The notes under the pieces are model-generated. The model worked only from the letters and a program-made list of their open reading frames with translations. It did not search any database and had not been told where the DNA came from. A stretch of 64,000 bases of DNA from positions 80,359-144,358 of the forward strand of contig QVQC01000007.1 of NCBI GenBank assembly GCA_003428585.1, written 5' to 3'. Origin of the DNA: Nioella halotolerans (GTDB taxonomy: Bacteria > Pseudomonadota > Alphaproteobacteria > Rhodobacterales > Rhodobacteraceae). The first letter of the stretch is position 1. Each line of letters starts with the position of its first letter. The translations under genes were made by a program, and so were the position numbers. Below, piece after piece: positions 1 to 64,000 of the stretch.

Positions 1-441
1 CAGCGCGAGGTCGCCAATGCCGAAGAGGAGGGCGTCGAGTTTGTCTGGCTTGCCGCGCCGAAGGGCTTTTCCGGCGATCCGGTCTCGGGCGTGATGGTGC
101 AGAAGATGCGCCTGGGCCAGCCCGATGCGACGGGGCGTCAAAGCCCGGAGGTGATCGAAGGTGCGGATTACGTCGAGGAGGCCGACCTCGTGATCAAGGC
201 GCTCGGTTTTGAACCCGAGGAACTGCCGACGCTGTGGAACACGCCGGAACTGGAGGTCACCCGCTGGGGCACGGTGAAGGCCGATTTCCGCAGCCACGAG
301 ACGAACCTGCCCGGTGTCTATGCCGTGGGCGATATTCAACGCGGCGCGAGCCTTGTGGTCTGGGCAATCCGCGACGGGCGCGAGGCGGCGGAGGATATCC
401 TTTCGAAATTGGCTGTCAGCGCGGGCGTCGCGGCGGAATAA
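1..441 (+). CDS. gltD: Glutamate synthase (NADPH) small subunit, 3' part
   Basis: This is the C-terminal 146 residues of the beta subunit of glutamate synthase; the reading frame is open from the first base, so the gene begins outside the window. The subunit passes electrons from NADPH through FAD and Fe-S clusters to the large subunit, which makes glutamate from glutamine and 2-oxoglutarate. The visible part is the end of the pyridine-nucleotide-disulfide oxidoreductase fold: the segment VYAVGDIQRGASLVVWAI is the typical second flavin-contacting GD motif, followed by the DGREAA helix that closes the family. The gene for the large subunit lies 0.9 kb downstream, separated by a small secreted-protein gene. 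Confidence 0.95.
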   Translation, partial: QREVANAEEEGVEFVWLAAPKGFSGDPVSGVMVQKMRLGQPDATGRQSPEVIEGADYVEEADLVIKALGFEPEELPTLWNTPELEVTRWGTVKADFRSHETNLPGVYAVGDIQRGASLVVWAIRDGREAAEDILSKLAVSAGVAAE

Positions 442-465
442 CGTGTAAACTGGGTCGGCACCCTG

Positions 466-505
466 CGTGCACCCCCCGTACACCCCCCGTGCACCATGCG
501 TGCAG
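466..505. repeat. 11-bp tandem repeat, about 3.5 copies
   Basis: Between gltD and the next gene the unit CGTGCACCCCC is followed by CGTACACCCCC, CGTGCACCATG and a partial CGTGCAG. The period is 11 bp, about one DNA turn. No protein is needed to explain it; it could be a slippage product or an operator array upstream of the secreted-protein gene. Confidence 0.55.
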
Positions 506-570
506 ACAGATCGCCACCCATCGACCCGCACCTGCCTGCACCGGACGAAATTCAGGGAAGGATTGCTGAC

Positions 571-1296
571 ATGTTTTGCTTGATCGACCGTTACCTCGCC
601 CCCGCCGCTTTTACCATCATGCTGGCCGCCCCGACCGCCATTGTCGCGCCGGGCATGGCCGCCGCGCAGCAGGGGGCGACAGTCACCCCGCCGCCGGGCT
701 GCACCGCTTTCCTGACGGTGCAATCGCGCAGTTGCACGGTGTCGCACATGTGGACTTGCGAAGGCGACCCGGACGGCACCCGTTGGCGCATGTCGATGGA
801 TAACGAGGGGCCGTTCTACCTGTCGTTCACCGACGAGGAGTTTCGCTGGCTTCTGTCCTACGAATTGCGCAGCGGGGCGCAGAACACGTTGATCCAGCCC
901 GAGGAGGACCCCGCCTCGATCACCGAGCTGTTCGAGACCGGGACCGATTCCATGGTCTTCTCGACGATCCGCGAAACCGAGGGCGGCCAGCGGGTGCAGC
1001 GCGATTACACCGGGTTCGACCGGCTGACCGGCGAGACGGTGGAAATCGACGGGCGCACCCTGAACCGCACCGCGTTTTCCTATGAATACGACCTCGGCAA
1101 CGGCCCGCGCCGGGTGGAGGGCAACCAGTATGTCCACGAGGGCTGGCGCATGTTCTTCGGCGGGCAGGAGGTGACGACGCTGCCCAGTGGCGAGACCGAG
1201 GAGGGCGATTATTCGCCCATGGAATTTGCCGAACCGGGCGAGCGCGGCTTCCTGAGCGCGACGCCGCTTTATGACTGCGGGGACACAATGTCATGA
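571..1296 (+). CDS. Secreted protein of unknown function between gltD and gltB
   Basis: A 241-residue protein that I do not recognise by function. The start at 571 is preferred over an in-frame ATG at 496 because a purine-rich GGAAGG site lies just upstream and the protein then begins with a signal peptide (hydrophobic stretch around residues 11-31, alanine-rich cleavage region near AAAQQ). The mature part has cysteines in C-TAFLTVQSRSC-TVSHMWTC spacing near its N-terminus and one near the C-terminus (YDCGD), compatible with periplasmic disulfides. It sits between the two glutamate synthase subunit genes with 129 bp before it and 64 bp after it, an arrangement I associate with roseobacters. 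A periplasmic location makes a direct part in glutamate synthase unlikely; it may simply share the transcript. Confidence 0.8.
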   Translation: MFCLIDRYLAPAAFTIMLAAPTAIVAPGMAAAQQGATVTPPPGCTAFLTVQSRSCTVSHMWTCEGDPDGTRWRMSMDNEGPFYLSFTDEEFRWLLSYELRSGAQNTLIQPEEDPASITELFETGTDSMVFSTIRETEGGQRVQRDYTGFDRLTGETVEIDGRTLNRTAFSYEYDLGNGPRRVEGNQYVHEGWRMFFGGQEVTTLPSGETEEGDYSPMEFAEPGERGFLSATPLYDCGDTMS

Positions 1297-1360
1297 CCGT
1301 CCCCATGCAGCAGATTACCGGACGGGCCGCGCCCCGATTCCCCGTGAAAGGAGAGCCTCA

Positions 1361-4300
1361 ATGACCAAGTTCGACGCAGACTGGGCCGCATCCGAAGAGG
1401 CCAAGCGCAAGTGGCTGGCCGAGAACGGCATGTACAGCGAAGAGGAGGAGCATTCCTCCTGCGGGGTGGGGCTTGTCGTGTCGCTTGACGGCAAACCCAG
1501 CCGCGGCGTGGTCGAGGCGGGGATCAACGCGCTGAAAGCGATCTGGCACCGCGGCGCGGTCGATGCCGATGGCAAGACCGGCGATGGCGCGGGCATCCAC
1601 GTGCAGATCCCGGCCTCCTTCTTCTACGACCAGATCCGCCGCACCGGGCATGAACCTGACATGGACGCGCTGATGGCGGTGGGGCAGGTGTTTCTGCCGC
1701 GCAGCGATTTCGGGGCGCAGGAAACCTGCCGGACGATCGTCGAATCCGAGGTTCTGCGGATGGGCTATTACATCTATGGCTGGCGCCACGTGCCGGTCGA
1801 TATCTCCTGCCTCGGGGAAAAGGCCAACGCAACGCGGCCCGAGATCGAACAGATCCTGATTTCCAACACCAAGGGCGTGGATGAAGAGACGTTCGAACGC
1901 GAGCTTTACGTGATCCGCCGCCGCATCGAGAAGGCGGCGCAGGCGGCGCAGGTGGGCGCGCTTTACCTTGCCTCGCTGTCGTGCCGGTCGATCATCTACA
2001 AGGGCATGATGCTGGCCGAGCAGGTGGCCGAGTTCTACCCCGACCTTCAGGATGAACGGTTCGAATCCGCCTTCGCCATCTACCACCAGCGCTATTCCAC
2101 CAACACCTTCCCGCAATGGTGGCTGGCGCAACCTTTCCGCATGCTGGCGCATAACGGCGAGATCAACACGCTCAAGGGCAACCTGAACTGGATGAAGAGC
2201 CACGAAATCCGCATGGCGTCGGCCTATTTCGGGGACCGGGCGGAGGATATAAAACCGATCGTGGCCGGGGGGTCGTCGGATTCCGCCGCGCTGGATGCCG
2301 TGTTCGAGGTGCTGGTGCGCGCCGGGCGCAACGCCCCGATGGCCAAGACAATGCTGGTGCCCGAGGCGTGGTCGAAATCCTCGACCGAGTTGCCCAAGGC
2401 GTGGCAGGACATGTATTCCTATTGCAATTCGGTCATGGAACCGTGGGATGGCCCTGCCGCGCTGGCGATGACCGATGGCCGCTGGGTCTGTGCCGGGCTG
2501 GACCGCAACGGACTGCGTCCGATGCGCTACGTGGTGACGGGCGAGGGGCTGCTGATCGCCGGGTCAGAGGCCGGCATGGTGCCGGTGAACGAGGCGCGCG
2601 TTGTCGAGAAGGGGGCGCTTGGTCCGGGGCAGATGATCGCCGTGGACATGACAGACGCCAAGCTCTTCCACGACACCGAGATCAAGGACATGCTGGCCGC
2701 CTCGCGCCCGTTCGGTGAGTGGGTCGGCAAGATCACTGATCTGGGCGCGGCGACCGAAGGGCTGAGCGAAAACGCCGGTTTTGCCGGGGCGGAGTTGCGC
2801 CAGCGGCAGGTCGCGGCCGGCTACACGATCGAGGAGGTGGAACAGATCCTTGCGCCGATGGCCGAGGACGGCAAGGAATCGCTGGCCTCGATGGGCGATG
2901 ACACGCCCTCGGCCGTGCTGTCCAAGACCTATCGGCCGTTGTCGCATTTCTTCCGGCAGAATTTCAGCCAGGTGACCAACCCGGCGCTCGACAGTTTGCG
3001 CGAATTCCGGGTGATGAGCCTCAAGACCCGGTTCGGCAACCTCAAGAACGTGCTGGACGAGGACAGCAGCCAGACCGCGATCCTTGTGCTGGAAAGCCCC
3101 TTCGTGACCAATGCGCAGTTCGATGCGCTGATGGGCCATTTCGGCGATCGCGTCGTCACCATCGACTGCACATTCCCCGCGGGTGGCGCACAGGGGGCGC
3201 TGCGCGAGGCGCTGAGCCAGATCCGGGCCGAGGCCGAGGATGCGGTGCGCTCCGGCGCCAGCCATATCGTGCTGACCGACGAGGCGCAGGGCGCGGAAAG
3301 GGTGGCGATGCCGATGATCCTTGCCACCAGCGCGGTGCATAGCTGGCTGACCAAGCAAGGCTTGCGCACCTTCTGTTCGATCAACGTGCGCGCCGCCGAA
3401 TGCATCGACCCGCATTACTTCGCCGTGCTGATCGGCGCCGGCGCGACCACGGTGAACGCCTACCTCGCGCAGGACAGCCTTGCCGACCGCATTGACCGCG
3501 GGCTGCTCGATTGCAGCCTGACCGAGGCGATGGCGCGCTATCGCAAGGCAATCGACCAGGGGCTGCTCAAGATCATGTCGAAGATGGGGATCTCGGTGAT
3601 CTCGTCTTATCGCGGCGGTCTGAATTTCGAGGCGGTGGGGCTGTCGCGCGCGATGGTCGCGGAATTCTTCCCCGGCATGATCAGCCGCATCTCCGGCATC
3701 GGGGTCAGCGGCCTTCAGAAAAAGGCGAAGGAAGTGCACGCCAAGGGCTGGCACGGTCAGGCCGATATCCTGCCCATTGGCGGCTTTTACAAGGCGCGCC
3801 GGTCGGGCGAGAAACATGCGTGGGAAGCGCAGACCATGCACATGATGCAGACCGCCTGCGCCAAGGCCTCCTATGAAATCTGGAAGCAGTATTCGGCCAA
3901 GATGCAGGCCAACCCGCCGATCCACCTGCGCGACCTTCTGGACATCAAGCCCATGGGCAAGCCGGTGCCGATCGAGGAGGTGGAAAGCATCACCTCGATC
4001 CGCAAGCGATTCGTCACGCCGGGGATGAGCCTTGGCGCGCTGTCGCCCGAGGCGCACAAGACGCTGAACGTCGCCATGAACCGGATCGGGGCGAAATCGG
4101 ATTCGGGTGAAGGCGGCGAGGATCCGGCGCATTTCGTGCCGGAGCCCAATGGCGACAATCCCAGCGCCAAGATCAAGCAGGTCGCCAGCGGCCGGTTCGG
4201 GGTGACGGCGGAGTACCTCAACCAGTGCGAGGAACTGGAAATCAAGGTCGCGCAGGGCGCCAAGCCGGGCGAGGGCGGGCAGTTGCCCGGCATGAAGGTG

Positions 4301-5899
4301 ACCGACCTGATTGCCCGGCTGCGTCATTCGACCAAGGGGGTCACGCTGATCAGCCCGCCGCCGCACCACGACATCTACAGCATCGAGGATCTGGCGCAGC
4401 TGATCTACGACCTCAAGCAGATCAACCCCACCGTGAAGGTGACGGTGAAGCTGGTGGCGTCCTCCGGCGTGGGCACCATCGCGGCGGGCGTGGCCAAGGC
4501 CAAGGCCGACGTGATCCTCATTTCCGGTCACAACGGCGGCACCGGGGCCAGCCCGGCGACCTCGATCAAGTTCGCCGGGCTGCCGTGGGAAATGGGCCTG
4601 ACCGAGGCGCATCAGGTTCTGGCGATGAACAAGCTGCGCGAACGGATCACGCTGCGCACCGATGGCGGCCTGCGCACCGGGCGCGATATCGTCATGGCCG
4701 CGATGATGGGGGCGGAGGAATACGGCATCGGCACCGCCGCCCTGATCTCTATGGGTTGCATCATGGTGCGCCAGTGCCAGTCCAACACCTGCCCCGTGGG
4801 CGTCTGCACGCAGGATGAAAGCCTGCGCGCCCGGTTCACCGGCAATGCCGACAAGGTGGTGAACCTGATCACCTTCTACGCGCAGGAGGTGCGGGAATTG
4901 CTGGCCTCCATCGGGGCGCGGTCGCTTGACGAGGTGATCGGCCGGGCCGACCTTCTGACGCAGGTCAGCCGCGGGTCGGCGCATCTCGACGACCTGGACC
5001 TCAACCCGCTGCTGATCACCGTGGATGGCGCGCAGGAGATCACCTATGACCGCAACAAGCCGCGCAACCCGGTGCCCGATACGTTGGACGCGCAGATCGT
5101 GAAGGACGCGCATCGCTTCCTCGAGGACGGGGAAAAGATGCAATTGTCCTACGCGGTGCAGAACACGCTGCGCACCATCGGGACGCGGACAAGCAGCCAT
5201 ATCGTCAAGCGGTTCGGCATGAACAACGCCCTGCAACCCGACCACCTGACGGTGAAACTGGAAGGCTCGGCCGGGCAATCGCTTGGTGCCTTCGCTGCGC
5301 CGGGGCTGAAGCTGGAAGTGTCGGGCGACGCCAACGACTACGTTGGCAAGGGCCTGTCGGGCGGCATCATCGTGGTGCGCCCGCCGCAGGTCAGCCCGCT
5401 GAAGGCTGCCGAGAACGTGATCATCGGCAACACGGTGCTTTACGGCGCGACGGGGGGGGCGTTGTTCGCCGCCGGCCGGGCCGGCGAGCGCTTCGCGGTG
5501 CGCAATTCCGGCGCGCGGGTGGTGGTCGAGGGCTGCGGGTCCAATGGCTGCGAATACATGACCGGCGGTGTCGCGGTGATCCTCGGGCCGATCGGGGCCA
5601 ATTTCGGCGCGGGGATGACGGGCGGCATGGCTTACCTCTACGACCCCGACGGCGAGGCGCATGTGAACATGAACATGGAAACGCTGGTGACCTGCCCGGT
5701 GACGGTGGATCATTGGGAAGACGAGCTGCACGGGCTGATCAAGCGCCATGCTGCCGAGACCGGATCGCGCAAGGCGGCCGACATCCTGCAACACTGGGAC
5801 GAGGAAACGGCCAATTTCGTGCAGGTCTGCCCCAAGGAAATGCTGGACAAGTTGGCCCATCCCCTCGGCATCGAGGAGACGGCGGTCCCGGCGGAGTGA
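1361..5899 (+). CDS. gltB: Glutamate synthase (NADPH) large subunit
   Basis: A full-length 1512-residue alpha subunit. It releases ammonia from glutamine in an N-terminal class-II amidotransferase domain and channels it to an FMN/3Fe-4S synthase domain that aminates 2-oxoglutarate. The start at 1361 follows AAAGGAGAG. Cys34 (in HSSCGVG) is the expected N-terminal nucleophile after removal of a 33-residue propeptide. The Fe-S cluster cysteines are C1133, C1139 and C1144 (GCIMVRQCQSNTCPVG). The C-terminal glycine-rich beta-helix domain (repeated G-x-x-G units, about residues 1290-1450) is present. Length and domain order match the bacterial family. A strong terminator follows at 5946. Confidence 0.97.
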   Translation: MTKFDADWAASEEAKRKWLAENGMYSEEEEHSSCGVGLVVSLDGKPSRGVVEAGINALKAIWHRGAVDADGKTGDGAGIHVQIPASFFYDQIRRTGHEPDMDALMAVGQVFLPRSDFGAQETCRTIVESEVLRMGYYIYGWRHVPVDISCLGEKANATRPEIEQILISNTKGVDEETFERELYVIRRRIEKAAQAAQVGALYLASLSCRSIIYKGMMLAEQVAEFYPDLQDERFESAFAIYHQRYSTNTFPQWWLAQPFRMLAHNGEINTLKGNLNWMKSHEIRMASAYFGDRAEDIKPIVAGGSSDSAALDAVFEVLVRAGRNAPMAKTMLVPEAWSKSSTELPKAWQDMYSYCNSVMEPWDGPAALAMTDGRWVCAGLDRNGLRPMRYVVTGEGLLIAGSEAGMVPVNEARVVEKGALGPGQMIAVDMTDAKLFHDTEIKDMLAASRPFGEWVGKITDLGAATEGLSENAGFAGAELRQRQVAAGYTIEEVEQILAPMAEDGKESLASMGDDTPSAVLSKTYRPLSHFFRQNFSQVTNPALDSLREFRVMSLKTRFGNLKNVLDEDSSQTAILVLESPFVTNAQFDALMGHFGDRVVTIDCTFPAGGAQGALREALSQIRAEAEDAVRSGASHIVLTDEAQGAERVAMPMILATSAVHSWLTKQGLRTFCSINVRAAECIDPHYFAVLIGAGATTVNAYLAQDSLADRIDRGLLDCSLTEAMARYRKAIDQGLLKIMSKMGISVISSYRGGLNFEAVGLSRAMVAEFFPGMISRISGIGVSGLQKKAKEVHAKGWHGQADILPIGGFYKARRSGEKHAWEAQTMHMMQTACAKASYEIWKQYSAKMQANPPIHLRDLLDIKPMGKPVPIEEVESITSIRKRFVTPGMSLGALSPEAHKTLNVAMNRIGAKSDSGEGGEDPAHFVPEPNGDNPSAKIKQVASGRFGVTAEYLNQCEELEIKVAQGAKPGEGGQLPGMKVTDLIARLRHSTKGVTLISPPPHHDIYSIEDLAQLIYDLKQINPTVKVTVKLVASSGVGTIAAGVAKAKADVILISGHNGGTGASPATSIKFAGLPWEMGLTEAHQVLAMNKLRERITLRTDGGLRTGRDIVMAAMMGAEEYGIGTAALISMGCIMVRQCQSNTCPVGVCTQDESLRARFTGNADKVVNLITFYAQEVRELLASIGARSLDEVIGRADLLTQVSRGSAHLDDLDLNPLLITVDGAQEITYDRNKPRNPVPDTLDAQIVKDAHRFLEDGEKMQLSYAVQNTLRTIGTRTSSHIVKRFGMNNALQPDHLTVKLEGSAGQSLGAFAAPGLKLEVSGDANDYVGKGLSGGIIVVRPPQVSPLKAAENVIIGNTVLYGATGGALFAAGRAGERFAVRNSGARVVVEGCGSNGCEYMTGGVAVILGPIGANFGAGMTGGMAYLYDPDGEAHVNMNMETLVTCPVTVDHWEDELHGLIKRHAAETGSRKAADILQHWDEETANFVQVCPKEMLDKLAHPLGIEETAVPAE

Positions 5900-5945
5900 T
5901 CGGTGGTGTCCGGCCGTGCGGCCGGACCGGGGCGCGCCCGCCGGG

Positions 5946-5969
5946 AAGCGGGCCCTTCGGGGCCCGTTT
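5946..5969 (+). terminator. Rho-independent terminator after gltB
   Basis: A perfect stem AAGCGGGCCC / GGGCCCGTTT (one G-U pair) with a UUCG tetraloop, followed by a short T-containing tail. It lies 47 bp after the gltB stop codon. The rest of the 5900-6135 gap shows no gene on either strand. Confidence 0.85.
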
Positions 5970-6135
5970 CCTGTTGGGCCCGGCAGCCGTGGCCGGGGGC
6001 CACGCCTGCGGTTGCGCCCGGACCGGAAAGGGGGACACCCGTGGTCTGGTCAGGATCGATTGCCGAGAGGCCGTTTGCGGGCAGGTCTGCCACAAACAGG
6101 CCATGTCGAGTGTGCCGGGCGAGTCGCCTGCCGCC

Positions 6136-7014
6136 TCACCCTTTGACAAAGTCTGCGTCGGGATACCCTTGCAGGTAGAGCAGCGCCGTCAGGTCGCCGT
6201 GGTTCACCCGGATGTCGCACTCCGCCTGCACCGAGGGTTTCGCGTGCAACGCCACGCCGGTCCCCGCCAGCCCCAGCATCCCGAGGTCATTGGCCCCGTC
6301 GCCCACCGCGATCACATCGGCCGGGGTGATTCCCAGCCGCGCCGTGATCTCTTGCAGCGCCTGCACCTTGGCCTCGCGCCCGAGGATGGGCCGGGCGACA
6401 TCGCCGGTGAGCCGGCCATTTTCGGATAGCAGCGTGTTGGCGCGATGCTCGTCGAACCCCAGGTCGGCGGCGATGCGGGCAGTAAACGCGGTGAACCCGC
6501 CCGAGACGAGCGCGGCATACCCCCCCTGCGCGCGCATCGTGGCCAGCAGGACCTTGCCGCCGGGGGTGGGGGTGATGCGGGTGGTCAGCACCTCGGCGAT
6601 GATGCCTTCGGGCAGGTCTTCCAGAAGGCGGACCCGTTCGATGAGTGCGCCCTCGAATCCAAGCTCGCCGTTCATCGCGCGGGCGGTGATCTCCTTCACG
6701 CGGTCACCGATCCCGGCCGCGTCGGCCAGTTCGTCGATGCATTCCTGCGCGATCATGGTGCTGTCCATGTCGGCCAGCAGCATCCGCTTGCGGCGACGGT
6801 CGGCGGGCTGCACGACAAGGTCGATGCCGTCGCCCTGAAGGCTTTCCCACACCTCCCAGCGGTTCGAGGGGATCTCTGCCAGTGGGAGTTCGGCGGCGAC
6901 ATCGTGCGAGAGCCAGAGCACATCGCCCCCGCCCCAGGCGTTGCGGAGCGAGTCGACAAGCGCGCGGTCCAGCCGGGGCGTGGCCGGGTTGGTCAGAAGC
7001 GTGGCGATATACAT
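6136..7014 (-). CDS. serB: Phosphoserine phosphatase
   Basis: A 292-residue HAD-family enzyme catalysing the last step of serine synthesis, O-phosphoserine to serine. The nucleophile motif DMDST covers residues 82-86 (Asp82 nucleophile, Asp84 acid/base), the SGGF motif supplies the Ser of motif II, and the [10 protein letters not shown] motif near residue 235 binds Mg2+. About 75 residues precede the catalytic domain, as in ACT-like N-terminal extensions of SerB. It is transcribed away from serC and serA, with a 159-bp divergent region between them, so all three enzymes from 3-phosphoglycerate to serine lie together. Confidence 0.95.
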
Positions 7015-7100
7015 GGGGCGAGGTTTCCGATCGTGAACAGGCGTCTGCCGCGACGCGGCATTTGCGACCGGATAACGCGATATTCCGACTTGTGCCAGCC

Positions 7101-7171
7101 CGGCGAGGGGCCTATCCCCATTTGCGGGACACCCCTCCCCAACGAGGGGCGCTTATCTGGAAGGATACCAG
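7101..7171 (+). promoter_or_regulatory. Candidate serC-motif structured leader
   Basis: Upstream of serC there are two hairpins: GGGG (7107-7110) with CCCC (7116-7119), and CCCCTC (7132-7137) with GAGGGG (7144-7149). A third small stem, CTGG/CCAG at 7157-7171, holds the Shine-Dalgarno AAGGA in its loop, directly before the start codon. A conserved alphaproteobacterial RNA called the serC motif, consisting of short hairpins immediately before serC, is established; the position and shape here fit it. No ligand is known for that motif to my knowledge. I have not aligned it to the published consensus. Confidence 0.6.
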
Positions 7172-7173
7172 CA

Positions 7174-8328
7174 ATGGCTATGACGACCCCGGCAACGCGG
7201 CCGGCGAACCCGCGTTTTTCCTCCGGCCCCTGTGCCAAACCCCCCAAATGGACGCCCGATGCCCTGAAGGATGCCGCGCTTGGCCGCAGCCATCGCGCCG
7301 CCATCGGCAAGGACAAGCTGAAAGCCGCCATCGAGGGCACACGCGAAATCCTTGGTATTCCCGACGATTACCGCATCGGTATCGTGCCCGCCTCCGATAC
7401 CGGGGCGGTGGAAATGGCGATGTGGTCGCTGCTTGGCGAACGCAAGGCGACGATGGTGGCCTGGGAAAGCTTTGGCGCGGGTTGGGTCACGGATGTTGTC
7501 AAGCAACTCAAGATCGACGCCGAGGTGAAAACCGCAGAGTACGGCCAGATCGTCGATATGGCTGCTCTCGATTACGACACCGATGTCGTGTTCACGTGGA
7601 ACGGCACCACCTCGGGCGTGCGGATGCCGAACGGGGACATGATCCCCGACAACCGCGCCGGGCTGACCATCTGCGATGCGACCTCCGCCGCCTTCGCGCA
7701 GGACCTGCCGTGGAACAAGCTGGATGTCACCACCTTCAGCTGGCAGAAGGTGATGGGCGGCGAGGCGGCGCACGGTATGCTGATCCTCAGCCCCCGCGCC
7801 GTCGAGCGGCTGGAAAACTACACGCCCGCATGGCCGCTGCCCAAGATCTTTCGCATGACCAAGGGCGGCAAGCTGAACGAGGGGATCTTCCGGGGCGAGA
7901 CGATCAACACGCCCTCGATGCTGTGCGTGGAGGATTACCTGTTCGCGCTGGACTGGGCGCGCTCGATCGGCGGGCTGGACGCGCTGACGGCGCGGGCCGA
8001 TGCCAATGCGCGCGCGATCTGGGATTTCTGCGCGGCGCGTGACTGGATCGCCAACCTTGCCGAGGATCCGGCGACACGCTCCAACACCTCCGTTTGCCTC
8101 AAGTTTACCGATGACCGGATTGCCGATGGCGGCGCGTTCGCCAAGGCGGTGCAGAAGCGGCTGGAAGCCGAGGGCGTGGCGCTTGACGTGGGCGCCTATC
8201 GCGATGCGCCGGCGGGCTTGCGCATCTGGTGCGGCGCGACGGTGGAGACCGTGGATATCGAGGCGATGCTTCCGTGGCTCGAATGGGCCTATGAGGCCGA
8301 GATCGCCGCGCAGGCAAACGCCGCCTGA
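7174..8328 (+). CDS. serC: Phosphoserine transaminase
   Basis: A 384-residue class-V PLP aminotransferase converting 3-phosphohydroxypyruvate and glutamate to phosphoserine and 2-oxoglutarate. The PLP lysine is K192 in [15 protein letters not shown]. The start at 7174 follows an AAGGA site at 7161; the frame is open far upstream into the serB region, but that extension is the antisense of serB. It belongs to the longer alphaproteobacterial SerC type ([13 protein letters not shown] near the N-terminus). serA follows after a 118-bp gap that carries a palindromic repeat, so the two are probably co-transcribed. Confidence 0.95.
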
Positions 8329-8342
8329 TCAAGATCGAAGAG

Positions 8343-8417
8343 TGTCACCCCCGCGCAAGCGGGGGCCTTCCCCCGACTCCGCTGCCCCAAGCGGTCCCCG
8401 TTTTCGCGGGGATGGCA
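8343..8417. repeat. Paired palindromic repeat between serC and serA
   Basis: Two 25-nt hairpin units face each other. Unit 1 (8343-8367) has the stem CCCCCGC/GCGGGGG with loop GCAA; unit 2 (8393-8417) has TCCCCG/CGGGGA with loop TTTTCG. Unit 2 matches the reverse complement of unit 1 at about 20 of 25 positions. This form (CCCCGC-loop-GCGGGG) resembles dispersed REP-like palindromes common in alphaproteobacterial intergenic regions. It may tune serC/serA expression by stabilising or attenuating the transcript. Confidence 0.7.
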
Positions 8418-8446
8418 GGGTAGCCCCTGACAAAGGACCAAACACC

Positions 8447-10042
8447 ATGGCCCCCAAAGTTCTCGTTTCCGACAAGCTTTCCGAAACCGCCGTGCAGATC
8501 TTCCGTGATCGCGGCATCGAGGTGGATTTCGACCCCGGCCTCGGCAAGGACAAGGATGCGCTTCTTGCCAAGATCGGCGATTACGACGGCCTTGCCATCC
8601 GCTCTGCCACCAAGGTGACGGAAAAGATCCTCGATGCGGCGCCGAACCTCAAGGTGATCGGCCGCGCCGGGATCGGCACCGACAATATCGACAAGGTGGC
8701 CGCGTCGAAAAAGGGCGTGATCGTGATGAACACGCCGTTCGGCAACATGATCACCACCGCCGAGCATGCCATCGCGATGATGTTCGCCGTCGCCCGGCAA
8801 ATCCCCGAGGCCAGCGCCTCCACCCATGCCGGCAAGTGGGAAAAGTCGAAATTCATGGGCGTGGAACTGACCGGCAAGACGCTGGGCGTCATCGGGGCCG
8901 GCAATATCGGCGGCATCGTCTGCGACCGGGCCCGTGGCCTCAAGATGAAGGTCATCGCCTATGACCCCTTCCTGTCGGAGGAGAAGGCCAATTCCATGGG
9001 CGTGGAAAAGGTGGAATTCGAGGATCTGCTCAAGCGGTCTGATTTTATCACCCTGCACGTGCCGCTGACTGATCAGACGCGCAACATCCTGTCCCGGGAG
9101 AACCTTGAAAAGACCAAGCCGGGCGTGCGTATCATCAACTGCGCGCGCGGCGGGCTGGTGGACGAGGCGGCCTTGGCCGACCTCTTGAAATCGGGCCATG
9201 TCGGTGGGGCGGGCTTCGACGTGTTCGTGGATGAACCGGCCACCGACAACCCGCTTTTCAACCTGCCCAACGTGGTCTGCACGCCGCATCTGGGCGCGGC
9301 CACCACAGAGGCGCAGGAAAACGTGGCCCTGCACGTGGCCGAGCAGATGGCCGATTTCCTGCTGACCGGGGCGGTGCAGAACGCGCTCAACATGCCGTCC
9401 GTCACGGCGGAGGAAGCCAAGGTCATGGGGCCGTGGCTGAAACTGGCGCAGCATCTGGGCAGTTTCGTGGGCCAATTGACCGAGGAGGCGATAGACGAAA
9501 TCCGCATCACCTATAACGGGATTGCGGGCAGCATGAACCTCGAGGCGCTCAATTGCGGTGTGATCGCGGGCATCATGAAGGCGGTGAACCCGGACGTGAA
9601 CATGGTTTCGGCCCCGGTCATCGCGCGCGAACGGGGTATCGAGATCTCCACCACCACGCAGGACAAGTCCGGCGCGTTCGAGGGCTATATCCGGCTGGAG
9701 GTGGTGACACCGCATCGCACCCGGTCGATCGCCGGCACGGTGTTTTCCGACGGCAAGCCGCGCTTCATCCAGATCAAGGGGATCAATATCGACGCCGAGA
9801 TCGGCGAGCACATGCTGTATACCACCAACGAGGACATGCCCGGCATCATCGGCACGCTCGGCAAGACCATGGGCGAGAACGGCGTCAACATCGCCAACTT
9901 CACCCTCGGCCGGTCGAGCGCCGGCAGCAACGCCATCGCGCTGCTCTACCTCGATGCGCAACCGCCGGAGGATGTTCTGGAAAAGCTGCGCGCCACCGGC
10001 ATGTTCCAGCAGGTCGCGCCGATGCAGTTCGACGTGTCGTGA
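8447..10042 (+). CDS. serA: D-3-phosphoglycerate dehydrogenase
   Basis: A 531-residue type-I enzyme that oxidises 3-phosphoglycerate to 3-phosphohydroxypyruvate with NAD+, the committed step of serine synthesis. The start at 8447 follows AAAGGA. The NAD-binding GAGNIGG motif is near residue 150; the catalytic Arg is R234 (CARGGLVDE) and the catalytic His is H281 (PHLGAAT). After the dehydrogenase core comes the long substrate-binding (ASB) domain and a C-terminal ACT domain (about residues 455-531, TNEDMPGIIGTLG), which in this family is the usual site of allosteric serine feedback. A strong terminator follows. Confidence 0.97.
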   Translation: MAPKVLVSDKLSETAVQIFRDRGIEVDFDPGLGKDKDALLAKIGDYDGLAIRSATKVTEKILDAAPNLKVIGRAGIGTDNIDKVAASKKGVIVMNTPFGNMITTAEHAIAMMFAVARQIPEASASTHAGKWEKSKFMGVELTGKTLGVIGAGNIGGIVCDRARGLKMKVIAYDPFLSEEKANSMGVEKVEFEDLLKRSDFITLHVPLTDQTRNILSRENLEKTKPGVRIINCARGGLVDEAALADLLKSGHVGGAGFDVFVDEPATDNPLFNLPNVVCTPHLGAATTEAQENVALHVAEQMADFLLTGAVQNALNMPSVTAEEAKVMGPWLKLAQHLGSFVGQLTEEAIDEIRITYNGIAGSMNLEALNCGVIAGIMKAVNPDVNMVSAPVIARERGIEISTTTQDKSGAFEGYIRLEVVTPHRTRSIAGTVFSDGKPRFIQIKGINIDAEIGEHMLYTTNEDMPGIIGTLGKTMGENGVNIANFTLGRSSAGSNAIALLYLDAQPPEDVLEKLRATGMFQQVAPMQFDVS

Positions 10043-10049
10043 ATCGGCA

Positions 10050-10081
10050 GAAAAGCCCCGGCCTTGGCGCCGGGGCTTTTC
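10050..10081 (+). terminator. Rho-independent terminator after serA
   Basis: A perfect 12-bp stem GAAAAGCCCCGG / CCGGGGCTTTTC with an 8-nt loop, starting 8 bp after the serA stop. The A-rich left side also makes it work in the opposite direction, although no minus-strand gene ends here. Confidence 0.93.
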
Positions 10082-10124
10082 ATACACGCTTGCGGTTCCG
10101 GCCGGTTTCGCCCAATCCTTGGGC

Positions 10125-10571
10125 ATGGATCGCGAGCCCCCCTTCATCCTGAACGATTTCCTGCCCTATCAACTGGCCGTGGTGGCCGAGAGGGTCAGCC
10201 GGCAATTCGCCCGCCACTACCGCGAGATGTTCGGCCTGTCGCGGGCCGAATGGCGGGTCGTCGCGCATCTGAGCCAACAAAGCGAAGTGTCGGTGCGCGA
10301 GATCGCGGCCCGGGCGGAACTGGACAAGTCCAAGGTCAGTCGCGCCGTCGCCCGGCTGGAGGCGCAGGGTTACGTCAGCAAGCGGGCATCGCCCACCGAC
10401 CGGCGGCTGGTGGTCCTGGCCCTGACCGGCAAGGGGAAGGAGATGATCCGTGCCCTGACGCCGATCGTGCAGCGCTACCAGGAAGAGGTGCTGCGCGATC
10501 TCGGGTCGGATGCCGACGGGTTCCGCCGTGCCCTGAAACGGCTGATGGAAGAGTTGCCGCAAGACGGATAG
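10125..10571 (+). CDS. MarR-family transcriptional regulator
   Basis: A 148-residue winged-helix regulator. The start at 10125 gives the usual MarR length. The helix-turn-helix lies at about residues 55-80 (SVREIAARAELDKSKVSRAV), followed by the wing with the conserved DRR motif (SPTDRRLVVLALTGKG). Flanking helices would form the dimer interface. It lies 70 bp upstream of a thiolase gene on the same strand; MarR proteins often control neighbouring catabolic genes and respond to aromatic or CoA-linked ligands, so regulation of the thiolase is plausible but not shown. Confidence 0.9.
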   Translation: MDREPPFILNDFLPYQLAVVAERVSRQFARHYREMFGLSRAEWRVVAHLSQQSEVSVREIAARAELDKSKVSRAVARLEAQGYVSKRASPTDRRLVVLALTGKGKEMIRALTPIVQRYQEEVLRDLGSDADGFRRALKRLMEELPQDG

Positions 10572-10641
10572 AATTCGCCGCAGGGGAATATTCAGAAAGC
10601 CCGTCCTGTCGCGGTGGGCACCAGTCCTTGGAGGAAGCTAA

Positions 10642-11817
10642 ATGACCGATATCGTGATCCTGTCCGGCGCCCGGACGGCGATTGGCACCTTTGGCGGCGC
10701 GCTGGCGGCGACCCCGCCGATCGAGCTTGGCACCGTGGCCGCCAAGGCGGCGCTGGAGCGCGCGGGCGTCGATGGCAAGCAGATCGGCCATGTCGCCTAT
10801 GGCCATGTCATCAACACCGAGCCGCGCGACATGTATCTCAGCCGGGTGGCCGCGATTCAGGCGGGCATTCCCGACACCACCCCGGCGATGAACGTCAACC
10901 GCCTGTGCGGGTCGGGCGCGCAGGCCATCGTGTCGGTGGTGCAAAGCCTGATGCTGGGCGACGCGGAGTTCGGCCTTGCCGGCGGTGCCGAGAGCATGAG
11001 CCGCGGGCCGCATATCGTGCCGGGCATCCGTTGGGGCCAGAAGATGGGGGACATGGGCGCGCAAGACATGATGGTCGGCGCGCTCAACTGCCCCTTTGGC
11101 ACCGGGCATATGGGCGTGACGGCGGAAAACGTGGCCGAGGAGCACGACATCAGCCGCGAAGAGATGGACGCCTTCGCCGCCGAGAGCCAGAAACGCGCCC
11201 TTGCCGCCATCGAGTCCGGGCATTTCAAGGAGCAGATCACGCCGGTCGAGGTTAAGGTCAAGCGTGACCTCGTGGCCTTCGAAACGGACGAACACCCCAA
11301 GGCCTCGACCTTGGAAACGCTGGCCGGGCTGCGGGCGGTGTTTCGCAAGGACGGGCGCGTCACCGCCGGCAATGCCTCTGGGATCAATGACGGCGCGGCG
11401 GCGCTGGTTCTGGCGCGGGCGGATGCGGCGCAGGCTGCCGGTCTGAAACCTCGGGCGCATATCCTCGGCTATGCCCATGCCGGGGTGCGGCCCGAGGTGA
11501 TGGGGATCGGCCCGGTGCCGGCGGTGGAAAAGCTGCTGGAACGGACCGGTCTTGCCATCACAGATTTCGACGTGATCGAGTCGAACGAGGCGTTTGCCGC
11601 GCAGGCGCTTGCGGTGAACAAGGGGCTGGGCCTCGACCCGGTCAAGGTGAACCCCAATGGCGGCGCCATCGCGCTTGGCCACCCGGTCGGCGCCACCGGG
11701 GCGATCCTGACCGTGAAAGCGCTGTATGAACTGGAACGGACCGGCGGCAAGCGGGCGCTGATCACCATGTGCATCGGCGGCGGGCAAGGCATAGCCATTG
11801 CCATCGAACGCCCCTGA
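10642..11817 (+). CDS. Acetyl-CoA acetyltransferase / beta-ketothiolase
   Basis: A 391-residue thiolase. The acyl-accepting Cys is C89 (NRLCGSGAQA), the His is H347 (GHPVGATG), and the second catalytic Cys is C377 (CIGGGQG), the standard thiolase II spacing. It condenses or cleaves acetyl-CoA with acyl-CoA; length and sequence fit biosynthetic/BktB-like enzymes, so roles in polyhydroxyalkanoate synthesis or beta-ketoacyl-CoA degradation are both possible. No phaB or phaC is adjacent, so the pathway is not fixed by context. Start: ATG at 10642 behind TTGGAGGAAG. The only close neighbour is the upstream MarR regulator. Confidence 0.93.
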   Translation: MTDIVILSGARTAIGTFGGALAATPPIELGTVAAKAALERAGVDGKQIGHVAYGHVINTEPRDMYLSRVAAIQAGIPDTTPAMNVNRLCGSGAQAIVSVVQSLMLGDAEFGLAGGAESMSRGPHIVPGIRWGQKMGDMGAQDMMVGALNCPFGTGHMGVTAENVAEEHDISREEMDAFAAESQKRALAAIESGHFKEQITPVEVKVKRDLVAFETDEHPKASTLETLAGLRAVFRKDGRVTAGNASGINDGAAALVLARADAAQAAGLKPRAHILGYAHAGVRPEVMGIGPVPAVEKLLERTGLAITDFDVIESNEAFAAQALAVNKGLGLDPVKVNPNGGAIALGHPVGATGAILTVKALYELERTGGKRALITMCIGGGQGIAIAIERP

Positions 11818-11837
11818 CCGGCGGGACAACGCCAAAA

Positions 11838-11870
11838 AAACCCCCGGTGCCAGCGCGGCATCGGGGGTTT
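11838..11870. terminator. Bidirectional Rho-independent terminator
   Basis: A 14-bp stem, AAACCCCCGGTGCC paired with GGCATCGGGGGTTT (one G-U pair), loop AGCGC, A-rich on the left and T-rich on the right. It lies between the convergent thiolase gene and the small periplasmic-protein gene and can end transcripts of both. Confidence 0.9.
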
Positions 11871-11931
11871 CTTCATGGACCCGGCAGGATGGGGAGAGAG
11901 CACCCCGCCGGGTCCGGTCCGTGAGTGGGGC

Positions 11932-12312
11932 TTACTCGTCTTCAAGGCTTTCGGCGCGGATCCGATCAAAGATGGCCTGTGCCTGGAGGCTGTGGCCCGT
12001 ACCTTGGGTCGAGATCACCTCGCGGCCGCCGCTGCGCAGGAAAGCTTCGTAGTTCGTATCCTGATCCTCGATGGCAGAACGCAGGCGGGCATCGAAGGCA
12101 ACGGATGCCTCGACAGGGTTGGAACTGCTGTTGAGCAGGAAGTTCACGTAGTTGGTGTCGTTGTCTTCCACGGCGTTGCGCAGTTGGATCAGCTCCACGG
12201 TGGAAAGCTGTCCGGGCTCGACGTCGAGCGACCGAGCAAGGCTTGCGGACGCGAAAGCGGCCGGGGCGGAGAGGGCGACAACGAGGGCGGTGGTCAATGC
12301 GAGGGTTTTCAT
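11932..12312 (-). CDS. Small periplasmic protein with two short helical repeats (copy A)
   Basis: A 126-residue secreted protein of unknown function. Residues 1-22 (MKTLALTTALVVALSAPAAF) form a signal peptide. The mature part contains an internal duplication: LRNAVEDNDTNYVNFLLN is echoed by LRSAIEDQDTNYEAFLRS about 35 residues later. The spacing and pattern recall minimal ankyrin-like helix pairs, but I do not claim homology. A conserved EVISTQG segment follows. A paralogue lies at 48737-49102 with nearly identical first codons, the same VISTQ motif and a similar CGAAAGGAAA ribosome-binding region. The gene stands alone, convergent with the thiolase gene across a shared terminator. Confidence 0.85.
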   Translation of the reverse strand: MKTLALTTALVVALSAPAAFASASLARSLDVEPGQLSTVELIQLRNAVEDNDTNYVNFLLNSSSNPVEASVAFDARLRSAIEDQDTNYEAFLRSGGREVISTQGTGHSLQAQAIFDRIRAESLEDE

Positions 12313-12496
12313 TGGTCTTTCCTTTCGGGTGTGTGCGACTTGGGTCGCGGTATGTCTGGCGGGGCGTTTGCCTCCGATACACTTAACCTAGGTACGGCAG
12401 GACTGTGTTTCACCCCACGAATGGGCGAAAGTAACGTGAGAATGGTGCGTGTGTGAACAAGGAGGGCTGCGCCACGGCCCGGGGCGTCACATCCGG

Positions 12497-14551
12497 TTAC
12501 GGCACCGTGATTTCCAGAAACACGGAGGCCCCGCGCCCCTCTGAATCGATCACCGTCAGGTCAATGAAACCCTCGGGCGGCTCGCCAAGGCTGACCTCGC
12601 GGGTCCGCTGGCCAATCTCTACCGGGCGCCCGTTCCACAGCCATGTATAGGGCGGTGTGCCCCGCTCGACACGCGCGATCATCGGCAGGCCGGGCTGGCG
12701 GGCGAGGATTGCGCCATCGGGGGGAAAGGCGATCTCTGGGGCCTCGGGATCCTGCGCCGCGCCGTCGCGCCCGGCAAAGCGGCGCAAGGGCCCGGGCAGC
12801 GCGTCATGGCCGATGGTCAGCGCCCCGCGGGGCGGCGGGGGCAACGGGGTGAGGCCCGGGGCGATGCGGGCGAACGCCTCGAACAGCAGCGGCGCGGCGC
12901 GCTCCGCCCCGAAAGCGCCGGGGACCGAGGCACCATCGGCCCGGCCCAGCCATACGCCCACCACGTGCCGCCCGTCATAGCCGAAGGCCCAGGCATCGCG
13001 GTGGCCGTAGCTGGTGCCGGTCTTGTAGGCCAGCCCGTTGCGCGGCGCGTTCGGCGGCGGCGGCATGTCCGACAGGATGTCGCCGGTATACCACGCCGCC
13101 ACCGGCGACAGCACCTGCACCGGGTCCGCGCCCACCGCGCCCTGCCGGTACCGCAGCGGCACCGCCGCCCCGCCCGCGGCAAGCGCGCCGTAAAGGCGCA
13201 TCATGTCTTCCATCGTCACGCCCACACCGCCCAGCGCGACGGCCAGCCCCGGCTGCCCGGAGGGAAATTCCGGCGCCATGCCGGCGCGGCGCATCCGGGT
13301 CATCAACTCGGCCGGGCCGACCTCGTCCAGAAGCGCCACCACGGGCACGTTGAGGGAGACCTGCAACGCGTGGCGCACCGAAAGCTCCCCTCGGAACCGG
13401 CGGTCGAAATTCTGCGGCGCGTAGTCGCCGAAGCGGGTGGGGCGGTCGGTGATCAGGCTTTCAGGGTGGATCAGCCCGGCCTCGAATCCCAGCCCGTAGA
13501 TCAGCGGTTTCAGGGTGGAGCCGGGCGAGCGCAGGGCGCGCGTCATGTCGACGAAGCCTTGCAGCCGCGCGTCGGTGTAATCGGCCGACCCGACCGAGGC
13601 CAGCATCGCGCCCGTGCGGTGGTCCATCACCATGATCGCGGCGTTGAGCCTGTTCCCCTGCCCGCGCACGGCGTCGCGCGACAGCGCCTCCATCTGTGCC
13701 TGAAGCGTCGCGTCAAGCGTCAGATTGTGCTGACTGGCGGGGTCCACGGCCACGAGGCGGTCTGACACGTGAGGCGCGAGCATGGGGAAATCGTGCCGCG
13801 CATCCGGCAGCGGTTCGGATCGGGCGGCGGCGACCTCCTCTGTGGTCGACAGGCCGAAGCGATGCGCGCGGTCCAGCACCCGGTTGCGGGCGGCCAGCGC
13901 GTTATCCGGGTTCTGGTCCGGGCGGCGGCTGTTCGGGGCCTGCGGGATGGCGACCAGCAGCGCCGCCTCGGCGGTGGTCAGCCGCCGGGGTTCCTGCCCG
14001 AACCATGTGAAACTCGCGGCGCGCACGCCCTCGATATTGCCGCCATAGGGCGCGAGATGCAGGTAGAGCGTCAGGATCTCCTGCTTGGTCAACTGCCGTT
14101 CCAGTGCCAGCGCCAGCCTGATCTGGCGCAGCTTGCCGCGCCACGTGCCGGTGCCGCTATCCTCCAGCAGGCGGGCGACCTGCATGGTGATGGTGGAGGC
14201 GCCCGAGACGATCCGGCCGTTGGTCACCGCCTGCCACGCGGCGCGCGCCATGGCCCGCCAATCGACACCCGCGTGATCGTGAAAGCGGCGATCCTCGTAA
14301 GTCAGCAACAGCGCGATGAAGCCCGGATCGACCTCGGCCAGCGAAACCGGCAGGCGCCAGCGTCCATCCTCGACCGTGTAGGCGCGCAACAGCACACCGT
14401 CGCGGTCCAGCACCTCGACCGACGTGACCGGCACCAGCGGCGGGATCACGGTGGCGTCGATCCATGCATCGACCCGGTCGCGCGCCAGCCCCAGCGCCAG
14501 CAGAAGCGCCGCCACCCAGAAGAATGCCCGCGCCCGGATCACCCGGATCAC
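12497..14551 (-). CDS. pbpC: Penicillin-binding protein 1C (bifunctional transglycosylase/transpeptidase)
   Basis: A 684-residue class-A PBP. One N-terminal membrane helix (about residues 8-25) anchors it. The glycosyltransferase family 51 domain follows (EDRRFHDHAGVD near residue 87 with the catalytic Glu; GASTITMQVARLL). The transpeptidase domain carries SxxK at S345-K348 (PGSTLKP) and KTG in YKTGTSYGHRDA near residue 510. A C-terminal BiPBP_C beta-domain (about 595-684) is typical of PbpC. Its start overlaps the stop of the alpha-2-macroglobulin gene by 4 bp, so translation is coupled. PbpC/macroglobulin pairs are established in Gram-negatives, where the pair is proposed to guard and repair the envelope. 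Confidence 0.95.
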   Translation of the reverse strand: MIRVIRARAFFWVAALLLALGLARDRVDAWIDATVIPPLVPVTSVEVLDRDGVLLRAYTVEDGRWRLPVSLAEVDPGFIALLLTYEDRRFHDHAGVDWRAMARAAWQAVTNGRIVSGASTITMQVARLLEDSGTGTWRGKLRQIRLALALERQLTKQEILTLYLHLAPYGGNIEGVRAASFTWFGQEPRRLTTAEAALLVAIPQAPNSRRPDQNPDNALAARNRVLDRAHRFGLSTTEEVAAARSEPLPDARHDFPMLAPHVSDRLVAVDPASQHNLTLDATLQAQMEALSRDAVRGQGNRLNAAIMVMDHRTGAMLASVGSADYTDARLQGFVDMTRALRSPGSTLKPLIYGLGFEAGLIHPESLITDRPTRFGDYAPQNFDRRFRGELSVRHALQVSLNVPVVALLDEVGPAELMTRMRRAGMAPEFPSGQPGLAVALGGVGVTMEDMMRLYGALAAGGAAVPLRYRQGAVGADPVQVLSPVAAWYTGDILSDMPPPPNAPRNGLAYKTGTSYGHRDAWAFGYDGRHVVGVWLGRADGASVPGAFGAERAAPLLFEAFARIAPGLTPLPPPPRGALTIGHDALPGPLRRFAGRDGAAQDPEAPEIAFPPDGAILARQPGLPMIARVERGTPPYTWLWNGRPVEIGQRTREVSLGEPPEGFIDLTVIDSEGRGASVFLEITVP

Positions 14552-17500
14552 TCGGTGATCACGACCCGGCCCGAGGCGGTCTGCGCCCGGAAGGCGGGGC
14601 GATACATGTCCTCGACCGAGGCGGCGGGGTGGTGGAACTCACCGGGGCTGACCGCGCGCAGGATATAGGCCAGCCGGACCGGATCGCTCCCGCGATGGGT
14701 GACGGCGGCAAGGAACCGGTCCTGCCGGAACTCCGTATGGTCGGTGTCCCCGGTCAGGCCGAGTTCGCCCAGCGCCGCGACATCGCCGCCGCGCAGCAGG
14801 TTCGGGTTGTCGATCTCGAAGCCCGCGGGCAGCGGATCGTTGATCATCAGCCGCGCCTCGCGGTCGGAAAACGGCGACACCGTCAGCAGCGCCACCAGCC
14901 GCGTGCCGACGGCCACCTGCGATGGATCGGCGGGCAGGCCATCAAGCGTCCGGTATGTGCGGGTGATGCGGTAGCCGTTGCCGCCCGCCTCGGTCGCGCC
15001 CTCGGGCTGGCCGTAACGGGTGAGGGTCAGGATCTCCTCGGTCGCGCCCAGATTGGTGACCGTCCGGGTCGTGCTGTCGCCCGCCTCCTGCACCTCGATC
15101 AGCGGGCCGTCGATCTCGGCGCCGTTCACCGTCACCTCCGACAGGCCGTCAAGGTCGATCAGCGCATTGGCGGCCATCAGGCTCCACGCAGCCTCTTGCG
15201 TCGAGACATTGGCGTCCGGCGCGGGCAGCGCGCCGGCCAGCGCGTCGAGGGGGATCGCCTCGGACCCGGCCCCGGCGGCCAGCGTCAGAAGGGCCGCCGC
15301 ATCGCGCCTTTGCGTGCCGAAATCGTCGCGCCAGCCGGTGTCGCCGGTGCCTTGCGCCTGCAACAACCGGTAGCCCTGCCGGAACATCGCGTCGGCGCGG
15401 GGCTGATCGCCATACATCGCCAGCGCCGCGCCAAGCTGGCCCAGCGCCAGCGGGGTGGCGAAACTGTCGGCCTTCACGTCGGCATAGTAGCGCAGGTCGC
15501 CGATCGCCGCCGCGCCCTCGCGCGCCAGCACCATCAGCGCGTAGGCGATGGACTGGCCGCCATGCTCGAAATCCGGCGCGGTGGCCACGTGGTTGCGCAG
15601 GTTATCGAGCGCGGACCGGAAGGCAAGGCCTGGCACGTCATGGCCCGCCGCCCGCGCACGCGACAGGAAATCGGTGACATAGGCGTCAAGCCACGCATCG
15701 CCCGGGCGCGCGCCCCAAAGGCCGAAGCCGCCATTCGCCGCCTGGTTGACCAGCACAGCGTCGATGGCTTCCTGTAGCCGCGCCGACAGGTCGCCGGCAT
15801 GGTCAAGCCCCAGCGCCTCCGCCACGTCGCCCATGTAAAGCAATGGCATCGCCTGGCTGGTCACCTGTTCGGTGCAGCCATAGGGGTAGCGGTCGAGCAT
15901 CTGCATCAGCCCCGGCGCGTCGAACCGCGCAAGCGGCCCAGCCGACAGCACCGCGCGCCCGGTGCCGGCCCGCAGGCCCGCCAGCACCGAGGCGTCGAAA
16001 TCGAGGCTTTCCCCCGGCGCCAGAGTGAAGCGGGAGGTCGTGGCAATCACCGGGTCGTTCGATTGCACGACCAGCCGCAGGCTGCGCGCCAGGCGCTGCC
16101 CGTCCGGGGTGGTCAGCGTCACCTGCACCTCTTGCATGCCGGGCGCGTCCCGCGCGGCAAGCGGCAGGCTGAGACGCTCCGTCTCTCCGTCGTCGAGGTC
16201 TACGGTTAACGCGCCCGTTTCAAGGGCAAGGTCGGGCGAGGCGCTGATCTCCAGCGGCATCTCGCCGGTCGGGCCCTCGGCATGGGTGATTTCCAGCAGA
16301 AGGCGGGACCTGTCGCCCGGCGCCATGAAGCGCGGCAGCGCGGCGGTGACCACCACCGGGTCGCGCACCAGCACATCGGCGCTGTCCTGCCCGATGCCCG
16401 CCTCGGTCCACGCCATGGCCATCACCCGCACGGTGCCGTTGAAGCTTGGCATGTCGAAACGCGCGCGCGCCAGTCCGTCCTCGCCGACGGTAACGGGGCC
16501 GGAATGGAACGCGACCAACGCCTCTGTCGGGGGTGGGGCCTGCATGCGCATCGCTGCCCCGCCATCGCCGCCCTGCCGGATCGCGCCGGGTTGGCCGCCG
16601 CCCGCGATCAGCCGACCGTAGAGGTCGCGGATCCCGACTCCGAGCCGCCGCTGGCCGAAATAATGCCCCATCGGGTCGGGCGCCTCGAACCCTGTGAGGT
16701 TGAGGATGCCCACATCCACCGCGGCAATGCTGGCGTGAACGGTGTCGCCGGGCGCGGCCCCGTCGACGCGCAGGGCAACCTCCAGCGGGCCGCGCGGGGC
16801 GGCCTGTTCCGGTGTCTCAAGGTCCACGTCGAGCGCCCTGTCGCCGGGTGCGACGCTGGCATGGACAAGGCCGAGCGCGCGAGGCGGCGTCTGCGGCGGC
16901 AGGTCCTGCAACGGGCGCAGCAGGGTCGCGGTGACATAGGCGCCGCTGCCCCACTCCTCTGTCACGTCGAGCGCGACGGTTTCCGGGTCATCGCCGATCT
17001 CGACCACTTCCCGGTGGATCAGCCGGTTCGACAGCACCCGGATCAGCACCGTGCCGCCAACGCGCGGCGCGATGTGCAGGTTGGCGGTGTCGCCGACCGC
17101 GTAGCTTTCGGAATCGAGCGACAGCTCCAGTAGATCGGGCGTGCCCGCCGCGTCACCGCCGCCATACCAGCCTGAGTTGAAGCCGACCGAGCTGATCGTG
17201 TAGGCGCCCTCGGTGCTTTCGACGCGCAGCTCATACCGGCCCCAGTCGGTCGGCGCGGCGATACGCAGTGGCGTGGTGCCTAGGGTCACGTCGCCGCCGG
17301 CGATGCGGGTGCGGGTTGTCACCGGTTCCCACGACCAGCGCCCGTTCCGGGCATACCACTGGTAGCGGCGCTCGACCCGGTTCAGCGTCCAGCGCGCCGG
17401 CTGGTTTTCCGCCCCAACGGCGATGAGGTCGAAGCTGGCCTCGGCGCTTTCGGGCAACGGTCCGTCGAAAAGCGGGCGAATGCCGATCAGCGTGCCGGCA

Positions 17501-19959
17501 GGGTCAAGCGCACGGGTGATGCGGCGTTCCACCGGGCGGCCGGACCCTTCGGAAACGCGGGTGGTCACGATCAACTCGCGCGGATGCGGCGGGCCATCCG
17601 GGTCGGGCAAGGCGAAGGTGAGGCGCGCGGCGCCGGTATCATCGGTGCGCTGGCCATCCGGCAGGCCGCCAAAGATGCTGCGCGGCGGATCGTCGTGGCG
17701 CCCGAAACGGTAGCCGGGGAAATCGGAAAGGGTCGAGAGCGGGCGAAGCTGAAAGCTGCCATCGATGGCCAGATCGCCGCCCGGCGCGCCGAAAAGGTAG
17801 TCGGCCTGAAGGTCGAGCGACACAGGCTGCCCCGTGGGCAAGGGGGCCTCGGGCATCGACAGGTCCACGTCGATTCGTTCGGGCAGGAAATCCTCGACCA
17901 GCAGGGTATGGCTGGCCAGCGGCGGGACGTCCGGATCGGCATGCAGCGCCAGCCGCCATGTGCCGCGCGGCACGTCCGGGCCAAGCGGCATCTGCCAGAC
18001 AAAGCCCCCGGCGCCCGCCTCCTCGGGCATCGTGCGGCTGTATTCGACGCCGTCGGCGCGGGTCAGGATCGCCGTCAGCGGCAGGCCGGGCAGCGCCCGT
18101 GCCTGCGCGTCGCGGGCCAGCGCGGTGGCATGGATCGTCTCGCCGGCGCGGTAGGCGCCGCGCTCGGTCGTCAGGAAAAGGTCGATCGGCGGCGCGGCGG
18201 GGCGGCCCTCCACCCCGCGATCAGAGAGGTCGAATTCCGCCTCGCGCAGGCTGAGGAAGGCGAAATCCTCGCCCTGCTCGACCGACACCATCGCCGGCGC
18301 CGCGCCATCGCGCCCGGCTGCCAGATCGGTCGGGAAATGCACATGGCCCCCGGCGTCGGTCGCGCGTTCCGCCAGCACCCGGTTGGATTCGGAGACGAGC
18401 CGCACCGTCGCCCCGGCCACGGCCGAGGTATCGGACAGCGCGCGCACGGTCACGTGCACGCCATCGGTGCCGGTCAGCGTCGAGATCCCGAGATCGGAGA
18501 CGAAGAACCATTGCGTCGCGGGCGGCGTGTCACGGTCGGCCGGGCCGGGAATGCGCGCCTCCAGCGCGTAGAGGCCGGGCGCCAGCCCCGCCAGAACCTC
18601 GCCCATCGGCAGGCTTGTCGTCATGTCGCGGTTGAGCGTGTTGGCCACCTCGCCGGTGCCCTCCCACACGGTTTCGGCCAGCTCGGTGGAAAAGCGGCCG
18701 ATCTCCCAGCTTTGCAGCGGGCGGCCGAAATAGTCCTCTTGCAAGGCGCGCAGGATGTTGCGGTTCGACACTGCGTGCAGTGACAGATCGACCGCGTCGG
18801 TGTTGACCGTCACGATTGGCAGCGACCCGCCAGAGAGCCGCGGCAGCACATAGGCACGGCCCGGGAAGCGCACGGCGGGGGACCGGTCGCGCACGTAAAG
18901 GCGCAGCGTCGCCGGGTTACGCAGGGTCTCGCCCGAGGCGGCGGGCAGCCCGGCGCGCAGCGTGATCTCGTAGCGCTGCCCGTGCTGGACGCCCGAAATG
19001 CAGAACTGCCGTTCCTCTGCCTCGACCGACAGGCCGCTGACCGTGGTTTGCAGGAAATCGGCATGCGCGACGCCGCCCGCGATATCCTCCGAGAAGATGG
19101 CGCAGATGCGCGGTTCCTCCGCATCGTTCTCGACACGGGTGGAGGTGACACGGAAACCGTAGAGACCGACGGCGCGGTCAAGCTCTGACGCCAGCGATTC
19201 CGATGGCGCCTCTGCATTGGCCAGCCGTAGCGCGTCGATCATGGCGCGGTCGCGGTCGTTTTCCTCCAGCGCGCGGGCCAGCAGGGCGGCGGCGTCGGAC
19301 AAGGGCTGCCCCGGCGCGGCGCGCAGTGCGGCGTTGATGGCGGCGCGCAGGGCGGTGCGGTTCAGGCGACGCTGCGCGCTGCGGTTCTCGGTCTCGATTT
19401 CCAACCCGAGGCGCGCGTAGGTCATCCAGTGCGCCGGGTCGTCGGTGATCGTCAGGGCCGAGCCGTAAAGGTTCATCGCACGCTGCGCCTCGCCCTCTGC
19501 CAGCCGTGCCTCGGCGGCTTGCAGGATGCGTTCGGCGGTCCATGTCCCGACATAGTGCCGATCGGGCAGGTCCGCGGCCTGCTGGCGGGCATTGGCAAGG
19601 TCGCCTGCGGAGAGAAACCCGAGTTGCTCCAGCCGCGTATCGAGCCGCGCCAGAACGGCCGGGTCGGTGGCATGCACCTGTGCCGACATCGCGCCGTCAT
19701 AGGCTTCCGTCCCCAGAACCTCGGTCTTGGGGAAACAGGCGTTGCTGCGCGAATTGTAGGTGAGGGCCGCGCAATCGGGATCGGCAAGGCAGGCGCGGCT
19801 GCAGGTTTCGAACGTCACGTCATAGATGGGGGTAAGGTCGCCCCCGGGGAAATCGGTGTCTTGCGAAATGGAAAGGAAGCGGTCTGCAACCGGGCCATCC
19901 TGGGCCAACGCAGACAGGGGGACCAGGCACAGGACCATCGCCGCGAGCGAAAGGCGCAT
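14548..19959 (-). CDS. Alpha-2-macroglobulin family protein with N-terminal PAN/Apple-like domain
   Basis: A 1803-residue periplasmic protease-trap protein. The start at 19959 has GGAGG 8 nt upstream; an in-frame ATG at 19983 would add eight residues before the signal peptide. Residues 1-19 form a signal peptide ending SALA; no lipobox cysteine follows, unlike the lipoprotein form (YfhM) of E. coli. Residues of about 25-85 have the cysteine pattern of a PAN/Apple domain (TFETCSRACLADPDCAALTY). MG domains follow, then the bait region (about 1120-1180) and the thioester motif YPYGCTEQ with C1362 and Q1365, so the covalent trapping chemistry should be intact. The downstream pbpC gene overlaps by 4 bp. 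Confidence 0.93.
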   Translation of the reverse strand: MRLSLAAMVLCLVPLSALAQDGPVADRFLSISQDTDFPGGDLTPIYDVTFETCSRACLADPDCAALTYNSRSNACFPKTEVLGTEAYDGAMSAQVHATDPAVLARLDTRLEQLGFLSAGDLANARQQAADLPDRHYVGTWTAERILQAAEARLAEGEAQRAMNLYGSALTITDDPAHWMTYARLGLEIETENRSAQRRLNRTALRAAINAALRAAPGQPLSDAAALLARALEENDRDRAMIDALRLANAEAPSESLASELDRAVGLYGFRVTSTRVENDAEEPRICAIFSEDIAGGVAHADFLQTTVSGLSVEAEERQFCISGVQHGQRYEITLRAGLPAASGETLRNPATLRLYVRDRSPAVRFPGRAYVLPRLSGGSLPIVTVNTDAVDLSLHAVSNRNILRALQEDYFGRPLQSWEIGRFSTELAETVWEGTGEVANTLNRDMTTSLPMGEVLAGLAPGLYALEARIPGPADRDTPPATQWFFVSDLGISTLTGTDGVHVTVRALSDTSAVAGATVRLVSESNRVLAERATDAGGHVHFPTDLAAGRDGAAPAMVSVEQGEDFAFLSLREAEFDLSDRGVEGRPAAPPIDLFLTTERGAYRAGETIHATALARDAQARALPGLPLTAILTRADGVEYSRTMPEEAGAGGFVWQMPLGPDVPRGTWRLALHADPDVPPLASHTLLVEDFLPERIDVDLSMPEAPLPTGQPVSLDLQADYLFGAPGGDLAIDGSFQLRPLSTLSDFPGYRFGRHDDPPRSIFGGLPDGQRTDDTGAARLTFALPDPDGPPHPRELIVTTRVSEGSGRPVERRITRALDPAGTLIGIRPLFDGPLPESAEASFDLIAVGAENQPARWTLNRVERRYQWYARNGRWSWEPVTTRTRIAGGDVTLGTTPLRIAAPTDWGRYELRVESTEGAYTISSVGFNSGWYGGGDAAGTPDLLELSLDSESYAVGDTANLHIAPRVGGTVLIRVLSNRLIHREVVEIGDDPETVALDVTEEWGSGAYVTATLLRPLQDLPPQTPPRALGLVHASVAPGDRALDVDLETPEQAAPRGPLEVALRVDGAAPGDTVHASIAAVDVGILNLTGFEAPDPMGHYFGQRRLGVGIRDLYGRLIAGGGQPGAIRQGGDGGAAMRMQAPPPTEALVAFHSGPVTVGEDGLARARFDMPSFNGTVRVMAMAWTEAGIGQDSADVLVRDPVVVTAALPRFMAPGDRSRLLLEITHAEGPTGEMPLEISASPDLALETGALTVDLDDGETERLSLPLAARDAPGMQEVQVTLTTPDGQRLARSLRLVVQSNDPVIATTSRFTLAPGESLDFDASVLAGLRAGTGRAVLSAGPLARFDAPGLMQMLDRYPYGCTEQVTSQAMPLLYMGDVAEALGLDHAGDLSARLQEAIDAVLVNQAANGGFGLWGARPGDAWLDAYVTDFLSRARAAGHDVPGLAFRSALDNLRNHVATAPDFEHGGQSIAYALMVLAREGAAAIGDLRYYADVKADSFATPLALGQLGAALAMYGDQPRADAMFRQGYRLLQAQGTGDTGWRDDFGTQRRDAAALLTLAAGAGSEAIPLDALAGALPAPDANVSTQEAAWSLMAANALIDLDGLSEVTVNGAEIDGPLIEVQEAGDSTTRTVTNLGATEEILTLTRYGQPEGATEAGGNGYRITRTYRTLDGLPADPSQVAVGTRLVALLTVSPFSDREARLMINDPLPAGFEIDNPNLLRGGDVAALGELGLTGDTDHTEFRQDRFLAAVTHRGSDPVRLAYILRAVSPGEFHHPAASVEDMYRPAFRAQTASGRVVITE

Positions 19960-20106
19960 CTCAACCTCCAAGGGAAAGGGCATCCAAGAATAAACTTAGT
20001 GAGATAATTACACAATCACCGCGTCCGAGTCCATGCCCCGACTTGCCGCAGCTTAAGCGAATATAAAGACTGCTGCCCCATCCTTGCCCGAACGTGCAGG
20101 CAAGAG

Positions 20107-22251
20107 ATGGACAAGGGTATGGACGGGCGGGGCTTCGATGATCGCTTGGCGCAGGAACGCCGGGCGCGGCTGGCCGCCGAACGCCTGCTTGTTCAAAAGC
20201 AGGAGGAGCTTTTCGCCGCCAACCGAAAGCTGGCCGCGCAGGCCGGGCAGCTTTCCGACAAGGTCATCGAACAACGCGAGGAAAATGCCGACCTGCTCGG
20301 CGAAACCACCCGTGCACGGGCCGATCTGGAGGTGGCGACCGAAAAGGCGGAGAAGGCGGAGCGGCGCCTGTGGGATTCGCTTGATATCATCGAGGACGGC
20401 TTTGCCATCTACGATGCCGCCGGGCGCCTGGTCGCGGCCAATGGCGCCTTTCTGACCGTGTTCGACCAGATGGCCGAGGTCGGGCCGGGTGCAAGCTACG
20501 AAGCGATCCTGCGTATTGCCGTGGAGGAGGGAATCGTCGACCTCGAAGGGATCGACCCCGAAAACTGGGTGGCCGAGATGGTCGATCGGTGGGGGCAGGA
20601 CCCGATCCCGCCGCGCAATGTGAAGCTGTGGAACGGCGGCTTCGTCAAGCTGGTGGACAAGCGCGCGCCGGGCGGCGACATGGTCAGCCTGATGCTCGAC
20701 ATTACAGAGACCATCAGGCGCGAGCGCGAGCTTCTGGAAGCGCGCGACGCCGCAGAGGCCGCCAACCGCGCCAAATCCGCTTTCCTCGCCAACATGAGCC
20801 ACGAGATCCGAACGCCGATGAACGGCGTCGTCGCCATGGCCGACCTGTTGCGCGAAACCGGTCTCGACGAGGAGCAGCGCCAGTGTGCCGACACGATCCG
20901 CAATTCCGGCGAGGCGCTTCTGGGGATCATCAACGACGTGCTCGACTATTCGAAGATCGAGGCGGAGAAGCTGGTGCTACACCCCGAACCCTTCGACCTG
21001 GAGGATCTGATCCGCGATATCTTCCGGCTGCTGCGCCCGTCGACGGACGGGCGCGACCTGCAACTCCTGCTCGACTACGACATTTTCCTTCCCCCGGTTC
21101 TGATCGGCGACAAGGGCCGCCTGCGCCAGATCCTGATCAACCTGGTCGGCAACGCGGTTAAGTTCACCGAGACGGGCCATGTCCTCGTGCGGGTGCTGGG
21201 CGAGGATCAGGGCGATGGCAGGGCGACGGTTGTCCTTTCGGTGGAAGATACCGGAATCGGCATCGCGCCGGAGAAGCAGATGCATATCTTCGGAGAATTC
21301 AACCAGGTAGAGGATCAGGCCAACCGCAAGTACGAGGGCACCGGGCTTGGCCTTGCGATCACCCACAGGCTTGTGACGCTGATGGGCGGGGAGATCTGGA
21401 TCGAGTCGGAGCTTGGCCATGGCGCAACCTTCGCCCTGCGGCTGACCCTGCCGCTGCCGAAAGAGGCGGTCGCGGACCCGGTGCCGCCGCTGCCCAACGG
21501 GCTTTCGCGCATCGCCGTTGTCGGGCCGGATACGGTTGTGCGGCGCAATGTGGAACGCCTGTTGTTGAAGCTGAAGGCGGAGCTTGAACTGCGCGAAACG
21601 GTTTCCGACATCGACGGGGCGCCCGATCTCGTCATGCTGACCGAGGAGGCGAGCTACCAAGACCTTGCCGGTCTATCCTGCCCGGTCTTGCTGTGTCGCG
21701 CCGTCTGCGGGGGCGCGGAGGCACCGCTGCCGGTGATCACGATGGACCGCGGCCTGAATGACCTGCGGTCCGACATCATCGCGCTTGCCGGATCCGGGCC
21801 TGCGGCGTTGGCACCCGATGCGCCGCCCTCGCCGCCGCAAGCCGCGCCGCGCCGGCTGCGCCTTCTGGCGGCGGAAGACAACAAGACCAACCAGATGATC
21901 TTTCGCAAGATGATCAAGACGCTCGACCTTGATGTGACGATGGGGGCCAACGGCGCCGAGGCGCTCGCGGCCTACCGGGCGGAGCGGCCCGACATCCTGT
22001 TCACCGATATCTCGATGCCGGAAATGGACGGGCTCGCCCTGACCCGTGAAATCCGCCGGCTAGAGGCGGAAGGCGGCCTGCCGGCGCTGCCCATTATCGC
22101 CATGACGGCCCATGCGATGGACGATCACGAGACGGAGATCCAAGCGGCCGGTGTCGATCACTACCTGACCAAGCCCCTGAAGAAGGATCAGATCGTCGCG
22201 CGGATCGCGGAGGCGGCGCCGGACGACGTGCGCCCGGTGATGCCGGGCTGA
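20107..22251 (+). CDS. Soluble hybrid sensor histidine kinase with C-terminal receiver
   Basis: A 714-residue kinase without transmembrane segments. Residues about 10-90 are a heptad-rich coiled coil (RARLAAERLLVQKQEELFA), followed by a PAS-like domain (about 95-215, LDIIEDGFAIYDAAGRLVAANGAF). The HisKA H-box has H232 (NMSHEIRTPMNG). The HATPase domain has the N, G1 (VEDTGIGI) and G2 (YEGTGLGLAI) boxes. Residues about 460-570 look like a degenerate receiver without a clear phospho-acceptor. The C-terminal true receiver has D634 (ILFTDISMPEMDG) and K683-type lysine in LTKPLKK. It probably senses a cytoplasmic cue through the PAS domain. No partner regulator is adjacent. It is divergent from the macroglobulin gene and 3 bp from the convergent asparaginase gene. 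Confidence 0.93.
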   Translation: MDKGMDGRGFDDRLAQERRARLAAERLLVQKQEELFAANRKLAAQAGQLSDKVIEQREENADLLGETTRARADLEVATEKAEKAERRLWDSLDIIEDGFAIYDAAGRLVAANGAFLTVFDQMAEVGPGASYEAILRIAVEEGIVDLEGIDPENWVAEMVDRWGQDPIPPRNVKLWNGGFVKLVDKRAPGGDMVSLMLDITETIRRERELLEARDAAEAANRAKSAFLANMSHEIRTPMNGVVAMADLLRETGLDEEQRQCADTIRNSGEALLGIINDVLDYSKIEAEKLVLHPEPFDLEDLIRDIFRLLRPSTDGRDLQLLLDYDIFLPPVLIGDKGRLRQILINLVGNAVKFTETGHVLVRVLGEDQGDGRATVVLSVEDTGIGIAPEKQMHIFGEFNQVEDQANRKYEGTGLGLAITHRLVTLMGGEIWIESELGHGATFALRLTLPLPKEAVADPVPPLPNGLSRIAVVGPDTVVRRNVERLLLKLKAELELRETVSDIDGAPDLVMLTEEASYQDLAGLSCPVLLCRAVCGGAEAPLPVITMDRGLNDLRSDIIALAGSGPAALAPDAPPSPPQAAPRRLRLLAAEDNKTNQMIFRKMIKTLDLDVTMGANGAEALAAYRAERPDILFTDISMPEMDGLALTREIRRLEAEGGLPALPIIAMTAHAMDDHETEIQAAGVDHYLTKPLKKDQIVARIAEAAPDDVRPVMPG

Positions 22252-22254
22252 CGG

Positions 22255-23265
22255 CTACGGCCGCCAACTCGCCAGCGCCTCGGCCGGTTTCACGAAACCG
22301 GTCTCCATCTCGCGCCGGTTTCGGATCGGGCCGTGGGTATAGGTCCGCGCGGCGGGGTGGTCCGCGTCGAGGACGCCGAGGCCGATCAGGATCTGAGTCA
22401 CCGCAGCCTCAGCCCCGCGGGTGCCGCCATCCTCGATCTTGAGCGCGACGCCCATGCGCCGTTCCGGCACGATGGCGACGAAGACCGCCTCGGCCCCGGT
22501 CTTGACGCTTGCGCGCCCCTCCATCGCGCGCATCAGGGCGGTACAGGCCCGCCCCTCACCGGCGACCAGATGTGGATAGGCGGCCATCGCGCGGGTCAGC
22601 CGGTGCATGGCCCGGTCGCGCGCATCGCCCGCCCCGGTCGCCGCCGCGAAGCGCGCCATGGCGCGCGCCAGCCCGGTGACGGTGCAGGCGAAATTCGGCG
22701 CCGAGCAGCCGTCGATCCCGTAGCCGGGACTGGTTTCGCCGGTCACATCCTCGAAGGCGGCCTTGACGGCGCGCTGCACCGGGTGACCGGGGTCGATGTA
22801 GTCCGGCCCCGCGCCGAGGTGCCTGTTCAACGTCAGGAACCCGGAATGCTTGCCGGAACAGTTGTTGTGGATCTGGCAGGGTGTCGCATCGGATTTGATC
22901 AGCGTGTCGCGCGCGTCTCGATCGTTCGGCATCTGCGGGCCGCAGAGCAGCGCCGCCTCCGGGTCGAGGTCAAGCCCGGTCAGCCACTCCGTCACCATGC
23001 CGCTATGCACCGCCGCCCCGTTATGCGAGGCGCAGGACAGCGCCAGTTGCGCCTCGCTCAGCCCGAAGGCCTTTGCCGCGCCGCTTTCGACCAGCGGCAG
23101 CGCCTGCACCATCTTGCAGGACGATCGCGGCAGGATCACCTTGTCAGGGTCACCCCATGACGCGACGATATCGCCGCCGTCCTGCCAGACCACCGCGTGC
23201 CCGCGATGCACGCTTTCGCAAAACGGGCCGCGCCAGATTTCCACCAATGTCTCGGCTTGTCCCAT
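22255..23265 (-). CDS. L-asparaginase II family protein (rhizobial type)
   Basis: A 336-residue member of the Asparaginase_II (Rhizobium thermolabile) family, which hydrolyses asparagine to aspartate and ammonia with a fold related to serine beta-lactamases rather than to classical asparaginases. Family motifs seen are LPRSSCKM (Ser-Lys pair near residue 47), SCASHNGAA, NNCSGKHSG and YGIDGCSAPNFA. I place the start at the ATG at 23265 (AAGGA 9 nt upstream) and not at an in-frame TTG two codons earlier. The gene is convergent with the histidine kinase gene and divergent from the IalB-family gene. Confidence 0.9.
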   Translation of the reverse strand: MGQAETLVEIWRGPFCESVHRGHAVVWQDGGDIVASWGDPDKVILPRSSCKMVQALPLVESGAAKAFGLSEAQLALSCASHNGAAVHSGMVTEWLTGLDLDPEAALLCGPQMPNDRDARDTLIKSDATPCQIHNNCSGKHSGFLTLNRHLGAGPDYIDPGHPVQRAVKAAFEDVTGETSPGYGIDGCSAPNFACTVTGLARAMARFAAATGAGDARDRAMHRLTRAMAAYPHLVAGEGRACTALMRAMEGRASVKTGAEAVFVAIVPERRMGVALKIEDGGTRGAEAAVTQILIGLGVLDADHPAARTYTHGPIRNRREMETGFVKPAEALASWRP

Positions 23266-23443
23266 CGTCAAACATTCCTTCCTGCCTGTCGTCCCGGCAA
23301 ATTTCCGCCGCCGGGGCTTTTCCCTCCGCGGATTTTCGGGTTACTCTTCGCGCGCAGTAAGAAGCGGACGGGACCCGAGCGCAAGACCTGACGAACAGGC
23401 CGGGCCCGAACCGGAGGCAGAGTCGGCTGGAGGCTGGATCAAG

Positions 23444-23971
23444 ATGAAAAACTGGGTTGCTGGAACGGTGATCGCATTGGCGCTGGCGTCGCCCCTGATC
23501 GCCCAGGAAACCGAGGAATCCGAAAACCGGGTCAACGCCGAAACAGACTGGAGCGTTTTCGTCGAGGATGACCCGACCCAATGCTGGGTGGTGTCGGCGC
23601 CGCGCGAGACGGTCAACACCCGCGATGGTCGCGTCGTTGCCGTGCGCCGGGGGGAAATTCTGCTGTTTGTCAGTTACTGGCCGTCGGAAAGCCGGATGGG
23701 CGAAGTCTCTTTCACCGGCGGCTATCCGTTCGCGGAGGATTCGACCGTTTCGCTGGAAATCGACGATTCGACCTTCGAATTGTTCACGGAGGGTGAAATG
23801 GCCTGGGCCGCGTCGCAGCAGGATGACCAGCGGATCATCACAGAGATGAAGCGTGGCGCCGATGCGGTGCTGACGGCGGTGTCCAGCCGGGGAACGCAGA
23901 CGCAGGACACGTTCTCGCTGTTCGGCTTCACCGCCGCGGTCGAGGATGCAGAGGCGCGCTGCGGCAGCTGA
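23444..23971 (+). CDS. Invasion-associated locus B (IalB) family protein
   Basis: A 175-residue secreted protein with a signal peptide (MKNWVAGTVIALALASPLIAQ). The mature part has the IalB-type CWVVSAP segment, the basic GRVVAVRRGE strand region and a C-terminal cysteine (ARCGS) that could pair with the first Cys. IalB was named from Bartonella erythrocyte invasion, but the family is widespread in free-living alphaproteobacteria, where its role is unknown. The start at 23444 follows GCTGGAGG; the longer open frame upstream overlaps the asparaginase gene and is not coding. rlmN lies 78 bp downstream on the same strand. Confidence 0.85.
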   Translation: MKNWVAGTVIALALASPLIAQETEESENRVNAETDWSVFVEDDPTQCWVVSAPRETVNTRDGRVVAVRRGEILLFVSYWPSESRMGEVSFTGGYPFAEDSTVSLEIDDSTFELFTEGEMAWAASQQDDQRIITEMKRGADAVLTAVSSRGTQTQDTFSLFGFTAAVEDAEARCGS

Positions 23972-24049
23972 CCCCGCAAAGACAAGACAAGGTTTGCGAT
24001 CCGGGGCGGAAGCTTATATGTGTCCGCAGCCACCCCGGAGGTATGCCCC

Positions 24050-25237
24050 ATGTCCACCAGCGCCCCCATCACGCAGGATGTCCTGACCGTTCCGCGCAAA
24101 CTGCCCGAAGGCCCGATGAACATCGTGGGCCTGACCCGGCCGCGATTGCGCGACGCCCTGATCGCCGCCGGCACGCCCGAAAAGCAGGCCAAGATGCGGG
24201 TGAACCAGATCTGGCAATGGGTCTATCACTGGGGCGTGCGGAGCTTCGACGAGATGACGAACCTCGCCAAGGCCTATCGCGCCACGCTGGCCGAACATTT
24301 CGTCATCGGCGTGCCGGAGGTGGTTAGCCGCACGGTGTCCGCCGATGGCACCCGCAAGTACCTTGTGCGCATCGCTGGCGGGCACGAGGTGGAAGTCGTC
24401 TATATCCCCGAGACCGACCGGGGCACGCTGTGCATATCGTCTCAGGTCGGTTGCACGCTGACCTGTTCCTTCTGCCACACCGGCACCCAGAAACTGGTGC
24501 GCAACCTGACGGCGGGCGAGATCGTCGGCCAGATCATGGTGGCGCGCGACGATCTGGGCGAATGGCCGGAACCGGGCGAAGGCACCGGCGAGAACGGCCC
24601 GCGGCTGTTGTCCAATGTCGTGCTGATGGGCATGGGGGAGCCGCTATACAATTTCGACAACGTGCGCGACGCGATGAAGATCGCCATGGATGGCGAAGGG
24701 ATTTCCCTGTCGCGGCGGCGGATCACCCTGTCCACGTCGGGCGTGGTGCCCGAGATCGCCAAGACCGCCGAGGAAATCGGCTGCATGCTGGCGGTGTCCT
24801 TCCATGCCACCACGGATGCGGTGCGTGACAAACTGGTGCCGATCAACAAGCGCTGGCCGATCGCGGAGTTGCTGGAGGCGCTGCGCGCCTATCCCAAGCT
24901 GTCGAACTCGGAACGAATCACCTTCGAATACGTGATGCTGAAGGATGTGAACGACAGCGACGCAGATGCGCGCCGTCTGGTGAACCTGATCAAGGGCATC
25001 CCCGCCAAGATCAACCTCATTCCGTTCAACGAATGGCCCGGCGCCCCCTATGAACGGTCTGACTGGGACCGGATCGAATCGTTCGCGGACATCGTCTACA
25101 AGGCCGGCTATGCCAGCCCGATCCGCACGCCGCGCGGCGAGGACATCATGGCTGCCTGCGGGCAGTTGAAATCCGCCACAGAACGCGCCCGCAAATCGCG
25201 CGCGCAGATCGAGGCCGAAACCGGTTTGGCGAGGTAG
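24050..25237 (+). CDS. rlmN: 23S rRNA A2503 / tRNA A37 C2-methyltransferase
   Basis: A 395-residue radical-SAM methyltransferase. The cluster-binding cysteines are C135, C139 and C142 ([12 protein letters not shown]). The C-terminal MAACGQL carries the cysteine that forms the transient methyl/RNA adduct, and a second acceptor cysteine lies in the family's N-terminal half. It methylates C2 of A2503 in 23S rRNA and A37 in some tRNAs, which helps translational fidelity. The start at 24050 follows CCGGAGG; an ATG at 24020 in the same frame lacks a good site. A perfect terminator follows at 25278. Confidence 0.95.
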
Positions 25238-25277
25238 CCAAGCCGCCTGCTGGCCTTTTGGTAGGCGCCATAACGTG

Positions 25278-25307
25278 AAAAAGGCGGCCGTTGCGGGCCG
25301 CCTTTTT
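25278..25307 (+). terminator. Rho-independent terminator after rlmN
   Basis: A perfect 12-bp stem AAAAAGGCGGCC / GGCCGCCTTTTT with a 6-nt loop, 40 bp after rlmN. The A-tract on the left lets it also serve the convergent small gene ending at 25329. Confidence 0.94.
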
Positions 25308-25328
25308 CTATTCGATATCGCGAGACGA

Positions 25329-25511
25329 TCAGTCGTGCGCGATTGCAGCAGCGATCAGGATGATGGCCAGCAGGGGAACCAGAACGCCACCGGCGGAGGA
25401 CGAGGTGTCTTCCACGATCACGACGGGCTCCAGCACGGGCTCAACATAGCCGCCCGCGAATGCGGAGGTTGCGGCAACGGAAAGAGCGGCTGCGAGTGCG
25501 AGTTTTTTCAT
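25329..25511 (-). CDS. Small secreted or membrane protein, 60 residues
   Basis: A 60-residue protein of unknown function. It begins with a signal peptide (MKKLALAAALSVAATSAFA), then GGYVEPVLEPVVIVEDTSSS, and ends with a hydrophobic segment (GGVLVPLLAIILIAAAIAHD) that could span the membrane. The start at 25511 has CTTGGAGGATA upstream. Such mini-proteins with an EPV-rich linker are familiar in roseobacters but have no assigned role that I know. About 150 bp of non-coding DNA separates it from the L,D-transpeptidase gene upstream. Confidence 0.8.
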   Translation of the reverse strand: MKKLALAAALSVAATSAFAGGYVEPVLEPVVIVEDTSSSAGGVLVPLLAIILIAAAIAHD

Positions 25512-25664
25512 AGTATCCTCCAAGATACGCCCCAAAATTTTTCGCGCGGTATTACGCTTAGCGGGGCACCCAAGACTGTACCCTCATGGAGGGGTTTAAG
25601 CAGTAAAGCAACGCGATTGCAATGCTGCTGAATAAGGCCCGGCCTCAACTTGGCCGACTTGTGG

Positions 25665-26288
25665 TCAAATTAGCAACACCTGCGCGTCGACATGGGCCAG
25701 ATCGAACAGTTCCGCGATGTGTTCGTTGTAAAGCCCGATGCAGCCGTTCGAACTGCGCCGCCCGATCTTGCGCGTATCGTGGGTGCCGTGGATGCGGTAA
25801 TAGGTCCAGCTGAGATAGAGTGCATGGGTGCCCAGCGGGTTGTCGGGCCCCGGCGGCACGTAGTCGGGCCATTCGGGGTTGCGTTCCTGCATTGCCGGGG
25901 TTGGGCGCCAGTCCGGGCCTTCAACCTTGCGCACCACGCGGGTGCGGCCAAGGCGCGTCAGGTCCTCGCTTGCCGGAACGGAGGTGGGGTAGAGGCGATA
26001 GATCGTTTCATCCTCGTTCCAGAAGTGCAGCGCGCGTGAGGTGATATCGACGAGGATCGCCCCGTTGTCGAGATTGTCGAAATAGTCCTGCCATTCCAGC
26101 GTGCGGAAGCTGGAAATGTTGTGGCGCACATTCCGGCTGACATCGCGTTCCATCTCGACCGAGGCGGCCATCTCGGCCAGTTCGGCCGGTGTCGGGTCCT
26201 GCTGCGCGAAGACAGGGCTGGCCACCGTCGCGGCGGCGGCACCAATAAAGGCGCGGCGGTTGAGGTCCCTTTTCCTAGTATCGCTCAT
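25665..26288 (-). CDS. L,D-transpeptidase (YkuD domain), Tat-type signal
   Basis: A 207-residue periplasmic enzyme expected to form 3-3 cross-links in peptidoglycan or attach proteins to it. The N-terminus has a twin-arginine pattern (KRDLNRRAFIGAAAATVASPVFA), so export is probably by Tat. The catalytic region reads HGTHDTRKIGRRSSNGCIGLYN, with the His and the Cys nucleophile of the YkuD fold. The start at 26288 is chosen for the signal peptide; the open frame extends 49 codons upstream without a signal. It is divergent from the CAP-domain lipoprotein gene, and a second YkuD gene lies on the other side of that gene. Confidence 0.92.
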   Translation of the reverse strand: MSDTRKRDLNRRAFIGAAAATVASPVFAQQDPTPAELAEMAASVEMERDVSRNVRHNISSFRTLEWQDYFDNLDNGAILVDITSRALHFWNEDETIYRLYPTSVPASEDLTRLGRTRVVRKVEGPDWRPTPAMQERNPEWPDYVPPGPDNPLGTHALYLSWTYYRIHGTHDTRKIGRRSSNGCIGLYNEHIAELFDLAHVDAQVLLI

Positions 26289-26463
26289 GTCGGAAATCCG
26301 TCGGAAGACTGCTTGCACCTCACAAAGTATGGCAAATCCTGTCCAAGGTCCATTGAGGCCGCGATCACAATGCGCGGATTCGCGCCTGTTTGGTTTGATC
26401 GGGCGCGGCGGGGGCGCTATGGATCTTGGCACCATCCAGAACCGGCAGGCAAGATTTCCTCAC

Positions 26464-27021
26464 ATGCTGCGACGCTCCTTTCTGTTGACGACGGCCCTCG
26501 GGGCGCTTTCGGCCTGCGGCCTGACCGCGCCGCCGCCCCGGCTTGGCCCGGATGGGCGCCCGCTGCCCACGATCTACCGCATCAACCCCAGTGACACCGC
26601 CGAGATCCAGTTTCGCGTGCTCGACAGCGTCAATGCCCTGCGCAACGGTGCGGGTGCGCCGGAGCTTTCGCTCAACGCCGAACTGAACGCGGCCGCTGCC
26701 ACCCATTCTCGCGACATGAGCCAGCAGAACCGGCCATGGCATTTCGGCTCCGACGGCTCGTCGCCCATCGACCGGGCGCGGCGGGCGGGGTACCGGGGGC
26801 GCATTCTTGGCGAGAACATCTCGGAAACCTACGAATCCGAGTTGGAAACCGTCGCGGCCTGGATGCAGCAGCCCAACACGCGAGAGGTGATCACCGACCC
26901 GGATGCGCGTGATTTGGGCTTTGCCTTTTACCAGGAAGACAACGGCAAGATCTGGTGGACCATGCTGGTCGGTGACGGCGGCACCACCGGCCAGGGCCTG
27001 CCGGAGAACAGCAACAGCTGA
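26464..27021 (+). CDS. CAP-domain (SCP/PR-1 like) lipoprotein
   Basis: A 185-residue protein with a lipoprotein signal (MLRRSFLLTTALGALSAC, lipobox LSAC) and a CAP domain: VLDSVNALRNGAGAPELSLNAELNAAAATHSRDM, then HFGSDGSSPIDRARRAGY and GENISETY. Bacterial CAP proteins of the YkwD type are secreted and have unknown activity; several cluster with cell-wall genes. The start at 26464 is preferred because it starts the signal peptide directly, although an ATG at 26419 is in frame. It is flanked by two L,D-transpeptidase genes on the opposite strand, convergent with the second by 6 bp. Confidence 0.88.
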   Translation: MLRRSFLLTTALGALSACGLTAPPPRLGPDGRPLPTIYRINPSDTAEIQFRVLDSVNALRNGAGAPELSLNAELNAAAATHSRDMSQQNRPWHFGSDGSSPIDRARRAGYRGRILGENISETYESELETVAAWMQQPNTREVITDPDARDLGFAFYQEDNGKIWWTMLVGDGGTTGQGLPENSNS

Positions 27022-27027
27022 CCCGCG

Positions 27028-27513
27028 TCAGGGATTGATGTCGATGGGGGTGCCAAGGCGCACCATTGCGTAGACCTCGCGCATCTCGCGGTTCGAGATC
27101 GCAATGCAGCCTGCCGTCCAGTCATCGCCGCGCCGCCAAGGCGTCGGCGTGCCATGGATGAAGATATCGCCGCCGGGGTCAAGGCCAAGCGCCTCGGCCG
27201 CGGCGATATCCTCCGGGTCAGGGTAGGAAATGCCGATCGACAGGTAGAAGGCACTGTTCGGGTTGCGCCGGTCGATGATGTAGCTGCCCTCGGGCGTGCG
27301 CCCGTCACCCTCCACCGCCTTCGGCCCCTCGGGAGCGAAGCCAAGCTCCACCCCGTAGGCGCGCAACACCTCGTCATGATGCATGAGGACAAGCTGTCTT
27401 GCACTTTTGTTGACGATCAGTCGGGTCACCTCCGGCCCATCATAGGTGGCAAAGCGGCTGCATCCCGCGACCGCGAGAAGGGCAAGCAACAGAAGGGCGG
27501 GAAGAAAGCGCAT
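27028..27513 (-). CDS. L,D-transpeptidase lipoprotein (YkuD domain)
   Basis: A 161-residue YkuD enzyme with a lipoprotein signal (MRFLPALLLLALLAVAGC). The catalytic segment is HGTPTPWRRGDDWTAGCIAISN, carrying His and the Cys nucleophile. Membrane anchoring distinguishes it from the Tat-type enzyme at 25665. In the small LdtF/DpaA-like subfamily some members remove lipoproteins from peptidoglycan instead of cross-linking; its short length leaves that open. The start at 27513 places the lipobox correctly; an in-frame ATG at 27576 would put 21 residues before it. Confidence 0.9.
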   Translation of the reverse strand: MRFLPALLLLALLAVAGCSRFATYDGPEVTRLIVNKSARQLVLMHHDEVLRAYGVELGFAPEGPKAVEGDGRTPEGSYIIDRRNPNSAFYLSIGISYPDPEDIAAAEALGLDPGGDIFIHGTPTPWRRGDDWTAGCIAISNREMREVYAMVRLGTPIDINP

Positions 27514-27572
27514 CTGGGCGGGAACCTTTCGCGATTGCAGCACTCTACCCGAATGCCGTGCGCGCCAAGAAA

Positions 27573-28442
27573 TCAACTCTTGTCGCGCTCGGCGGCGAAC
27601 AGCGCGTCAAGCCCCGCGCGGTAGGTCGGGTAGCGCAGCCGCACCCCAAGCTCCCGCTTCATGCGGGTGTTGTCGACGCGCTTGCTTTCGGCGTAGAAAC
27701 TGCGCGCCATCGGTGACATCTCGGCCTCTTCGAAGGGCACGGTGGGCGGTAGGTCGACACCCAGAAGCTGCGCCGCGTAGGTCAGAACATCCTGCGGCGG
27801 GGCGGGGTCGTCATCGCATATGTTGTATATCGCGCCGGGATCGGGCCGCGCCATCGAGGCCAGCAGAGCCTGCGCGATATCCTCGACATGGATGCGGCTG
27901 AAGACCTGACCCGCCTTGATGATCCGCCGCGCGGTGCCGTTGCGCACCTTCTCGAACGGGCCGCGGCCGGGGCCGTAGATGCCGGGCAGGCGGAAGATGT
28001 GCAGCGGCAGGCCATGGTCGCGCGCCAAGGCCTGCCATTCGCTCTCCGTCGCTACCCGCGCGCGGCCGCGTTTGGTGGCGGGCGTCAGCGCCGCGTTTTC
28101 ATCGACCCAGCCACCCTGATGGTCGCCGTAAACCCCGGTGGTGGACAGATATCCAACCCAGTCGAAACGAGGCGCAAGATCGGCGAAGACCGGTCGCAGG
28201 TGGTGCAGCACCGGATCGGCCCCGTCCTGCGGCCCGGCGGTGATCAGCACATGGCTGGCCGCCTCCAGATCGGCGCGAAGGTCGGTGCCGGGGAAGAGGC
28301 GCGCCTCCACGCCCATGTCGCGCAGCGCGGCGGCCTTGTCCTCGGACCGCGTGGTGCCGATGACAGTGCCGGGGGGGAGCGGCCGCATTTCCTGCACAAG
28401 CGCCTGCGCGGTGTAGCCCATGCCGAATATCAGCAGTTTCAT
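27573..28442 (-). CDS. NAD(P)-dependent epimerase/dehydratase-like SDR protein
   Basis: A 289-residue extended SDR/atypical Rossmann protein resembling the YeeZ type. The dinucleotide-binding stretch is at the extreme N-terminus ([15 protein letters not shown]), with [20 protein letters not shown] and [14 protein letters not shown] further on. The substrate is unknown. Its start overlaps the queG stop by 4 bp, and queG in turn overlaps a GST gene, so the three form a translationally coupled cluster. Confidence 0.88.
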
Positions 28443-29470
28443 CGCAACCTCTCCACCGCCCAGCGGGCCGCGTCGGCCACCACCGGGTCTTCATCCTCGA
28501 CCAGCGCCTGCGCCGCCGGGATCAGCGCGGGGTCGTTGCTATTGCCGATGGCGTAGCACACGTTGCGCACGAAGCGCCCGCGCCCGATCCGCTTGATCGG
28601 CGACCCTGAGAACATGGCGCGGAACCCTGCATCGTCCAGCAACGCCAGGTCGGCCAGCCGCGGCCCCCGCAATTCTGGCCGCGCCGCGTAGCGCATTTCC
28701 GTCGCCGCCACGGCGAACTTGTTCCACGGACAAACGGCAAGGCAGTCGTCACAGCCATAGATCCGGTTGCCCATCAGCGGGCGCAACGCCTCGTCCACCG
28801 GCCCGTGATGCTCGATGGTGAGGTAGGAAATGCAGCGCGTCGCGTCCAGTTGGAACGGCGCCGGGAAGGCATCGGTCGGGCAAATGTCGAGGCAGGCGGT
28901 GCAATTGCCGCAATGGTCCACCTCCGGCGCGTCGGGGGGCAGGTCCAGCGTGGTGAAGATCGAGCCGAGGAAGAACCAGTTGCCAAGATCGCGCGCCAGA
29001 AGGTTGGTATGCTTGCCCTGCCAGCCCAGCCCGGCAGCCTCGGCCAGCGGTTTTTCCATCACCGGCGCGGTGTCGACGAACACCTTGATCTGTTCCTCCG
29101 GCGCCTGCTCCAGCAACCAGCGGCCCAGCCGTTTCAGCCGCTTTTTGACGATGTCGTGATAATCGCGGTTCTGCGCGTAAACGCTGATCGTGGCGCGGTC
29201 TCGCAGTTCCAGGGCCTCCAGCGGGTCGGCCTCGGGCGTGTAGGGTTCGGCCAGCATGATGACCGAGCGCGCCTCGGGCCAGAGCGTGGCCGGATCGCCG
29301 CGCCAATGCATCCGCTCCGCCATCCAGCCCATCTGCCCGTGGCGGCCCTTGTCCACGAACTCGGCCAGCCGGCCGGCGGCGTCCGGTATCGCGTCGGGGC
29401 GACAGACGCGCATCTTGGCGAAGCCCTCTTCCCGGGCCTTCGCATCGAGGGCTGCCTTCAGGTCCGTCAA
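28439..29470 (-). CDS. queG: Epoxyqueuosine reductase
   Basis: A 343-residue cobalamin- and Fe-S-dependent enzyme for the last step of queuosine synthesis, reducing epoxyqueuosine in the tRNA wobble position. Two 4Fe-4S cluster sites are visible: [16 protein letters not shown] near residue 190 and [13 protein letters not shown] near residue 245, linked by CISYLTIEH. The DUF1730 domain (MLAEPYTP) precedes them, and HEAT-like repeats close the protein ([20 protein letters not shown]). No other queuosine gene is nearby. It overlaps its neighbours on both sides by 4 bp. Confidence 0.95.
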
Positions 29471-30132
29471 AAGTCGAGGTTCGCGTAATGCGGTGGTTGC
29501 AGAAAGCCGGGGATCTGGTCGGCGAGGATCGACCGGAAGGCGGGCCGCGATTTCACCTTGGCATACCAGTCCTTCACCACCTCCGACCGGTGCCAGTCCA
29601 CGTCCGAGATATAGTCGAGGCAGGACAAGTGCGCTGCGGCGGTGAAATCGGCAAGGCTCAGGCTGTCGCCCGCCAGCCAGCGGCGATGATCCAGCAACAT
29701 CCCCATGTAATCGAGATGATACTTGATCTTCTGCGCCCCGGTCTTGACCGATTTGCCATCCGGGTACCCGCCGCGCATCACCTTCTTGTTCACACGCTCA
29801 TAGACAAGATTGGCCGTCACCTCGCGGTGGAACTTGTCGTCGAACCAGAAGCACAGGCGCCGCACCTCGGCCCGCGCCGCCGGGTCGCGCGGCATCAGCG
29901 GCGGCTCGGGGCGCGTTTCCTCGATATATTCGCAGATCGCTTGGCTTTCGCTCAGGTTCATGCCGTCGATCTTGAGAACGGGCACCTTTCCTGCGGGGTT
30001 GCGCCGCAGGAATTCGTTCGACGGTTCCCAATAGCGTTCATCGACCAGTTCGACATCGATCTTCTTCTCGGCCAGCACCAGCCGGACCTTGCGGCAAAAG
30101 GGGGACAGGGCGAAATGGTAAAGGCGGGTCAT
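29467..30132 (-). CDS. Glutathione S-transferase family protein
   Basis: A 221-residue GST. The thioredoxin-like N-terminal domain starts [20 protein letters not shown], where SPFCR holds the active-site Ser/Cys, and contains the cis-Pro GKVPVL and [10 protein letters not shown] glutathione-binding segments. The all-helical C-terminal domain has the [12 protein letters not shown] motif. The start at 30132 gives the canonical N-terminus; an upstream frame extension adds a non-family leader. It heads the cluster with queG and the SDR gene. The substrate cannot be inferred. Confidence 0.92.
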
Positions 30133-30186
30133 GGTCTGCTCTTGTCGGGGGGTATGCACCCTGTTTGCATCGCGGCGCGGGCAAAT

Positions 30187-30888
30187 TCAACGCGCAAAGC
30201 AGGCGTCGCGTCCGTCTGCGCGGATCGTGGCCGCGCCGTCGGCGATCCGCGCCGCCCGGTCGCGCAGGACCGTGGTTGGGGATGCCGCGTCGCGGCTGCG
30301 TGGGCTCGGCAGGACGGCAGCCAGACGCGCGGCCTGCGTCGGGTCGAGCTCGGCGGCGGGAATGCCGAAATAATGCTGCGCGGCGGCCTCGGCGCCGAAC
30401 ACGCCCTCGTCGAACTCAACGATATTGAGGTAGACCTCCAGTACCCTCCGCTTGCTCCAGATCAACTCCATCACCGGGGTCATCATGCCCTCCAGAGCCT
30501 TGCGCGACCATGATCGACCCTGCCACAGGAAAGCGTTCTTGACCACCTGCTGGCTGATCGTCGACCCGCCGCGCCGCATACCCTCTGCAATGGCCGAGCG
30601 GATCGCGTCCATGTCGAAGCCCGAATGCAGACAGAAATTCGCGTCCTCGGCGGCGACAACCGCGCGCGCCAAGTGCGGCGAAACCTCCTCCATCGGGCGC
30701 CAGACCTGCCGCACCGCGCCAAGCCGGCGCGTCTCGGCCACCATGTAGGGCGTGGTCGGCGGTGCCACGACACCGTAAAGCGCGATCCAGCCCGTCCCCA
30801 GCAGCGCCACCAGAACCATGGCCTTGATCAACAGGCGCAGTCCCCGACGCCAAAGCGGCCGTCTCTTGCGTGTTGAGCTTGGGGGCAT
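30187..30888 (-). CDS. mtgA: Monofunctional biosynthetic peptidoglycan transglycosylase
   Basis: A 233-residue GT51 enzyme that polymerises lipid II into glycan strands without transpeptidase activity. A basic N-terminus precedes one membrane helix (about residues 19-40). The catalytic motifs are EDANFCLHSGFD, RRGGSTISQQVVKN, KRRVLEVYLNIVEFDEGVFG and AARLAAVLPSPRSRD. The start at 30888 gives standard length; the open frame that continues upstream runs antisense to the adenine deaminase gene. It is divergent from ade across 270 bp. Confidence 0.95.
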   Translation of the reverse strand: MPPSSTRKRRPLWRRGLRLLIKAMVLVALLGTGWIALYGVVAPPTTPYMVAETRRLGAVRQVWRPMEEVSPHLARAVVAAEDANFCLHSGFDMDAIRSAIAEGMRRGGSTISQQVVKNAFLWQGRSWSRKALEGMMTPVMELIWSKRRVLEVYLNIVEFDEGVFGAEAAAQHYFGIPAAELDPTQAARLAAVLPSPRSRDAASPTTVLRDRAARIADGAATIRADGRDACFAR

Positions 30889-31051
30889 GCGCCTCCTCCT
30901 GCCGTCGTCTTGGGTCAAATGCGCTGGCCGGGGGCGTCCGGCCTGTTCGGCTTGTCGGGCTGTCCGCGGAAAGATCGACTCATGCCGAGCAAGCCTGAAC
31001 AGCCTACCCCTTGTCCAGCCCCGAGCGCCAGCGGGGTCGAGAGGCGGCAGG

Positions 31052-31082
31052 GCCCCGCGCGAAATCGCGCGCCTCACGGGGC
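31052..31082 (+). promoter_or_regulatory. Nested hairpin in the leader of ade
   Basis: Stem GCCCCG (31052-31057) with CGGGGC (31077-31082) encloses a second hairpin CGCG-AAAT-CGCG (31058-31069). It lies 77 bp before the adenine deaminase start in a 270-bp divergent region. There is no T-tract, so it is not an obvious terminator. It could be an RNA leader element, or simply GC-rich chance pairing. Confidence 0.3.
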
Positions 31083-31158
31083 GCCGGTCAGCAAGCATTT
31101 GAAACTGTTTCATGAAATTGTCGCTTGAAGCCCGAAAAAACCGGTGCCACGCTGCGGT

Positions 31159-32967
31159 ATGGAAAAACAGACGACTTTCACGACATGGCCCGAATGCGCC
31201 GCGCGGCTTGTCGCCGTGGCCGCCGGGCGGGAACCGGCAGACCTCGTTCTGCGCAATCTCCAACTGGTCAACGTGCAAAGCCGGGAGGTTCTGGACGGCT
31301 GGCAGGTCGCGGTTGCGGCTGGCCGCTTCGCCTATGTCGGCCCGGATGCCGGCCATTGCATCGGGGACGGCACCGAGGTCGTGGACGGCAAGGGGCGCTA
31401 CCTGATCCCCGGCCTGTGCGACGGGCATATGCATATCGAGTCCGGCATGCTGACCCCTGCAGAGTTCGCCCGCGCGGTCATCCCCCACGGCACCACCTCC
31501 ATGTTCACCGACCCGCACGAGATCGCCAACGTGATGGGGCTGGAGGGTGTGCGCCTGATGCATGACGAGGCGCTGCTGCAGCCCATCAACATCTATACCC
31601 AGATGCCTTCCTGCGCGCCGTCGGCGCCGGGGCTGGAAACCACCGGATACGAAATAGGCCCCGAGGATGTGGCCGAGGCGATGACATGGCCCGGCATCAT
31701 CGGGCTGGGCGAGATGATGAACTTCCCCGGTGTCATCAATGGCGATGCGCAGATGCTGGCCGAGATCGCGGTGACGCAGGCGGCGGGCAAGACCGTGGGC
31801 GGCCATTACGCCAGCCCCGACCGTGGCCCGGCCTTCCATGCCTACGCGGCGGGTGGTCCGGCGGATGACCACGAGGGCACCCGCGAAAGCGACGCGATCG
31901 GCCGCGTGCGGCAGGGCATGCGCTCGATGCTGCGGCTCGGGTCGGCGTGGTACGACGTGGAAAGCCAGATCACCGCGGTCACCGAAAAGGGGCTCGACCC
32001 GCGCAACTTCATCCTGTGCACCGATGATTGCCATTCCGGCACGCTGGTCCATGACGGCCACATGAACCGGGTGCTGCGCCATGCCATCGCCTGCGGTTGT
32101 GACCCGCTGGTGGCGATCCAGATGTGTACCGTGAACACCGCCACCCATTTCGGGCTGGAACGCGAACTTGGGTCGATCGCGCCGGGCCGCCGGGCCGACA
32201 TGATCCTGACCAGCGATTTGCGCGCCCTGCCCATGGAGGTGGTCTACGGGCGCGGCCAGAAACTGGCGGAGGCGGGCGAAATCCTCGTCGATTGCCCGCA
32301 TCTCGATTGGCCCGCCGAGGCGCGCGGCACGGTGCATCTGGGCAAGGACCTGACGGCGCGGGATTTCGAGATCGCCGCGCGGGAGGGGGCCAATTCCGCC
32401 CATGTGAAGGTGATCGGCGTCGTCGAGAACCAGGCCCCGACCGAGGCGCTGACCGCCGAACTGCCCGTCGTCGACGGGCTGGTGGAGGGCGACGGCGACG
32501 TGTGCCAGATCGCGTTGGTCGAACGACACCGCGCAACGGGGGGCGTCACCAACGCCTTCGTCTCCGGGTTCGGCTACAAGGGACCGATGGCCATGGCCTC
32601 TACCGTGGCCCATGATAGCCACCACATGATCGTGGTCGGCACCGACCGCGAGAACATGGCCAAGGCCGCGATGCGGCTGGCGGAGGTCGGCGGCGGTGTC
32701 ACCGTCTACAAGGACGGCGCGGAACTGGCACTGGTGGAGTTGCCCATCGCCGGGTTGATGAGCGACGCGCCAGCCACCGAGGTCGCCGCCAAGGCGCAGA
32801 AGATGGGCGAGGCGATGCGCGCCTGCGGTTGCACCCTCAACAACGCCTACATGCAGCATTCATTGCTTGGGCTGGTGGTGATCCCGAGCCTTCGGATTTC
32901 CGATCTCGGGCTGGTGGATGTCACGACGTTTGAACTCACCTCGCTTTTCGTGGAAGGTGATGCATGA
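31159..32967 (+). CDS. ade: Adenine deaminase
   Basis: A 602-residue amidohydrolase converting adenine to hypoxanthine and ammonia. The metal-binding motif appears as GLCDGHMHIESGMLTPAEF, followed by HGTTSMFTDPHEIANV; further metal and active-site residues lie in GGHYASPD and CTDDCHSGTL. The C-terminal adenine-deaminase domain (about residues 420-600) is complete. The start at 31159 is the ATG after GCTGCGGT with MEKQTTF. The stop overlaps the start of amn by 4 bp, so both enzymes are made from one transcript and act in sequence: AMP to adenine (Amn), adenine to hypoxanthine (Ade). Confidence 0.93.
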   Translation: MEKQTTFTTWPECAARLVAVAAGREPADLVLRNLQLVNVQSREVLDGWQVAVAAGRFAYVGPDAGHCIGDGTEVVDGKGRYLIPGLCDGHMHIESGMLTPAEFARAVIPHGTTSMFTDPHEIANVMGLEGVRLMHDEALLQPINIYTQMPSCAPSAPGLETTGYEIGPEDVAEAMTWPGIIGLGEMMNFPGVINGDAQMLAEIAVTQAAGKTVGGHYASPDRGPAFHAYAAGGPADDHEGTRESDAIGRVRQGMRSMLRLGSAWYDVESQITAVTEKGLDPRNFILCTDDCHSGTLVHDGHMNRVLRHAIACGCDPLVAIQMCTVNTATHFGLERELGSIAPGRRADMILTSDLRALPMEVVYGRGQKLAEAGEILVDCPHLDWPAEARGTVHLGKDLTARDFEIAAREGANSAHVKVIGVVENQAPTEALTAELPVVDGLVEGDGDVCQIALVERHRATGGVTNAFVSGFGYKGPMAMASTVAHDSHHMIVVGTDRENMAKAAMRLAEVGGGVTVYKDGAELALVELPIAGLMSDAPATEVAAKAQKMGEAMRACGCTLNNAYMQHSLLGLVVIPSLRISDLGLVDVTTFELTSLFVEGDA

Positions 32968-34448
32968 CACCCGTTTCCAGGCAACTCCCGATAAGAACCC
33001 CCGAGGTCGCTGAACCGCGCTATTTCACCGACGCGGCCGAGGCCGTGGCGCATTTGCAGGCGCTTTACGCGCAAGCGATCGACTATCTGCAAGCCCGCTT
33101 CGCCGAGGTCATCCAAAGCGGCGCGCCGGATTGCCGCTACCGCGCCTTCTACCCGGAAATCCGCATCACCACCGCCAGTTTCGGCCAGATCGACAGCCGC
33201 CTGTCCTTCGGCCACGTGACGGAGCCGGGCACCTACGCCACCACCGCGACGCGGCCGGACCTGTTCCAGCATTACCTGACGCAGCAGATCGGCCTTCTGA
33301 TTGACAACCACAACGTGCCGGTCTGCATCGGCCCCTCGACCACGCCGATTCCGGTGCATTTCGCGGTGATGAACGATGCCGACCTGCAGGTGCCGCAGGA
33401 TGGTGCGTTGGCCTTTCCGCTGCGCGATGTCTTCGACGTGCCGGACCTGTCCAACACCAACGATGATATCGTCAACGGGCTGGTTTCCAAGCAGGCCGGC
33501 GGCACCGGGCCGCTTGCGCTGTTCACCGCGCAGCGCGTCGATTATTCGCTGGCCCGGCTGGCCCACTACACCGCCACCGGGCCGGAGCATTTCCAGAATC
33601 ACGTGCTGTTCACCAACTACCAGTTCTACGTGGAGGAATTCGTCGCCTTCGGGCGCGCGGCCTTGCGCGATCCCGACAGCGGCTATGCCTCGTTGGTCGG
33701 GCCGGGGAACGTGGAGATCACGGATCCCGACGCGCCGCTCGACCCGCCGGCCAAGCTGCCGCAGATGCCCACCTATCACCTGACGCGCGCGGGCGGCGGC
33801 GGCATCACGCTGGTCAATATCGGGGTGGGGCCGTCCAACGCCAAAACCGCGACCGACCATATCGCGGTGCTGCGGCCGCATGTCTGGCTGATGGTCGGCC
33901 ATTGCGCCGGGCTGCGCAACAGCCAGAGCCTTGGCGATTTCGTGCTCGCCCATGCCTACCTGCGCGAGGACAAGGTGCTGGATGACGACCTGCCGGTCTG
34001 GGTGCCGATCCCGGCGCTGGCCGAGGTGCAGATCGCGTTGCAAACGGCGGTGGTCGATGTCGCGCAGGTCAGCGACTACGAACTGAAACGGATCATGCGC
34101 ACGGGGACGGTGGCCAGCGTCGACAATCGCAACTGGGAATTGCGCGACCAGACCGGCCCGGTGCAGCGGCTGAGCCAGTCGCGCGCCATCGCGCTCGACA
34201 TGGAAAGCGCCACGATCGCGGCCAACGGGTTTCGCTTCCGGGTGCCCTACGGCACGCTTCTGTGCGTTTCGGACAAGCCGCTGCACGGCGAATTGAAGTT
34301 GCCCGGCATGGCCAGCGATTTCTACAAGACGCAGGTTTCACGGCATCTGGAAATCGGAATTCGCGCTATGGAGGCGCTGCGCGAGATGCCGCTTGAACGC
34401 CTTCACAGCCGGAAATTGCGCAGTTTCGAGGAGACAGCTTTCCTCTGA
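32964..34448 (+). CDS. amn: AMP nucleosidase
   Basis: A 494-residue enzyme cleaving AMP to adenine and ribose 5-phosphate. The N-terminal AMP_N domain (about 15-170) is followed by a PNP/UDP-phosphorylase-type catalytic domain with GGGGITLVNIGVGPSNAKT, HCAGLRNSQSLGDFVLAHAY and the nucleobase site AIALDMESATIAANGFRFRVPYGTLLCVSDKPLHGE. The length matches E. coli Amn. It is translationally coupled to ade (ATGA overlap), which suggests a dedicated salvage route from adenylate to hypoxanthine or an adenylate-pool brake. Confidence 0.95.
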   Translation: MTPVSRQLPIRTPEVAEPRYFTDAAEAVAHLQALYAQAIDYLQARFAEVIQSGAPDCRYRAFYPEIRITTASFGQIDSRLSFGHVTEPGTYATTATRPDLFQHYLTQQIGLLIDNHNVPVCIGPSTTPIPVHFAVMNDADLQVPQDGALAFPLRDVFDVPDLSNTNDDIVNGLVSKQAGGTGPLALFTAQRVDYSLARLAHYTATGPEHFQNHVLFTNYQFYVEEFVAFGRAALRDPDSGYASLVGPGNVEITDPDAPLDPPAKLPQMPTYHLTRAGGGGITLVNIGVGPSNAKTATDHIAVLRPHVWLMVGHCAGLRNSQSLGDFVLAHAYLREDKVLDDDLPVWVPIPALAEVQIALQTAVVDVAQVSDYELKRIMRTGTVASVDNRNWELRDQTGPVQRLSQSRAIALDMESATIAANGFRFRVPYGTLLCVSDKPLHGELKLPGMASDFYKTQVSRHLEIGIRAMEALREMPLERLHSRKLRSFEETAFL

Positions 34449-34490
34449 CGTCGCGAAAATCGCCTCAAAATGCGCGTTTTTTCAGGAAAA

Positions 34491-34520
34491 GTGACACGAG
34501 TTATTGTGTGCCCCTACAAT
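34491..34520 (+). promoter_or_regulatory. Possible housekeeping promoter of the HU gene
   Basis: GTGACA (34491-34496) and TACAAT (34515-34520) are separated by 18 bp, a sigma-70-like arrangement 59 bp before the HU start. The local region is A/T-rich compared with its surroundings, as expected for a strongly expressed gene. Confidence 0.4.
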
Positions 34521-34579
34521 ATTCGGCTAGCTTTCGCGCAACGAGCCCAAAGGGTTCGGGCAGTTAAGGAGAACAGAAC

Positions 34580-34870
34580 ATGGCACAAAAACCCATGACC
34601 AAGACCCAGCTTGTCGCGGCCCTCGCTGAAGAGATGGGAAGCGACAAGAAAGCAGCCGCCGCAGCCCTCGATGCCGTGTCCGCCGTCGTCACCAACGAGG
34701 TCGCCAATGGCGGCGCCGTGACCCTTCCGGGCATCGGCAAGGTGTATTGCCGCGAGCGGCCGGAACGCATGGTGCGCAACCCGGCCACCGGCGAGCAGAT
34801 CAAGAAAGAGGCCGACAAGGTGGTCAAGGTGACCATCGCGAAGGCCCTCAAGGATAGCGTCAACGGCTGA
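34580..34870 (+). CDS. HU-family DNA-binding protein
   Basis: A 96-residue nucleoid protein. It starts MAQKPMTKTQLVAALAEEMG, with helices 1-2 containing DKKAAAAALDAVSAVV, then the saddle strand VTLPGIGKVYCRERPERM and the DNA-binding arm RNPATGEQIKKEADKVVKVTIAKALKD. The arm's RNPATGE proline is the DNA-intercalating residue in this family. The start has AAGGAGA 8 nt upstream, a strong site in line with high expression. It lies 131 bp after amn with its own putative promoter and a terminator behind it. Confidence 0.94.
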   Translation: MAQKPMTKTQLVAALAEEMGSDKKAAAAALDAVSAVVTNEVANGGAVTLPGIGKVYCRERPERMVRNPATGEQIKKEADKVVKVTIAKALKDSVNG

Positions 34871-34894
34871 TTGCCACCGGATGCTTGACATGCG

Positions 34895-34919
34895 AAGGGT
34901 CGTCCTGTGGGCGGCCCTT
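34895..34919 (+). terminator. Rho-independent terminator after the HU gene
   Basis: An 8-bp stem AAGGGTCG / CGGCCCTT (one G-U pair) with a 9-nt loop, then T-C-rich sequence. It lies 24 bp after the HU stop and 22 bp before the DMT transporter start. Confidence 0.7.
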
Positions 34920-34941
34920 TTCGCATTTCAGGAGACACGGC

Positions 34942-35814
34942 ATGGATTTGCGCGCGATCGGCATGGGGTTGGCCTTTGCGCTGATCTGGTCCTCGGCCTT
35001 CACCTCGGCGCGGATCATCGTTGCCGATGCGCCGCCGCTGACAGCGCTGGCGATCCGCTTTGCCATTTCGGGCGCCCTCGGCATCGGCCTGGCGCGCCTT
35101 CTCGGGCAGCACTGGCGGCTTAGCCGGACGCAATGGCGCTCGGTCATCGTTTTCGGAGTCTGCCAGAACGCGCTTTACCTCGGGCTCAACTTCGTTGCGA
35201 TGCAGTGGATCGAGGCATCGCTGGCGGCGATCATCGCGTCGTCCATGCCGCTGATCGTAGCGGCGATGAACTGGACATTGTTCCGCGAGCGGTTGCCATG
35301 GCTCGGGATCGCCGGGCTGGTGGCGGGGTTCGGTGGTGTCGCGCTGATCATGGCGCAGCGCCTGTCGGGCGGGGTCGATCCGCTTGGCGTGGCGCTCTGC
35401 GCGATCGGGGCGGTGGCGCTGGCGGTCGCGACGCTGACGGTGCGCGGCGCCTCGACGGGCAGCAGCAGCGGTATCCTGATGATCGTGGGGCTGCAAATGC
35501 TGGTCGGGGGCGCGGCGCTGGTCCCGGTCGCGTTGGCGATGGAAAGCTGGCAGGTCAATTGGTCTTGGCAGCTTGTCGCCGCCTTCACCTACACGGTATT
35601 CGCCCCCGGCCTTCTGGCCACATGGATCTGGTTCCTTCTGGTCCAGAGAATCGGCGCCACGCGCGGCGCCACCTTCCACTTCCTCAACCCGTTCTTCGGG
35701 GTGGCCATCGCCGCAGTGTTGCTGGGCGAACGGCTTGGCTGGGCGGATATCGTGGGCGTGATGATCATCGCGGCGGGCATTCTGGCCGTGCAACTGGCAC
35801 GGGTGAGGGCCTGA
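34942..35814 (+). CDS. DMT-family transporter (EamA repeats)
   Basis: A 290-residue membrane protein with about ten hydrophobic segments in two EamA repeats: first half LAFALIWSSAFTSARIIVADAPPL to GFGGVALIMAQR, second half after about residue 150, ending GERLGWADIVGVMIIAAGILAVQL. Members export or import metabolites such as amino acids; the substrate is unknown. The start at 34942 follows CAGGAGACACGG; an upstream frame extension crosses the HU terminator and is not used. Confidence 0.92.
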   Translation: MDLRAIGMGLAFALIWSSAFTSARIIVADAPPLTALAIRFAISGALGIGLARLLGQHWRLSRTQWRSVIVFGVCQNALYLGLNFVAMQWIEASLAAIIASSMPLIVAAMNWTLFRERLPWLGIAGLVAGFGGVALIMAQRLSGGVDPLGVALCAIGAVALAVATLTVRGASTGSSSGILMIVGLQMLVGGAALVPVALAMESWQVNWSWQLVAAFTYTVFAPGLLATWIWFLLVQRIGATRGATFHFLNPFFGVAIAAVLLGERLGWADIVGVMIIAAGILAVQLARVRA

Positions 35815-35883
35815 CGGCTCCATGATGCCACCTCACGAAGGCGTCATGTGACTTTTCGGCGGACGGGCCCCAAAAACATCGCC

Positions 35884-36600
35884 ATGTTGGAACTTCTGTT
35901 CGCCTACGGTGCGGGTCTCCTGACCCTGATCAATCCTTGTGTCCTTCCGGTCCTGCCCATCGTACTGGCCGGGTCGCTGCAAGCCAGCCGTTACGGCCCT
36001 CTGGCGCTGGCCGGGGGCATGAGCCTGTCTTTCGTCGCGCTCGGCGTAAGTGTTGCCGTGGCCGGGCGGGCTGTCGGCATCGACGCGCAGAGGATCGCGC
36101 AGGGGGGCGCGGTGCTGATGATCGCCTTTGGCCTCGTGCTTGTGGTGCCGCGTTTCTCGGCCACCTTCGCCACCGCCACTGCCAGCATGTCGGAGGGCGC
36201 CGATACGCGCATGTCGGGGCTGCCGCGCGACGGCTGGCGCGGGCAGGCCATCGGTGGCGCGCTTCTGGGCGCGGTCTGGAGCCCCTGCGTCGGCCCCACG
36301 CTCGGCGGCGCGATCTCGTTGGCCAGCCAAGGCGAGCAGCTTTGGCGCGCCACGGCGATCATGGTGTTCTTCGCCCTCGGTGTTTCGACCATCATCCTGG
36401 CGCTCGGCTACGGCGCGCGGTCGATCCTGCAACGCCGCCGGGCGCTGATGATGGCGATTGCCGAAAGATCGCGGCCCGCGCTTGGCGCTGTTTTCATCCT
36501 TGTCGGCACGGCGATCCTGCTGCGCTGGCACCATGCCCTCGAAATCTGGCTGCTCGATGTTCTGCCCTATTGGCTGCAAGACCTCTCGGTGGCGCTGTAA
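35884..36600 (+). CDS. ccdA: CcdA-type thiol-disulfide electron carrier
   Basis: A 238-residue polytopic membrane protein of the DsbD transmembrane family, with about six hydrophobic segments. The paired redox cysteines are in LINPCVLPVLP (segment 1) and GAVWSPCVGPTLGG (segment 4), each in the proline-flanked context of CcdA. It moves reducing equivalents from cytoplasmic thioredoxin to periplasmic acceptors. The thioredoxin-like gene 12 bp downstream is the likely acceptor, so together they form a split DsbD. The start at 35884 has no strong Shine-Dalgarno, so it is less certain than the frame. Confidence 0.88.
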   Translation: MLELLFAYGAGLLTLINPCVLPVLPIVLAGSLQASRYGPLALAGGMSLSFVALGVSVAVAGRAVGIDAQRIAQGGAVLMIAFGLVLVVPRFSATFATATASMSEGADTRMSGLPRDGWRGQAIGGALLGAVWSPCVGPTLGGAISLASQGEQLWRATAIMVFFALGVSTIILALGYGARSILQRRRALMMAIAERSRPALGAVFILVGTAILLRWHHALEIWLLDVLPYWLQDLSVAL

Positions 36601-36612
36601 AGGAAATTTGAC

Positions 36613-37011
36613 ATGAACAGACGAGAGCTTCTCGCCCTGACCGGCGCCGCACTGCTGGTAGCAGGACGTGCAGAGGCAAGCTATGTCGACTATATCCCCG
36701 GCCTCGTGTCCGATCGGCTTGCAGCGGGTGAAACCGTGTTCGCGGAATTCTACGCCCCGTGGTGCGGCACCTGCCGCGCGCAGGAACGCCATATCGACGC
36801 GCTGCGCAGTGAAAACCCCGCCTATGATGCGGCGATGACCTTCGTGCGCGTCGACTGGGATACCTACGGGCGCGGCGACCTTGCCCAAAGGCTTCAGATT
36901 CCCCGCCGGTCCACCCTTGTCGTGCTGCGCGGGGAGGCGGAGCTTGGCCGCATCGTCGCCGGCACCCGGCGTGCGGATATCGCAGCCTTGATGGATCTGG
37001 GGCTGGGCTGA
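36613..37011 (+). CDS. Periplasmic thioredoxin-like protein, CcdA partner
   Basis: A 132-residue thioredoxin-fold protein. The N-terminus MNRRELLALTGAALLVAGRAEA is a signal peptide with a twin-arginine-like pair. The active site is WCGTC in FYAPWCGTCRAQERHIDAL; the cis-proline loop appears as IPRRSTLVVL. The ATG follows AAAGGAAATTTGAC. It is 12 bp downstream of ccdA; the pair probably delivers electrons to cytochrome c maturation or to oxidised periplasmic proteins. Confidence 0.88.
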   Translation: MNRRELLALTGAALLVAGRAEASYVDYIPGLVSDRLAAGETVFAEFYAPWCGTCRAQERHIDALRSENPAYDAAMTFVRVDWDTYGRGDLAQRLQIPRRSTLVVLRGEAELGRIVAGTRRADIAALMDLGLG

Positions 37012-37016
37012 TCCGG

Positions 37017-37724
37017 TCAGACCTCATTCGGGTCGTTGGTCGACGTCACGCCGACATTGTCCACCGCCCAGCTTTCATCGTGGATGTCTTGGTTCAGGGT
37101 GGACCCGAAGCCGACGCTCATCGAGGGGCCGGGGTCGGCCACCTCGACCCTGACGGAATAGCTCTGGTCGGTCCATTCGGAATTGTAGCCGCTGTGCTGG
37201 CGCGGACCGCTGGGTTCGATCGCGATGGAATAATTCGCTTCCGTGGTTGTCCAGCCACCGGTGGTGCCATCGCTCTGCCAGTCGAAATTGTGCGAGCTGA
37301 CGGGCGTGCCATCAATGAACACGATGAAGTCCTCGTTGTCCCAGCTGTCGATGGCGTGAAAGTCGAATTCGACCACGGCATGATCGTAGTCGGACATCAC
37401 GTCATAGGTGCGCGTCACCACCTCGGCCCCGCCGGTGCCGCCATAGGGGCCGAGAATGCCGCCATATGCCTCTTCCGAATCGTCGGTCCGGCCGCCGACC
37501 CAGAACCCGGAGCCCGATTCGAAATCATCGAAGTAGGCGGCGCGCGCGAAATTCGTGTTCACGATTTGCCCGGTCAGGGCGGTGTTGATATCGTCGGCAA
37601 GGGTTTCGACGCCCGCGGCCGTCGAATTCAGCACTGCAATGCCCATGCCAACGACGCTGGCGCTCAGCATCACGTAATCGGTCGTCACGGCGCCCGACTC
37701 CGACAAGATGAACTTCTTCAGCAT
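37017..37724 (-). CDS. Flp-pilin-like N-terminus fused to a secreted beta-sandwich domain
   Basis: A 235-residue protein of unknown function. Residues 1-35 (MLKKFILSESGAVTTDYV, then a hydrophobic stretch to VLNS) look like a type IVb (Flp) pilin or pseudopilin: short basic leader, an ESGAV-type start of the hydrophobic helix. After a linker, residues of about 63-235 form an acidic, aromatic-rich domain (FDDFESGSGFW, LGPYGGTGG, VEFDFHAIDSWDNEDF, DESWAVDNV), which has the look of a concanavalin/laminin-like lectin sandwich with Ca2+-binding loops. No tad genes are nearby. The architecture suggests a surface-displayed binding module. It is convergent with the thioredoxin gene by 5 bp. Confidence 0.8.
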   Translation of the reverse strand: MLKKFILSESGAVTTDYVMLSASVVGMGIAVLNSTAAGVETLADDINTALTGQIVNTNFARAAYFDDFESGSGFWVGGRTDDSEEAYGGILGPYGGTGGAEVVTRTYDVMSDYDHAVVEFDFHAIDSWDNEDFIVFIDGTPVSSHNFDWQSDGTTGGWTTTEANYSIAIEPSGPRQHSGYNSEWTDQSYSVRVEVADPGPSMSVGFGSTLNQDIHDESWAVDNVGVTSTNDPNEV

Positions 37725-37786
37725 GCGCGAACCCCGCAGACAGCCCCCGGAAGCACGTCTAGCGGCGAAGCTTGGTCAAAATACGA

Positions 37787-38893
37787 TCAGTTTTGGCCGA
37801 TTTTTCCGCGATTTGCCCCAATCTGGCCACGATGCAGCAGAACGTGGTCAAGTAACACGCAGGCCGCCATCGCCTCGGCCACCGGCACCGCGCGGATGCC
37901 GACGCAGGGGTCATGGCGGCCCTTGGTGACGATCTCGGTTTCGTCGCCGGCCTTGGTGATCGTCTTGCGCGGGGTCAGGATCGACGAGGTCGGCTTGACC
38001 GCGAAGCGCACCACGACGTCCTGCCCGGTAGAAATCCCCCCAAGAACGCCGCCTGAGTGGTTGGAACTGTATTGCGGCCCGTCCGGCCCCATCGTGATTT
38101 CATCTGCGTTGTCGCGGCCCGTCAGGGCAGCGGCCGCCATGCCCTCGCCGATCTCGACGCCCTTCACGGCATTGATCGACATCATCGCGGCGGAAAGATC
38201 GGTATCCAGCTTGCCATAGATCGGGGCACCCAGCCCGGCGGGCACGCCGCGCGCCGTCACCTCGATCACCGCGCCGGTGCTGTCGCCCGACTTGCGCAGG
38301 GTGTCGAGATAATCGGCCCAATCGGCCGCCGCCTGCGCGTCCGGTGTCCAGAACGGGTTGCGGTCAACCTCCTTCAGGTCGAAACGGCCCCGGTCGATCC
38401 CGTGCGGCCCCATCTGCACCATGTAGCCGGTAATTCGCAGTCCGGGCGCGAGGTCCGCCAGCGCCGCCCGCGCCACGCCGCCGGCCGCCACGCGGGCCGC
38501 GGTTTCACGCGCGCTGGAGCGTCCGCCGCCGCGGTAATCGCGGATGCCGTATTTCTGCCAATAGGTGATATCGGCATGGCCGGGGCGGAATTTCTCGGCG
38601 ATATCGCCGTAATCCTTGGACCGCTGGTCGGTGTTGCGGATCATCAGCTGGATCGGCGTGCCGGTGGTTTGCCCCTCGAACACGCCGGACAGGATTTCCA
38701 CCTCGTCGGCCTCGCGCCGCTGGGTGGTGAACTTGTTCTGCCCCGGTTTGCGCCGATCGAGCCAGTGCTGCAGGTCTGTCGCCGCGATCGGTATGCCGGG
38801 CGGGCACCCATCCACCGTCGCGCCAAGCGCGGGTCCGTGGCTTTCGCCCCACGTGGTGACGCGGAAGAGGTGACCGAAACTGTTGAGGGACAT
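37787..38893 (-). CDS. aroC: Chorismate synthase
   Basis: A 368-residue FMN-dependent lyase making chorismate from EPSP, the last shikimate step. The family signatures are [18 protein letters not shown] at the N-terminus, [19 protein letters not shown] mid-protein (about residue 125) and [19 protein letters not shown] near the C-terminus. The start at 38893 ([20 protein letters not shown]) is canonical; an in-frame ATG 18 codons upstream adds a non-family leader. No other aromatic genes are adjacent. Confidence 0.96.
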
Positions 38894-38921
38894 GCGCGCG
38901 CTCCGTTTTCCTGCCCCGGGG

Positions 38922-40142
38922 TTAGCCCGACGCGGCGCCGATGCCAACAGGACAATCGCGCCCGTCTTGTCGCCAGCGTGCCGCGTGGCGCCCGGCCCAT
39001 AGCCCGGTGGCCAAACAGGCGGTCAGCAGGTAGCCGCCGGTCGGTGCCTCCCAGTCCAGCATCTCGCCGGCCACGAAGATACCGGGCCGTGTGCGCAGCA
39101 TCAGCCCCTGATCGACCGCCGCGCGGGTCACGCCGCCGGCGGTGGAAATCGCCTCGTCCAGCGGGCGCGGCCCGGCCAGCGGCAGGGGCAGCGCCTTCAG
39201 CTTCGCGGCCAGTTCGGCGGCTTCGGGCAGCGGGCGCAGACACTCGTTCACCAGCCCCGCCCGCGCGCCGTCCAGTCCCAGCACCTTGCGCAGGTGATTG
39301 GACCGGCTCGCCTTTCCGCGTGGCCGCCGGGCGAGGCGCGCGACGATCTCTGCCTCGGTCCGGTCGGGAAACAGGTCGAGCGTCAGTGCCGCGCCGTCGC
39401 GCAATTCGCGGTAAAGCGCGTAGATCCCGCCGCCCTCGACCCCGCGCGCCGACAGGACGAACTCCGCCCGCACGCACCGCCCGCCGGCCGACAGCGCGCA
39501 GCCCTTGACCGGCGCCCCGAAATGGCGCGCCATGTGGGCCGACCAGTGGACGCCAAAGCCCATGTTCGCGGGCCGGATCGGGGCAAGCTCCACACCCTCG
39601 GCCGCGAGCCACGGCATCCATGCCGCGTCAGACCCCAGCCGCGCCCACGACCCGCCGCCAAGCGCGAGAACGGTCACACCGGGCCGCACAAGGCGTGTGC
39701 CGTCCGGCGTCGAAAACCGCAGCGAGTCGCCGTCGAATCCCTGCCAACGCCAGCGCAGACGCATCTCGGCGCGCAGTCCGGCGAGCCACGCGCGCAAGAG
39801 CGGCGAGGCTTTCATCGCTTTCGGAAAGACCCGGCCCGAGGACCCGGTGAAAACGGGCTGACCCAGCCCCGTGGCCCAGTCCTGCACATCGTTGGGCCCG
39901 AACGCCGCCAGCATCGGGCGCAACCAGTCGGCGGCCTCGCGGTAGGCGGCGAGGAAATCTTCAAATGGCTCCGCTTTGGTCAGGTTCAGCCCGGATTTGC
40001 CGGCCATCAGCAGCTTGCGCCCGGCCGAGGGCTTGGCTTCGGTCACCACGACACGTCGGCCCGCGCGCAGCATGGACCCAGCGGCCATCAGCCCCGCCGG
40101 GCCGGCGCCCACCACCAATGCGTCGATCCGTTCCACCGTCAT
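38922..40142 (-). CDS. FAD-dependent flavoprotein, HI0933/BaiN-like family
   Basis: A 406-residue NAD(P)/FAD oxidoreductase. The FAD-binding motif is at the N-terminus ([19 protein letters not shown]), followed by [15 protein letters not shown], typical of the HI0933-like family, and [13 protein letters not shown]. The C-terminal FAD contact is [28 protein letters not shown]. The reaction is unknown for most members. It resembles the PP_4765-type subgroup by length. aroC starts 28 bp downstream on the same strand. Confidence 0.88.
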
Positions 40143-40209
40143 CCGGCCCTTGTCCTGCCGCCGTTTCGTGCCACCCTATGGCGCGTAAGGGTCCGGGGCC
40201 ACATGCGAA

Positions 40210-40515
40210 ATGGATGACACGCCGATCTGCCCGCTTTGTGGGCGCCCGATACCACCGCAGGCAAAGCAGAGCCTGCATCACCTGATCCCGCGCTTGCGTG
40301 GCGGCAAGGGGGGGCCCACTGTCCTGTTGCACCAGATCTGCCATAACGAGATTCACGCGACCCTGACCGAGGCGGAACTGGCCCGGCAATACAACACGAC
40401 CGAGGCGCTTCGCGCGCATCCCCGGCTGGCGCGGTTCATCGCATGGGTCGGCAAGCGGCCCGACGATTTCCATTCGAAGACGCCCGGTGCCCGGCGCGGT
40501 GCGCGGCGGCGCTAG
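40210..40515 (+). CDS. Small HNH endonuclease-like protein
   Basis: A 101-residue protein with a compact HNH motif: ICPLCGRPIP (CxxC), SLHHLIPRLRGGK (the HH and basic turn) and CHNEIHATLT (the second Cys and the final His). The C-terminus is Arg-rich (ARRGARRR) and could bind nucleic acid. Such short HNH proteins are common single genes in alphaproteobacteria; whether it cuts DNA in vivo is unknown. It is divergent from the flavoprotein gene across 67 bp. Confidence 0.85.
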   Translation: MDDTPICPLCGRPIPPQAKQSLHHLIPRLRGGKGGPTVLLHQICHNEIHATLTEAELARQYNTTEALRAHPRLARFIAWVGKRPDDFHSKTPGARRGARRR

Positions 40516-40635
40516 CGACAGCGCCGCCTGTGGCGCTTGGGTGACGTTTTTGCGTCGCGGCGAGAGATGTGTCTTGTTCGAATCCGGAGTAGCCCCGAAA
40601 GGTTGTCCCGCACACTCAAGACCGGACCCTTCCCG

Positions 40636-40992
40636 ATGACGGATTTCTTGCCCAAGGACGTGATGGATGGCCTGCGCGCCGCCCAGAGGAAAGCGGAGCG
40701 CAAGCGCAGCCGCCGGACGGTGCATGTGGGCGACGAGGCCTACCCGATCCTGGTTTTTACCGAAGATGGTTTCGCGGTCGACGCCGAGCACGCACCGCGA
40801 CTGCGCGGGCTGGTCGATATCTACGAGGGGCCGCGGCATCTTTACCAAGCGCTGATCGTGGCGTCGGAGTTGCAGGGCGACGTGATGCGGTATGAATTCA
40901 AGCGCAATACGCTTGCTTCCGATCATGCTCCGCTTGACTTCTATCAGGAACAGGAGGCGCCGATCGCGCTTCTGGACTGGTCGAAAGCCTGA
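40636..40992 (+). CDS. Conserved-looking small cytoplasmic protein, unknown function
   Basis: A 118-residue protein without signal peptide or membrane segment. The N-terminus is rich in Lys/Arg (RAAQRKAERKRSRRTVHV); the rest looks like a small alpha/beta fold with DEAYPILVFTEDGFAVDAE and RGLVDIYEGPRHLYQALIVASE. I recognise no family with a known role. The start at 40636 gives a plausible N-terminus; the frame is open for 33 more codons upstream without a good ribosome site. A terminator-like hairpin follows at 41027, before dgcN. Confidence 0.75.
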   Translation: MTDFLPKDVMDGLRAAQRKAERKRSRRTVHVGDEAYPILVFTEDGFAVDAEHAPRLRGLVDIYEGPRHLYQALIVASELQGDVMRYEFKRNTLASDHAPLDFYQEQEAPIALLDWSKA

Positions 40993-41026
40993 ATTTGGTC
41001 TTTGCGGCGGCAGGCAATTCAAGGAT

Positions 41027-41062
41027 AAAGGGGCTCGAGAGCTCGGAAATCCGTGCCCCTTT
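41027..41062 (+). terminator. Hairpin between the small gene and dgcN
   Basis: An 8-bp stem AAAGGGGC / GCCCCTTT encloses a smaller CGAGAGCTCG palindrome. It is followed by only three pyrimidines, so termination may be partial. Its position 22 bp before dgcN also allows a leader role. Confidence 0.5.
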
Positions 41063-41083
41063 CCCTGACAGCCGAGGCCCCAG

Positions 41084-42085
41084 ATGATCCAGACACCCTA
41101 CCTGTTGTTCCTTGGCGACGCGCCCGACCAGTTGGCCGCCAAGGTGGCGCAAGGCATCCGCGACTGGCGCCCCGGCAATGCCGTCGGCCAATTCCGGATG
41201 GAGGGATGTGGCGCCGATGTGGGCCTGCCCGACATGGACCTCGGGGCGGCCAAGGCGGCCGGGGCGAAAACGCTCGTTGTCGGCGTAGCCAATCGCGGCG
41301 GCGTGATCTCGACCGCGTGGAAGAAGGTTCTGGTGACGGCCCTGGAGGAAGGCTTCGACCTTGCCAGCGGGCTTCACAACCTGCTGCGGGATGAACCCGA
41401 CCTTGTCGCCGTGGCCAAGGCGACGGGCCGCGCGCTGCACGATGTGCGCGTGCCCGAGGTGCAATACCCCATCGCCAATGGCGTGAAACGCCGCGGTAAG
41501 CGTTGCCTTGCCGTGGGCACCGATTGTTCCGTGGGCAAGATGTACACCGCGCTGGCCATGGATGCCGAGATGAAGGCGCGCGGGCTGAAATCTACCTTCC
41601 GCGCCACCGGGCAGACCGGGATACTCGTGACGGGCAACGGCGTGCCGCTGGATGCGGTGGTGGCCGATTTCATGGCCGGGTCGGTGGAATGGCTGACACC
41701 CGACAACGATGCCGATCACTGGGATCATATCGAGGGGCAGGGCAGCCTTTTCCACGTCTCCTACTCTGGCGTGACCATGGCACTGATCCATGGCGGCCAG
41801 CCCGATGCGCTGATCCTCAGCCACGAACCGACCCGCCCGCACATGCGCGGGCTGCCTGATTACAACCTGCCGTCCCTGGAGGCGTTGCGCGACACCGCCT
41901 TGCCGCTGGCGCGCATCGCCAACCCGGCCTGCGAGGTGGTGGGCATTTCGGTCAACACCGCCGCCATGGGCGAGGAAGAGGCGCTGTCCTACCTCGCGGC
42001 GACGGAAACGCGCATGGGGCTTCCGGCGGTCGATCCGTTCCGGCAGGGGGCGGCGCGACTGGTCGACGCGCTGGCGGCGATCTGA
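41084..42085 (+). CDS. dgcN: DgcN-type D-glutamate N-acetyltransferase (DUF1611 family)
   Basis: A 333-residue DUF1611 protein. The N-terminal half is a Rossmann-like domain (YLLFLGDAPDQLAAKVAQG); the C-terminal half has a P-loop-like motif GTDCSVGKMYTALAM and ATGQTGILVTGNGVPLD, HEPTRPHMRG. Proteins of this family paired with an enolase-superfamily racemase have been described in marine bacteria as DgcN, which acetylates D-glutamate, with DgcA then isomerising N-acetyl-D-glutamate to the L form. The following gene is such a racemase, with a 1-bp overlap, so I assign the pair on that basis. The enzyme activity here is inferred, not shown. Confidence 0.82.
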   Translation: MIQTPYLLFLGDAPDQLAAKVAQGIRDWRPGNAVGQFRMEGCGADVGLPDMDLGAAKAAGAKTLVVGVANRGGVISTAWKKVLVTALEEGFDLASGLHNLLRDEPDLVAVAKATGRALHDVRVPEVQYPIANGVKRRGKRCLAVGTDCSVGKMYTALAMDAEMKARGLKSTFRATGQTGILVTGNGVPLDAVVADFMAGSVEWLTPDNDADHWDHIEGQGSLFHVSYSGVTMALIHGGQPDALILSHEPTRPHMRGLPDYNLPSLEALRDTALPLARIANPACEVVGISVNTAAMGEEEALSYLAATETRMGLPAVDPFRQGAARLVDALAAI

Positions 42086-43047
42086 TGCTGTCGGTCACCG
42101 CGGACAGTTTCCCGTTGGCGCAGGTTTTCACCATTGCCCGCGGCAGCCGGAGCGAGGCGCAGGTGCTGACCGTGCGCGCCTTCGACAAGGGTGTGATCGG
42201 GCAGGGCGAGTGCGTGCCCTATGCCCGTTACGGTGAAACGCTGGACAGCGTGACAACCCAGATCGAGGGCCTGCCCGAGGGTATTTCGCGGCAGGACCTG
42301 CAGGATGCCCTGCCGGCGGGGGCGGCGCGCAATGCCGTTGATTGCGCGCTTTGGGACCTTGCCGCGAAGCAAACTGGCGCGCCGGTCTGGCAATTGGCCG
42401 GGCTGCCAAGGCCGAGGCCACTGATGACGGCCTACACATTGTCGCTGGACAGCCCCGGGAACATGCGGACGGCGGCGGCGAAACACGCGCATCGGCCGAT
42501 GCTGAAGATCAAGCTGGGCACCCCGGATGACATGCCGCGGCTGGAGGCCGTGCGCGACGGCGCGCCCGATACCCGCATCATCGTCGACGCCAACGAGGGC
42601 TGGACGGCGGAGGTTTACGCCGATCTTGCCCCGCACCTGCTGCGCCTCGGGGTGCAGATGGTCGAACAGCCTCTGCCGGCGGGCGCGGATGACATGCTGG
42701 CGGAGATCGCGCGGCCCTTGCCCGTCTGCGCCGATGAAAGCTGCCATGACCGCGCCAGCCTGCCGGGGCTCAAGGGCAAGTACGACATGGTGAACATCAA
42801 GCTCGACAAGACCGGCGGGCTGACCGAGGCGCTGGCCCTGCGCGCGGCGGCGCGCGACGCGGGTTATGGCGTGATGGTCGGCTGCATGGTCGGCTCGTCG
42901 CTGGCCATGGCGCCGGCGGTGCTGGTCGCGCAAGGCGCCGACGTCGTGGACCTCGACGGGCCGCTTTTGCTGGCCGAGGATCGCGCGGCGCCGCTGGTTT
43001 ACGACGCGGTCGGCGTGCACCCGGCAAGCGCGGAGTTGTGGGGGTAG
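42085..43047 (+). CDS. dgcA: DgcA-type N-acetyl-D-glutamate racemase (enolase superfamily)
   Basis: A 320-residue mandelate-racemase/muconate-lactonizing-type enzyme, similar also to L-Ala-D/L-Glu epimerases. The KxK general base is in MLKIKLGTPDD, the three metal ligands are in VDANEGW, VEQPLPAG and ADESCHD, and the opposite-face lysine is in MVNIKLDKTGG. The coupling to dgcN (start codon overlapping its stop) favours N-acetyl-glutamate racemisation over dipeptide epimerisation, but both reactions occur among close homologues. Its stop lies 25 bp from the convergent deacetylase-fold gene. Confidence 0.85.
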   Translation: MLSVTADSFPLAQVFTIARGSRSEAQVLTVRAFDKGVIGQGECVPYARYGETLDSVTTQIEGLPEGISRQDLQDALPAGAARNAVDCALWDLAAKQTGAPVWQLAGLPRPRPLMTAYTLSLDSPGNMRTAAAKHAHRPMLKIKLGTPDDMPRLEAVRDGAPDTRIIVDANEGWTAEVYADLAPHLLRLGVQMVEQPLPAGADDMLAEIARPLPVCADESCHDRASLPGLKGKYDMVNIKLDKTGGLTEALALRAAARDAGYGVMVGCMVGSSLAMAPAVLVAQGADVVDLDGPLLLAEDRAAPLVYDAVGVHPASAELWG

Positions 43048-43072
43048 GGGCGGCTACCCTGCCCGCGCGGGC

Positions 43073-44242
43073 CTATACCCAGCTTTCCATGCGCGCGGTG
43101 AGCGTGCCCACGCGGCGTCGAAGCTCCGCGCGGACCGGGCCGAGGCGCGGGGTGTCGCGCAGCGTCGTGAACCAGTGATCTGGCGGGGTCTTGCCGCGCC
43201 GCGCCTTGTCCCATGTCAGGCCGCGCAGCACCATCTCGGCCTCTGGCGGCAGGCGCTCGGGGATCTCGTGGCTGTTCAACACCGCCCAGACCCCGGTCCA
43301 CAGCCGACCGACCGACCATGGGTTATAGCCGCCCCCGCCCATCACCAGAAGGCGCGGGCAGCCAAGCGCCTTGATTGCCGCGACCGCGTTCCAATGGGCG
43401 TTGTTGGAGAGGCTCAGCCGCGACAGCGGGTCTTCTTCCACCGCGTCGGCGCCGCATTGCACGACGATGGCGTCGGGCCGGAAGCCGTGCAGCGCGGGCA
43501 GGATCAGCCGGTCGCGGACCAGCGCCATTTCGCTGTCGTTGAAATCGCGCGGCAGCGGCAGGTTGAAGCAATTGCCGCCGCCATCGTCAGACAGCGCACC
43601 GGTGAAAGGCCAGCGGCGATCCTCGTGCACCGAGATCAGCAGCGTCTCGGCATCGCCGGCGAAGGCATGTTCCACCCCGTCGCAATGATGCGCGTCGATA
43701 TCGACATAGGCGATCCGCCGGGCCCCGGCCCGGCGCAGCGACAGGATCGCCAGCACCGGGTCGTTGAGGTAGCAAAATCCGCCCGCCCGGTCGGGAAAGG
43801 CGTGGTGGGTGCCGCCCGCCGGGTGGTGGACGATGCCGCCCCGCGCCAGAAGTTCCCCCGCCAGAAGGGCGGCGCCGGCGGCGGTGGCAGGGCGGCGATA
43901 CATCTCGGGGAAGACGGGATTCGACAGGGTGCCGATGGCGTGGCGATCGCGCGCGGCTTCGCAGACATGCTGGCGGGCCTCGGCCTCTTGCAGCGCGGCA
44001 AGGTAGTCAGGCGTGTGCCACAGGGTCAGCGCGGCGGGCTTGGCGCGCGGGCTGGTGCGGTATTGCGTGGCCGGCAACCAGCCAAGCGCGCGGGCAAGGT
44101 CCATCACGGTCGACACCCGCGGCACCCGCAGCGGGTGGCGCGGCCCGTAGGAGGAGCCCCGATAAATCTCGGACCCGAAAAACAGCGGCGTTGCCAGCCT
44201 GTCGGGGCATGTGTCGCCGAACTCGTCGCTGCGCATGTCCAT
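43073..44242 (-). CDS. Histone-deacetylase-fold Zn enzyme (AcuC / acetylpolyamine amidohydrolase type)
   Basis: A 389-residue member of the arginase-deacetylase superfamily. The active-site His pair is in HHPAGGTHHAFPDRAGGFCYLND, the Zn ligands are in YVDIDAHHCDGVEHAF and QCGADAVEEDPLSRL, and the glycine-rich loop is LVMGGGGYNPW, the usual place of the catalytic Tyr. Substrates in bacteria include acetyl-lysine proteins and acetylated small amines. Its stop lies 25 bp from dgcA on the opposite strand; a link to that acetylated-intermediate pathway is possible but unproven. Confidence 0.9.
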   Translation of the reverse strand: MDMRSDEFGDTCPDRLATPLFFGSEIYRGSSYGPRHPLRVPRVSTVMDLARALGWLPATQYRTSPRAKPAALTLWHTPDYLAALQEAEARQHVCEAARDRHAIGTLSNPVFPEMYRRPATAAGAALLAGELLARGGIVHHPAGGTHHAFPDRAGGFCYLNDPVLAILSLRRAGARRIAYVDIDAHHCDGVEHAFAGDAETLLISVHEDRRWPFTGALSDDGGGNCFNLPLPRDFNDSEMALVRDRLILPALHGFRPDAIVVQCGADAVEEDPLSRLSLSNNAHWNAVAAIKALGCPRLLVMGGGGYNPWSVGRLWTGVWAVLNSHEIPERLPPEAEMVLRGLTWDKARRGKTPPDHWFTTLRDTPRLGPVRAELRRRVGTLTARMESWV

Positions 44243-44359
44243 GTGCCGAAAGTCGGCCGCATTGCCCGAAAATCAACCCCGGGGAATTTGTTCTTCCGAG
44301 CGTTTCCCCCTATGATGCGTCAAGAGCAGCAAATCTGGTGACGGGCAAACCCACGTTTC

Positions 44360-44833
44360 ATGGGCACGACAATGACATATCAGGCGCCGATGCGGCTGCA
44401 GGGCGTCCCCAAGCGGGAAAGCCGGTCGCAGTTCGCTGCCCTGCCATTTCGCCGCAAGAAATCGGGGACCGAGATCCTGCTGCTGACCAGCCTCGATACC
44501 GGTCGCTGGATCATTCCCAAGGGCTGGCCGATGCACGACATGACGCCCGCCGCCGCCGCCGCGCGCGAAGCGTGGGAGGAGGCCGGAGTGACGGGCGTTG
44601 TCAGCGAACATTGTGCCGGTTTCTATTCCTACAACAAGCGGATGCCGGATGGTGATCAGATCCCTTGCATCGTCGCCGTGTTCCCGCTGGAAGTGCGCAA
44701 ACTGCAAAAGGACTTTCCCGAGGCAGGGCAGCGCAAGTTGAGATGGGTCTCGCAGCGCAAGGCAACCGCGCGCGTGAATGAACCCGACCTGCAGAAGATC
44801 ATCCGCAACTTCGACCCGAGATTGTATGTGTGA
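44360..44833 (+). CDS. Nudix hydrolase (DIPP-like)
   Basis: A 157-residue Nudix protein. The box reads GWPMHDMTPAAAAAREAWEEAGV: the REAWEEAG core is complete, but the first Glu of the general G-x5-E pattern is Met, as is common in diphosphoinositol-polyphosphate-type alphaproteobacterial members. It probably hydrolyses a nucleoside or other organic diphosphate. An alternative ATG at 44372 would remove four residues. It is divergent from the deacetylase gene and heads a short same-strand run with DUF1178 and SDR genes. Confidence 0.88.
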   Translation: MGTTMTYQAPMRLQGVPKRESRSQFAALPFRRKKSGTEILLLTSLDTGRWIIPKGWPMHDMTPAAAAAREAWEEAGVTGVVSEHCAGFYSYNKRMPDGDQIPCIVAVFPLEVRKLQKDFPEAGQRKLRWVSQRKATARVNEPDLQKIIRNFDPRLYV

Positions 44834-44894
44834 CGGATCGCTGCGCCGGCATGGGGCTTGATTCCTTGCGTGCGCGAACTAAGGTCTGCCAACG

Positions 44895-45344
44895 ATGATC
44901 CGATACAGCCTGAAATGTGCAGACGGGCATGCGTTCGACAGCTGGTTTCAATCCGCCGAGGCGTTCGAGGCGCTTGAAACCAAGGGTCTGGTTTCGTGTG
45001 CCGTCTGCGGCGGGACCGACGTGTCCAAGGCAATGATGGCGCCGGGCGTCGCCAAGCGGGGCGAGGCCGCGCCGCCCGCGCCGCCCGCGCCGCAAGCCGC
45101 GCCGACGTTGACGACCCCCGCCAACCCGATGGAGGAGGCGCTTGCGCGGTTGCGCGCCCATGTCGAGGCGCATTCCACCTATGTCGGCGGCAATTTCGTG
45201 CGCGAGGCGCGGGCGATCCACCTTGGAGAGGCGCCGGAGCGGATGATCCATGGCGAGGCGAAACCCGAGGACGCAAAGGCCCTGATCGAGGATGGCGTGC
45301 CCGTTGCGCCGCTGCCCATTATCCCCAAGGACCGGAGCACCTGA
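44895..45344 (+). CDS. DUF1178 family protein
   Basis: A 149-residue protein with the family's start MIRYSLKCADGHAFDSWFQS and a second CxxC pair, SCAVCGGTDVSKAMMAP, that could bind zinc with the first Cys. A Pro/Ala-rich linker (about residues 55-75) separates this from the helical part MEEALARLRAHVEAHSTYVGGNFVREARAIH and the closing PVAPLPIIPKD. Function is unknown. The family is widespread in proteobacteria and often lies near Nudix and amidase genes, as here. Confidence 0.88.
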   Translation: MIRYSLKCADGHAFDSWFQSAEAFEALETKGLVSCAVCGGTDVSKAMMAPGVAKRGEAAPPAPPAPQAAPTLTTPANPMEEALARLRAHVEAHSTYVGGNFVREARAIHLGEAPERMIHGEAKPEDAKALIEDGVPVAPLPIIPKDRST

Positions 45345-45347
45345 ACC

Positions 45348-46007
45348 ATGCGTGTCATCGTGACCGGGGCAGGCCGCGGCATCGGGTTGGAACTGGTCAA
45401 ACGGTTGCATGCGCGCGGCGACAGCGTGCTGGGCACCCTGCGCGCGCCGGGCACGGCGCCCGGTCCGGGCGACTGGGACGTGCTCGACGTGACGCGGCCG
45501 GCCTCCGTCCGGGCCCTGTCGGATGCGCACCCGGACCCGCTGGACCTGCTGGTGTGCAATGCCGGGGTCTACCTGGACAAGCTGAACGAGATCGACAGCG
45601 GGTTTCCGCCAGAGATGTGGGCCGAGTCCTTCGCGGTGAACGTTACCGGCGTGTTTCTGTGCGTGCAGGCCTTTCTGCCGCACTTGCGCGCCGCGCAAGC
45701 GGGCAAGGTCGCCATCATCGGCAGCCAGATGGGAAGCGACACGCGCGCGCCCGGCGGGTCCTTCATCTACCGGGCATCGAAGGCGGCGGCGCTGAACCTC
45801 GGGCGCAACCTTGCCGCGGAACTGCGGCCGGAGCGGATCGCCGTTGGCATCTATCACCCCGGCTGGGTTCAGACCGACATGGGTGGCACGGCGGCCGACC
45901 TGTCGGTCACGGACTCGGCCGCCGGACTGATCGAACGATTCAACGCACTGTCGCTGGAGGAAAGCGGCCGCTTCCTGTGCTGGGACGGGCGCGAGCACCC
46001 TTACTGA
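45348..46007 (+). CDS. Short-chain dehydrogenase/reductase
   Basis: A 219-residue classical SDR. The NAD(P) motif is TGAGRGIGLELVKRL, the NAG-type motif is VCNAGVYLD, Ser is in IIGSQMGS, and the YxxxK active site is IYRASKAAALNLGRNL. It starts 3 bp after the DUF1178 stop, so they are coupled. The substrate is unknown. Its end overlaps the convergent glycosyltransferase gene by 7 bp. Confidence 0.9.
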   Translation: MRVIVTGAGRGIGLELVKRLHARGDSVLGTLRAPGTAPGPGDWDVLDVTRPASVRALSDAHPDPLDLLVCNAGVYLDKLNEIDSGFPPEMWAESFAVNVTGVFLCVQAFLPHLRAAQAGKVAIIGSQMGSDTRAPGGSFIYRASKAAALNLGRNLAAELRPERIAVGIYHPGWVQTDMGGTAADLSVTDSAAGLIERFNALSLEESGRFLCWDGREHPY

Positions 46008-48382
46008 GCGGCGATATCCCCGACGCTGTCAGCCTCGACGAAGGCGCGCAGATCCTCGTCCTGCAACTGCATCTCTATGGTGCGCAGCGCGTTGTCGAGC
46101 GTGGCGCGGTGCAGGGCCGCAAGCTCCGCGTCCTGCAACAGCTCCTCCATGCGGGCTTGCAGGGTGTCGTTGCAGATCGTGCTGTCCTCGCAGGAATTCA
46201 GGTCGAACTTGTCCCAGTAGCCAAGGTCGATCCGGTCCTTGTCCTTGGAATTGGCGGTGCCGCGCAGGCGCTTGAGCAGGAATTCCTCGCGGCTCTTGAT
46301 CGCGTAATGGTTCATCTGTGCGAAGTCGTAGGCGACGATATCCTTGTTCGACCGCCAGCCGCCGCGCAGGTATTTCTCGCCCATCAGGTGACCGCGCGCG
46401 TTCACCCAATGCACCTGGTCTGGCAGGATTTCGCGCTTTTTCTCGAACCTTGGGCGATGCACGCCGAAATAGTCGAAGCTGGCCGGGCGGAACATCGTCT
46501 TGAAGCCCCAGACAAGCCCGTTTTCCGGGTCATCGACGCGGCAGGCACGGGTGAAGCGCTGCGTGACTGGGTCCGGCAGCATGTGCTTTTGCCCCGACGA
46601 GCCGAAAAGGCGCCAGTTGATCGAGATCGCCTCCGACTCCTCCGGGCAGGCGGCGATGAGCGCATCGACGGTGCCATCGCCGACATGGACGTTCAGGAAT
46701 TCATCTGCATCGGCGATCAGCACCCATGACGCGTCGCGCACGATATTCATCTGGTTGGCCCGGCTATAAGCGCGGCGCTGCGGGTCCATGCGCGGCCCCA
46801 GCGGGTTGTCGAAATGATGCACGACGCCCATGGCATCCAGCCGGTTGAGCAGCAGATTGGTGCCATCGGTGCAGTCGTTGGAGAAGAGCACAAAATCGTC
46901 GAAGCCCAGTTCGAGGTAATGGGCGATCCATTCCAGCAGGTAGGGCCCTTCATTCTTCATGGTGGAGACGAGCACCTTGCGCCCGTCACCGGGAAAGGGC
47001 GGGGTCAGCTTGGGCCGGATCGCGGTCTTGTCATGCAGCGGGTTCACCGGTTCGCCGTCCTCGTTGATGGTCTGCCCCGTCTCGCGCGCCTTGTGGATCA
47101 GCGACAGCAGCCGTTCGCGCGTTTCCGGCTTCAACTCCGGCGCTTCCGCCTTGTCCTGCTTGCGCGTCTTGGTCTCGCTGCCGTCGAGGTTCACACCGGT
47201 CAGCTTGGCCAGTTCCTCGGCATCCTGCGCGTCCTGCCGTTTTTCCGCGTTGCGGATACCGGTGGAGCGCGCGATCATCTTGGCGATGGTCTTGTTGGGC
47301 ACGCCATCGGCCTGCATCTTGCGGACAAGGTCCTGCGTGTCCTTGGGCAGGTGCTGGGTGAACAACACCTCGTCAAGCTGGTCGACGCGCACAGCGCCGG
47401 CCTCTCGCAGGTCGGCGATCCACTGGTCGTATTCGCCGGTCTGGCGCAGTTTCTCGACATGGGTGCGGTGGTAGTCGAGCGCTTTGTCCTGCAATGCGGA
47501 CAGCCGGTCGTCTTCCAGCATCTTCGCCATCAGCGCCTTGACCTTTGGCGCGTGACGGGCGGCGCTGACGTCGGGTTCCTGTTCGTTGCGGTCGAAGATC
47601 GAGAAATAGGAGGCGTTGTACTTGTCCTCCTTGTTGTTGACGTTGCCGCGCACCCGGCGCAGCAGGTAGGCCTCGTAGCTTTTCACGGCGTAGTGGTTCA
47701 TTTCCACGAGGCTGTAGGAAAGGGTCGGCTTGGTGGAGCGCCAACCGCTGCGCTTGAAACTGTCGGTCATCGGCTTGCCGCCGCCATTGACCCATTTTCG
47801 CGCCAGAAGATTGTCGATCTGCCCGTCCGTGGACTTGTGCTTGATCGAGGGGCGGTGGATGCCGAATTTCATGTCCTTGAACGGGCGGAACATGGTCTTG
47901 ACGCCCCAGCCCTTGCGGAACTGGTCCGGCGCGCCGCGCGTGTAGCTTTCGGTGACAAGGCCGGGACGCCAATCCACAAGGTCGTTCGACCCGTAGAAGC
48001 GCCAGGTAATCACGATACCCTCGCTGTCATCGGGGATCGCGTCGACAAGGTCCTGCACGGTGCCGTCGCCAACCTTGATGTTGACGAACTCGTCGGCATC
48101 CATGGTCAGGATCCAGTCGCTATCGGTCACCTCCGTGTTCTTGCCGGCCAGCCACAGCGCATGGGGCTGCGGTTTCTTGCCTTGCGGCACATCGTTGCGG
48201 AAATGCTGGCAATAGCCCATCTCCTGCAACCGGATCAGCATCTCGTCGGTGCCGTCGGCGCAGTTGTTGGTATAGACACAGATGTTATCGAAGCCCGCAA
48301 GGTGATGGTAGGCCACCCATTCCAGCAGGCAGTGCCCCTCGTCCTTCATCATCGACAGGATCGTATACCTGTTCGTCGGCAT
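46001..48382 (-). CDS. Glycosyltransferase family 2-like protein with two tandem homologous domains
   Basis: A 793-residue protein with two copies of one domain. Copy 1 (about residues 1-330) has YTILSMMKDEGHCLLEW, NNCADGTDEML, DADEF at 95-99, KTMFRP, and MNHYAVKSYEAYLLRRVRG. Copy 2 (about 460-765) has KVLVSTMKNEGPYLLEW, NDCTDGTNLLL, DADEF at 558-562, KTMFRP and MNHYAIKSREEFLLKRLRG. DADEF is probably the metal-binding DXD of the GT-A fold. A charged linker (about 345-455) joins them. The start at 48382 is preceded by GAGGGGG; an upstream open frame has no homology. Acceptor and sugar are unknown; roles in surface polysaccharide are likely. Confidence 0.88.
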   Translation of the reverse strand: MPTNRYTILSMMKDEGHCLLEWVAYHHLAGFDNICVYTNNCADGTDEMLIRLQEMGYCQHFRNDVPQGKKPQPHALWLAGKNTEVTDSDWILTMDADEFVNIKVGDGTVQDLVDAIPDDSEGIVITWRFYGSNDLVDWRPGLVTESYTRGAPDQFRKGWGVKTMFRPFKDMKFGIHRPSIKHKSTDGQIDNLLARKWVNGGGKPMTDSFKRSGWRSTKPTLSYSLVEMNHYAVKSYEAYLLRRVRGNVNNKEDKYNASYFSIFDRNEQEPDVSAARHAPKVKALMAKMLEDDRLSALQDKALDYHRTHVEKLRQTGEYDQWIADLREAGAVRVDQLDEVLFTQHLPKDTQDLVRKMQADGVPNKTIAKMIARSTGIRNAEKRQDAQDAEELAKLTGVNLDGSETKTRKQDKAEAPELKPETRERLLSLIHKARETGQTINEDGEPVNPLHDKTAIRPKLTPPFPGDGRKVLVSTMKNEGPYLLEWIAHYLELGFDDFVLFSNDCTDGTNLLLNRLDAMGVVHHFDNPLGPRMDPQRRAYSRANQMNIVRDASWVLIADADEFLNVHVGDGTVDALIAACPEESEAISINWRLFGSSGQKHMLPDPVTQRFTRACRVDDPENGLVWGFKTMFRPASFDYFGVHRPRFEKKREILPDQVHWVNARGHLMGEKYLRGGWRSNKDIVAYDFAQMNHYAIKSREEFLLKRLRGTANSKDKDRIDLGYWDKFDLNSCEDSTICNDTLQARMEELLQDAELAALHRATLDNALRTIEMQLQDEDLRAFVEADSVGDIAAQ

Positions 48383-48736
48383 GTTGTGCCCCCTCGGGCG
48401 CCTGTGCCCGTCGCTGCCCATCCTCGTGCCGAGGCTTCGCGGCCCGGTCATCGCTCTTGATACCGAATTAAACCGGAAAAGCGGCGAAAATACGAGGGGG
48501 CGGGGCGAAATTCCCATGATGACGCTGCCATCGTCGGGGAGCGAAGCCCTTTTTTCCATCTTGGAAAGAACAGATCAACTAAATCCCGCAAGGTTCTGCG
48601 CAAATGCGCACACAAGCGTGGTCCGTTTTCCGTGTTTTTGGCGGGACGGGGCGGGCCTATCTCCTGTCTCACACGGCGGGACACGAAGCCCTGCCGGACA
48701 GCATCGAAAACCGCTTAACAGCGAAAGGAAAAAGTT
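48383..48736. other. 354-bp divergent non-coding region
   Basis: No convincing gene lies here. It must contain promoters for the glycosyltransferase (minus) and the small periplasmic protein (plus). The middle is unusually A/T-rich for this genome. A palindrome TGCGCA-AA-TGCGCA at 48597-48610 has operator form, and CGAAAGGAAA at 48721-48730 is the ribosome-binding region shared with the paralogue at 12 kb. Confidence 0.6.
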
Positions 48737-49102
48737 ATGAAAACCCTCGCACTGACCACCGCCATCGTCGCAACCCTGGCCGCACCGGCTGCCCTCGCCT
48801 CCGATAGCCTGGCCCAATCCATGGGCGTCGCGCCCGGCCAATACACCACGGCCGAGCTGATCGAGCTGCGCAATGCAGTGGAGGAAAACGACGTTGCGCG
48901 TGTCGACTTCATCCTGAACGGCCACGCCAACCCGGTCGAGGCCGAAGACATCTACAACGCGCGCCTTGCACAGGCGATTGCGGATGGTGACGTCGTGACC
49001 GTGAACTACCTTCGCAACGCGGGGCCCGAGGTGATCTCGACCCAGAGCGTTGGTCAGAATGAACGTGCACGCGAAATCTTCGCGCGTATCGACGCCGAAT
49101 GA
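48737..49102 (+). CDS. Small periplasmic protein with two short helical repeats (copy B)
   Basis: A 121-residue paralogue of the protein at 11932-12312. The signal peptide MKTLALTTAIVATLAAPAAL differs at few positions. The repeat pair is LRNAVEENDVARVDFILN and LAQAIADGDVVTVNYLRN, again followed by EVISTQSVGQ and a short helix EREIFARI-like end. The D-G-D and N-D pattern with V-x-x-L recalls ankyrin-type helix pairs more clearly than in copy A. Function is unknown; the conserved VISTQ suggests a shared binding surface. Confidence 0.86.
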   Translation: MKTLALTTAIVATLAAPAALASDSLAQSMGVAPGQYTTAELIELRNAVEENDVARVDFILNGHANPVEAEDIYNARLAQAIADGDVVTVNYLRNAGPEVISTQSVGQNERAREIFARIDAE

Positions 49103-49264
49103 TCAACGGTTGGGGCAGGTCGCATCGCGGCCGCCCCTAATCCCTCGCACCGCGTCCGATCCGCCCTTTTCCCGATCCCGTCCTCCCCGTCGGATCCCCG
49201 GAACAGACCGGTGCGAAACCCGGCCCCTGCGCATCGTCGTGGGGGCTGGTGCCGTTTGACCCTG

Positions 49265-50161
49265 CTATCCGGTCGACAGCACGGAGTGTGCCAAAGCTTC
49301 CACGCGCGGGACGACATCACGCGGGGACATGCCGCAGCGCAGGGCATCATGATAAAGCATCCGTAACAGCAATTCATCGTGGCGTGTCAGGACGCCGAAT
49401 TCCTCATCGTCGTTGAAGATGGACGGACGGGCCTCGGGGCTGTCATTGGTCAGGCCCATGCCTTGGGCAAGTTCTTCTTCCATGCAGGATTGGCGCATGC
49501 GCGAGGGGTGTTCCGCCCGAACGATGGCGATTGCCTGCCGAAAGCCATCTTCCGGGTTGTCGTGGGGGATGGCCATGACAAGGCACAAGGTATCGGGCCG
49601 CATCCGCATCACCGCGCTTTGCGCGGCCCGGCTCAGCCCGGGGGCGATCTGCAGAAGCGTGTTTCGGACATTCGCGCGTTCGGCTTCGCTAAGCACCAGA
49701 ACGTGGAAATTGGCGCCAGAATTCACCATGCGGATCGGGTGCCCGGTGGCCCGTTGCAGCCGTTGCGAGACGCCCCGCACCGCGGCCAGATCGTGCCGTT
49801 GTTGCGTTGCGCTGACCGAGGGGCCGAAATGAACGCCAAGGCGCACGGGGTCTTCCCAGCGGCGCAGCGGGGTGTAGCCGCTTGCCGCACCGTTGCCGGT
49901 CGGGGAATACTCGGTGCGCATGGCGATCGACATGAAATTTCGTGCCAAGGTCTGCGCATCCAGCCCGGGCACCCGCCGCTCCTGCCGGAGGTGGCCTTGA
50001 GAGATCAGTTGCGCCTCCATCCGCTGGTAGTATTGCGTCAGGTCGCGCGCCTGTTGCGCCATCCCCTGTACGGGAAGCAAGCCAACCGAAAGTATGACGC
50101 CGAGGGCGCGCATGAAGCACGTCATGGCGCCCATCCGGGCCTTGTCGCAGGGCAGGGTCAT
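49265..50161 (-). CDS. DUF2927-domain secreted protein
   Basis: A 298-residue protein with an N-terminal hydrophobic export signal (MTCFMRALGVILSVGLLPVQGMAQQ, allowing a later start). The mature part begins QYYQRMEAQLISQGHLRQER and has the DUF2927 core: ARNFMSIAMRTEY, LRRWEDPVRLGVHFG, NFHVLVLSEAER, and an ELAQGMGLTNDSPEARPSIFNDDEEFG segment that resembles a zinc-protease-like region (E-x-x-Q-G). Function is unknown. ATG 50161 with GGAGG upstream is preferred over a GTG two codons earlier. The 277 bp upstream to the ABC gene hold no gene that I can support. Confidence 0.82.
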   Translation of the reverse strand: MTLPCDKARMGAMTCFMRALGVILSVGLLPVQGMAQQARDLTQYYQRMEAQLISQGHLRQERRVPGLDAQTLARNFMSIAMRTEYSPTGNGAASGYTPLRRWEDPVRLGVHFGPSVSATQQRHDLAAVRGVSQRLQRATGHPIRMVNSGANFHVLVLSEAERANVRNTLLQIAPGLSRAAQSAVMRMRPDTLCLVMAIPHDNPEDGFRQAIAIVRAEHPSRMRQSCMEEELAQGMGLTNDSPEARPSIFNDDEEFGVLTRHDELLLRMLYHDALRCGMSPRDVVPRVEALAHSVLSTG

Positions 50162-50438
50162 CGGCACCTCCGGCTGAATTTCGACAGTGTGGTGTGTGGT
50201 GTCGGGAAAAATCCCACGTCCTTAGATCGAGTGTTCAGACCGGACACGGGTCTGTCAATCGACGGGGGCAAATCGTGACCGCCCTTGGTCGCTCCGTCGC
50301 GCAGGATACGCTTGCGGGATCACCGAGTAACCACATGACTCCATGAACGGAAATGGACGCCCCGCGCGTTGCCCGAGGGATGATCACGATTTCAACGGAC
50401 CGCGACGGATCGCGGCATCGCGCCGCGAATCGTTGCCG

Positions 50439-52184
50439 CTACAGCGGCGTGGTGACGCCTGCGCTTTGTAATTGGTGCAACCGGGCATAGGCGCCGCCAC
50501 GCGCGATCAGCGCGTCATGCGTACCCTGCTCTATCGACCGGCCCTTGTCCATCACCACGATCAGGTCGGCGTCGCGGATGGTGGACAGGCGATGCGCGAT
50601 CACCAGCGTCGTGCGCCCCTTGGAGAGGCGCGCGAGGGCCTCGCTGACCAGTTGTTCGGACCGCGCATCGAGGGCCGAGGTCGGTTCATCCAGCAACAGG
50701 ACCGGCGCGTCGCGCAGCATGGCGCGGGCGATCGTGACGCGCTGACGCTGCCCGCCCGACAGGCCAGAGCCGCGTGGCCCGACCCGCGTTTCAAGGCCCA
50801 GCGGCATGTCCTCCGCGAAATCGAGGACCGAGGCCGCCTTGGCTGCCGCGCGCACCTCCTCGGGTGTCGCGTCGAGCCGCCCGAGGCGGATATTCTCGGC
50901 AATGGTTTCGTCGAACAGGGCGGAGTCCTGCCCCACCAGCGCGATACCGTCGCGCAGCGCGTCGATATCGCAGGCCGTCGTCGCAACGCCGCCTACCGTG
51001 ATCCGCCCCGAAGAGGGATCGACCAGCCGCGACAGGAGCGAGAACACCGTGCTCTTGCCCGCGCCGGAGGGCCCGACAAGCGCCGTGGTCCGGCCCTCGG
51101 CGGCGGTGAAGGTCAACCGCTGCAGGACCGGGCTGTCACCATAGGAAAAATCGACATCCTCGAACCGGATATCGCCCCGCGCAACCGGTTTCGGGTGCGC
51201 CGGCGGCAGGATGGTGGGCCGCGCTTCCAGAACGTCGTAAAGCCGTTCGAGCGAGGCCATCGCCGCCTGTATCTGGCCAGCCACCGCCGACAGCCGCCGC
51301 AGCGGGTCGAAGACCAGCGCCAGCGCGGTGAAGAACGACATGAATTCGCCCACCGTCTTGTCGCCCTCCATGATCTGGCGCCCGCCGTAGATCAGCACCG
51401 CGAGGAACCCGATCGCCGCGATCACGTCGATGATCGCGGGGTTGGCGGCCTTGCCGCGTTCGGACCGCAACTGCGCCGCCAGAAAGCGGTTCACCTCGCT
51501 GTCGAAACGCCGGGCCTCGTGGCGTTCCAGCCGGTTGACCTTGATCGAGACCATGCCGTGAAAGACCTCGTCCAGCTGCGTGGACAGGCGTGCGGCGGCC
51601 TCGCGCGCGGCGCGCGTGGTGGCGCGGATCAGTCTTTGCAGGAACGCCAGCGGCAGGATCAGGATGGGCACGCCCGCCATGGCCAGAAGCGCCCAGACCC
51701 AATCCGACCAGATCATGACCGACAACAGCGAGATCACCGAAACCGTGTCGCGCCCCAGCGTCATAAGCGTGGAACTTGCCGCCCCCTGCAGCGCCAGCGT
51801 ATCGCCGCGCACCCTCTCTATCAGCGAGCCGGGCGCGTTGTCCTGAAAATAGCGCGCATCGAGCCCCAGAAGGTGGGACAGCAGCCGCGATTGCAGACCC
51901 GTCGTCACCCGCAACCCCACGGTCACGATCAGCAGCCGCTGGCCAAAGCCCGACAGCGCGCGCAGGATGAAGACGCCGGAAATCGCCAGCGCCACCCAAG
52001 TGACGGCACTGGCGTCGCCGGCGGCGAACACGTCGTCGAACAGCGGCTGGATCAGGTAGGAAATCGCGCCGAGCGTGCTGCCCTCGATCACCATCAGCAC
52101 GAAGGCCACGATAAGGAGCGGCCAGAACTGCACGACATGATCGCGCCAGAGGCGTAGCAGGAGGTTGCGCGATGGCTCACTCAC
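50439..52184 (-). CDS. ABC exporter (fused permease-ATPase, MsbA/ABCB-like)
   Basis: A 581-residue half-transporter. Six membrane segments fill about residues 15-310; the ATPase domain has Walker A GPSGAGKST, Q-loop VGQDSALFDETIAEN, signature LSGGQRQR, Walker B VLLLDEPTSALD and the switch His in VIAHRLST. It probably exports a lipid or hydrophobic compound as a homodimer. Translation most likely starts at GTG 52184, since the frame further upstream runs through the neighbouring gene; this overlaps the stop of the phosphatase-like gene by 8 bp. Confidence 0.92.
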   Translation of the reverse strand: MSEPSRNLLLRLWRDHVVQFWPLLIVAFVLMVIEGSTLGAISYLIQPLFDDVFAAGDASAVTWVALAISGVFILRALSGFGQRLLIVTVGLRVTTGLQSRLLSHLLGLDARYFQDNAPGSLIERVRGDTLALQGAASSTLMTLGRDTVSVISLLSVMIWSDWVWALLAMAGVPILILPLAFLQRLIRATTRAAREAAARLSTQLDEVFHGMVSIKVNRLERHEARRFDSEVNRFLAAQLRSERGKAANPAIIDVIAAIGFLAVLIYGGRQIMEGDKTVGEFMSFFTALALVFDPLRRLSAVAGQIQAAMASLERLYDVLEARPTILPPAHPKPVARGDIRFEDVDFSYGDSPVLQRLTFTAAEGRTTALVGPSGAGKSTVFSLLSRLVDPSSGRITVGGVATTACDIDALRDGIALVGQDSALFDETIAENIRLGRLDATPEEVRAAAKAASVLDFAEDMPLGLETRVGPRGSGLSGGQRQRVTIARAMLRDAPVLLLDEPTSALDARSEQLVSEALARLSKGRTTLVIAHRLSTIRDADLIVVMDKGRSIEQGTHDALIARGGAYARLHQLQSAGVTTPL

Positions 52185-52908
52185 GGCGCAACACCCAGTC
52201 CAGCAGCCGGCTGCCCCGGCGGGTTCCGGTGAAAGCGTGGTACAGCGCCGCCGGATCGTAGCGGGTTTCGACCCAGTCGCGGAACGCGATCCCGGTCTCG
52301 GCCCGCGCCGCGGCATAGGCGGCGACGAACGCGTCGAGGATGCCTGTGCGCGAGATGCGGAAATGGGCGTGTTTCCAGGAAAACTGCGCCGCCGCTTCTG
52401 CCGGTTCATGCCCATTGCCGAGAAGGTAGAGCGCCGAGGCCAGCCCGGCCCGATCGGCCCCGGACTTGCAATGCATCAGCATCGGCTTGTCCGCGGCCTC
52501 CATCAGGTCAAGCGCGGCGCCGATCTCGTCCCGGGTGGGGGGGCGGTTGGAGTAGAGCCGACCGTTGACAAGGGTGATGCCATGCGCGGCGCAGGCCTCC
52601 GCCTCCAGCAGGTAGCTGCCCCATTGGTTGCGGCCGCGGAAGTTCAGGATCGTGCGGATGCCCATCGCGGCGAGATCGGCCACCTGTTCGGGAGACGGCT
52701 GGTTGGAGCGCCAGACACCGGGCGCGATTTCGTGCCGGTTGGTCCAGACCCGGCGCAGCAGCCCGTGGTCGCGCACGTTCATGTCATACCGTGCCGCCCG
52801 GCGTGCCCCCGGCGCGTCGAGGTCCGCAGACCAGCCGGCCCGCCATTCTGCGAGCGCCGCCCGGCGGCGGGCGCGGCGCGTGGCGAGCGCGGTTTTCAAG
52901 GCAGTCAT
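52177..52908 (-). CDS. Tyrosine/dual-specificity phosphatase-like protein
   Basis: A 243-residue protein with the CX5R loop HCKSGADRAGLASALYLLG (Cys nucleophile near residue 142, Arg six residues later) and a WRSNQPSPEQVADLAAMGIRTILNFRG start of the fold typical of bacterial Y_phosphatase3/DSP-type enzymes. The N-terminal 40 residues are Arg/Ala-rich. It may act on phosphotyrosine, phosphoinositides or a sugar phosphate. ATG 52908 is used, not the preceding TTG. It is coupled to the downstream ABC exporter by an 8-bp overlap, suggesting a shared envelope or lipid function. Confidence 0.85.
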   Translation of the reverse strand: MTALKTALATRRARRRAALAEWRAGWSADLDAPGARRAARYDMNVRDHGLLRRVWTNRHEIAPGVWRSNQPSPEQVADLAAMGIRTILNFRGRNQWGSYLLEAEACAAHGITLVNGRLYSNRPPTRDEIGAALDLMEAADKPMLMHCKSGADRAGLASALYLLGNGHEPAEAAAQFSWKHAHFRISRTGILDAFVAAYAAARAETGIAFRDWVETRYDPAALYHAFTGTRRGSRLLDWVLRRE

Positions 52909-52980
52909 CAAGGCAGGAGGCCCCGCGTGCTGAACATCAGGTCGGTTCCTTACGATCCGGGGCGCGGTTTCACAAGCCGG

Positions 52981-53913
52981 TCACGGCAGGATCAGCAGCC
53001 ATGCCGATGCCGTTAGCACCGTCAGCGCGGTTCCGATCAACACCGAGGAGGCCGCGACCCGCCGCGCCGCGCCATACATGTTGGCAAACAGATAGGCATT
53101 CACCCCCGGCGCCATGCCCGCCGTCAGCACCGCGCCGCGCACCCGGTCATCGGGCAGGCCGATGACCCCCTGGCCAAGCCCGTAGGTAATCGCCGGGTGC
53201 ACCAGCAATGACAACACGCAGGTAAAGGCGATCACCTTCACGTCGCCCTCGGGACGGTAGCGGTAGAGCACCCCGCCCAGCCCGAAAAGCGCCGCGGGCA
53301 GCGCCGCCCGGATCATCAGGTCAAGCGCCTCGCGCACCACCGCCGGCAGGGTGAGGCCGCCGAGATTGGCGGCGAAGCCCAGCAGAACGCCGATCATCAG
53401 CGCGTTCGAAAAGACCGCCTTCGCCACCGTGCCGGCAAGGCGCAAGGGGGTGCGCCCGCGCGCGGTAGCGAATTCCATCGTGGTGATGCCAACCACGTAG
53501 CAGAACGCCGCGTGGATCGCGATGATGGCGTAGTTCGGCACCAGCGCCTCGGGGCCATAGGCGCGCTCTGTGATCGGCAGGCCCAGCAGGACGGTATTGG
53601 CGAACATCGCCACGAAGCCGATGGCGATGCTGTCGGGCAGGCTGCGCGCGAAGATCAGCCGTGCGCCGAGGATGCCCAGCCCGAAAACCGCCGCCGATCC
53701 CGCGTAGTAGGAGACCAGCAGCCGCCAATCGAAGCTTTGCCCAAGGTCAAGGCCCGCGATCGCGGAAAACAGCAGGCAGGGGATGGCGAATTTCTGGGTG
53801 AACACCATCAGTCCTTCGACGCCGCTATCGGTGAACAGCCCGCGCCACACGGCTACGTATCCGGCCCCCAGCACGATAAAGACCGGCAGAACGACGTCGA
53901 GAAGCGCGGTCAT
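52981..53913 (-). CDS. AEC-family transporter (auxin efflux carrier type)
   Basis: A 310-residue membrane protein with about ten hydrophobic segments, starting MTALLDVVLPVFIVLGAGYVAVWRGLF, typical of the AEC (PF03547) family. Conserved features include FANTVLLGLPI and the C-terminal GMAPGVNAYLFANMYG. Members carry organic acids or amino acids; the substrate is unknown. Its start is directly adjacent (0 bp) to the MBL hydrolase stop, so it belongs to the tmk-holB-tatD transcript. Confidence 0.9.
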   Translation of the reverse strand: MTALLDVVLPVFIVLGAGYVAVWRGLFTDSGVEGLMVFTQKFAIPCLLFSAIAGLDLGQSFDWRLLVSYYAGSAAVFGLGILGARLIFARSLPDSIAIGFVAMFANTVLLGLPITERAYGPEALVPNYAIIAIHAAFCYVVGITTMEFATARGRTPLRLAGTVAKAVFSNALMIGVLLGFAANLGGLTLPAVVREALDLMIRAALPAALFGLGGVLYRYRPEGDVKVIAFTCVLSLLVHPAITYGLGQGVIGLPDDRVRGAVLTAGMAPGVNAYLFANMYGAARRVAASSVLIGTALTVLTASAWLLILP

Positions 53914-54711
53914 TCAGACCTCTTGCCGGATCAGCAGGCCGTCATGCGCGGGGGTGATATGGTCGGGGGTTTCCGCCGCGACCGTCCTGTAATCGAGATC
54001 GACATGCATGTTGGTCAGCACCGCGCTGCGAGGCGCTGCGCGGTCGATCCATTCAAGCGTCTTGTCCAGATGGGCGTGCGACGGGTGTGGCGTGCGGCGT
54101 AGCGCATCGACGATCCAGCAGTCCAGCCCTTGTAGCGCGGGCCAGGCCGTATCCGGTATCTCCGAGACATCGGGCAGGTAGGCCACGTCGCCGATGCGAA
54201 AGCCGAGGCTGGGGATATTGCCGTGCCGCACCTCGAACGGGGTCAGCCGGATCATGCCGCCGGGACCGTCGATTTCCACGTCGCCCTTGATCGCGCAGAG
54301 GTTCAGGATCGGCGGATAGGCCGAGCCGGCGGGCTGCACGAAGGCATACCCGAAGCGCGACAGCAGGTCGTTCTGGGTGGCGCCATCGGCGTAGACATCG
54401 AGCCGCTCGCGCATGTTGAAGACGATCATGCGCAGATCATCCAGCCCGTGGGTGTGATCGGCATGCGCATGGGTAAAGACCACGCCGTTCAGCTCCCCCA
54501 CGTCGGCATCAAGCAGTTGCGACCGCAAATCCGGCGAGGTGTCGATCAGCACCCGCGTGACGCCGTCGCCGTACTCGCGCTCGACCAGCAGGGAACAGCG
54601 GCGGCGGCGGTTCCTCGGCTCCTCCGGGTCGCAATCGCCCCAGTGGCCGCCAAGCCGCGGCACCCCCCCAGAGGAGCCGCAGCCGAGGATGGTAAAGCGC
54701 ATCTCTGCCAT
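53914..54711 (-). CDS. MBL-fold metallohydrolase (PhnP-like)
   Basis: A 265-residue metallo-beta-lactamase-fold protein. The metal site is THAHADHTHGLDDLR, with more ligands in EVRHGNIPSLGFR and the C-terminal LTNMHVDLDY. The start GCGSSGGVPRLGGHWGDCDP is typical of PhnP-like phosphodiesterases; the cysteines there (CGSS, CDP) may hold structural zinc. It is conserved after tatD in many alphaproteobacteria. ATG 54711 overlaps the tatD stop by 1 bp. Confidence 0.9.
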   Translation of the reverse strand: MAEMRFTILGCGSSGGVPRLGGHWGDCDPEEPRNRRRRCSLLVEREYGDGVTRVLIDTSPDLRSQLLDADVGELNGVVFTHAHADHTHGLDDLRMIVFNMRERLDVYADGATQNDLLSRFGYAFVQPAGSAYPPILNLCAIKGDVEIDGPGGMIRLTPFEVRHGNIPSLGFRIGDVAYLPDVSEIPDTAWPALQGLDCWIVDALRRTPHPSHAHLDKTLEWIDRAAPRSAVLTNMHVDLDYRTVAAETPDHITPAHDGLLIRQEV

Positions 54712-55517
54712 CAGGCGGCCTGCCTCCACTGTTTCGCCTTCCAGAACAGGCGCTCGAAATTCTCCGTGGTCTTGGCGAAGAACTCGGCCTCGCTGATCCC
54801 GAAGGTCTCGGCGCCGCGCCGGGCGGTGTGCAGGGTGAAGGCGGGTTCATTGCGCTTGCCGCGGTGCGGCGGCGGCGCGAGGTAGGGCGCGTCGGTTTCC
54901 ACCAGGATCCGGTCAAGCGGCGCGGCGGCGAAGATCTCGCGCAATTCGGAAGAGCGGGGAAAGGCCGTGATCCCCGACATCGAGAGGTAGAACCCAAGGC
55001 CAAGTGCCGCCTCGGCCAGCGCGCGTGACGACGAAAAGCAATGCATCACGCAGGTGAAGGCGCCCTGCCCATGCTCCTCCGTCAGGATGCGGGCCATGTC
55101 GTCATCGGCGTCGCGGGCATGGATGATCAGCGGCAGCCCCGTCCGGCGCGCGGCCTCGATATGGATGCGCAGGCTGTCCTGCTGGGCCTGCGCCGATTCG
55201 GCGGTGTAGTGGTAGTCGAGCCCGCTTTCCCCGATGCCGACGAATTTCGGGTGCTCTGCCAGCGCCACGAGGTCCTCGACCGTGGCCATGGGCTCGTCTG
55301 CCACGCTCATCGGGTGGGTGCCGGCGGCCCAGAACACCGGGTCATGCGCCTCGGCGATGGCGCGCACCTGCGGCACGTTGCGCAGCCGGGTGCAGATCGA
55401 CACCATCCGCGTGATGCCCTGATCCACGGCGCGCTGCACGACATCGTGCAATTCCCCCGCGAAATCGGGAAAATCGAGGTGGCAATGGCTGTCGACGATC
55501 TCCGGCAGGTCGGGCAT
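54711..55517 (-). CDS. tatD: TatD-family metal-dependent hydrolase/DNase
   Basis: A 268-residue TIM-barrel hydrolase. Metal ligands appear in VDSHCHLDF, IGESGLDYHY, IIHARDADDD, VMHCFSSSRALAE and ILVETDAPYLAPPPHRGKRNEPA. TatD proteins are 3'-5' exonucleases linked to DNA repair and, despite the name, not needed for Tat export. It is 33 bp downstream of holB, part of the common tmk-holB-(metG)-tatD-MBL arrangement; metG is absent here. Confidence 0.92.
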   Translation of the reverse strand: MPDLPEIVDSHCHLDFPDFAGELHDVVQRAVDQGITRMVSICTRLRNVPQVRAIAEAHDPVFWAAGTHPMSVADEPMATVEDLVALAEHPKFVGIGESGLDYHYTAESAQAQQDSLRIHIEAARRTGLPLIIHARDADDDMARILTEEHGQGAFTCVMHCFSSSRALAEAALGLGFYLSMSGITAFPRSSELREIFAAAPLDRILVETDAPYLAPPPHRGKRNEPAFTLHTARRGAETFGISEAEFFAKTTENFERLFWKAKQWRQAA

Positions 55518-55550
55518 GGGAAGGATCCTTTTGCGCCGTCTCGGGATGGG

Positions 55551-56684
55551 TCAAAGGGGCAGACGTTCGGCGGTTTTGCCGATGCGCAGACACATATCGA
55601 GCAGAAGCGCGGCAGGGTCAAGGTTGACCGATTTGCCGCGCCGGGCCCGTTCCGTCAGGTCGGCCGAAAGGTCCGCCCAGCCCCGCGCGGCGCGCATGTC
55701 GGGCGCCAGCCGGGCCAGCAGGGCGGCCTCGCCGGCCACGATCTCGGGCGGGGGCGCGCCGGTCGCGCCGGTGCGCGCCAGACGTGACAGCAGCCGGTCG
55801 ATCAGGTCGAGCGTCAGGTCGAACCGCGCCTCTGCCCCCTTGGCGCCGCCCTGATCGGACAGTTTCACGGCGCGGGCGCGGTCCATTCTTGGCAGGCTCT
55901 CGAACAGCGCCATGATCTCGGCGTAAAGCGTCAGCCCCTCCTGCCCGATCAGCGCTACGGCCTCGCCAACCGATCCGGCGGCCAACTCGGCCAGCGCCGC
56001 GCTGTCGCCCGTCTCGATCCCGGCCTGCTGCAGGGCGGCTTCCATGGCGCCGGGCGGCAGCGGGGCAAGCGGCAGCGTGCGGCAGCGCGACCGGATCGTC
56101 GGCAACAGGCGCGAGGGCTGGTGCGAAACCAGCAACAGAACCGCGTTTTTCGGCGGTTCCTCCAGCATCTTCAGAAGCGCGTTCGCGGCATTCTGGTTCA
56201 TCTCCTCCGCGGCATCGACAAGGACGACACGGCGGCCGTTGCCGCCCGCCGAGAGGCCGAAGAAATCGGTGAGCTTGCGCACCTCGTCGACGGTGATCGT
56301 GGCCTTGAGTCGTTTCTTTTCACGGTCCCAAGGACGGCGCAGCAGGAACAGCCCCGGCTCCGACAGGGCGTGGACGCGGTGCGCCACCGGGTGGTCGGGC
56401 GCAATATCGAGCGTTTCCGGCGGCGGCGCGGCGAACAGCGCGTCGCCCTCTTGCATCGGGGTGGCCAGAAGAAAGCGCGCGATGCGCCAGGCCAGCGTCG
56501 CCTTGCCAATGCCCTTGGACCCGGTGATCAACCACGCGTGGTGCATGCGGCCCGAGGTGAACGCGTCGAGGAATGCGGCCTCGGCGGTCCCGTGTCCGAA
56601 AAGTGCCAGCGTCTCGCGCGGATGCGGCGCGCCGTCTGCGCGGTCGGCCTCGGGCAGGTCTTCCGCTTCGCCCGCCACCCTCAT
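55551..56684 (-). CDS. holB: DNA polymerase III subunit delta'
   Basis: A 377-residue clamp-loader subunit. The AAA+ domain begins around residue 30 (ETLALFGHGTAEAAFLDAFTSGRMHHAWLITG), with a P-loop relative GSKGIGKATLAWR, the sensor/DExx region VVLVDAAEEMNQNAANALLKMLEEPP and the SRC motif TIRSRCRTLPL. No Zn-binding cysteine cluster is seen, as in many alphaproteobacterial HolB. Its start overlaps the tmk stop by 4 bp. Confidence 0.93.
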   Translation of the reverse strand: MRVAGEAEDLPEADRADGAPHPRETLALFGHGTAEAAFLDAFTSGRMHHAWLITGSKGIGKATLAWRIARFLLATPMQEGDALFAAPPPETLDIAPDHPVAHRVHALSEPGLFLLRRPWDREKKRLKATITVDEVRKLTDFFGLSAGGNGRRVVLVDAAEEMNQNAANALLKMLEEPPKNAVLLLVSHQPSRLLPTIRSRCRTLPLAPLPPGAMEAALQQAGIETGDSAALAELAAGSVGEAVALIGQEGLTLYAEIMALFESLPRMDRARAVKLSDQGGAKGAEARFDLTLDLIDRLLSRLARTGATGAPPPEIVAGEAALLARLAPDMRAARGWADLSADLTERARRGKSVNLDPAALLLDMCLRIGKTAERLPL

Positions 56685-57292
56685 GCCAGCGCCTTGGTGA
56701 CGGTCGTCAGCAGATCCGCCGCCACCGTCTCCTGTCCGCGACCGGCGTCGACGAGGTGGCAGCGCCCGGGATACTGTGCGGCAAGCGCGCGGAACCCGTC
56801 GCGCAGGGCGTTCTGGAAGGGAAGGCCGAACTCCTCGAACCGATCCTCGCCGGATTTGCGCGCCAGCCCTCGGGACAGCGCCGCCTCCGGGTCCATGTCG
56901 AGGATCAGGGTCAGGTCGGGCTCCACCCCGATAGCCAGATCGTGGATGCCGTCGACCAGCCCGCGCAGGTCGCCGCGCGTCGCGCCTTGGTAGACCCGGG
57001 TGGAATCGGCGAAGCGGTCGGTCACCACGATCTTGCCTGCGGCCAGCGCGGGCCGGATCGTGCGTTCAAGATGATCGCGGCGCGCGGCGGTGAACAGCAG
57101 GATCTCGGTTTCCGCCGACCAGCGTTCCGGGGCGCCTTCGACCAGCAGGCGGCGGATATCCTCGGCCCCCGGCGCGCCACCGGGTTCGCGGGTCAGAACC
57201 ACATCCCGGCCGGTCGCGCGCAGCGCTTCGGCCAGCAGCCGGGCCTGCGTGCTCTTGCCCGAGCCATCGATCCCTTCAAGCGAGATGAACAT
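56681..57292 (-). CDS. tmk: Thymidylate kinase
   Basis: A 203-residue dTMP kinase. Walker A is FISLEGIDGSGKSTQARLLAE, the DR(Y/F) motif is VTDRFADSTRVYQG, and the lid region contains LARKSGEDRFEEFG, giving a type-II (E. coli-like) lid with basic residues. It supplies dTDP for DNA synthesis. Start and stop overlap the carboxypeptidase and holB genes. Confidence 0.95.
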   Translation of the reverse strand: MFISLEGIDGSGKSTQARLLAEALRATGRDVVLTREPGGAPGAEDIRRLLVEGAPERWSAETEILLFTAARRDHLERTIRPALAAGKIVVTDRFADSTRVYQGATRGDLRGLVDGIHDLAIGVEPDLTLILDMDPEAALSRGLARKSGEDRFEEFGLPFQNALRDGFRALAAQYPGRCHLVDAGRGQETVAADLLTTVTKALA

Positions 57293-58455
57293 CAGCTCAA
57301 CAGCGGATCGCCGCCGAAGACCATCCGCAAGACCTCCTCGAAGGCGGTGCGCAGGCGCGGCATGAGCCCGGCGGTGCCCACGTTTTCGGTCGCCAGAAGC
57401 GGCACGCGGCGTTCGTCGAACCCTTCGGCGCGAATGACCAGTTCGCCGATCTCCTGTCCTTCCGTGATCGGCGCCGCGATCGGGCCGGTATAGACCGCCT
57501 CCGCTTCCAGATTGCTGTCCAGAAGGGCGGGCAGCAGCATCGTCACGCCCTCCGCGGCGGCCATGCCAACCGTGGCGGCATCGCCAAGGAACACCTCGGC
57601 CTCGGCCACGTGGGTGCCCGCGGCCACGACCTCGCGTTCGGCGAACTGGCGGAAGGCCCAGTTGACGATACGCTCGGATTCGCGCGCCCGCGCCTCTGCG
57701 CTGTCCAGCCCGGTAATGGCGAATGTCACCCGCCGGTCACCCTGCATGGCGGACCCGACAAGGCCGTATCCCGCTGCCTCGGTATGGCCGGTCTTGAGGC
57801 CATCGGCGCCGATGCCCAGGGACAGAAGCGGGTTGCGGTTGAACCGGTTGGCCGGCGCGCGACCGTCGAACTCGAACTCGCGCAGGGCGAAATAGGTGTA
57901 ATACTGCGGAAACTCGGTGATCAGCCGTTCCGCGAGAATCCCCAGATCGCGGGCCGACATGACATGGCCCTCCGCGGGCCAGCCATTGGAGTTGCGGAAA
58001 GTGGAATTCATCATGCCAAGCTGACGCGCGCGCTGCGTCATCAGTGTTGAAAACCCTGCCTCGGTCCCGTCCGGCGACAACGCCTCGGCGAGGACGGCGG
58101 AGGCGTCATTTCCCGACAGCACGACCACCCCGAGGATCAGGTCCTCGACGCTGACCCGGTCGCGGGTGTTGAGGAACATGGTGGAGCCGCCATAGCTCAT
58201 CGCGTGTTCGCTGACCGGCAGGATCGTGTCGAGCGTCAGGCGCCCGTCCTCCAGCGCCTCGAACACCATGTTGAGCGTCATCAGCTTCGACATGGAAGCC
58301 GGCGGCAGCGGCCTGTCGGCGTTGATGTCGAGCAGCACCTGCCCGGTATTGTGGTCGATCACGTAGGCCGCGGTCGCCTCGGTCTCGAAAGCGGCGGCGG
58401 GCAGGGCCAGAAGCCCGAGGACGAAAGCGAGGGCGAAACGAAATCGGGCGTACAT
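57292..58455 (-). CDS. D-alanyl-D-alanine carboxypeptidase (class-C low-mass PBP)
   Basis: A 387-residue periplasmic enzyme that trims the terminal D-Ala from peptidoglycan stems. After a signal peptide (MYARFRFALAFVLGLLALPAAA), the motifs are S54-x-x-K57 (SMSK), SGN in VVLSGNDASAVLAEAL, and KTG in GLKTGHTEAAGYG. A PBP5 C-terminal beta-domain follows about residue 290, and the terminal helix RLRTAFEEVLRMVFGG is amphipathic, as in DacA/DacC membrane anchors. It overlaps tmk by 1 bp. A SPOR-domain lipoprotein gene lies 23 bp upstream. Confidence 0.95.
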   Translation of the reverse strand: MYARFRFALAFVLGLLALPAAAFETEATAAYVIDHNTGQVLLDINADRPLPPASMSKLMTLNMVFEALEDGRLTLDTILPVSEHAMSYGGSTMFLNTRDRVSVEDLILGVVVLSGNDASAVLAEALSPDGTEAGFSTLMTQRARQLGMMNSTFRNSNGWPAEGHVMSARDLGILAERLITEFPQYYTYFALREFEFDGRAPANRFNRNPLLSLGIGADGLKTGHTEAAGYGLVGSAMQGDRRVTFAITGLDSAEARARESERIVNWAFRQFAEREVVAAGTHVAEAEVFLGDAATVGMAAAEGVTMLLPALLDSNLEAEAVYTGPIAAPITEGQEIGELVIRAEGFDERRVPLLATENVGTAGLMPRLRTAFEEVLRMVFGGDPLLS

Positions 58456-58478
58456 GGGGCCTCTTGATCCTGTGGGCG

Positions 58479-59306
58479 TCAGTTGGTGACGAAATAGGCG
58501 TCGCCAAAGCCCAAGTCACGGACGGTGGCGCGCATGCTGTTGCGTTCTTCCGCCGTTGTGGCGGGGCCGATCACGACGCGCCAGAAGCTGCGGCCGCTGC
58601 TGGTCTGCTCATGTATGGTGGGCGAAAGGCCGACGTCGCGCATCATCTGCGCGGTGCGGTCCGCGTTGGCCTCGACGCTGAAGATGCCAATCTGGATATA
58701 GGGCCGGTCGAGCGTGCTGGCGGGGGCCGGGGCCTCGGCCTCCGCAGCATCAATGGCGGCCCCGGCTGCTGCGATCGGGTCGAGTTCCTCGGTGTCGATC
58801 TCGTCCGATGGGGCGGTGGCATCAGGCGCCGGGCTGTCCTCGCCCTCGGCGACCTCTTCGCGGCGCAGCGCGGTGACATTCAACTCGGTCGGCGCCCCCG
58901 CCACCATGCCCAGTGCTGCCGCCGCATCGGAGGAGACCTGAAGGATCGGACCCGGGTTTTCGCGCTCGCGCCGGAAGAGGGCGCCGATCACGAACTGGCC
59001 GGTTTCCTCGTTGCGGATGATCACGCGCTCCGGATCCTCGGCATCGGGATGCGCGACCCAAACCCCGCCGAGCGAGGGGCGGCCATCCCACAGCCCGCGA
59101 TCGGTGACCTGGAAGACCTCGGGCGCCTCGACATCGCGGTCGACCAATACGGTCGAGTCGCCGCTGCGCTGCGCCGCGCGCCCGGTCTCGTCGGAGCCTT
59201 GCCCGAACGGCATCTCGAACCCGTCTTCGCAGGCGGCCAGCACCAGCAAAAAAACGCCGGCACCGGCAACGCGCCAGGAAAGCCGGTATCCCGTCCGCAA
59301 GCCCAT
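58479..59306 (-). CDS. SPOR-domain lipoprotein
   Basis: A 275-residue lipoprotein (signal GAGVFLLVLAAC). The middle has a RlpA-type look (VWVAHPDAEDPERVIIRNEETGQFV) with GDSTVLVDRD, then an acidic Ala/Pro-rich linker and a C-terminal SPOR domain (about 200-275: YIQIGIFSVEANADRTAQMM, FWRVVIGP). SPOR domains bind denuded glycan, placing the protein at the division septum. The downstream carboxypeptidase would act on the same wall, so the pair is sensible functionally. The start at 59306 has AGGGGAA 8 nt upstream. Confidence 0.9.
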   Translation of the reverse strand: MGLRTGYRLSWRVAGAGVFLLVLAACEDGFEMPFGQGSDETGRAAQRSGDSTVLVDRDVEAPEVFQVTDRGLWDGRPSLGGVWVAHPDAEDPERVIIRNEETGQFVIGALFRRERENPGPILQVSSDAAAALGMVAGAPTELNVTALRREEVAEGEDSPAPDATAPSDEIDTEELDPIAAAGAAIDAAEAEAPAPASTLDRPYIQIGIFSVEANADRTAQMMRDVGLSPTIHEQTSSGRSFWRVVIGPATTAEERNSMRATVRDLGFGDAYFVTN

Positions 59307-59539
59307 GATCATTCCCCTGCTCTGCCGCCCTGCATGCCTTTTTCGCACGAGTGTGCAAGCATGTCAGGGGGTGTAATGCCGATTGCCGCGCGATCCGTCG
59401 TGCGACTTGGGCCGAAGGATACAGCAGCGCTGCCGTGCTGCAAACCCATCGTTCCCGGGGTCGGCGCGTTCCCGCACCCTGAACGGGCGCAAGCCGCTTT
59501 CAGAATCATGAAATCACCGATAAGACCCACGACCGATCC

Positions 59540-59629
59540 GGAGGAGTGGCAGAGTGGTCGATTGCACCGGTCTTGAAAACCGGCGTGCGTGAAAGCGCAC
59601 CGTGGGTTCGAATCCCACCTCCTCCGCCA
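59540..59629 (+). tRNA. tRNA-Ser(UGA)
   Basis: A 90-nt class-II tRNA. The acceptor stem GGAGGAG (59540-59546) pairs with CTCCTCC (59619-59625), with G73 and an encoded CCA at 59627-59629. The anticodon loop CTTGAAA gives anticodon TGA (59574-59576). The long variable arm GTGCG/CGCAC and T-arm GGGTTCGAATCCC are intact. It stands at the junction between core genes and the mobile-element-rich region. Confidence 0.98.
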
Positions 59630-59655
59630 CTTGCCTCCGCGAAAGCGTTCTCCCG

Positions 59656-59677
59656 ATCCGGCTGCGGCCGGATTTTC
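59656..59677 (+). terminator. Rho-independent terminator after tRNA-Ser
   Basis: A 7-bp stem ATCCGGC / GCCGGAT with loop TGCG, followed by TTTCTCGTTATTTT. It lies 26 bp after the tRNA. Confidence 0.88.
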
Positions 59678-59929
59678 TCGTTATTTTCGAGGGTTATGCG
59701 GGAGGGGTTGAGCACTGGTCCCGGCGCCAGCTGGCCTAGAAGCGGTCTCTCAATGCCGATATTCTCCGGACCTCATGACTGCGCGGATTTGGTGTATAGG
59801 ATGCAAGCCTCTAAAATCAAATGGCTTTGCTAGGCTCCCGGCTAAACACTTCGACGCCAGTGGCGTGCGCAAGAAGACACTCAGATCGAACATTCAACAG
59901 GCGCATTATTCCCTGCCGGGCTGAACCAA
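59678..59929. other. Non-coding junction between tRNA-Ser and vsr
   Basis: No gene is supportable. Base composition is lower in G+C than the core genes and contains AT-rich patches (for example TATAGGATGCAAGCCTC). I see no integrase gene and no second copy of the tRNA 3' end here, so an attachment site on the far side, if any, is outside the window. Confidence 0.5.
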
Positions 59930-60454
59930 TCAGCTGCACGAGCTGACATCTTCGCCTTCTCCTTTAGGTGACGAGACCTCGCGCTCGCCGAGCTCGAGCG
60001 TCTCCGTTTCCGAGAGCAACCATGTCGAAAGCTGGTCGGCCGCTGCCGCGACCTTCTCCGGTTTTCGCAGGGCACACTCCCAGATCGTCGCGACGCGCCA
60101 GCCCGCTTCAAGCAGCGCGGCCCGAACGGCGCTGTCCCGCGCAACATTTGCGGCGAACTTCACCTCCCAGAACTCGGCACGCATCTTGGGGTTGGTCGCG
60201 TAGCGGCATCCCGGATGCCGATGCCAGAAGCAGCCGTGCACAAAAACGACGGTGCGGTATTTCGGAAGGACCAGGTCGGGCTGTCCGCGGACTTTCGTCG
60301 TATGAAGACGGTAGCGGAAGCCGCGTGCGTGGAGAGCCCAGCGCAGGGCCATTTCTGGTTTCGTATCCTTCTGCGCGACCGACCTCATGATGCGGGAGCG
60401 CTGCTCGGAAACCGCAGACTCGCCCGCGCTCGTTGCTGGCTTGTGAGCAGTCAT
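59930..60454 (-). CDS. vsr: Very short patch repair endonuclease
   Basis: A 174-residue Vsr nuclease, which nicks at T:G mismatches that arise when 5-methylcytosine deaminates. Family features are RSRIMRSVAQKDTKPEMALRWALHARGFRYR, KVRGQPDLVLPKYRTVVFVHGCFWHRHPGC (catalytic Asp and Zn-binding Cys/His) and KFAANVARDSAVRAALLEAGWRVATIWEC. ATG 60454 gives the usual N-terminal length; ATG 60478 is also in frame. No cytosine methyltransferase gene is seen in the window beside it, so it is an orphan or its partner was lost to the insertion sequences next door. Confidence 0.93.
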   Translation of the reverse strand: MTAHKPATSAGESAVSEQRSRIMRSVAQKDTKPEMALRWALHARGFRYRLHTTKVRGQPDLVLPKYRTVVFVHGCFWHRHPGCRYATNPKMRAEFWEVKFAANVARDSAVRAALLEAGWRVATIWECALRKPEKVAAAADQLSTWLLSETETLELGEREVSSPKGEGEDVSSCS

Positions 60455-60476
60455 GGAATCCCTAGACTTACCAATC

Positions 60477-60618
60477 ATGGCGACAACAGTTTCACATCCC
60501 GTGGCGGGCTACGACCCTCTGTCTGAGCTAAAGGCCTACTCGGCGCTGAAGTCCCTAGATGACGATTGGCACATTTTGCATTCCATCGCGTGGCTGGGCG
60601 CTCGCGGGGGGCAGGTCA
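60477..60618 (+). pseudogene. 5' fragment of a NERD-domain protein, truncated by an insertion sequence
   Basis: The first about 47 codons (MATTVSHPVAGYDPLSELK, then SALKSLDDDWHILHSIAWLG) match the beginning of a NERD (nuclease-related) domain, which in many bacteria is fused to a UvrD- or DEAD-type helicase. Homology stops after GARGGQ, and the sequence that follows is the end of an IS256-family remnant, so the gene is broken there. It is divergent from vsr with 5' ends about 22 bp apart, which suggests one DNA-repair or defence module before disruption. The family call rests on a short segment. Confidence 0.6.
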
Positions 60619-60633
60619 GCTGGTGTCGCTCGT

Positions 60634-61330
60634 TCACTGTGCGGCGATCATTGTCGCCGCGTCGGTATCGTTGCACACGTCCGTCAGCTTTTCCACCGGC
60701 ATGTAGCGGCGGGAGACCGCCCATTCGTCGTTCTGTTCCAGCATCAGCGCGCCGACGAGGCGGACGACAGCCTCGCGGTTGGGGAAGATCCCGACGACGT
60801 TGGTGCGCCGCTTGATCTCCTTGTTGACGCGCCCCAGCGGGTTGGTGCTGTGCAGCTTCGAGCGCAGGCTCTTGTCGAAAGTCATGTAGGCCAGCACGTC
60901 GTGCTCTGCCTCGTCCATGAGCTCGGCGACATCGCGGAACCGCTCGCGCAGGCTATCGGCGACCTCGCGCCAGCGGGCATGGACCTGGTTGCGGTCGGTC
61001 TCGGCGAAGACGGTTTTCACCGCGGCGCTGACCACCGGCTTGTTGGTCTTGCCCACGCGCCCGAGCAGGTTGCGCATGAAGTGCACGCGGCAGCGCTGCC
61101 ATCCGGCGCCGAGAACCTTGCCTGTGGCGGATTTCAGGCCCTCATGAGCATCACTGATGACCACCTTGACCCCGCGCAGGCCACGCCGTGTGAGCGAGCG
61201 AAGGAAGCCGGCCCAGAAGGTCTCGGCCTCGGAGGGCATGACGGTGATCCCGAGGATCTCGCGCCGCCCGTCTGTGTTGACCGCCACGGCCACTATCACT
61301 GCCATCGAGAGCAAGCCATTGTCGCGCCAT
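60634..61330 (-). pseudogene. IS256-family (mutator-type) transposase, C-terminal fragment
   Basis: About 230 residues of the C-terminal part of a Transposase_mut protein: SMAVIVAVAVNTDGRREILG, PSEAETFWAGFLRSLTRRGL, KVVISDAHEGLKSA, RCRVHFMRNLLGRVG and KRRTNVVGIFPNREA. Part of the DDE catalytic set is present (the Asp in SDAH and the Glu in the RVNKEIKRR region), but the N-terminal half with the first Asp is missing. Homology ends near 61330, where an IS1111-type element begins. The remaining end of the IS, about 60619-60633, abuts the broken NERD gene. Confidence 0.85.
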
Positions 61331-61338
61331 TGATGGAG

Positions 61339-61352
61339 TGGATGGCTCCCGC
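61339..61352 (+). repeat. Left subterminal inverted repeat of the IS1111-group element
   Basis: TGGATGGCTCCCGC, perfectly complementary to 62669-62682. A further copy of the GGGAGCCATCC core lies at 61404-61414, overlapping the transposase start, and could pair with this one to form a hairpin in the leader. Confidence 0.8.
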
Positions 61353-61413
61353 TTCCGGCATCGCAATGTGCCATGTTGGGTGCTGTGAACACGGCCAACG
61401 AAGGGAGCCATCC

Positions 61414-62427
61414 ATGGATGAGATTATCACAATCGGGATCGATCTGGCGAAGTCCGTTTTCCAGCTGCACGGTGTCGACGCCAAGGGTCGTCCCTCATTG
61501 CGTCGCCAACTCAGACGCAGCCAGGTGCTCGAGTTCTTTCAGCGCCAGCCGGCGTGCCTGATCGGCATGGAAGCCTGCGCCAGCGCGCATTACTGGGCAC
61601 GTGAGTTGATCAAGCTCGGGCATGAGGTTCGACTGATGCAGCCCAGCTACGTGAAAGGGTATGTGAAACGGGGCAAGACCGATGCAGCCGACGCCGAAGC
61701 CATCTGCGAAGCGGTATCACGCCCCTCGATGCGGTTTGTCCCCGTGAAGAGCGAGGACACGCAGGCCTTGCTGATGACACACAAGGCGCGGGAGTTCCTG
61801 GTCCGTCAGCAGACCCAGATCGTGAACGCCATTCGCGCGCATCTTGGCGAGTTCGGCATCGTCGTCCCGAAGGGCGTTCATAATGTCGAGCGCCTGATCA
61901 CGGCGTGTGACGGGGCCGGTCTGCCCGCGCCAGCGCGCAAGGCCCTGAACCTGCTGGCCGACCAACTGGTCGACACGCAGAAGAAGATCGAGGCGCTGAC
62001 CGCAGACATCCGCGCGGACGCGCGGGCCAATGACGCCGCGCAGCGCTTGCAGACGATCCCCGGGGTCGGGCCGATCACCGCCAGCGCGCTGGTCTCGGCG
62101 CTGCCCGACATCGCCGAGTTCAAGTCAGGTCGGGACCTGTCCGCGTGGCTGGGCCTGACGCCCAGGCCGCATTCCACCGGTGGCAGGGAAAGGCTCGGGC
62201 GCATCTCCAAGATGGGCAACCGATATCTACGCCGGCTGCTCTATCTTGGTGCGATCGCGCAGGTCAGCGCCCGGCGCCGGGGCGAGCCCGGCGAAGACTG
62301 GCTGTGGAAGATCATCCAGCGCAAGAAGCCCAAGCAGGCTGCAATTGCCCTCGCCAACCGCATGGCGCGCACGGCCTACGCGGTGATGAAGAACCAGACG
62401 GAATTCCGGGCGGCAACCGCCGCCTGA
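61414..62427 (+). CDS. IS110-family (IS1111 group) DEDD transposase
   Basis: A 337-residue RuvC-like DEDD recombinase. The N-terminal domain begins IITIGIDLAKSVFQLHGVD (first Asp), then GMEACASAHYWAREL (Glu), and the DAADAEAICEA segment (last two Asp). The C-terminal Transposase_20 domain has LQTIPGVGPITASALVSAL, LSAWLGLTPRPHSTGG and RISKMGNRYLRRLLYLGA, with the conserved Ser region. It appears intact. IS110 enzymes excise and insert through circular intermediates guided by a bridge/seek RNA. The start at 61414 follows AAGGGAG. Confidence 0.93.
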   Translation: MDEIITIGIDLAKSVFQLHGVDAKGRPSLRRQLRRSQVLEFFQRQPACLIGMEACASAHYWARELIKLGHEVRLMQPSYVKGYVKRGKTDAADAEAICEAVSRPSMRFVPVKSEDTQALLMTHKAREFLVRQQTQIVNAIRAHLGEFGIVVPKGVHNVERLITACDGAGLPAPARKALNLLADQLVDTQKKIEALTADIRADARANDAAQRLQTIPGVGPITASALVSALPDIAEFKSGRDLSAWLGLTPRPHSTGGRERLGRISKMGNRYLRRLLYLGAIAQVSARRRGEPGEDWLWKIIQRKKPKQAAIALANRMARTAYAVMKNQTEFRAATAA

Positions 62428-62668
62428 CAGAAAAAGGGCGATCAGCTCTTACAAGAAGGCAAGTGCATCGTGAGATGATGGCAAATGACGGACATATCGC
62501 CAAGGACACCCTGTTCGGACCGGAGCGCCAGAGAGCGCGTGCCATTGATTGGGACCAGAGCGACCGCGGACTTTCATCAGGGCGCGCAGCCACCGTGCTG
62601 CAGTCGAGACGCCGTATACATGGCCGCAACCGAAATCACGCCAGCTTCAACCGAGACGCTCTTGCCAC
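62428..62668 (+). ncRNA. Candidate guide-RNA region of the IS1111-group element
   Basis: About 240 bp of non-coding DNA lies between the transposase stop and the right inverted repeat. In the IS1111 group the non-coding guide RNA (seekRNA/bridge RNA) has been described from this position, so it is the natural place for one here. I see no coding frame with homology and have not folded the sequence, so the RNA's limits and guide loops are unknown. Confidence 0.4.
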
Positions 62669-62682
62669 GCGGGAGCCATCCA
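62669..62682 (-). repeat. Right subterminal inverted repeat of the IS1111-group element
   Basis: GCGGGAGCCATCCA, the exact reverse complement of the left repeat at 61339-61352. Confidence 0.8.
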
Positions 62683-62827
62683 TACATGGGCCGAGAGACA
62701 TTGGCGAACGCGCCCGCGTCTGGTGCCTTATACCGGTCCGTTTGACGGCTTCCATGCCGTGGCGGCCTCGGTGTCGAAGACCTGCCTCGTGCGCTTCGAC
62801 CGGAACCGTTACTCGGTGGATGCGCGT

Positions 62828-62857
62828 GTCACGCCGAAGGCGTGCCTCTGGCACGAC
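62828..62857 (+). repeat. 30-nt double-hairpin element, copy 1
   Basis: Arms GTCACGCC, GGCGTGCC and GGCACGAC with loops GAA and TCT. ACGCC pairs with GGCGT, and GTGCC pairs with GGCAC. It lies in istA between the codons for DARV and GRPVEI and shifts the frame by +1. Confidence 0.85.
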
Positions 62858-63228
62858 CGGCCGTCCGGTCGAGATCCGCGCCTACGCAGACCGCATCGAG
62901 ATCTGGCAGGACGGCCAGGTGGTGGGCCGACACGACCGCGTTTTTGGGCGCGATCGCACCGTGTACGACCCGCTGCACTACATCCCCGTACTTGCCCGCA
63001 AGCCCGGGGCCTTGCGGAATGGGGCCCCCTTCAAGGACTGGGAACTGCCGCCTGCCATGCGCCGGATCCGGCGCAAGCTCGAGCGTGTCCCGGGCGGCGA
63101 TCGTCAGATGGTGGAAATACTGGCCGCGCTGCTGACTGACGGGGTCGAGGCGGTCGAGGCTGCCTGCGCCGAGGCACTTGGCCAGGGCGTCCACTCCGCC
63201 GATGTCGTCCTCAACATTCTCGCCCGAC

Positions 63229-63258
63229 GTCACGCCGGAGGCGTGCCTGAGGCACGAC
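63229..63258 (+). repeat. 30-nt double-hairpin element, copy 2
   Basis: Arms GTCACGCC, GGCGTGCC and GGCACGAC with loops GGA and TGA; arms are identical to copy 1 and only loops differ. It lies in istA after ILARR and before DPEPPAPIA and shifts the frame by +1. Confidence 0.88.
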
Positions 63259-63296
63259 GATCCCGAGCCGCCCGCGCCGATTGCCACCCCGGACGC

Positions 63297-63326
63297 GTCG
63301 CGCCAGCGGCGCGCGTCTCGCGCGAC
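63297..63326 (+). repeat. 30-nt double-hairpin element, copy 3
   Basis: Arms GTCGCGCC, GGCGCGCG and CGCGCGAC with loops AGC and TCT. Changes from copy 1 are compensated in both stems (GCGCC/GGCGC and GCGCG/CGCGC). It lies in istA between ATPDA and RLAQEPVAD, 38 bp after copy 2, and shifts the frame by +1. Confidence 0.85.
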
Positions 63327-63412
63327 GGCTGGCTCAGGAGCCGGTCGCCGATTGCGCCCGATACGACGCCCTGAGGAGACCCGACCATGAAGAGATCGCA
63401 GGTTCTGGATGC

Positions 63413-63442
63413 GTCACGCCAAAGGCGTGCCTGAGGCACGAC
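63413..63442 (+). repeat. 30-nt double-hairpin element, copy 4
   Basis: Arms GTCACGCC, GGCGTGCC and GGCACGAC with loops AAA and TGA. It lies in the first codons of istB; the frame is kept across it. Confidence 0.88.
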
Positions 63443-63458
63443 GAGCCAGCTGAAGCTC

Positions 63459-63488
63459 GTCGCGCCATAGGCGCGCGTCCCGCGCGAC
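63459..63488 (+). repeat. 30-nt double-hairpin element, copy 5
   Basis: Arms GTCGCGCC, GGCGCGCG and CGCGCGAC with loops ATA and TCC; same arm type as copy 3. It is only 16 bp after copy 4, between SQLKL and GMKAAYDE of istB, keeps the frame length but brings an in-frame TAG. Confidence 0.87.
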
Positions 63489-63521
63489 GGCATGAAGGCG
63501 GCCTATGACGAGATCCTCGCC

Positions 63522-63551
63522 GTCGTGCCGGAGGCACGCTTGCAGCGTGTC
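63522..63551 (+). repeat. 30-nt double-hairpin element, copy 6 (divergent)
   Basis: Arms GTCGTGCC, GGCACGCT and AGCGTGTC with loops GGA and TGC. This is a third arm type, yet GTGCC/GGCAC and CACGCT/AGCGTG still pair fully. It lies in istB between DEILA and VKRQHDPQR and shifts the frame by +1. Confidence 0.8.
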
Positions 63552-64000
63552 CGTGAAGCGACAGCACGACCCTCAAAGGATGATTGGTGAGCTTCTTCAG
63601 GCCGAGATCAGCGAGAAGCAAGCCCGGTCGATCAAGTACCAGATGGCAGTCGCAAAACTGCCATTGGCCAAGGAGATCGAAGAGTTCCGGTTCGAAGATA
63701 CCCAGATCAATGAAACGCTGGTCAGGGACCTCGCCGGAGGAGACTTCCTCGCACAACAGCGCAACGTCGTCCTGATCGGCGGGACGGGGACAGGCAAGAC
63801 CCACCTCGCCGTCGGTATTGCCCGCGCCTGTATCCATGACGGGGCCCGCGGGCGCTTCTTTAACGCGGTCGACCTCGTCAACAAGCTGGATATCGAGGCC
63901 CGCGACGATCGTCAGGGTCGAACCGCTGATACCCTTAGCCGCCTCGACTTCCTGATCCTCGACGAACTCGGCTACCTGCCCTTTGCTCAGACCGGCGGCC

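Follow-up and report, generated by a model that had tools for sequence, protein, structure and literature searches.

A 30-nt palindromic insert of alphaproteobacterial transposase genes that seems to have moved, reusing the same target sites

Introduction

Near the end of a contig of Nioella halotolerans (Rhodobacteraceae), a decayed IS21 transposase operon is interrupted by six units of exactly 30 nt, which raises the question of what these units are and how they came to lie there. The DNA analysed, hereafter the window, is a stretch of 64,000 nucleotides of contig QVQC01000007.1; as its end is also the end of the contig, the istB remnant is cut there. An earlier inspection of the letters alone (the sequence-only reading) had described each unit as three 8-nt arms separated by two 3-nt loops, 8-3-8-3-8, and all six were recovered at the positions it gave, with its arms and loops (Table 1). 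Loci, genomes and contigs are designated below by L, G and C numbers.

Table 1. Units and host genes at the end of the window (arms are given by their variable dinucleotides)
Feature	Coordinates	Strand	Description
IS110 transposase frame, neighbour	61414..62427	+	without units
IS21 istA C-terminal remnant	62730..63386	+	Mu-transpos_C_2 split over two frames around unit 1
Unit 1	62828..62857	.	arms AC/GT/AC; istA C-terminal remnant; 5 target nt replaced, net +25
Unit 2	63229..63258	.	arms AC/GT/AC; istA remnant; 5 target nt replaced, net +25
Unit 3	63297..63326	.	arms GC/GC/GC, pair 19:23 G:C; net +25
IS21 istB remnant	63387..64000	+	holds units 4-6; truncated by contig end
Unit 4	63413..63442	.	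arms AC/GT/AC; near istB start; GAT replaced, net +27
Unit 5	63459..63488	.	arms GC/GC/GC, pair 19:23 G:C; in istB; TAC replaced, net +27
Unit 6	63522..63551	.	arms GT/AC/GT, pair 19:23 T:A; in istB; terminal GTC in place of GAC; net +25

Empty sites and junctions

The region takes 1271 bases in the window and about 1105-1115 in its best IS21 relatives, and the alignment gaps coincide with the units. These relatives are annotated as istA/istB and lack the units, which rules out the units as ordinary IS21 coding sequence; the intact copies that were aligned are likewise free of them. The empty sites therefore demonstrate insertion, as had been proposed from the sequence.

Against unit-free relatives, 19 junctions were resolved in IS21, IS110 and IS66 genes. 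Those in IS21 comprise six in the window, two each in L031 and L143 and one in L045; those in IS110, two each in L142 and L088 and one each in L046, L091 and L110; and the single IS66 junction is in L173. The neighbouring IS110 frame of the window served as one empty relative for the IS110 insertions in other loci. For the second junction of L088, the placement came from visual inspection and from the protein reading, and the third L031 unit and the L076 unit, for which no empty relative aligned, were left out of the 19.

The net gain was 24 nt in three junctions, 25 in seven and 27 in nine, and not 30, because 3, 5 or 6 target bases were replaced. The earlier description of a 30-nt insertion thus holds for the length of the unit and fails for the net gain, as 3 or 5 target bases are gone at each site of the window; its claim that four units shift the frame agrees with the gains at sites 1, 2, 3 and 6 as opposed to those at sites 4 and 5. 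The alignments defined both the empty sites and the junctions, and target-site duplication (the MITE criterion) was seen in none of the 19. One possible reading of the L046 junction is a gain of exactly 24 nt between GCG and ACGACG. Base +1 is G in L110 and L088 where their relatives show T or C, which suggests that the outer G is part of the element; in L173, a G stands before the unit where relatives have C, and this counts against the outer bases being the element's own.

Structure and pairing

A structural scan of the window gave nine matches, six of which were the units, compared to 0-2 matches in each of ten order-2 Markov shuffles. In the 3.5 Mb of the organism's own genome, the pattern derived by the sequence-only reading recovered units 1-5 only (reversed control 0), a looser pattern gave six forward places, all of them the units of the window, and a covariance model added one clear divergent copy at C64:70109 (E ~3e-6) together with weak ones. 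Same-genus copies elsewhere (L002, L006 and L216-L218) are of the AT type and lie within similar palindromic flanks; since the window has AC and GC types, its IS21 remnant may be imported.

Fetched loci totalling 1.25 Mb supplied 161 copies in which pairing was followed; the reversed control gave none. The loci were fetched mostly by the unit pattern, so that GTC, GAC and most stem bases were fixed by choice and R/Y was fixed in most copies, whereas the loops, the flanks, the base taken at each R or Y and, in part, positions 19 and 23 could vary. In 137 of the 161 copies, the arms belong to one of four sets with full 1:2 and 2:3 pairing (GT/AC/GT in 51, AC/GT/AC in 42, AT/AT/AT in 31 and GC/GC/GC in 13). 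Among 92 distinct units, the cells changed on both sides numbered 74 for arms 1:2 and 85 for arms 2:3, values as high as these being reached in 0 of 500 shuffles, which ignore the relatedness of the sequences; for arms 1:3, there were none. Both hairpins are therefore kept despite their common middle arm, and pairing is indeed preserved while the sequence varies. The picture of two adjoining hairpins is correct in that the middle arm pairs with both outer arms, and incorrect for simultaneous full-length hairpins: as the middle arm is common to both, only one can form per strand at a time at full length.

The stem has 5 bp, or 8 if a mismatch is allowed at T2:C18 or G13:A29, and the loop has 3 nt; one-sided changes to G:U are present in the stems. 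A C precedes 137 of 172 copies and a G follows 142, with both in 121 and either in 158; in window units 1 and 6, at least one of the two flanking bases is absent. The usual flanks give ends of CGTC...GACG, with one tagged hairpin on each strand, whose second hairpin is the complement of the first hairpin of the opposite strand. The loop of the 5' hairpin, reading either strand 5'->3', is GNA in 235 of 344 cases and ANA in 58. Triloops of the GNA kind are reportedly very stable as DNA. Complementary loop pairs were found in 18 of 172 copies compared to 28.5 expected by shuffling (7 of 100 compared to 17.8 in the AC/GT class), as if the long hairpin were avoided. Together, the GNA loops, the single tagged hairpin per strand and the avoidance of the long hairpin point to action on single-stranded DNA. 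In folding predictions, unit 4 as RNA would adopt a three-way form whose outer stem is CGTC:GACG, copies of perfect symmetry (e.g., that of L005) fold as one long hairpin, and the window units as DNA fold only modestly above shuffles (z -0.5 to -2.1).

The fetched loci hold 136 three-arm units, one two-arm and no four-arm form, and one copy with both spacers of 4 nt; this is not a fair test of arm number, because it was the three-arm pattern that selected the loci. In a fair test, the tagged single hairpin matched 2 of 379 family genomes (reversed control 4) and the three-arm unit 30 of 394 (reversed control 1). The tagged single hairpin alone is no commoner than chance.

Two further possibilities were discarded. 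Chance hairpins of GC-rich DNA are out, given a reversed control of 0 compared to 161 copies in the loci and the one reversed match in 394 genomes. That units enter at the tip of a palindrome already present was rejected as a general rule, since flank pairing is near the shuffled level (at the first position 0.73 compared to 0.65 in shuffles, elsewhere slightly above or below them).

Distribution and genomic placement

Besides its matches in the window's family, the strict pattern was found in 5 of 61 relatives. Across the phylum it matched 5 of 378 genomes, all of them Alphaproteobacteria and four in the window's family, the window's own genome included. A scan of species genomes gave at least 118 stretches; among the matches listed, most belong to Rhodobacteraceae and to Roseomonas-like Acetobacteraceae, and a few to Hyphomicrobiales, other Alphaproteobacteria and one MAG labelled Fibrobacter. 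Eight stretches with the unit came from viral contigs. A plasmid search with L148 gave matches to other portions of that stretch and none to the DNA around its unit. In 29 genomes or records chosen as carriers, the looser pattern gave 2-25 forward places each, compared to 0-4 in the reversed control. The search of the own genome and of Rhodobacteraceae that the sequence-only reading had proposed thus yielded further copies in many related genomes. Of the two observations that it had named as refuting, neither was seen in full, since copies exist outside the window and the aligned intact IS21 copies are free of units. Its view of an apparently mobile, non-autonomous hairpin element is upheld by the empty sites, the kept pairing and the copies in those genomes. 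The insertion element is real, widespread and structurally constrained.

After the removal of 10 copies too near a stretch end, 151 of the 161 copies could be classified by the coding score around them, which was strong on neither side in 130, on one side in 17 and on both sides in 4. Gene context was examined around the 14 copies that scored best for coding: nine lie inside transposase genes (the window, L031, L046, L076, L088, L091, L110, L142 and L173) and five between genes (L055, L070, L085, L169 and L171). The copies of L045 and L143 lie in IS21 by alignment. Where Pfam was run, the host transposases were of the IS110, IS66 and mutator types.

The earlier suggestion that the units are tolerated in dead genes suits the dead IS21 host and fails as the whole story, since four transposase frames elsewhere are read through the unit: 393 aa in L142, 369 aa with two units in L088, 216 aa in L046 and 366 aa in L076. 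The peptide encoded by the inserted unit is often arginine-rich, such as SRRRRASGT. The unit-bearing IS110 frame of L046 (1421-2068, minus strand) also has an in-frame run of QET repeats.

Recurrent target sites

Several sites are occupied in more than one IS copy. Site 3 is filled in the window, in L031 and in L143, with a net gain of 27 in the last two, and site 4 is filled in these three and in L045; the Leisingera and G254 IS21 copies thus have units at two of the window's sites. In IS110, one site is common to L142 and L088, which are 56% identical, and another to L110 and L091 (59%). Four shared sites take 11 of the 19 junctions, in diverged IS copies. With 136 possible C-N3-G or C-N5-G starts per 800-base stretch, the chance of two independent matches to the window's six sites is about 0.002.

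The shared IS21 sites could also stem from one ancestor or from recombination between IS21 copies, with few independent insertions. L031, L045 and L143 do belong to one IS21 clade, and a further 3 nt are lost at site 4 in both L031 and L045; the right flank of the window's copy at that site resembles this other clade, so that gene conversion could explain this shared site. However, the tree places the window's IS21 with unit-free copies of Nitratireductor and G267 (local support 0.98 and 0.999) and away from the other carriers, and the window's site-3 unit differs from the others in both arms and gain. The recurrence extends, moreover, to the two diverged pairs of IS110 genes, and units are present in IS66 and mutator-type genes too. 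On this evidence, common ancestry or recombination is an unlikely account of the recurrence.

Other small repeats occur in the same loci. A second tiny hairpin family of about 37-41 nt, of the form CCCTCTCGG-N7-CTGCG-N6-CCTGCCGGGCA, is found in the same IS21 copies (L143:6220-7790 and L045:1849-1889), with one site common to Leisingera and Antarctobacter; it matches 27 of 384 family genomes (control 0), and its arms show compensating changes as judged by eye only. By eye as well, a third motif, GCCATTGGTCCGAGG with its complement, is seemingly scattered in the G254 IS21 remnant (L031:661-760, 1330-1490 and 2050-2095). In the Roseomonas-like loci L065, L093, L112 and L131, a longer mosaic repeat, CCCTCA...TTGGCTTC...GGCCATTCGG, has units at recurring positions; its own hairpins vary yet stay palindromic (15 examples).

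Comparison with known repeats

The sequence-only reading knew of no named bacterial family of such a form, and this has to be revised, as the CGTC-tagged REPs are a close known kind. According to the text of the 2013 survey by Di Nocera (PMC3733652), these repeats are mainly alphaproteobacterial, form predominantly HH dimers, include intragenic copies such as RPE-4 and RPE-6 of Rickettsia, and have no dedicated transposase. The same text, figures apart, reports CGTC repeats as missing from Acetobacteraceae and names none of Rhodobacter, Ruegeria, Silicibacter and Paracoccus.

Compared to CGTC REPs as that text describes them, the unit shares several features. First, a CGTC tag stands at the foot of the hairpin, the tags lying outside at both ends; in this comparison, the inner GTC/GAC was fixed by the search pattern and the outer C and G were free. 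Second, the orientation is that of an HH (outward-facing) dimer, the tagged single hairpin being at chance level in the family. Third, all the phylum genomes with a strict match (5 of 378) are of the window's class. Furthermore, both kinds have complementary stem variants, intragenic copies and dimers nested in other palindromes, and neither is known to have a dedicated transposase.

The differences, taken from the same text, are equally clear. The CGTC REP has a stem of 8-9 bp and a loop of 4-5 nt, whereas the unit has 5 bp (8 with a mismatch) and a loop of 3. Complementary AT at the first two stem positions is almost invariable in the REP, whereas AT in all three arms occurs in only 31 of 161 units, the other arms being mostly AC, GT or GC in complementary sets. 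The 3-nt unpaired tail of the REP is mostly CCA, whereas the unit has mostly GCC or GCG there, and its second half overlaps the place of the tail. The two halves of the unit overlap in one arm, and the unit occurs in Acetobacteraceae. As its stem and loop are outside the published CGTC values, the kinship rests on tag, orientation and taxon. CGTC-footed hairpins of 7-9 bp were not enriched in the loci (23, compared to 12-38 for eleven other four-base feet). The unit locus L061 also holds two classical-looking CGTC repeats, and at L061:2150-2240, away from these two, the unit lies apparently within the loop of a classical CGTC repeat.

Inverted pairs of REPs are named REPINs. A RAYT-driven REP as such was rejected on the counts of Y1_Tnp (the RAYT family), which was found nowhere in the own genome, in one of 30 carriers and in three of 30 genomes without a strict match. 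The GTAG REPs moved by RAYT resemble the unit in consisting of short inverted hairpins, as the survey text describes them (PMC3733652), but the unit lacks a GTAG-type tag, its flanks and ends reading CGTC...GACG. According to the survey, new junctions of GTAG repeats were looked for in Pseudomonas by sequencing populations through many generations.

More distant likenesses were also considered. Rickettsia palindromic elements, two of which (RPE-4 and RPE-6) are CGTC repeats in the text of PMC3733652, are palindromic inserts within genes, some of them in frame; they are, however, 105-146 bp long in the accessible part of PMC2229807, whereas the unit has 30 nt and its inspected intragenic copies are in transposase genes. 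The RUP of Streptococcus pneumoniae, as given in that same part of PMC2229807, is a small repeat in transposase genes of several IS families, but it has 107 bp, uses TA targets and is linked to IS630-Spn1, whereas the unit has 30 nt and replaces target bases. The mitochondrial double-hairpin elements cited as an analogy are also tiny mobile hairpins in the accounts available, but belong to organelle genomes; the likeness drawn is one of form. Rfam gave no match on the unit in L001, L005, L065 and L143 at the gathering threshold, and no report of a 30-nt unit, nor of such a repeat in Rhodobacteraceae or Roseobacter, was found in the open-access literature as far as it could be searched.

Origin and movement

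The unit is most likely an unusually compact variant of CGTC-REP-like palindromes, and we consider it probable that the copies are mobile, non-autonomous palindromic insertions of this kind that were moved as structured DNA. With its usual flanks, the element reads C-GTC-RY-GCC-N3-GGC-RY-GCS-N3-SGC-RY-GAC-G. It comprises two short hairpins of opposite orientation, one per strand, which have the middle arm in common; each has the CGTC tag at its 5' foot and is capped by a GNA-like triloop. Such a unit would act like an HH dimer of CGTC-tagged REPs compressed to about 32 nt. It would move as structured DNA that is probably single-stranded, as could arise during plasmid transfer or on the lagging strand, and its joining at C-N(3-6)-G sites would be the work of a nuclease or transposase. 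A copy would survive where the host transposase gene is dead or tolerant, and IS elements may carry units between species. The single-stranded hairpin route is what we infer from the loops and strands described above. Certain limits apply: C/G flanks on both sides are present in only 121 of 172 copies, the search for Y1_Tnp in 30 carriers, the own genome among them, matched one carrier and gave no enzyme candidate, and mobility is read from diverged relatives, no pair of close strains having been seen to differ by an insertion.

A more specific reading can be entertained tentatively. In it, an element of about 32 nt with fixed ends would repeatedly enter the same C-N(3-6)-G sites, replacing target bases; its two mutually exclusive GNA-loop hairpins, one per strand, would let the single-strand-specific activity of a new enzyme use either strand, and transposase genes would carry it between alphaproteobacterial families. 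If this were true, the scarcity of complementary loops (18 compared to 28.5) would protect the element from nucleases that cut long hairpins.

Template switching is a doubtful alternative, in which a replicating polymerase would jump into a hairpin copy elsewhere and back through 1-3 nt of homology, so that a dedicated enzyme would be unneeded. The own genome, without Y1 transposase, is in keeping with this, as are junctions that lack target duplication, have lost 3-6 bases and have short runs of bases in common with the unit ends (e.g., the 24-nt gain of L046). However, random jumps should copy variable lengths, whereas only three net-gain values occur in 19 junctions, and the half-unit, a single tagged hairpin with its ends fixed in the search, is at chance level in 379 genomes.

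The least probable alternative is an RNA-level cis element, a REP-like UTR hairpin under transcript selection with its transposase copies as passengers: inserted copies in unrelated transposase genes would still require a mobile step, the loop rule is valid on both strands, with GNA triloops said to be stable as DNA, and the four loci gave no Rfam match. What speaks for it is that a strong coding score is missing from both sides of 130 of the 151 classified copies, that one-sided G:U changes occur in the stems, and that many REPs are thought to act as RNA in the text of the 2013 survey (PMC3733652).

Significance

What mobilises CGTC REPs and whether new ones still form were left open in the text of that survey (PMC3733652). 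Judged from sequence, tiny hairpin inserts appear to break some transposase genes and to be read in frame through others. The 30-nt insert seems to have moved, reusing the same target sites. As a smaller relative of CGTC REPs, with clean empty sites, three gain lengths and reused targets, it makes the question of their mobilisation testable.
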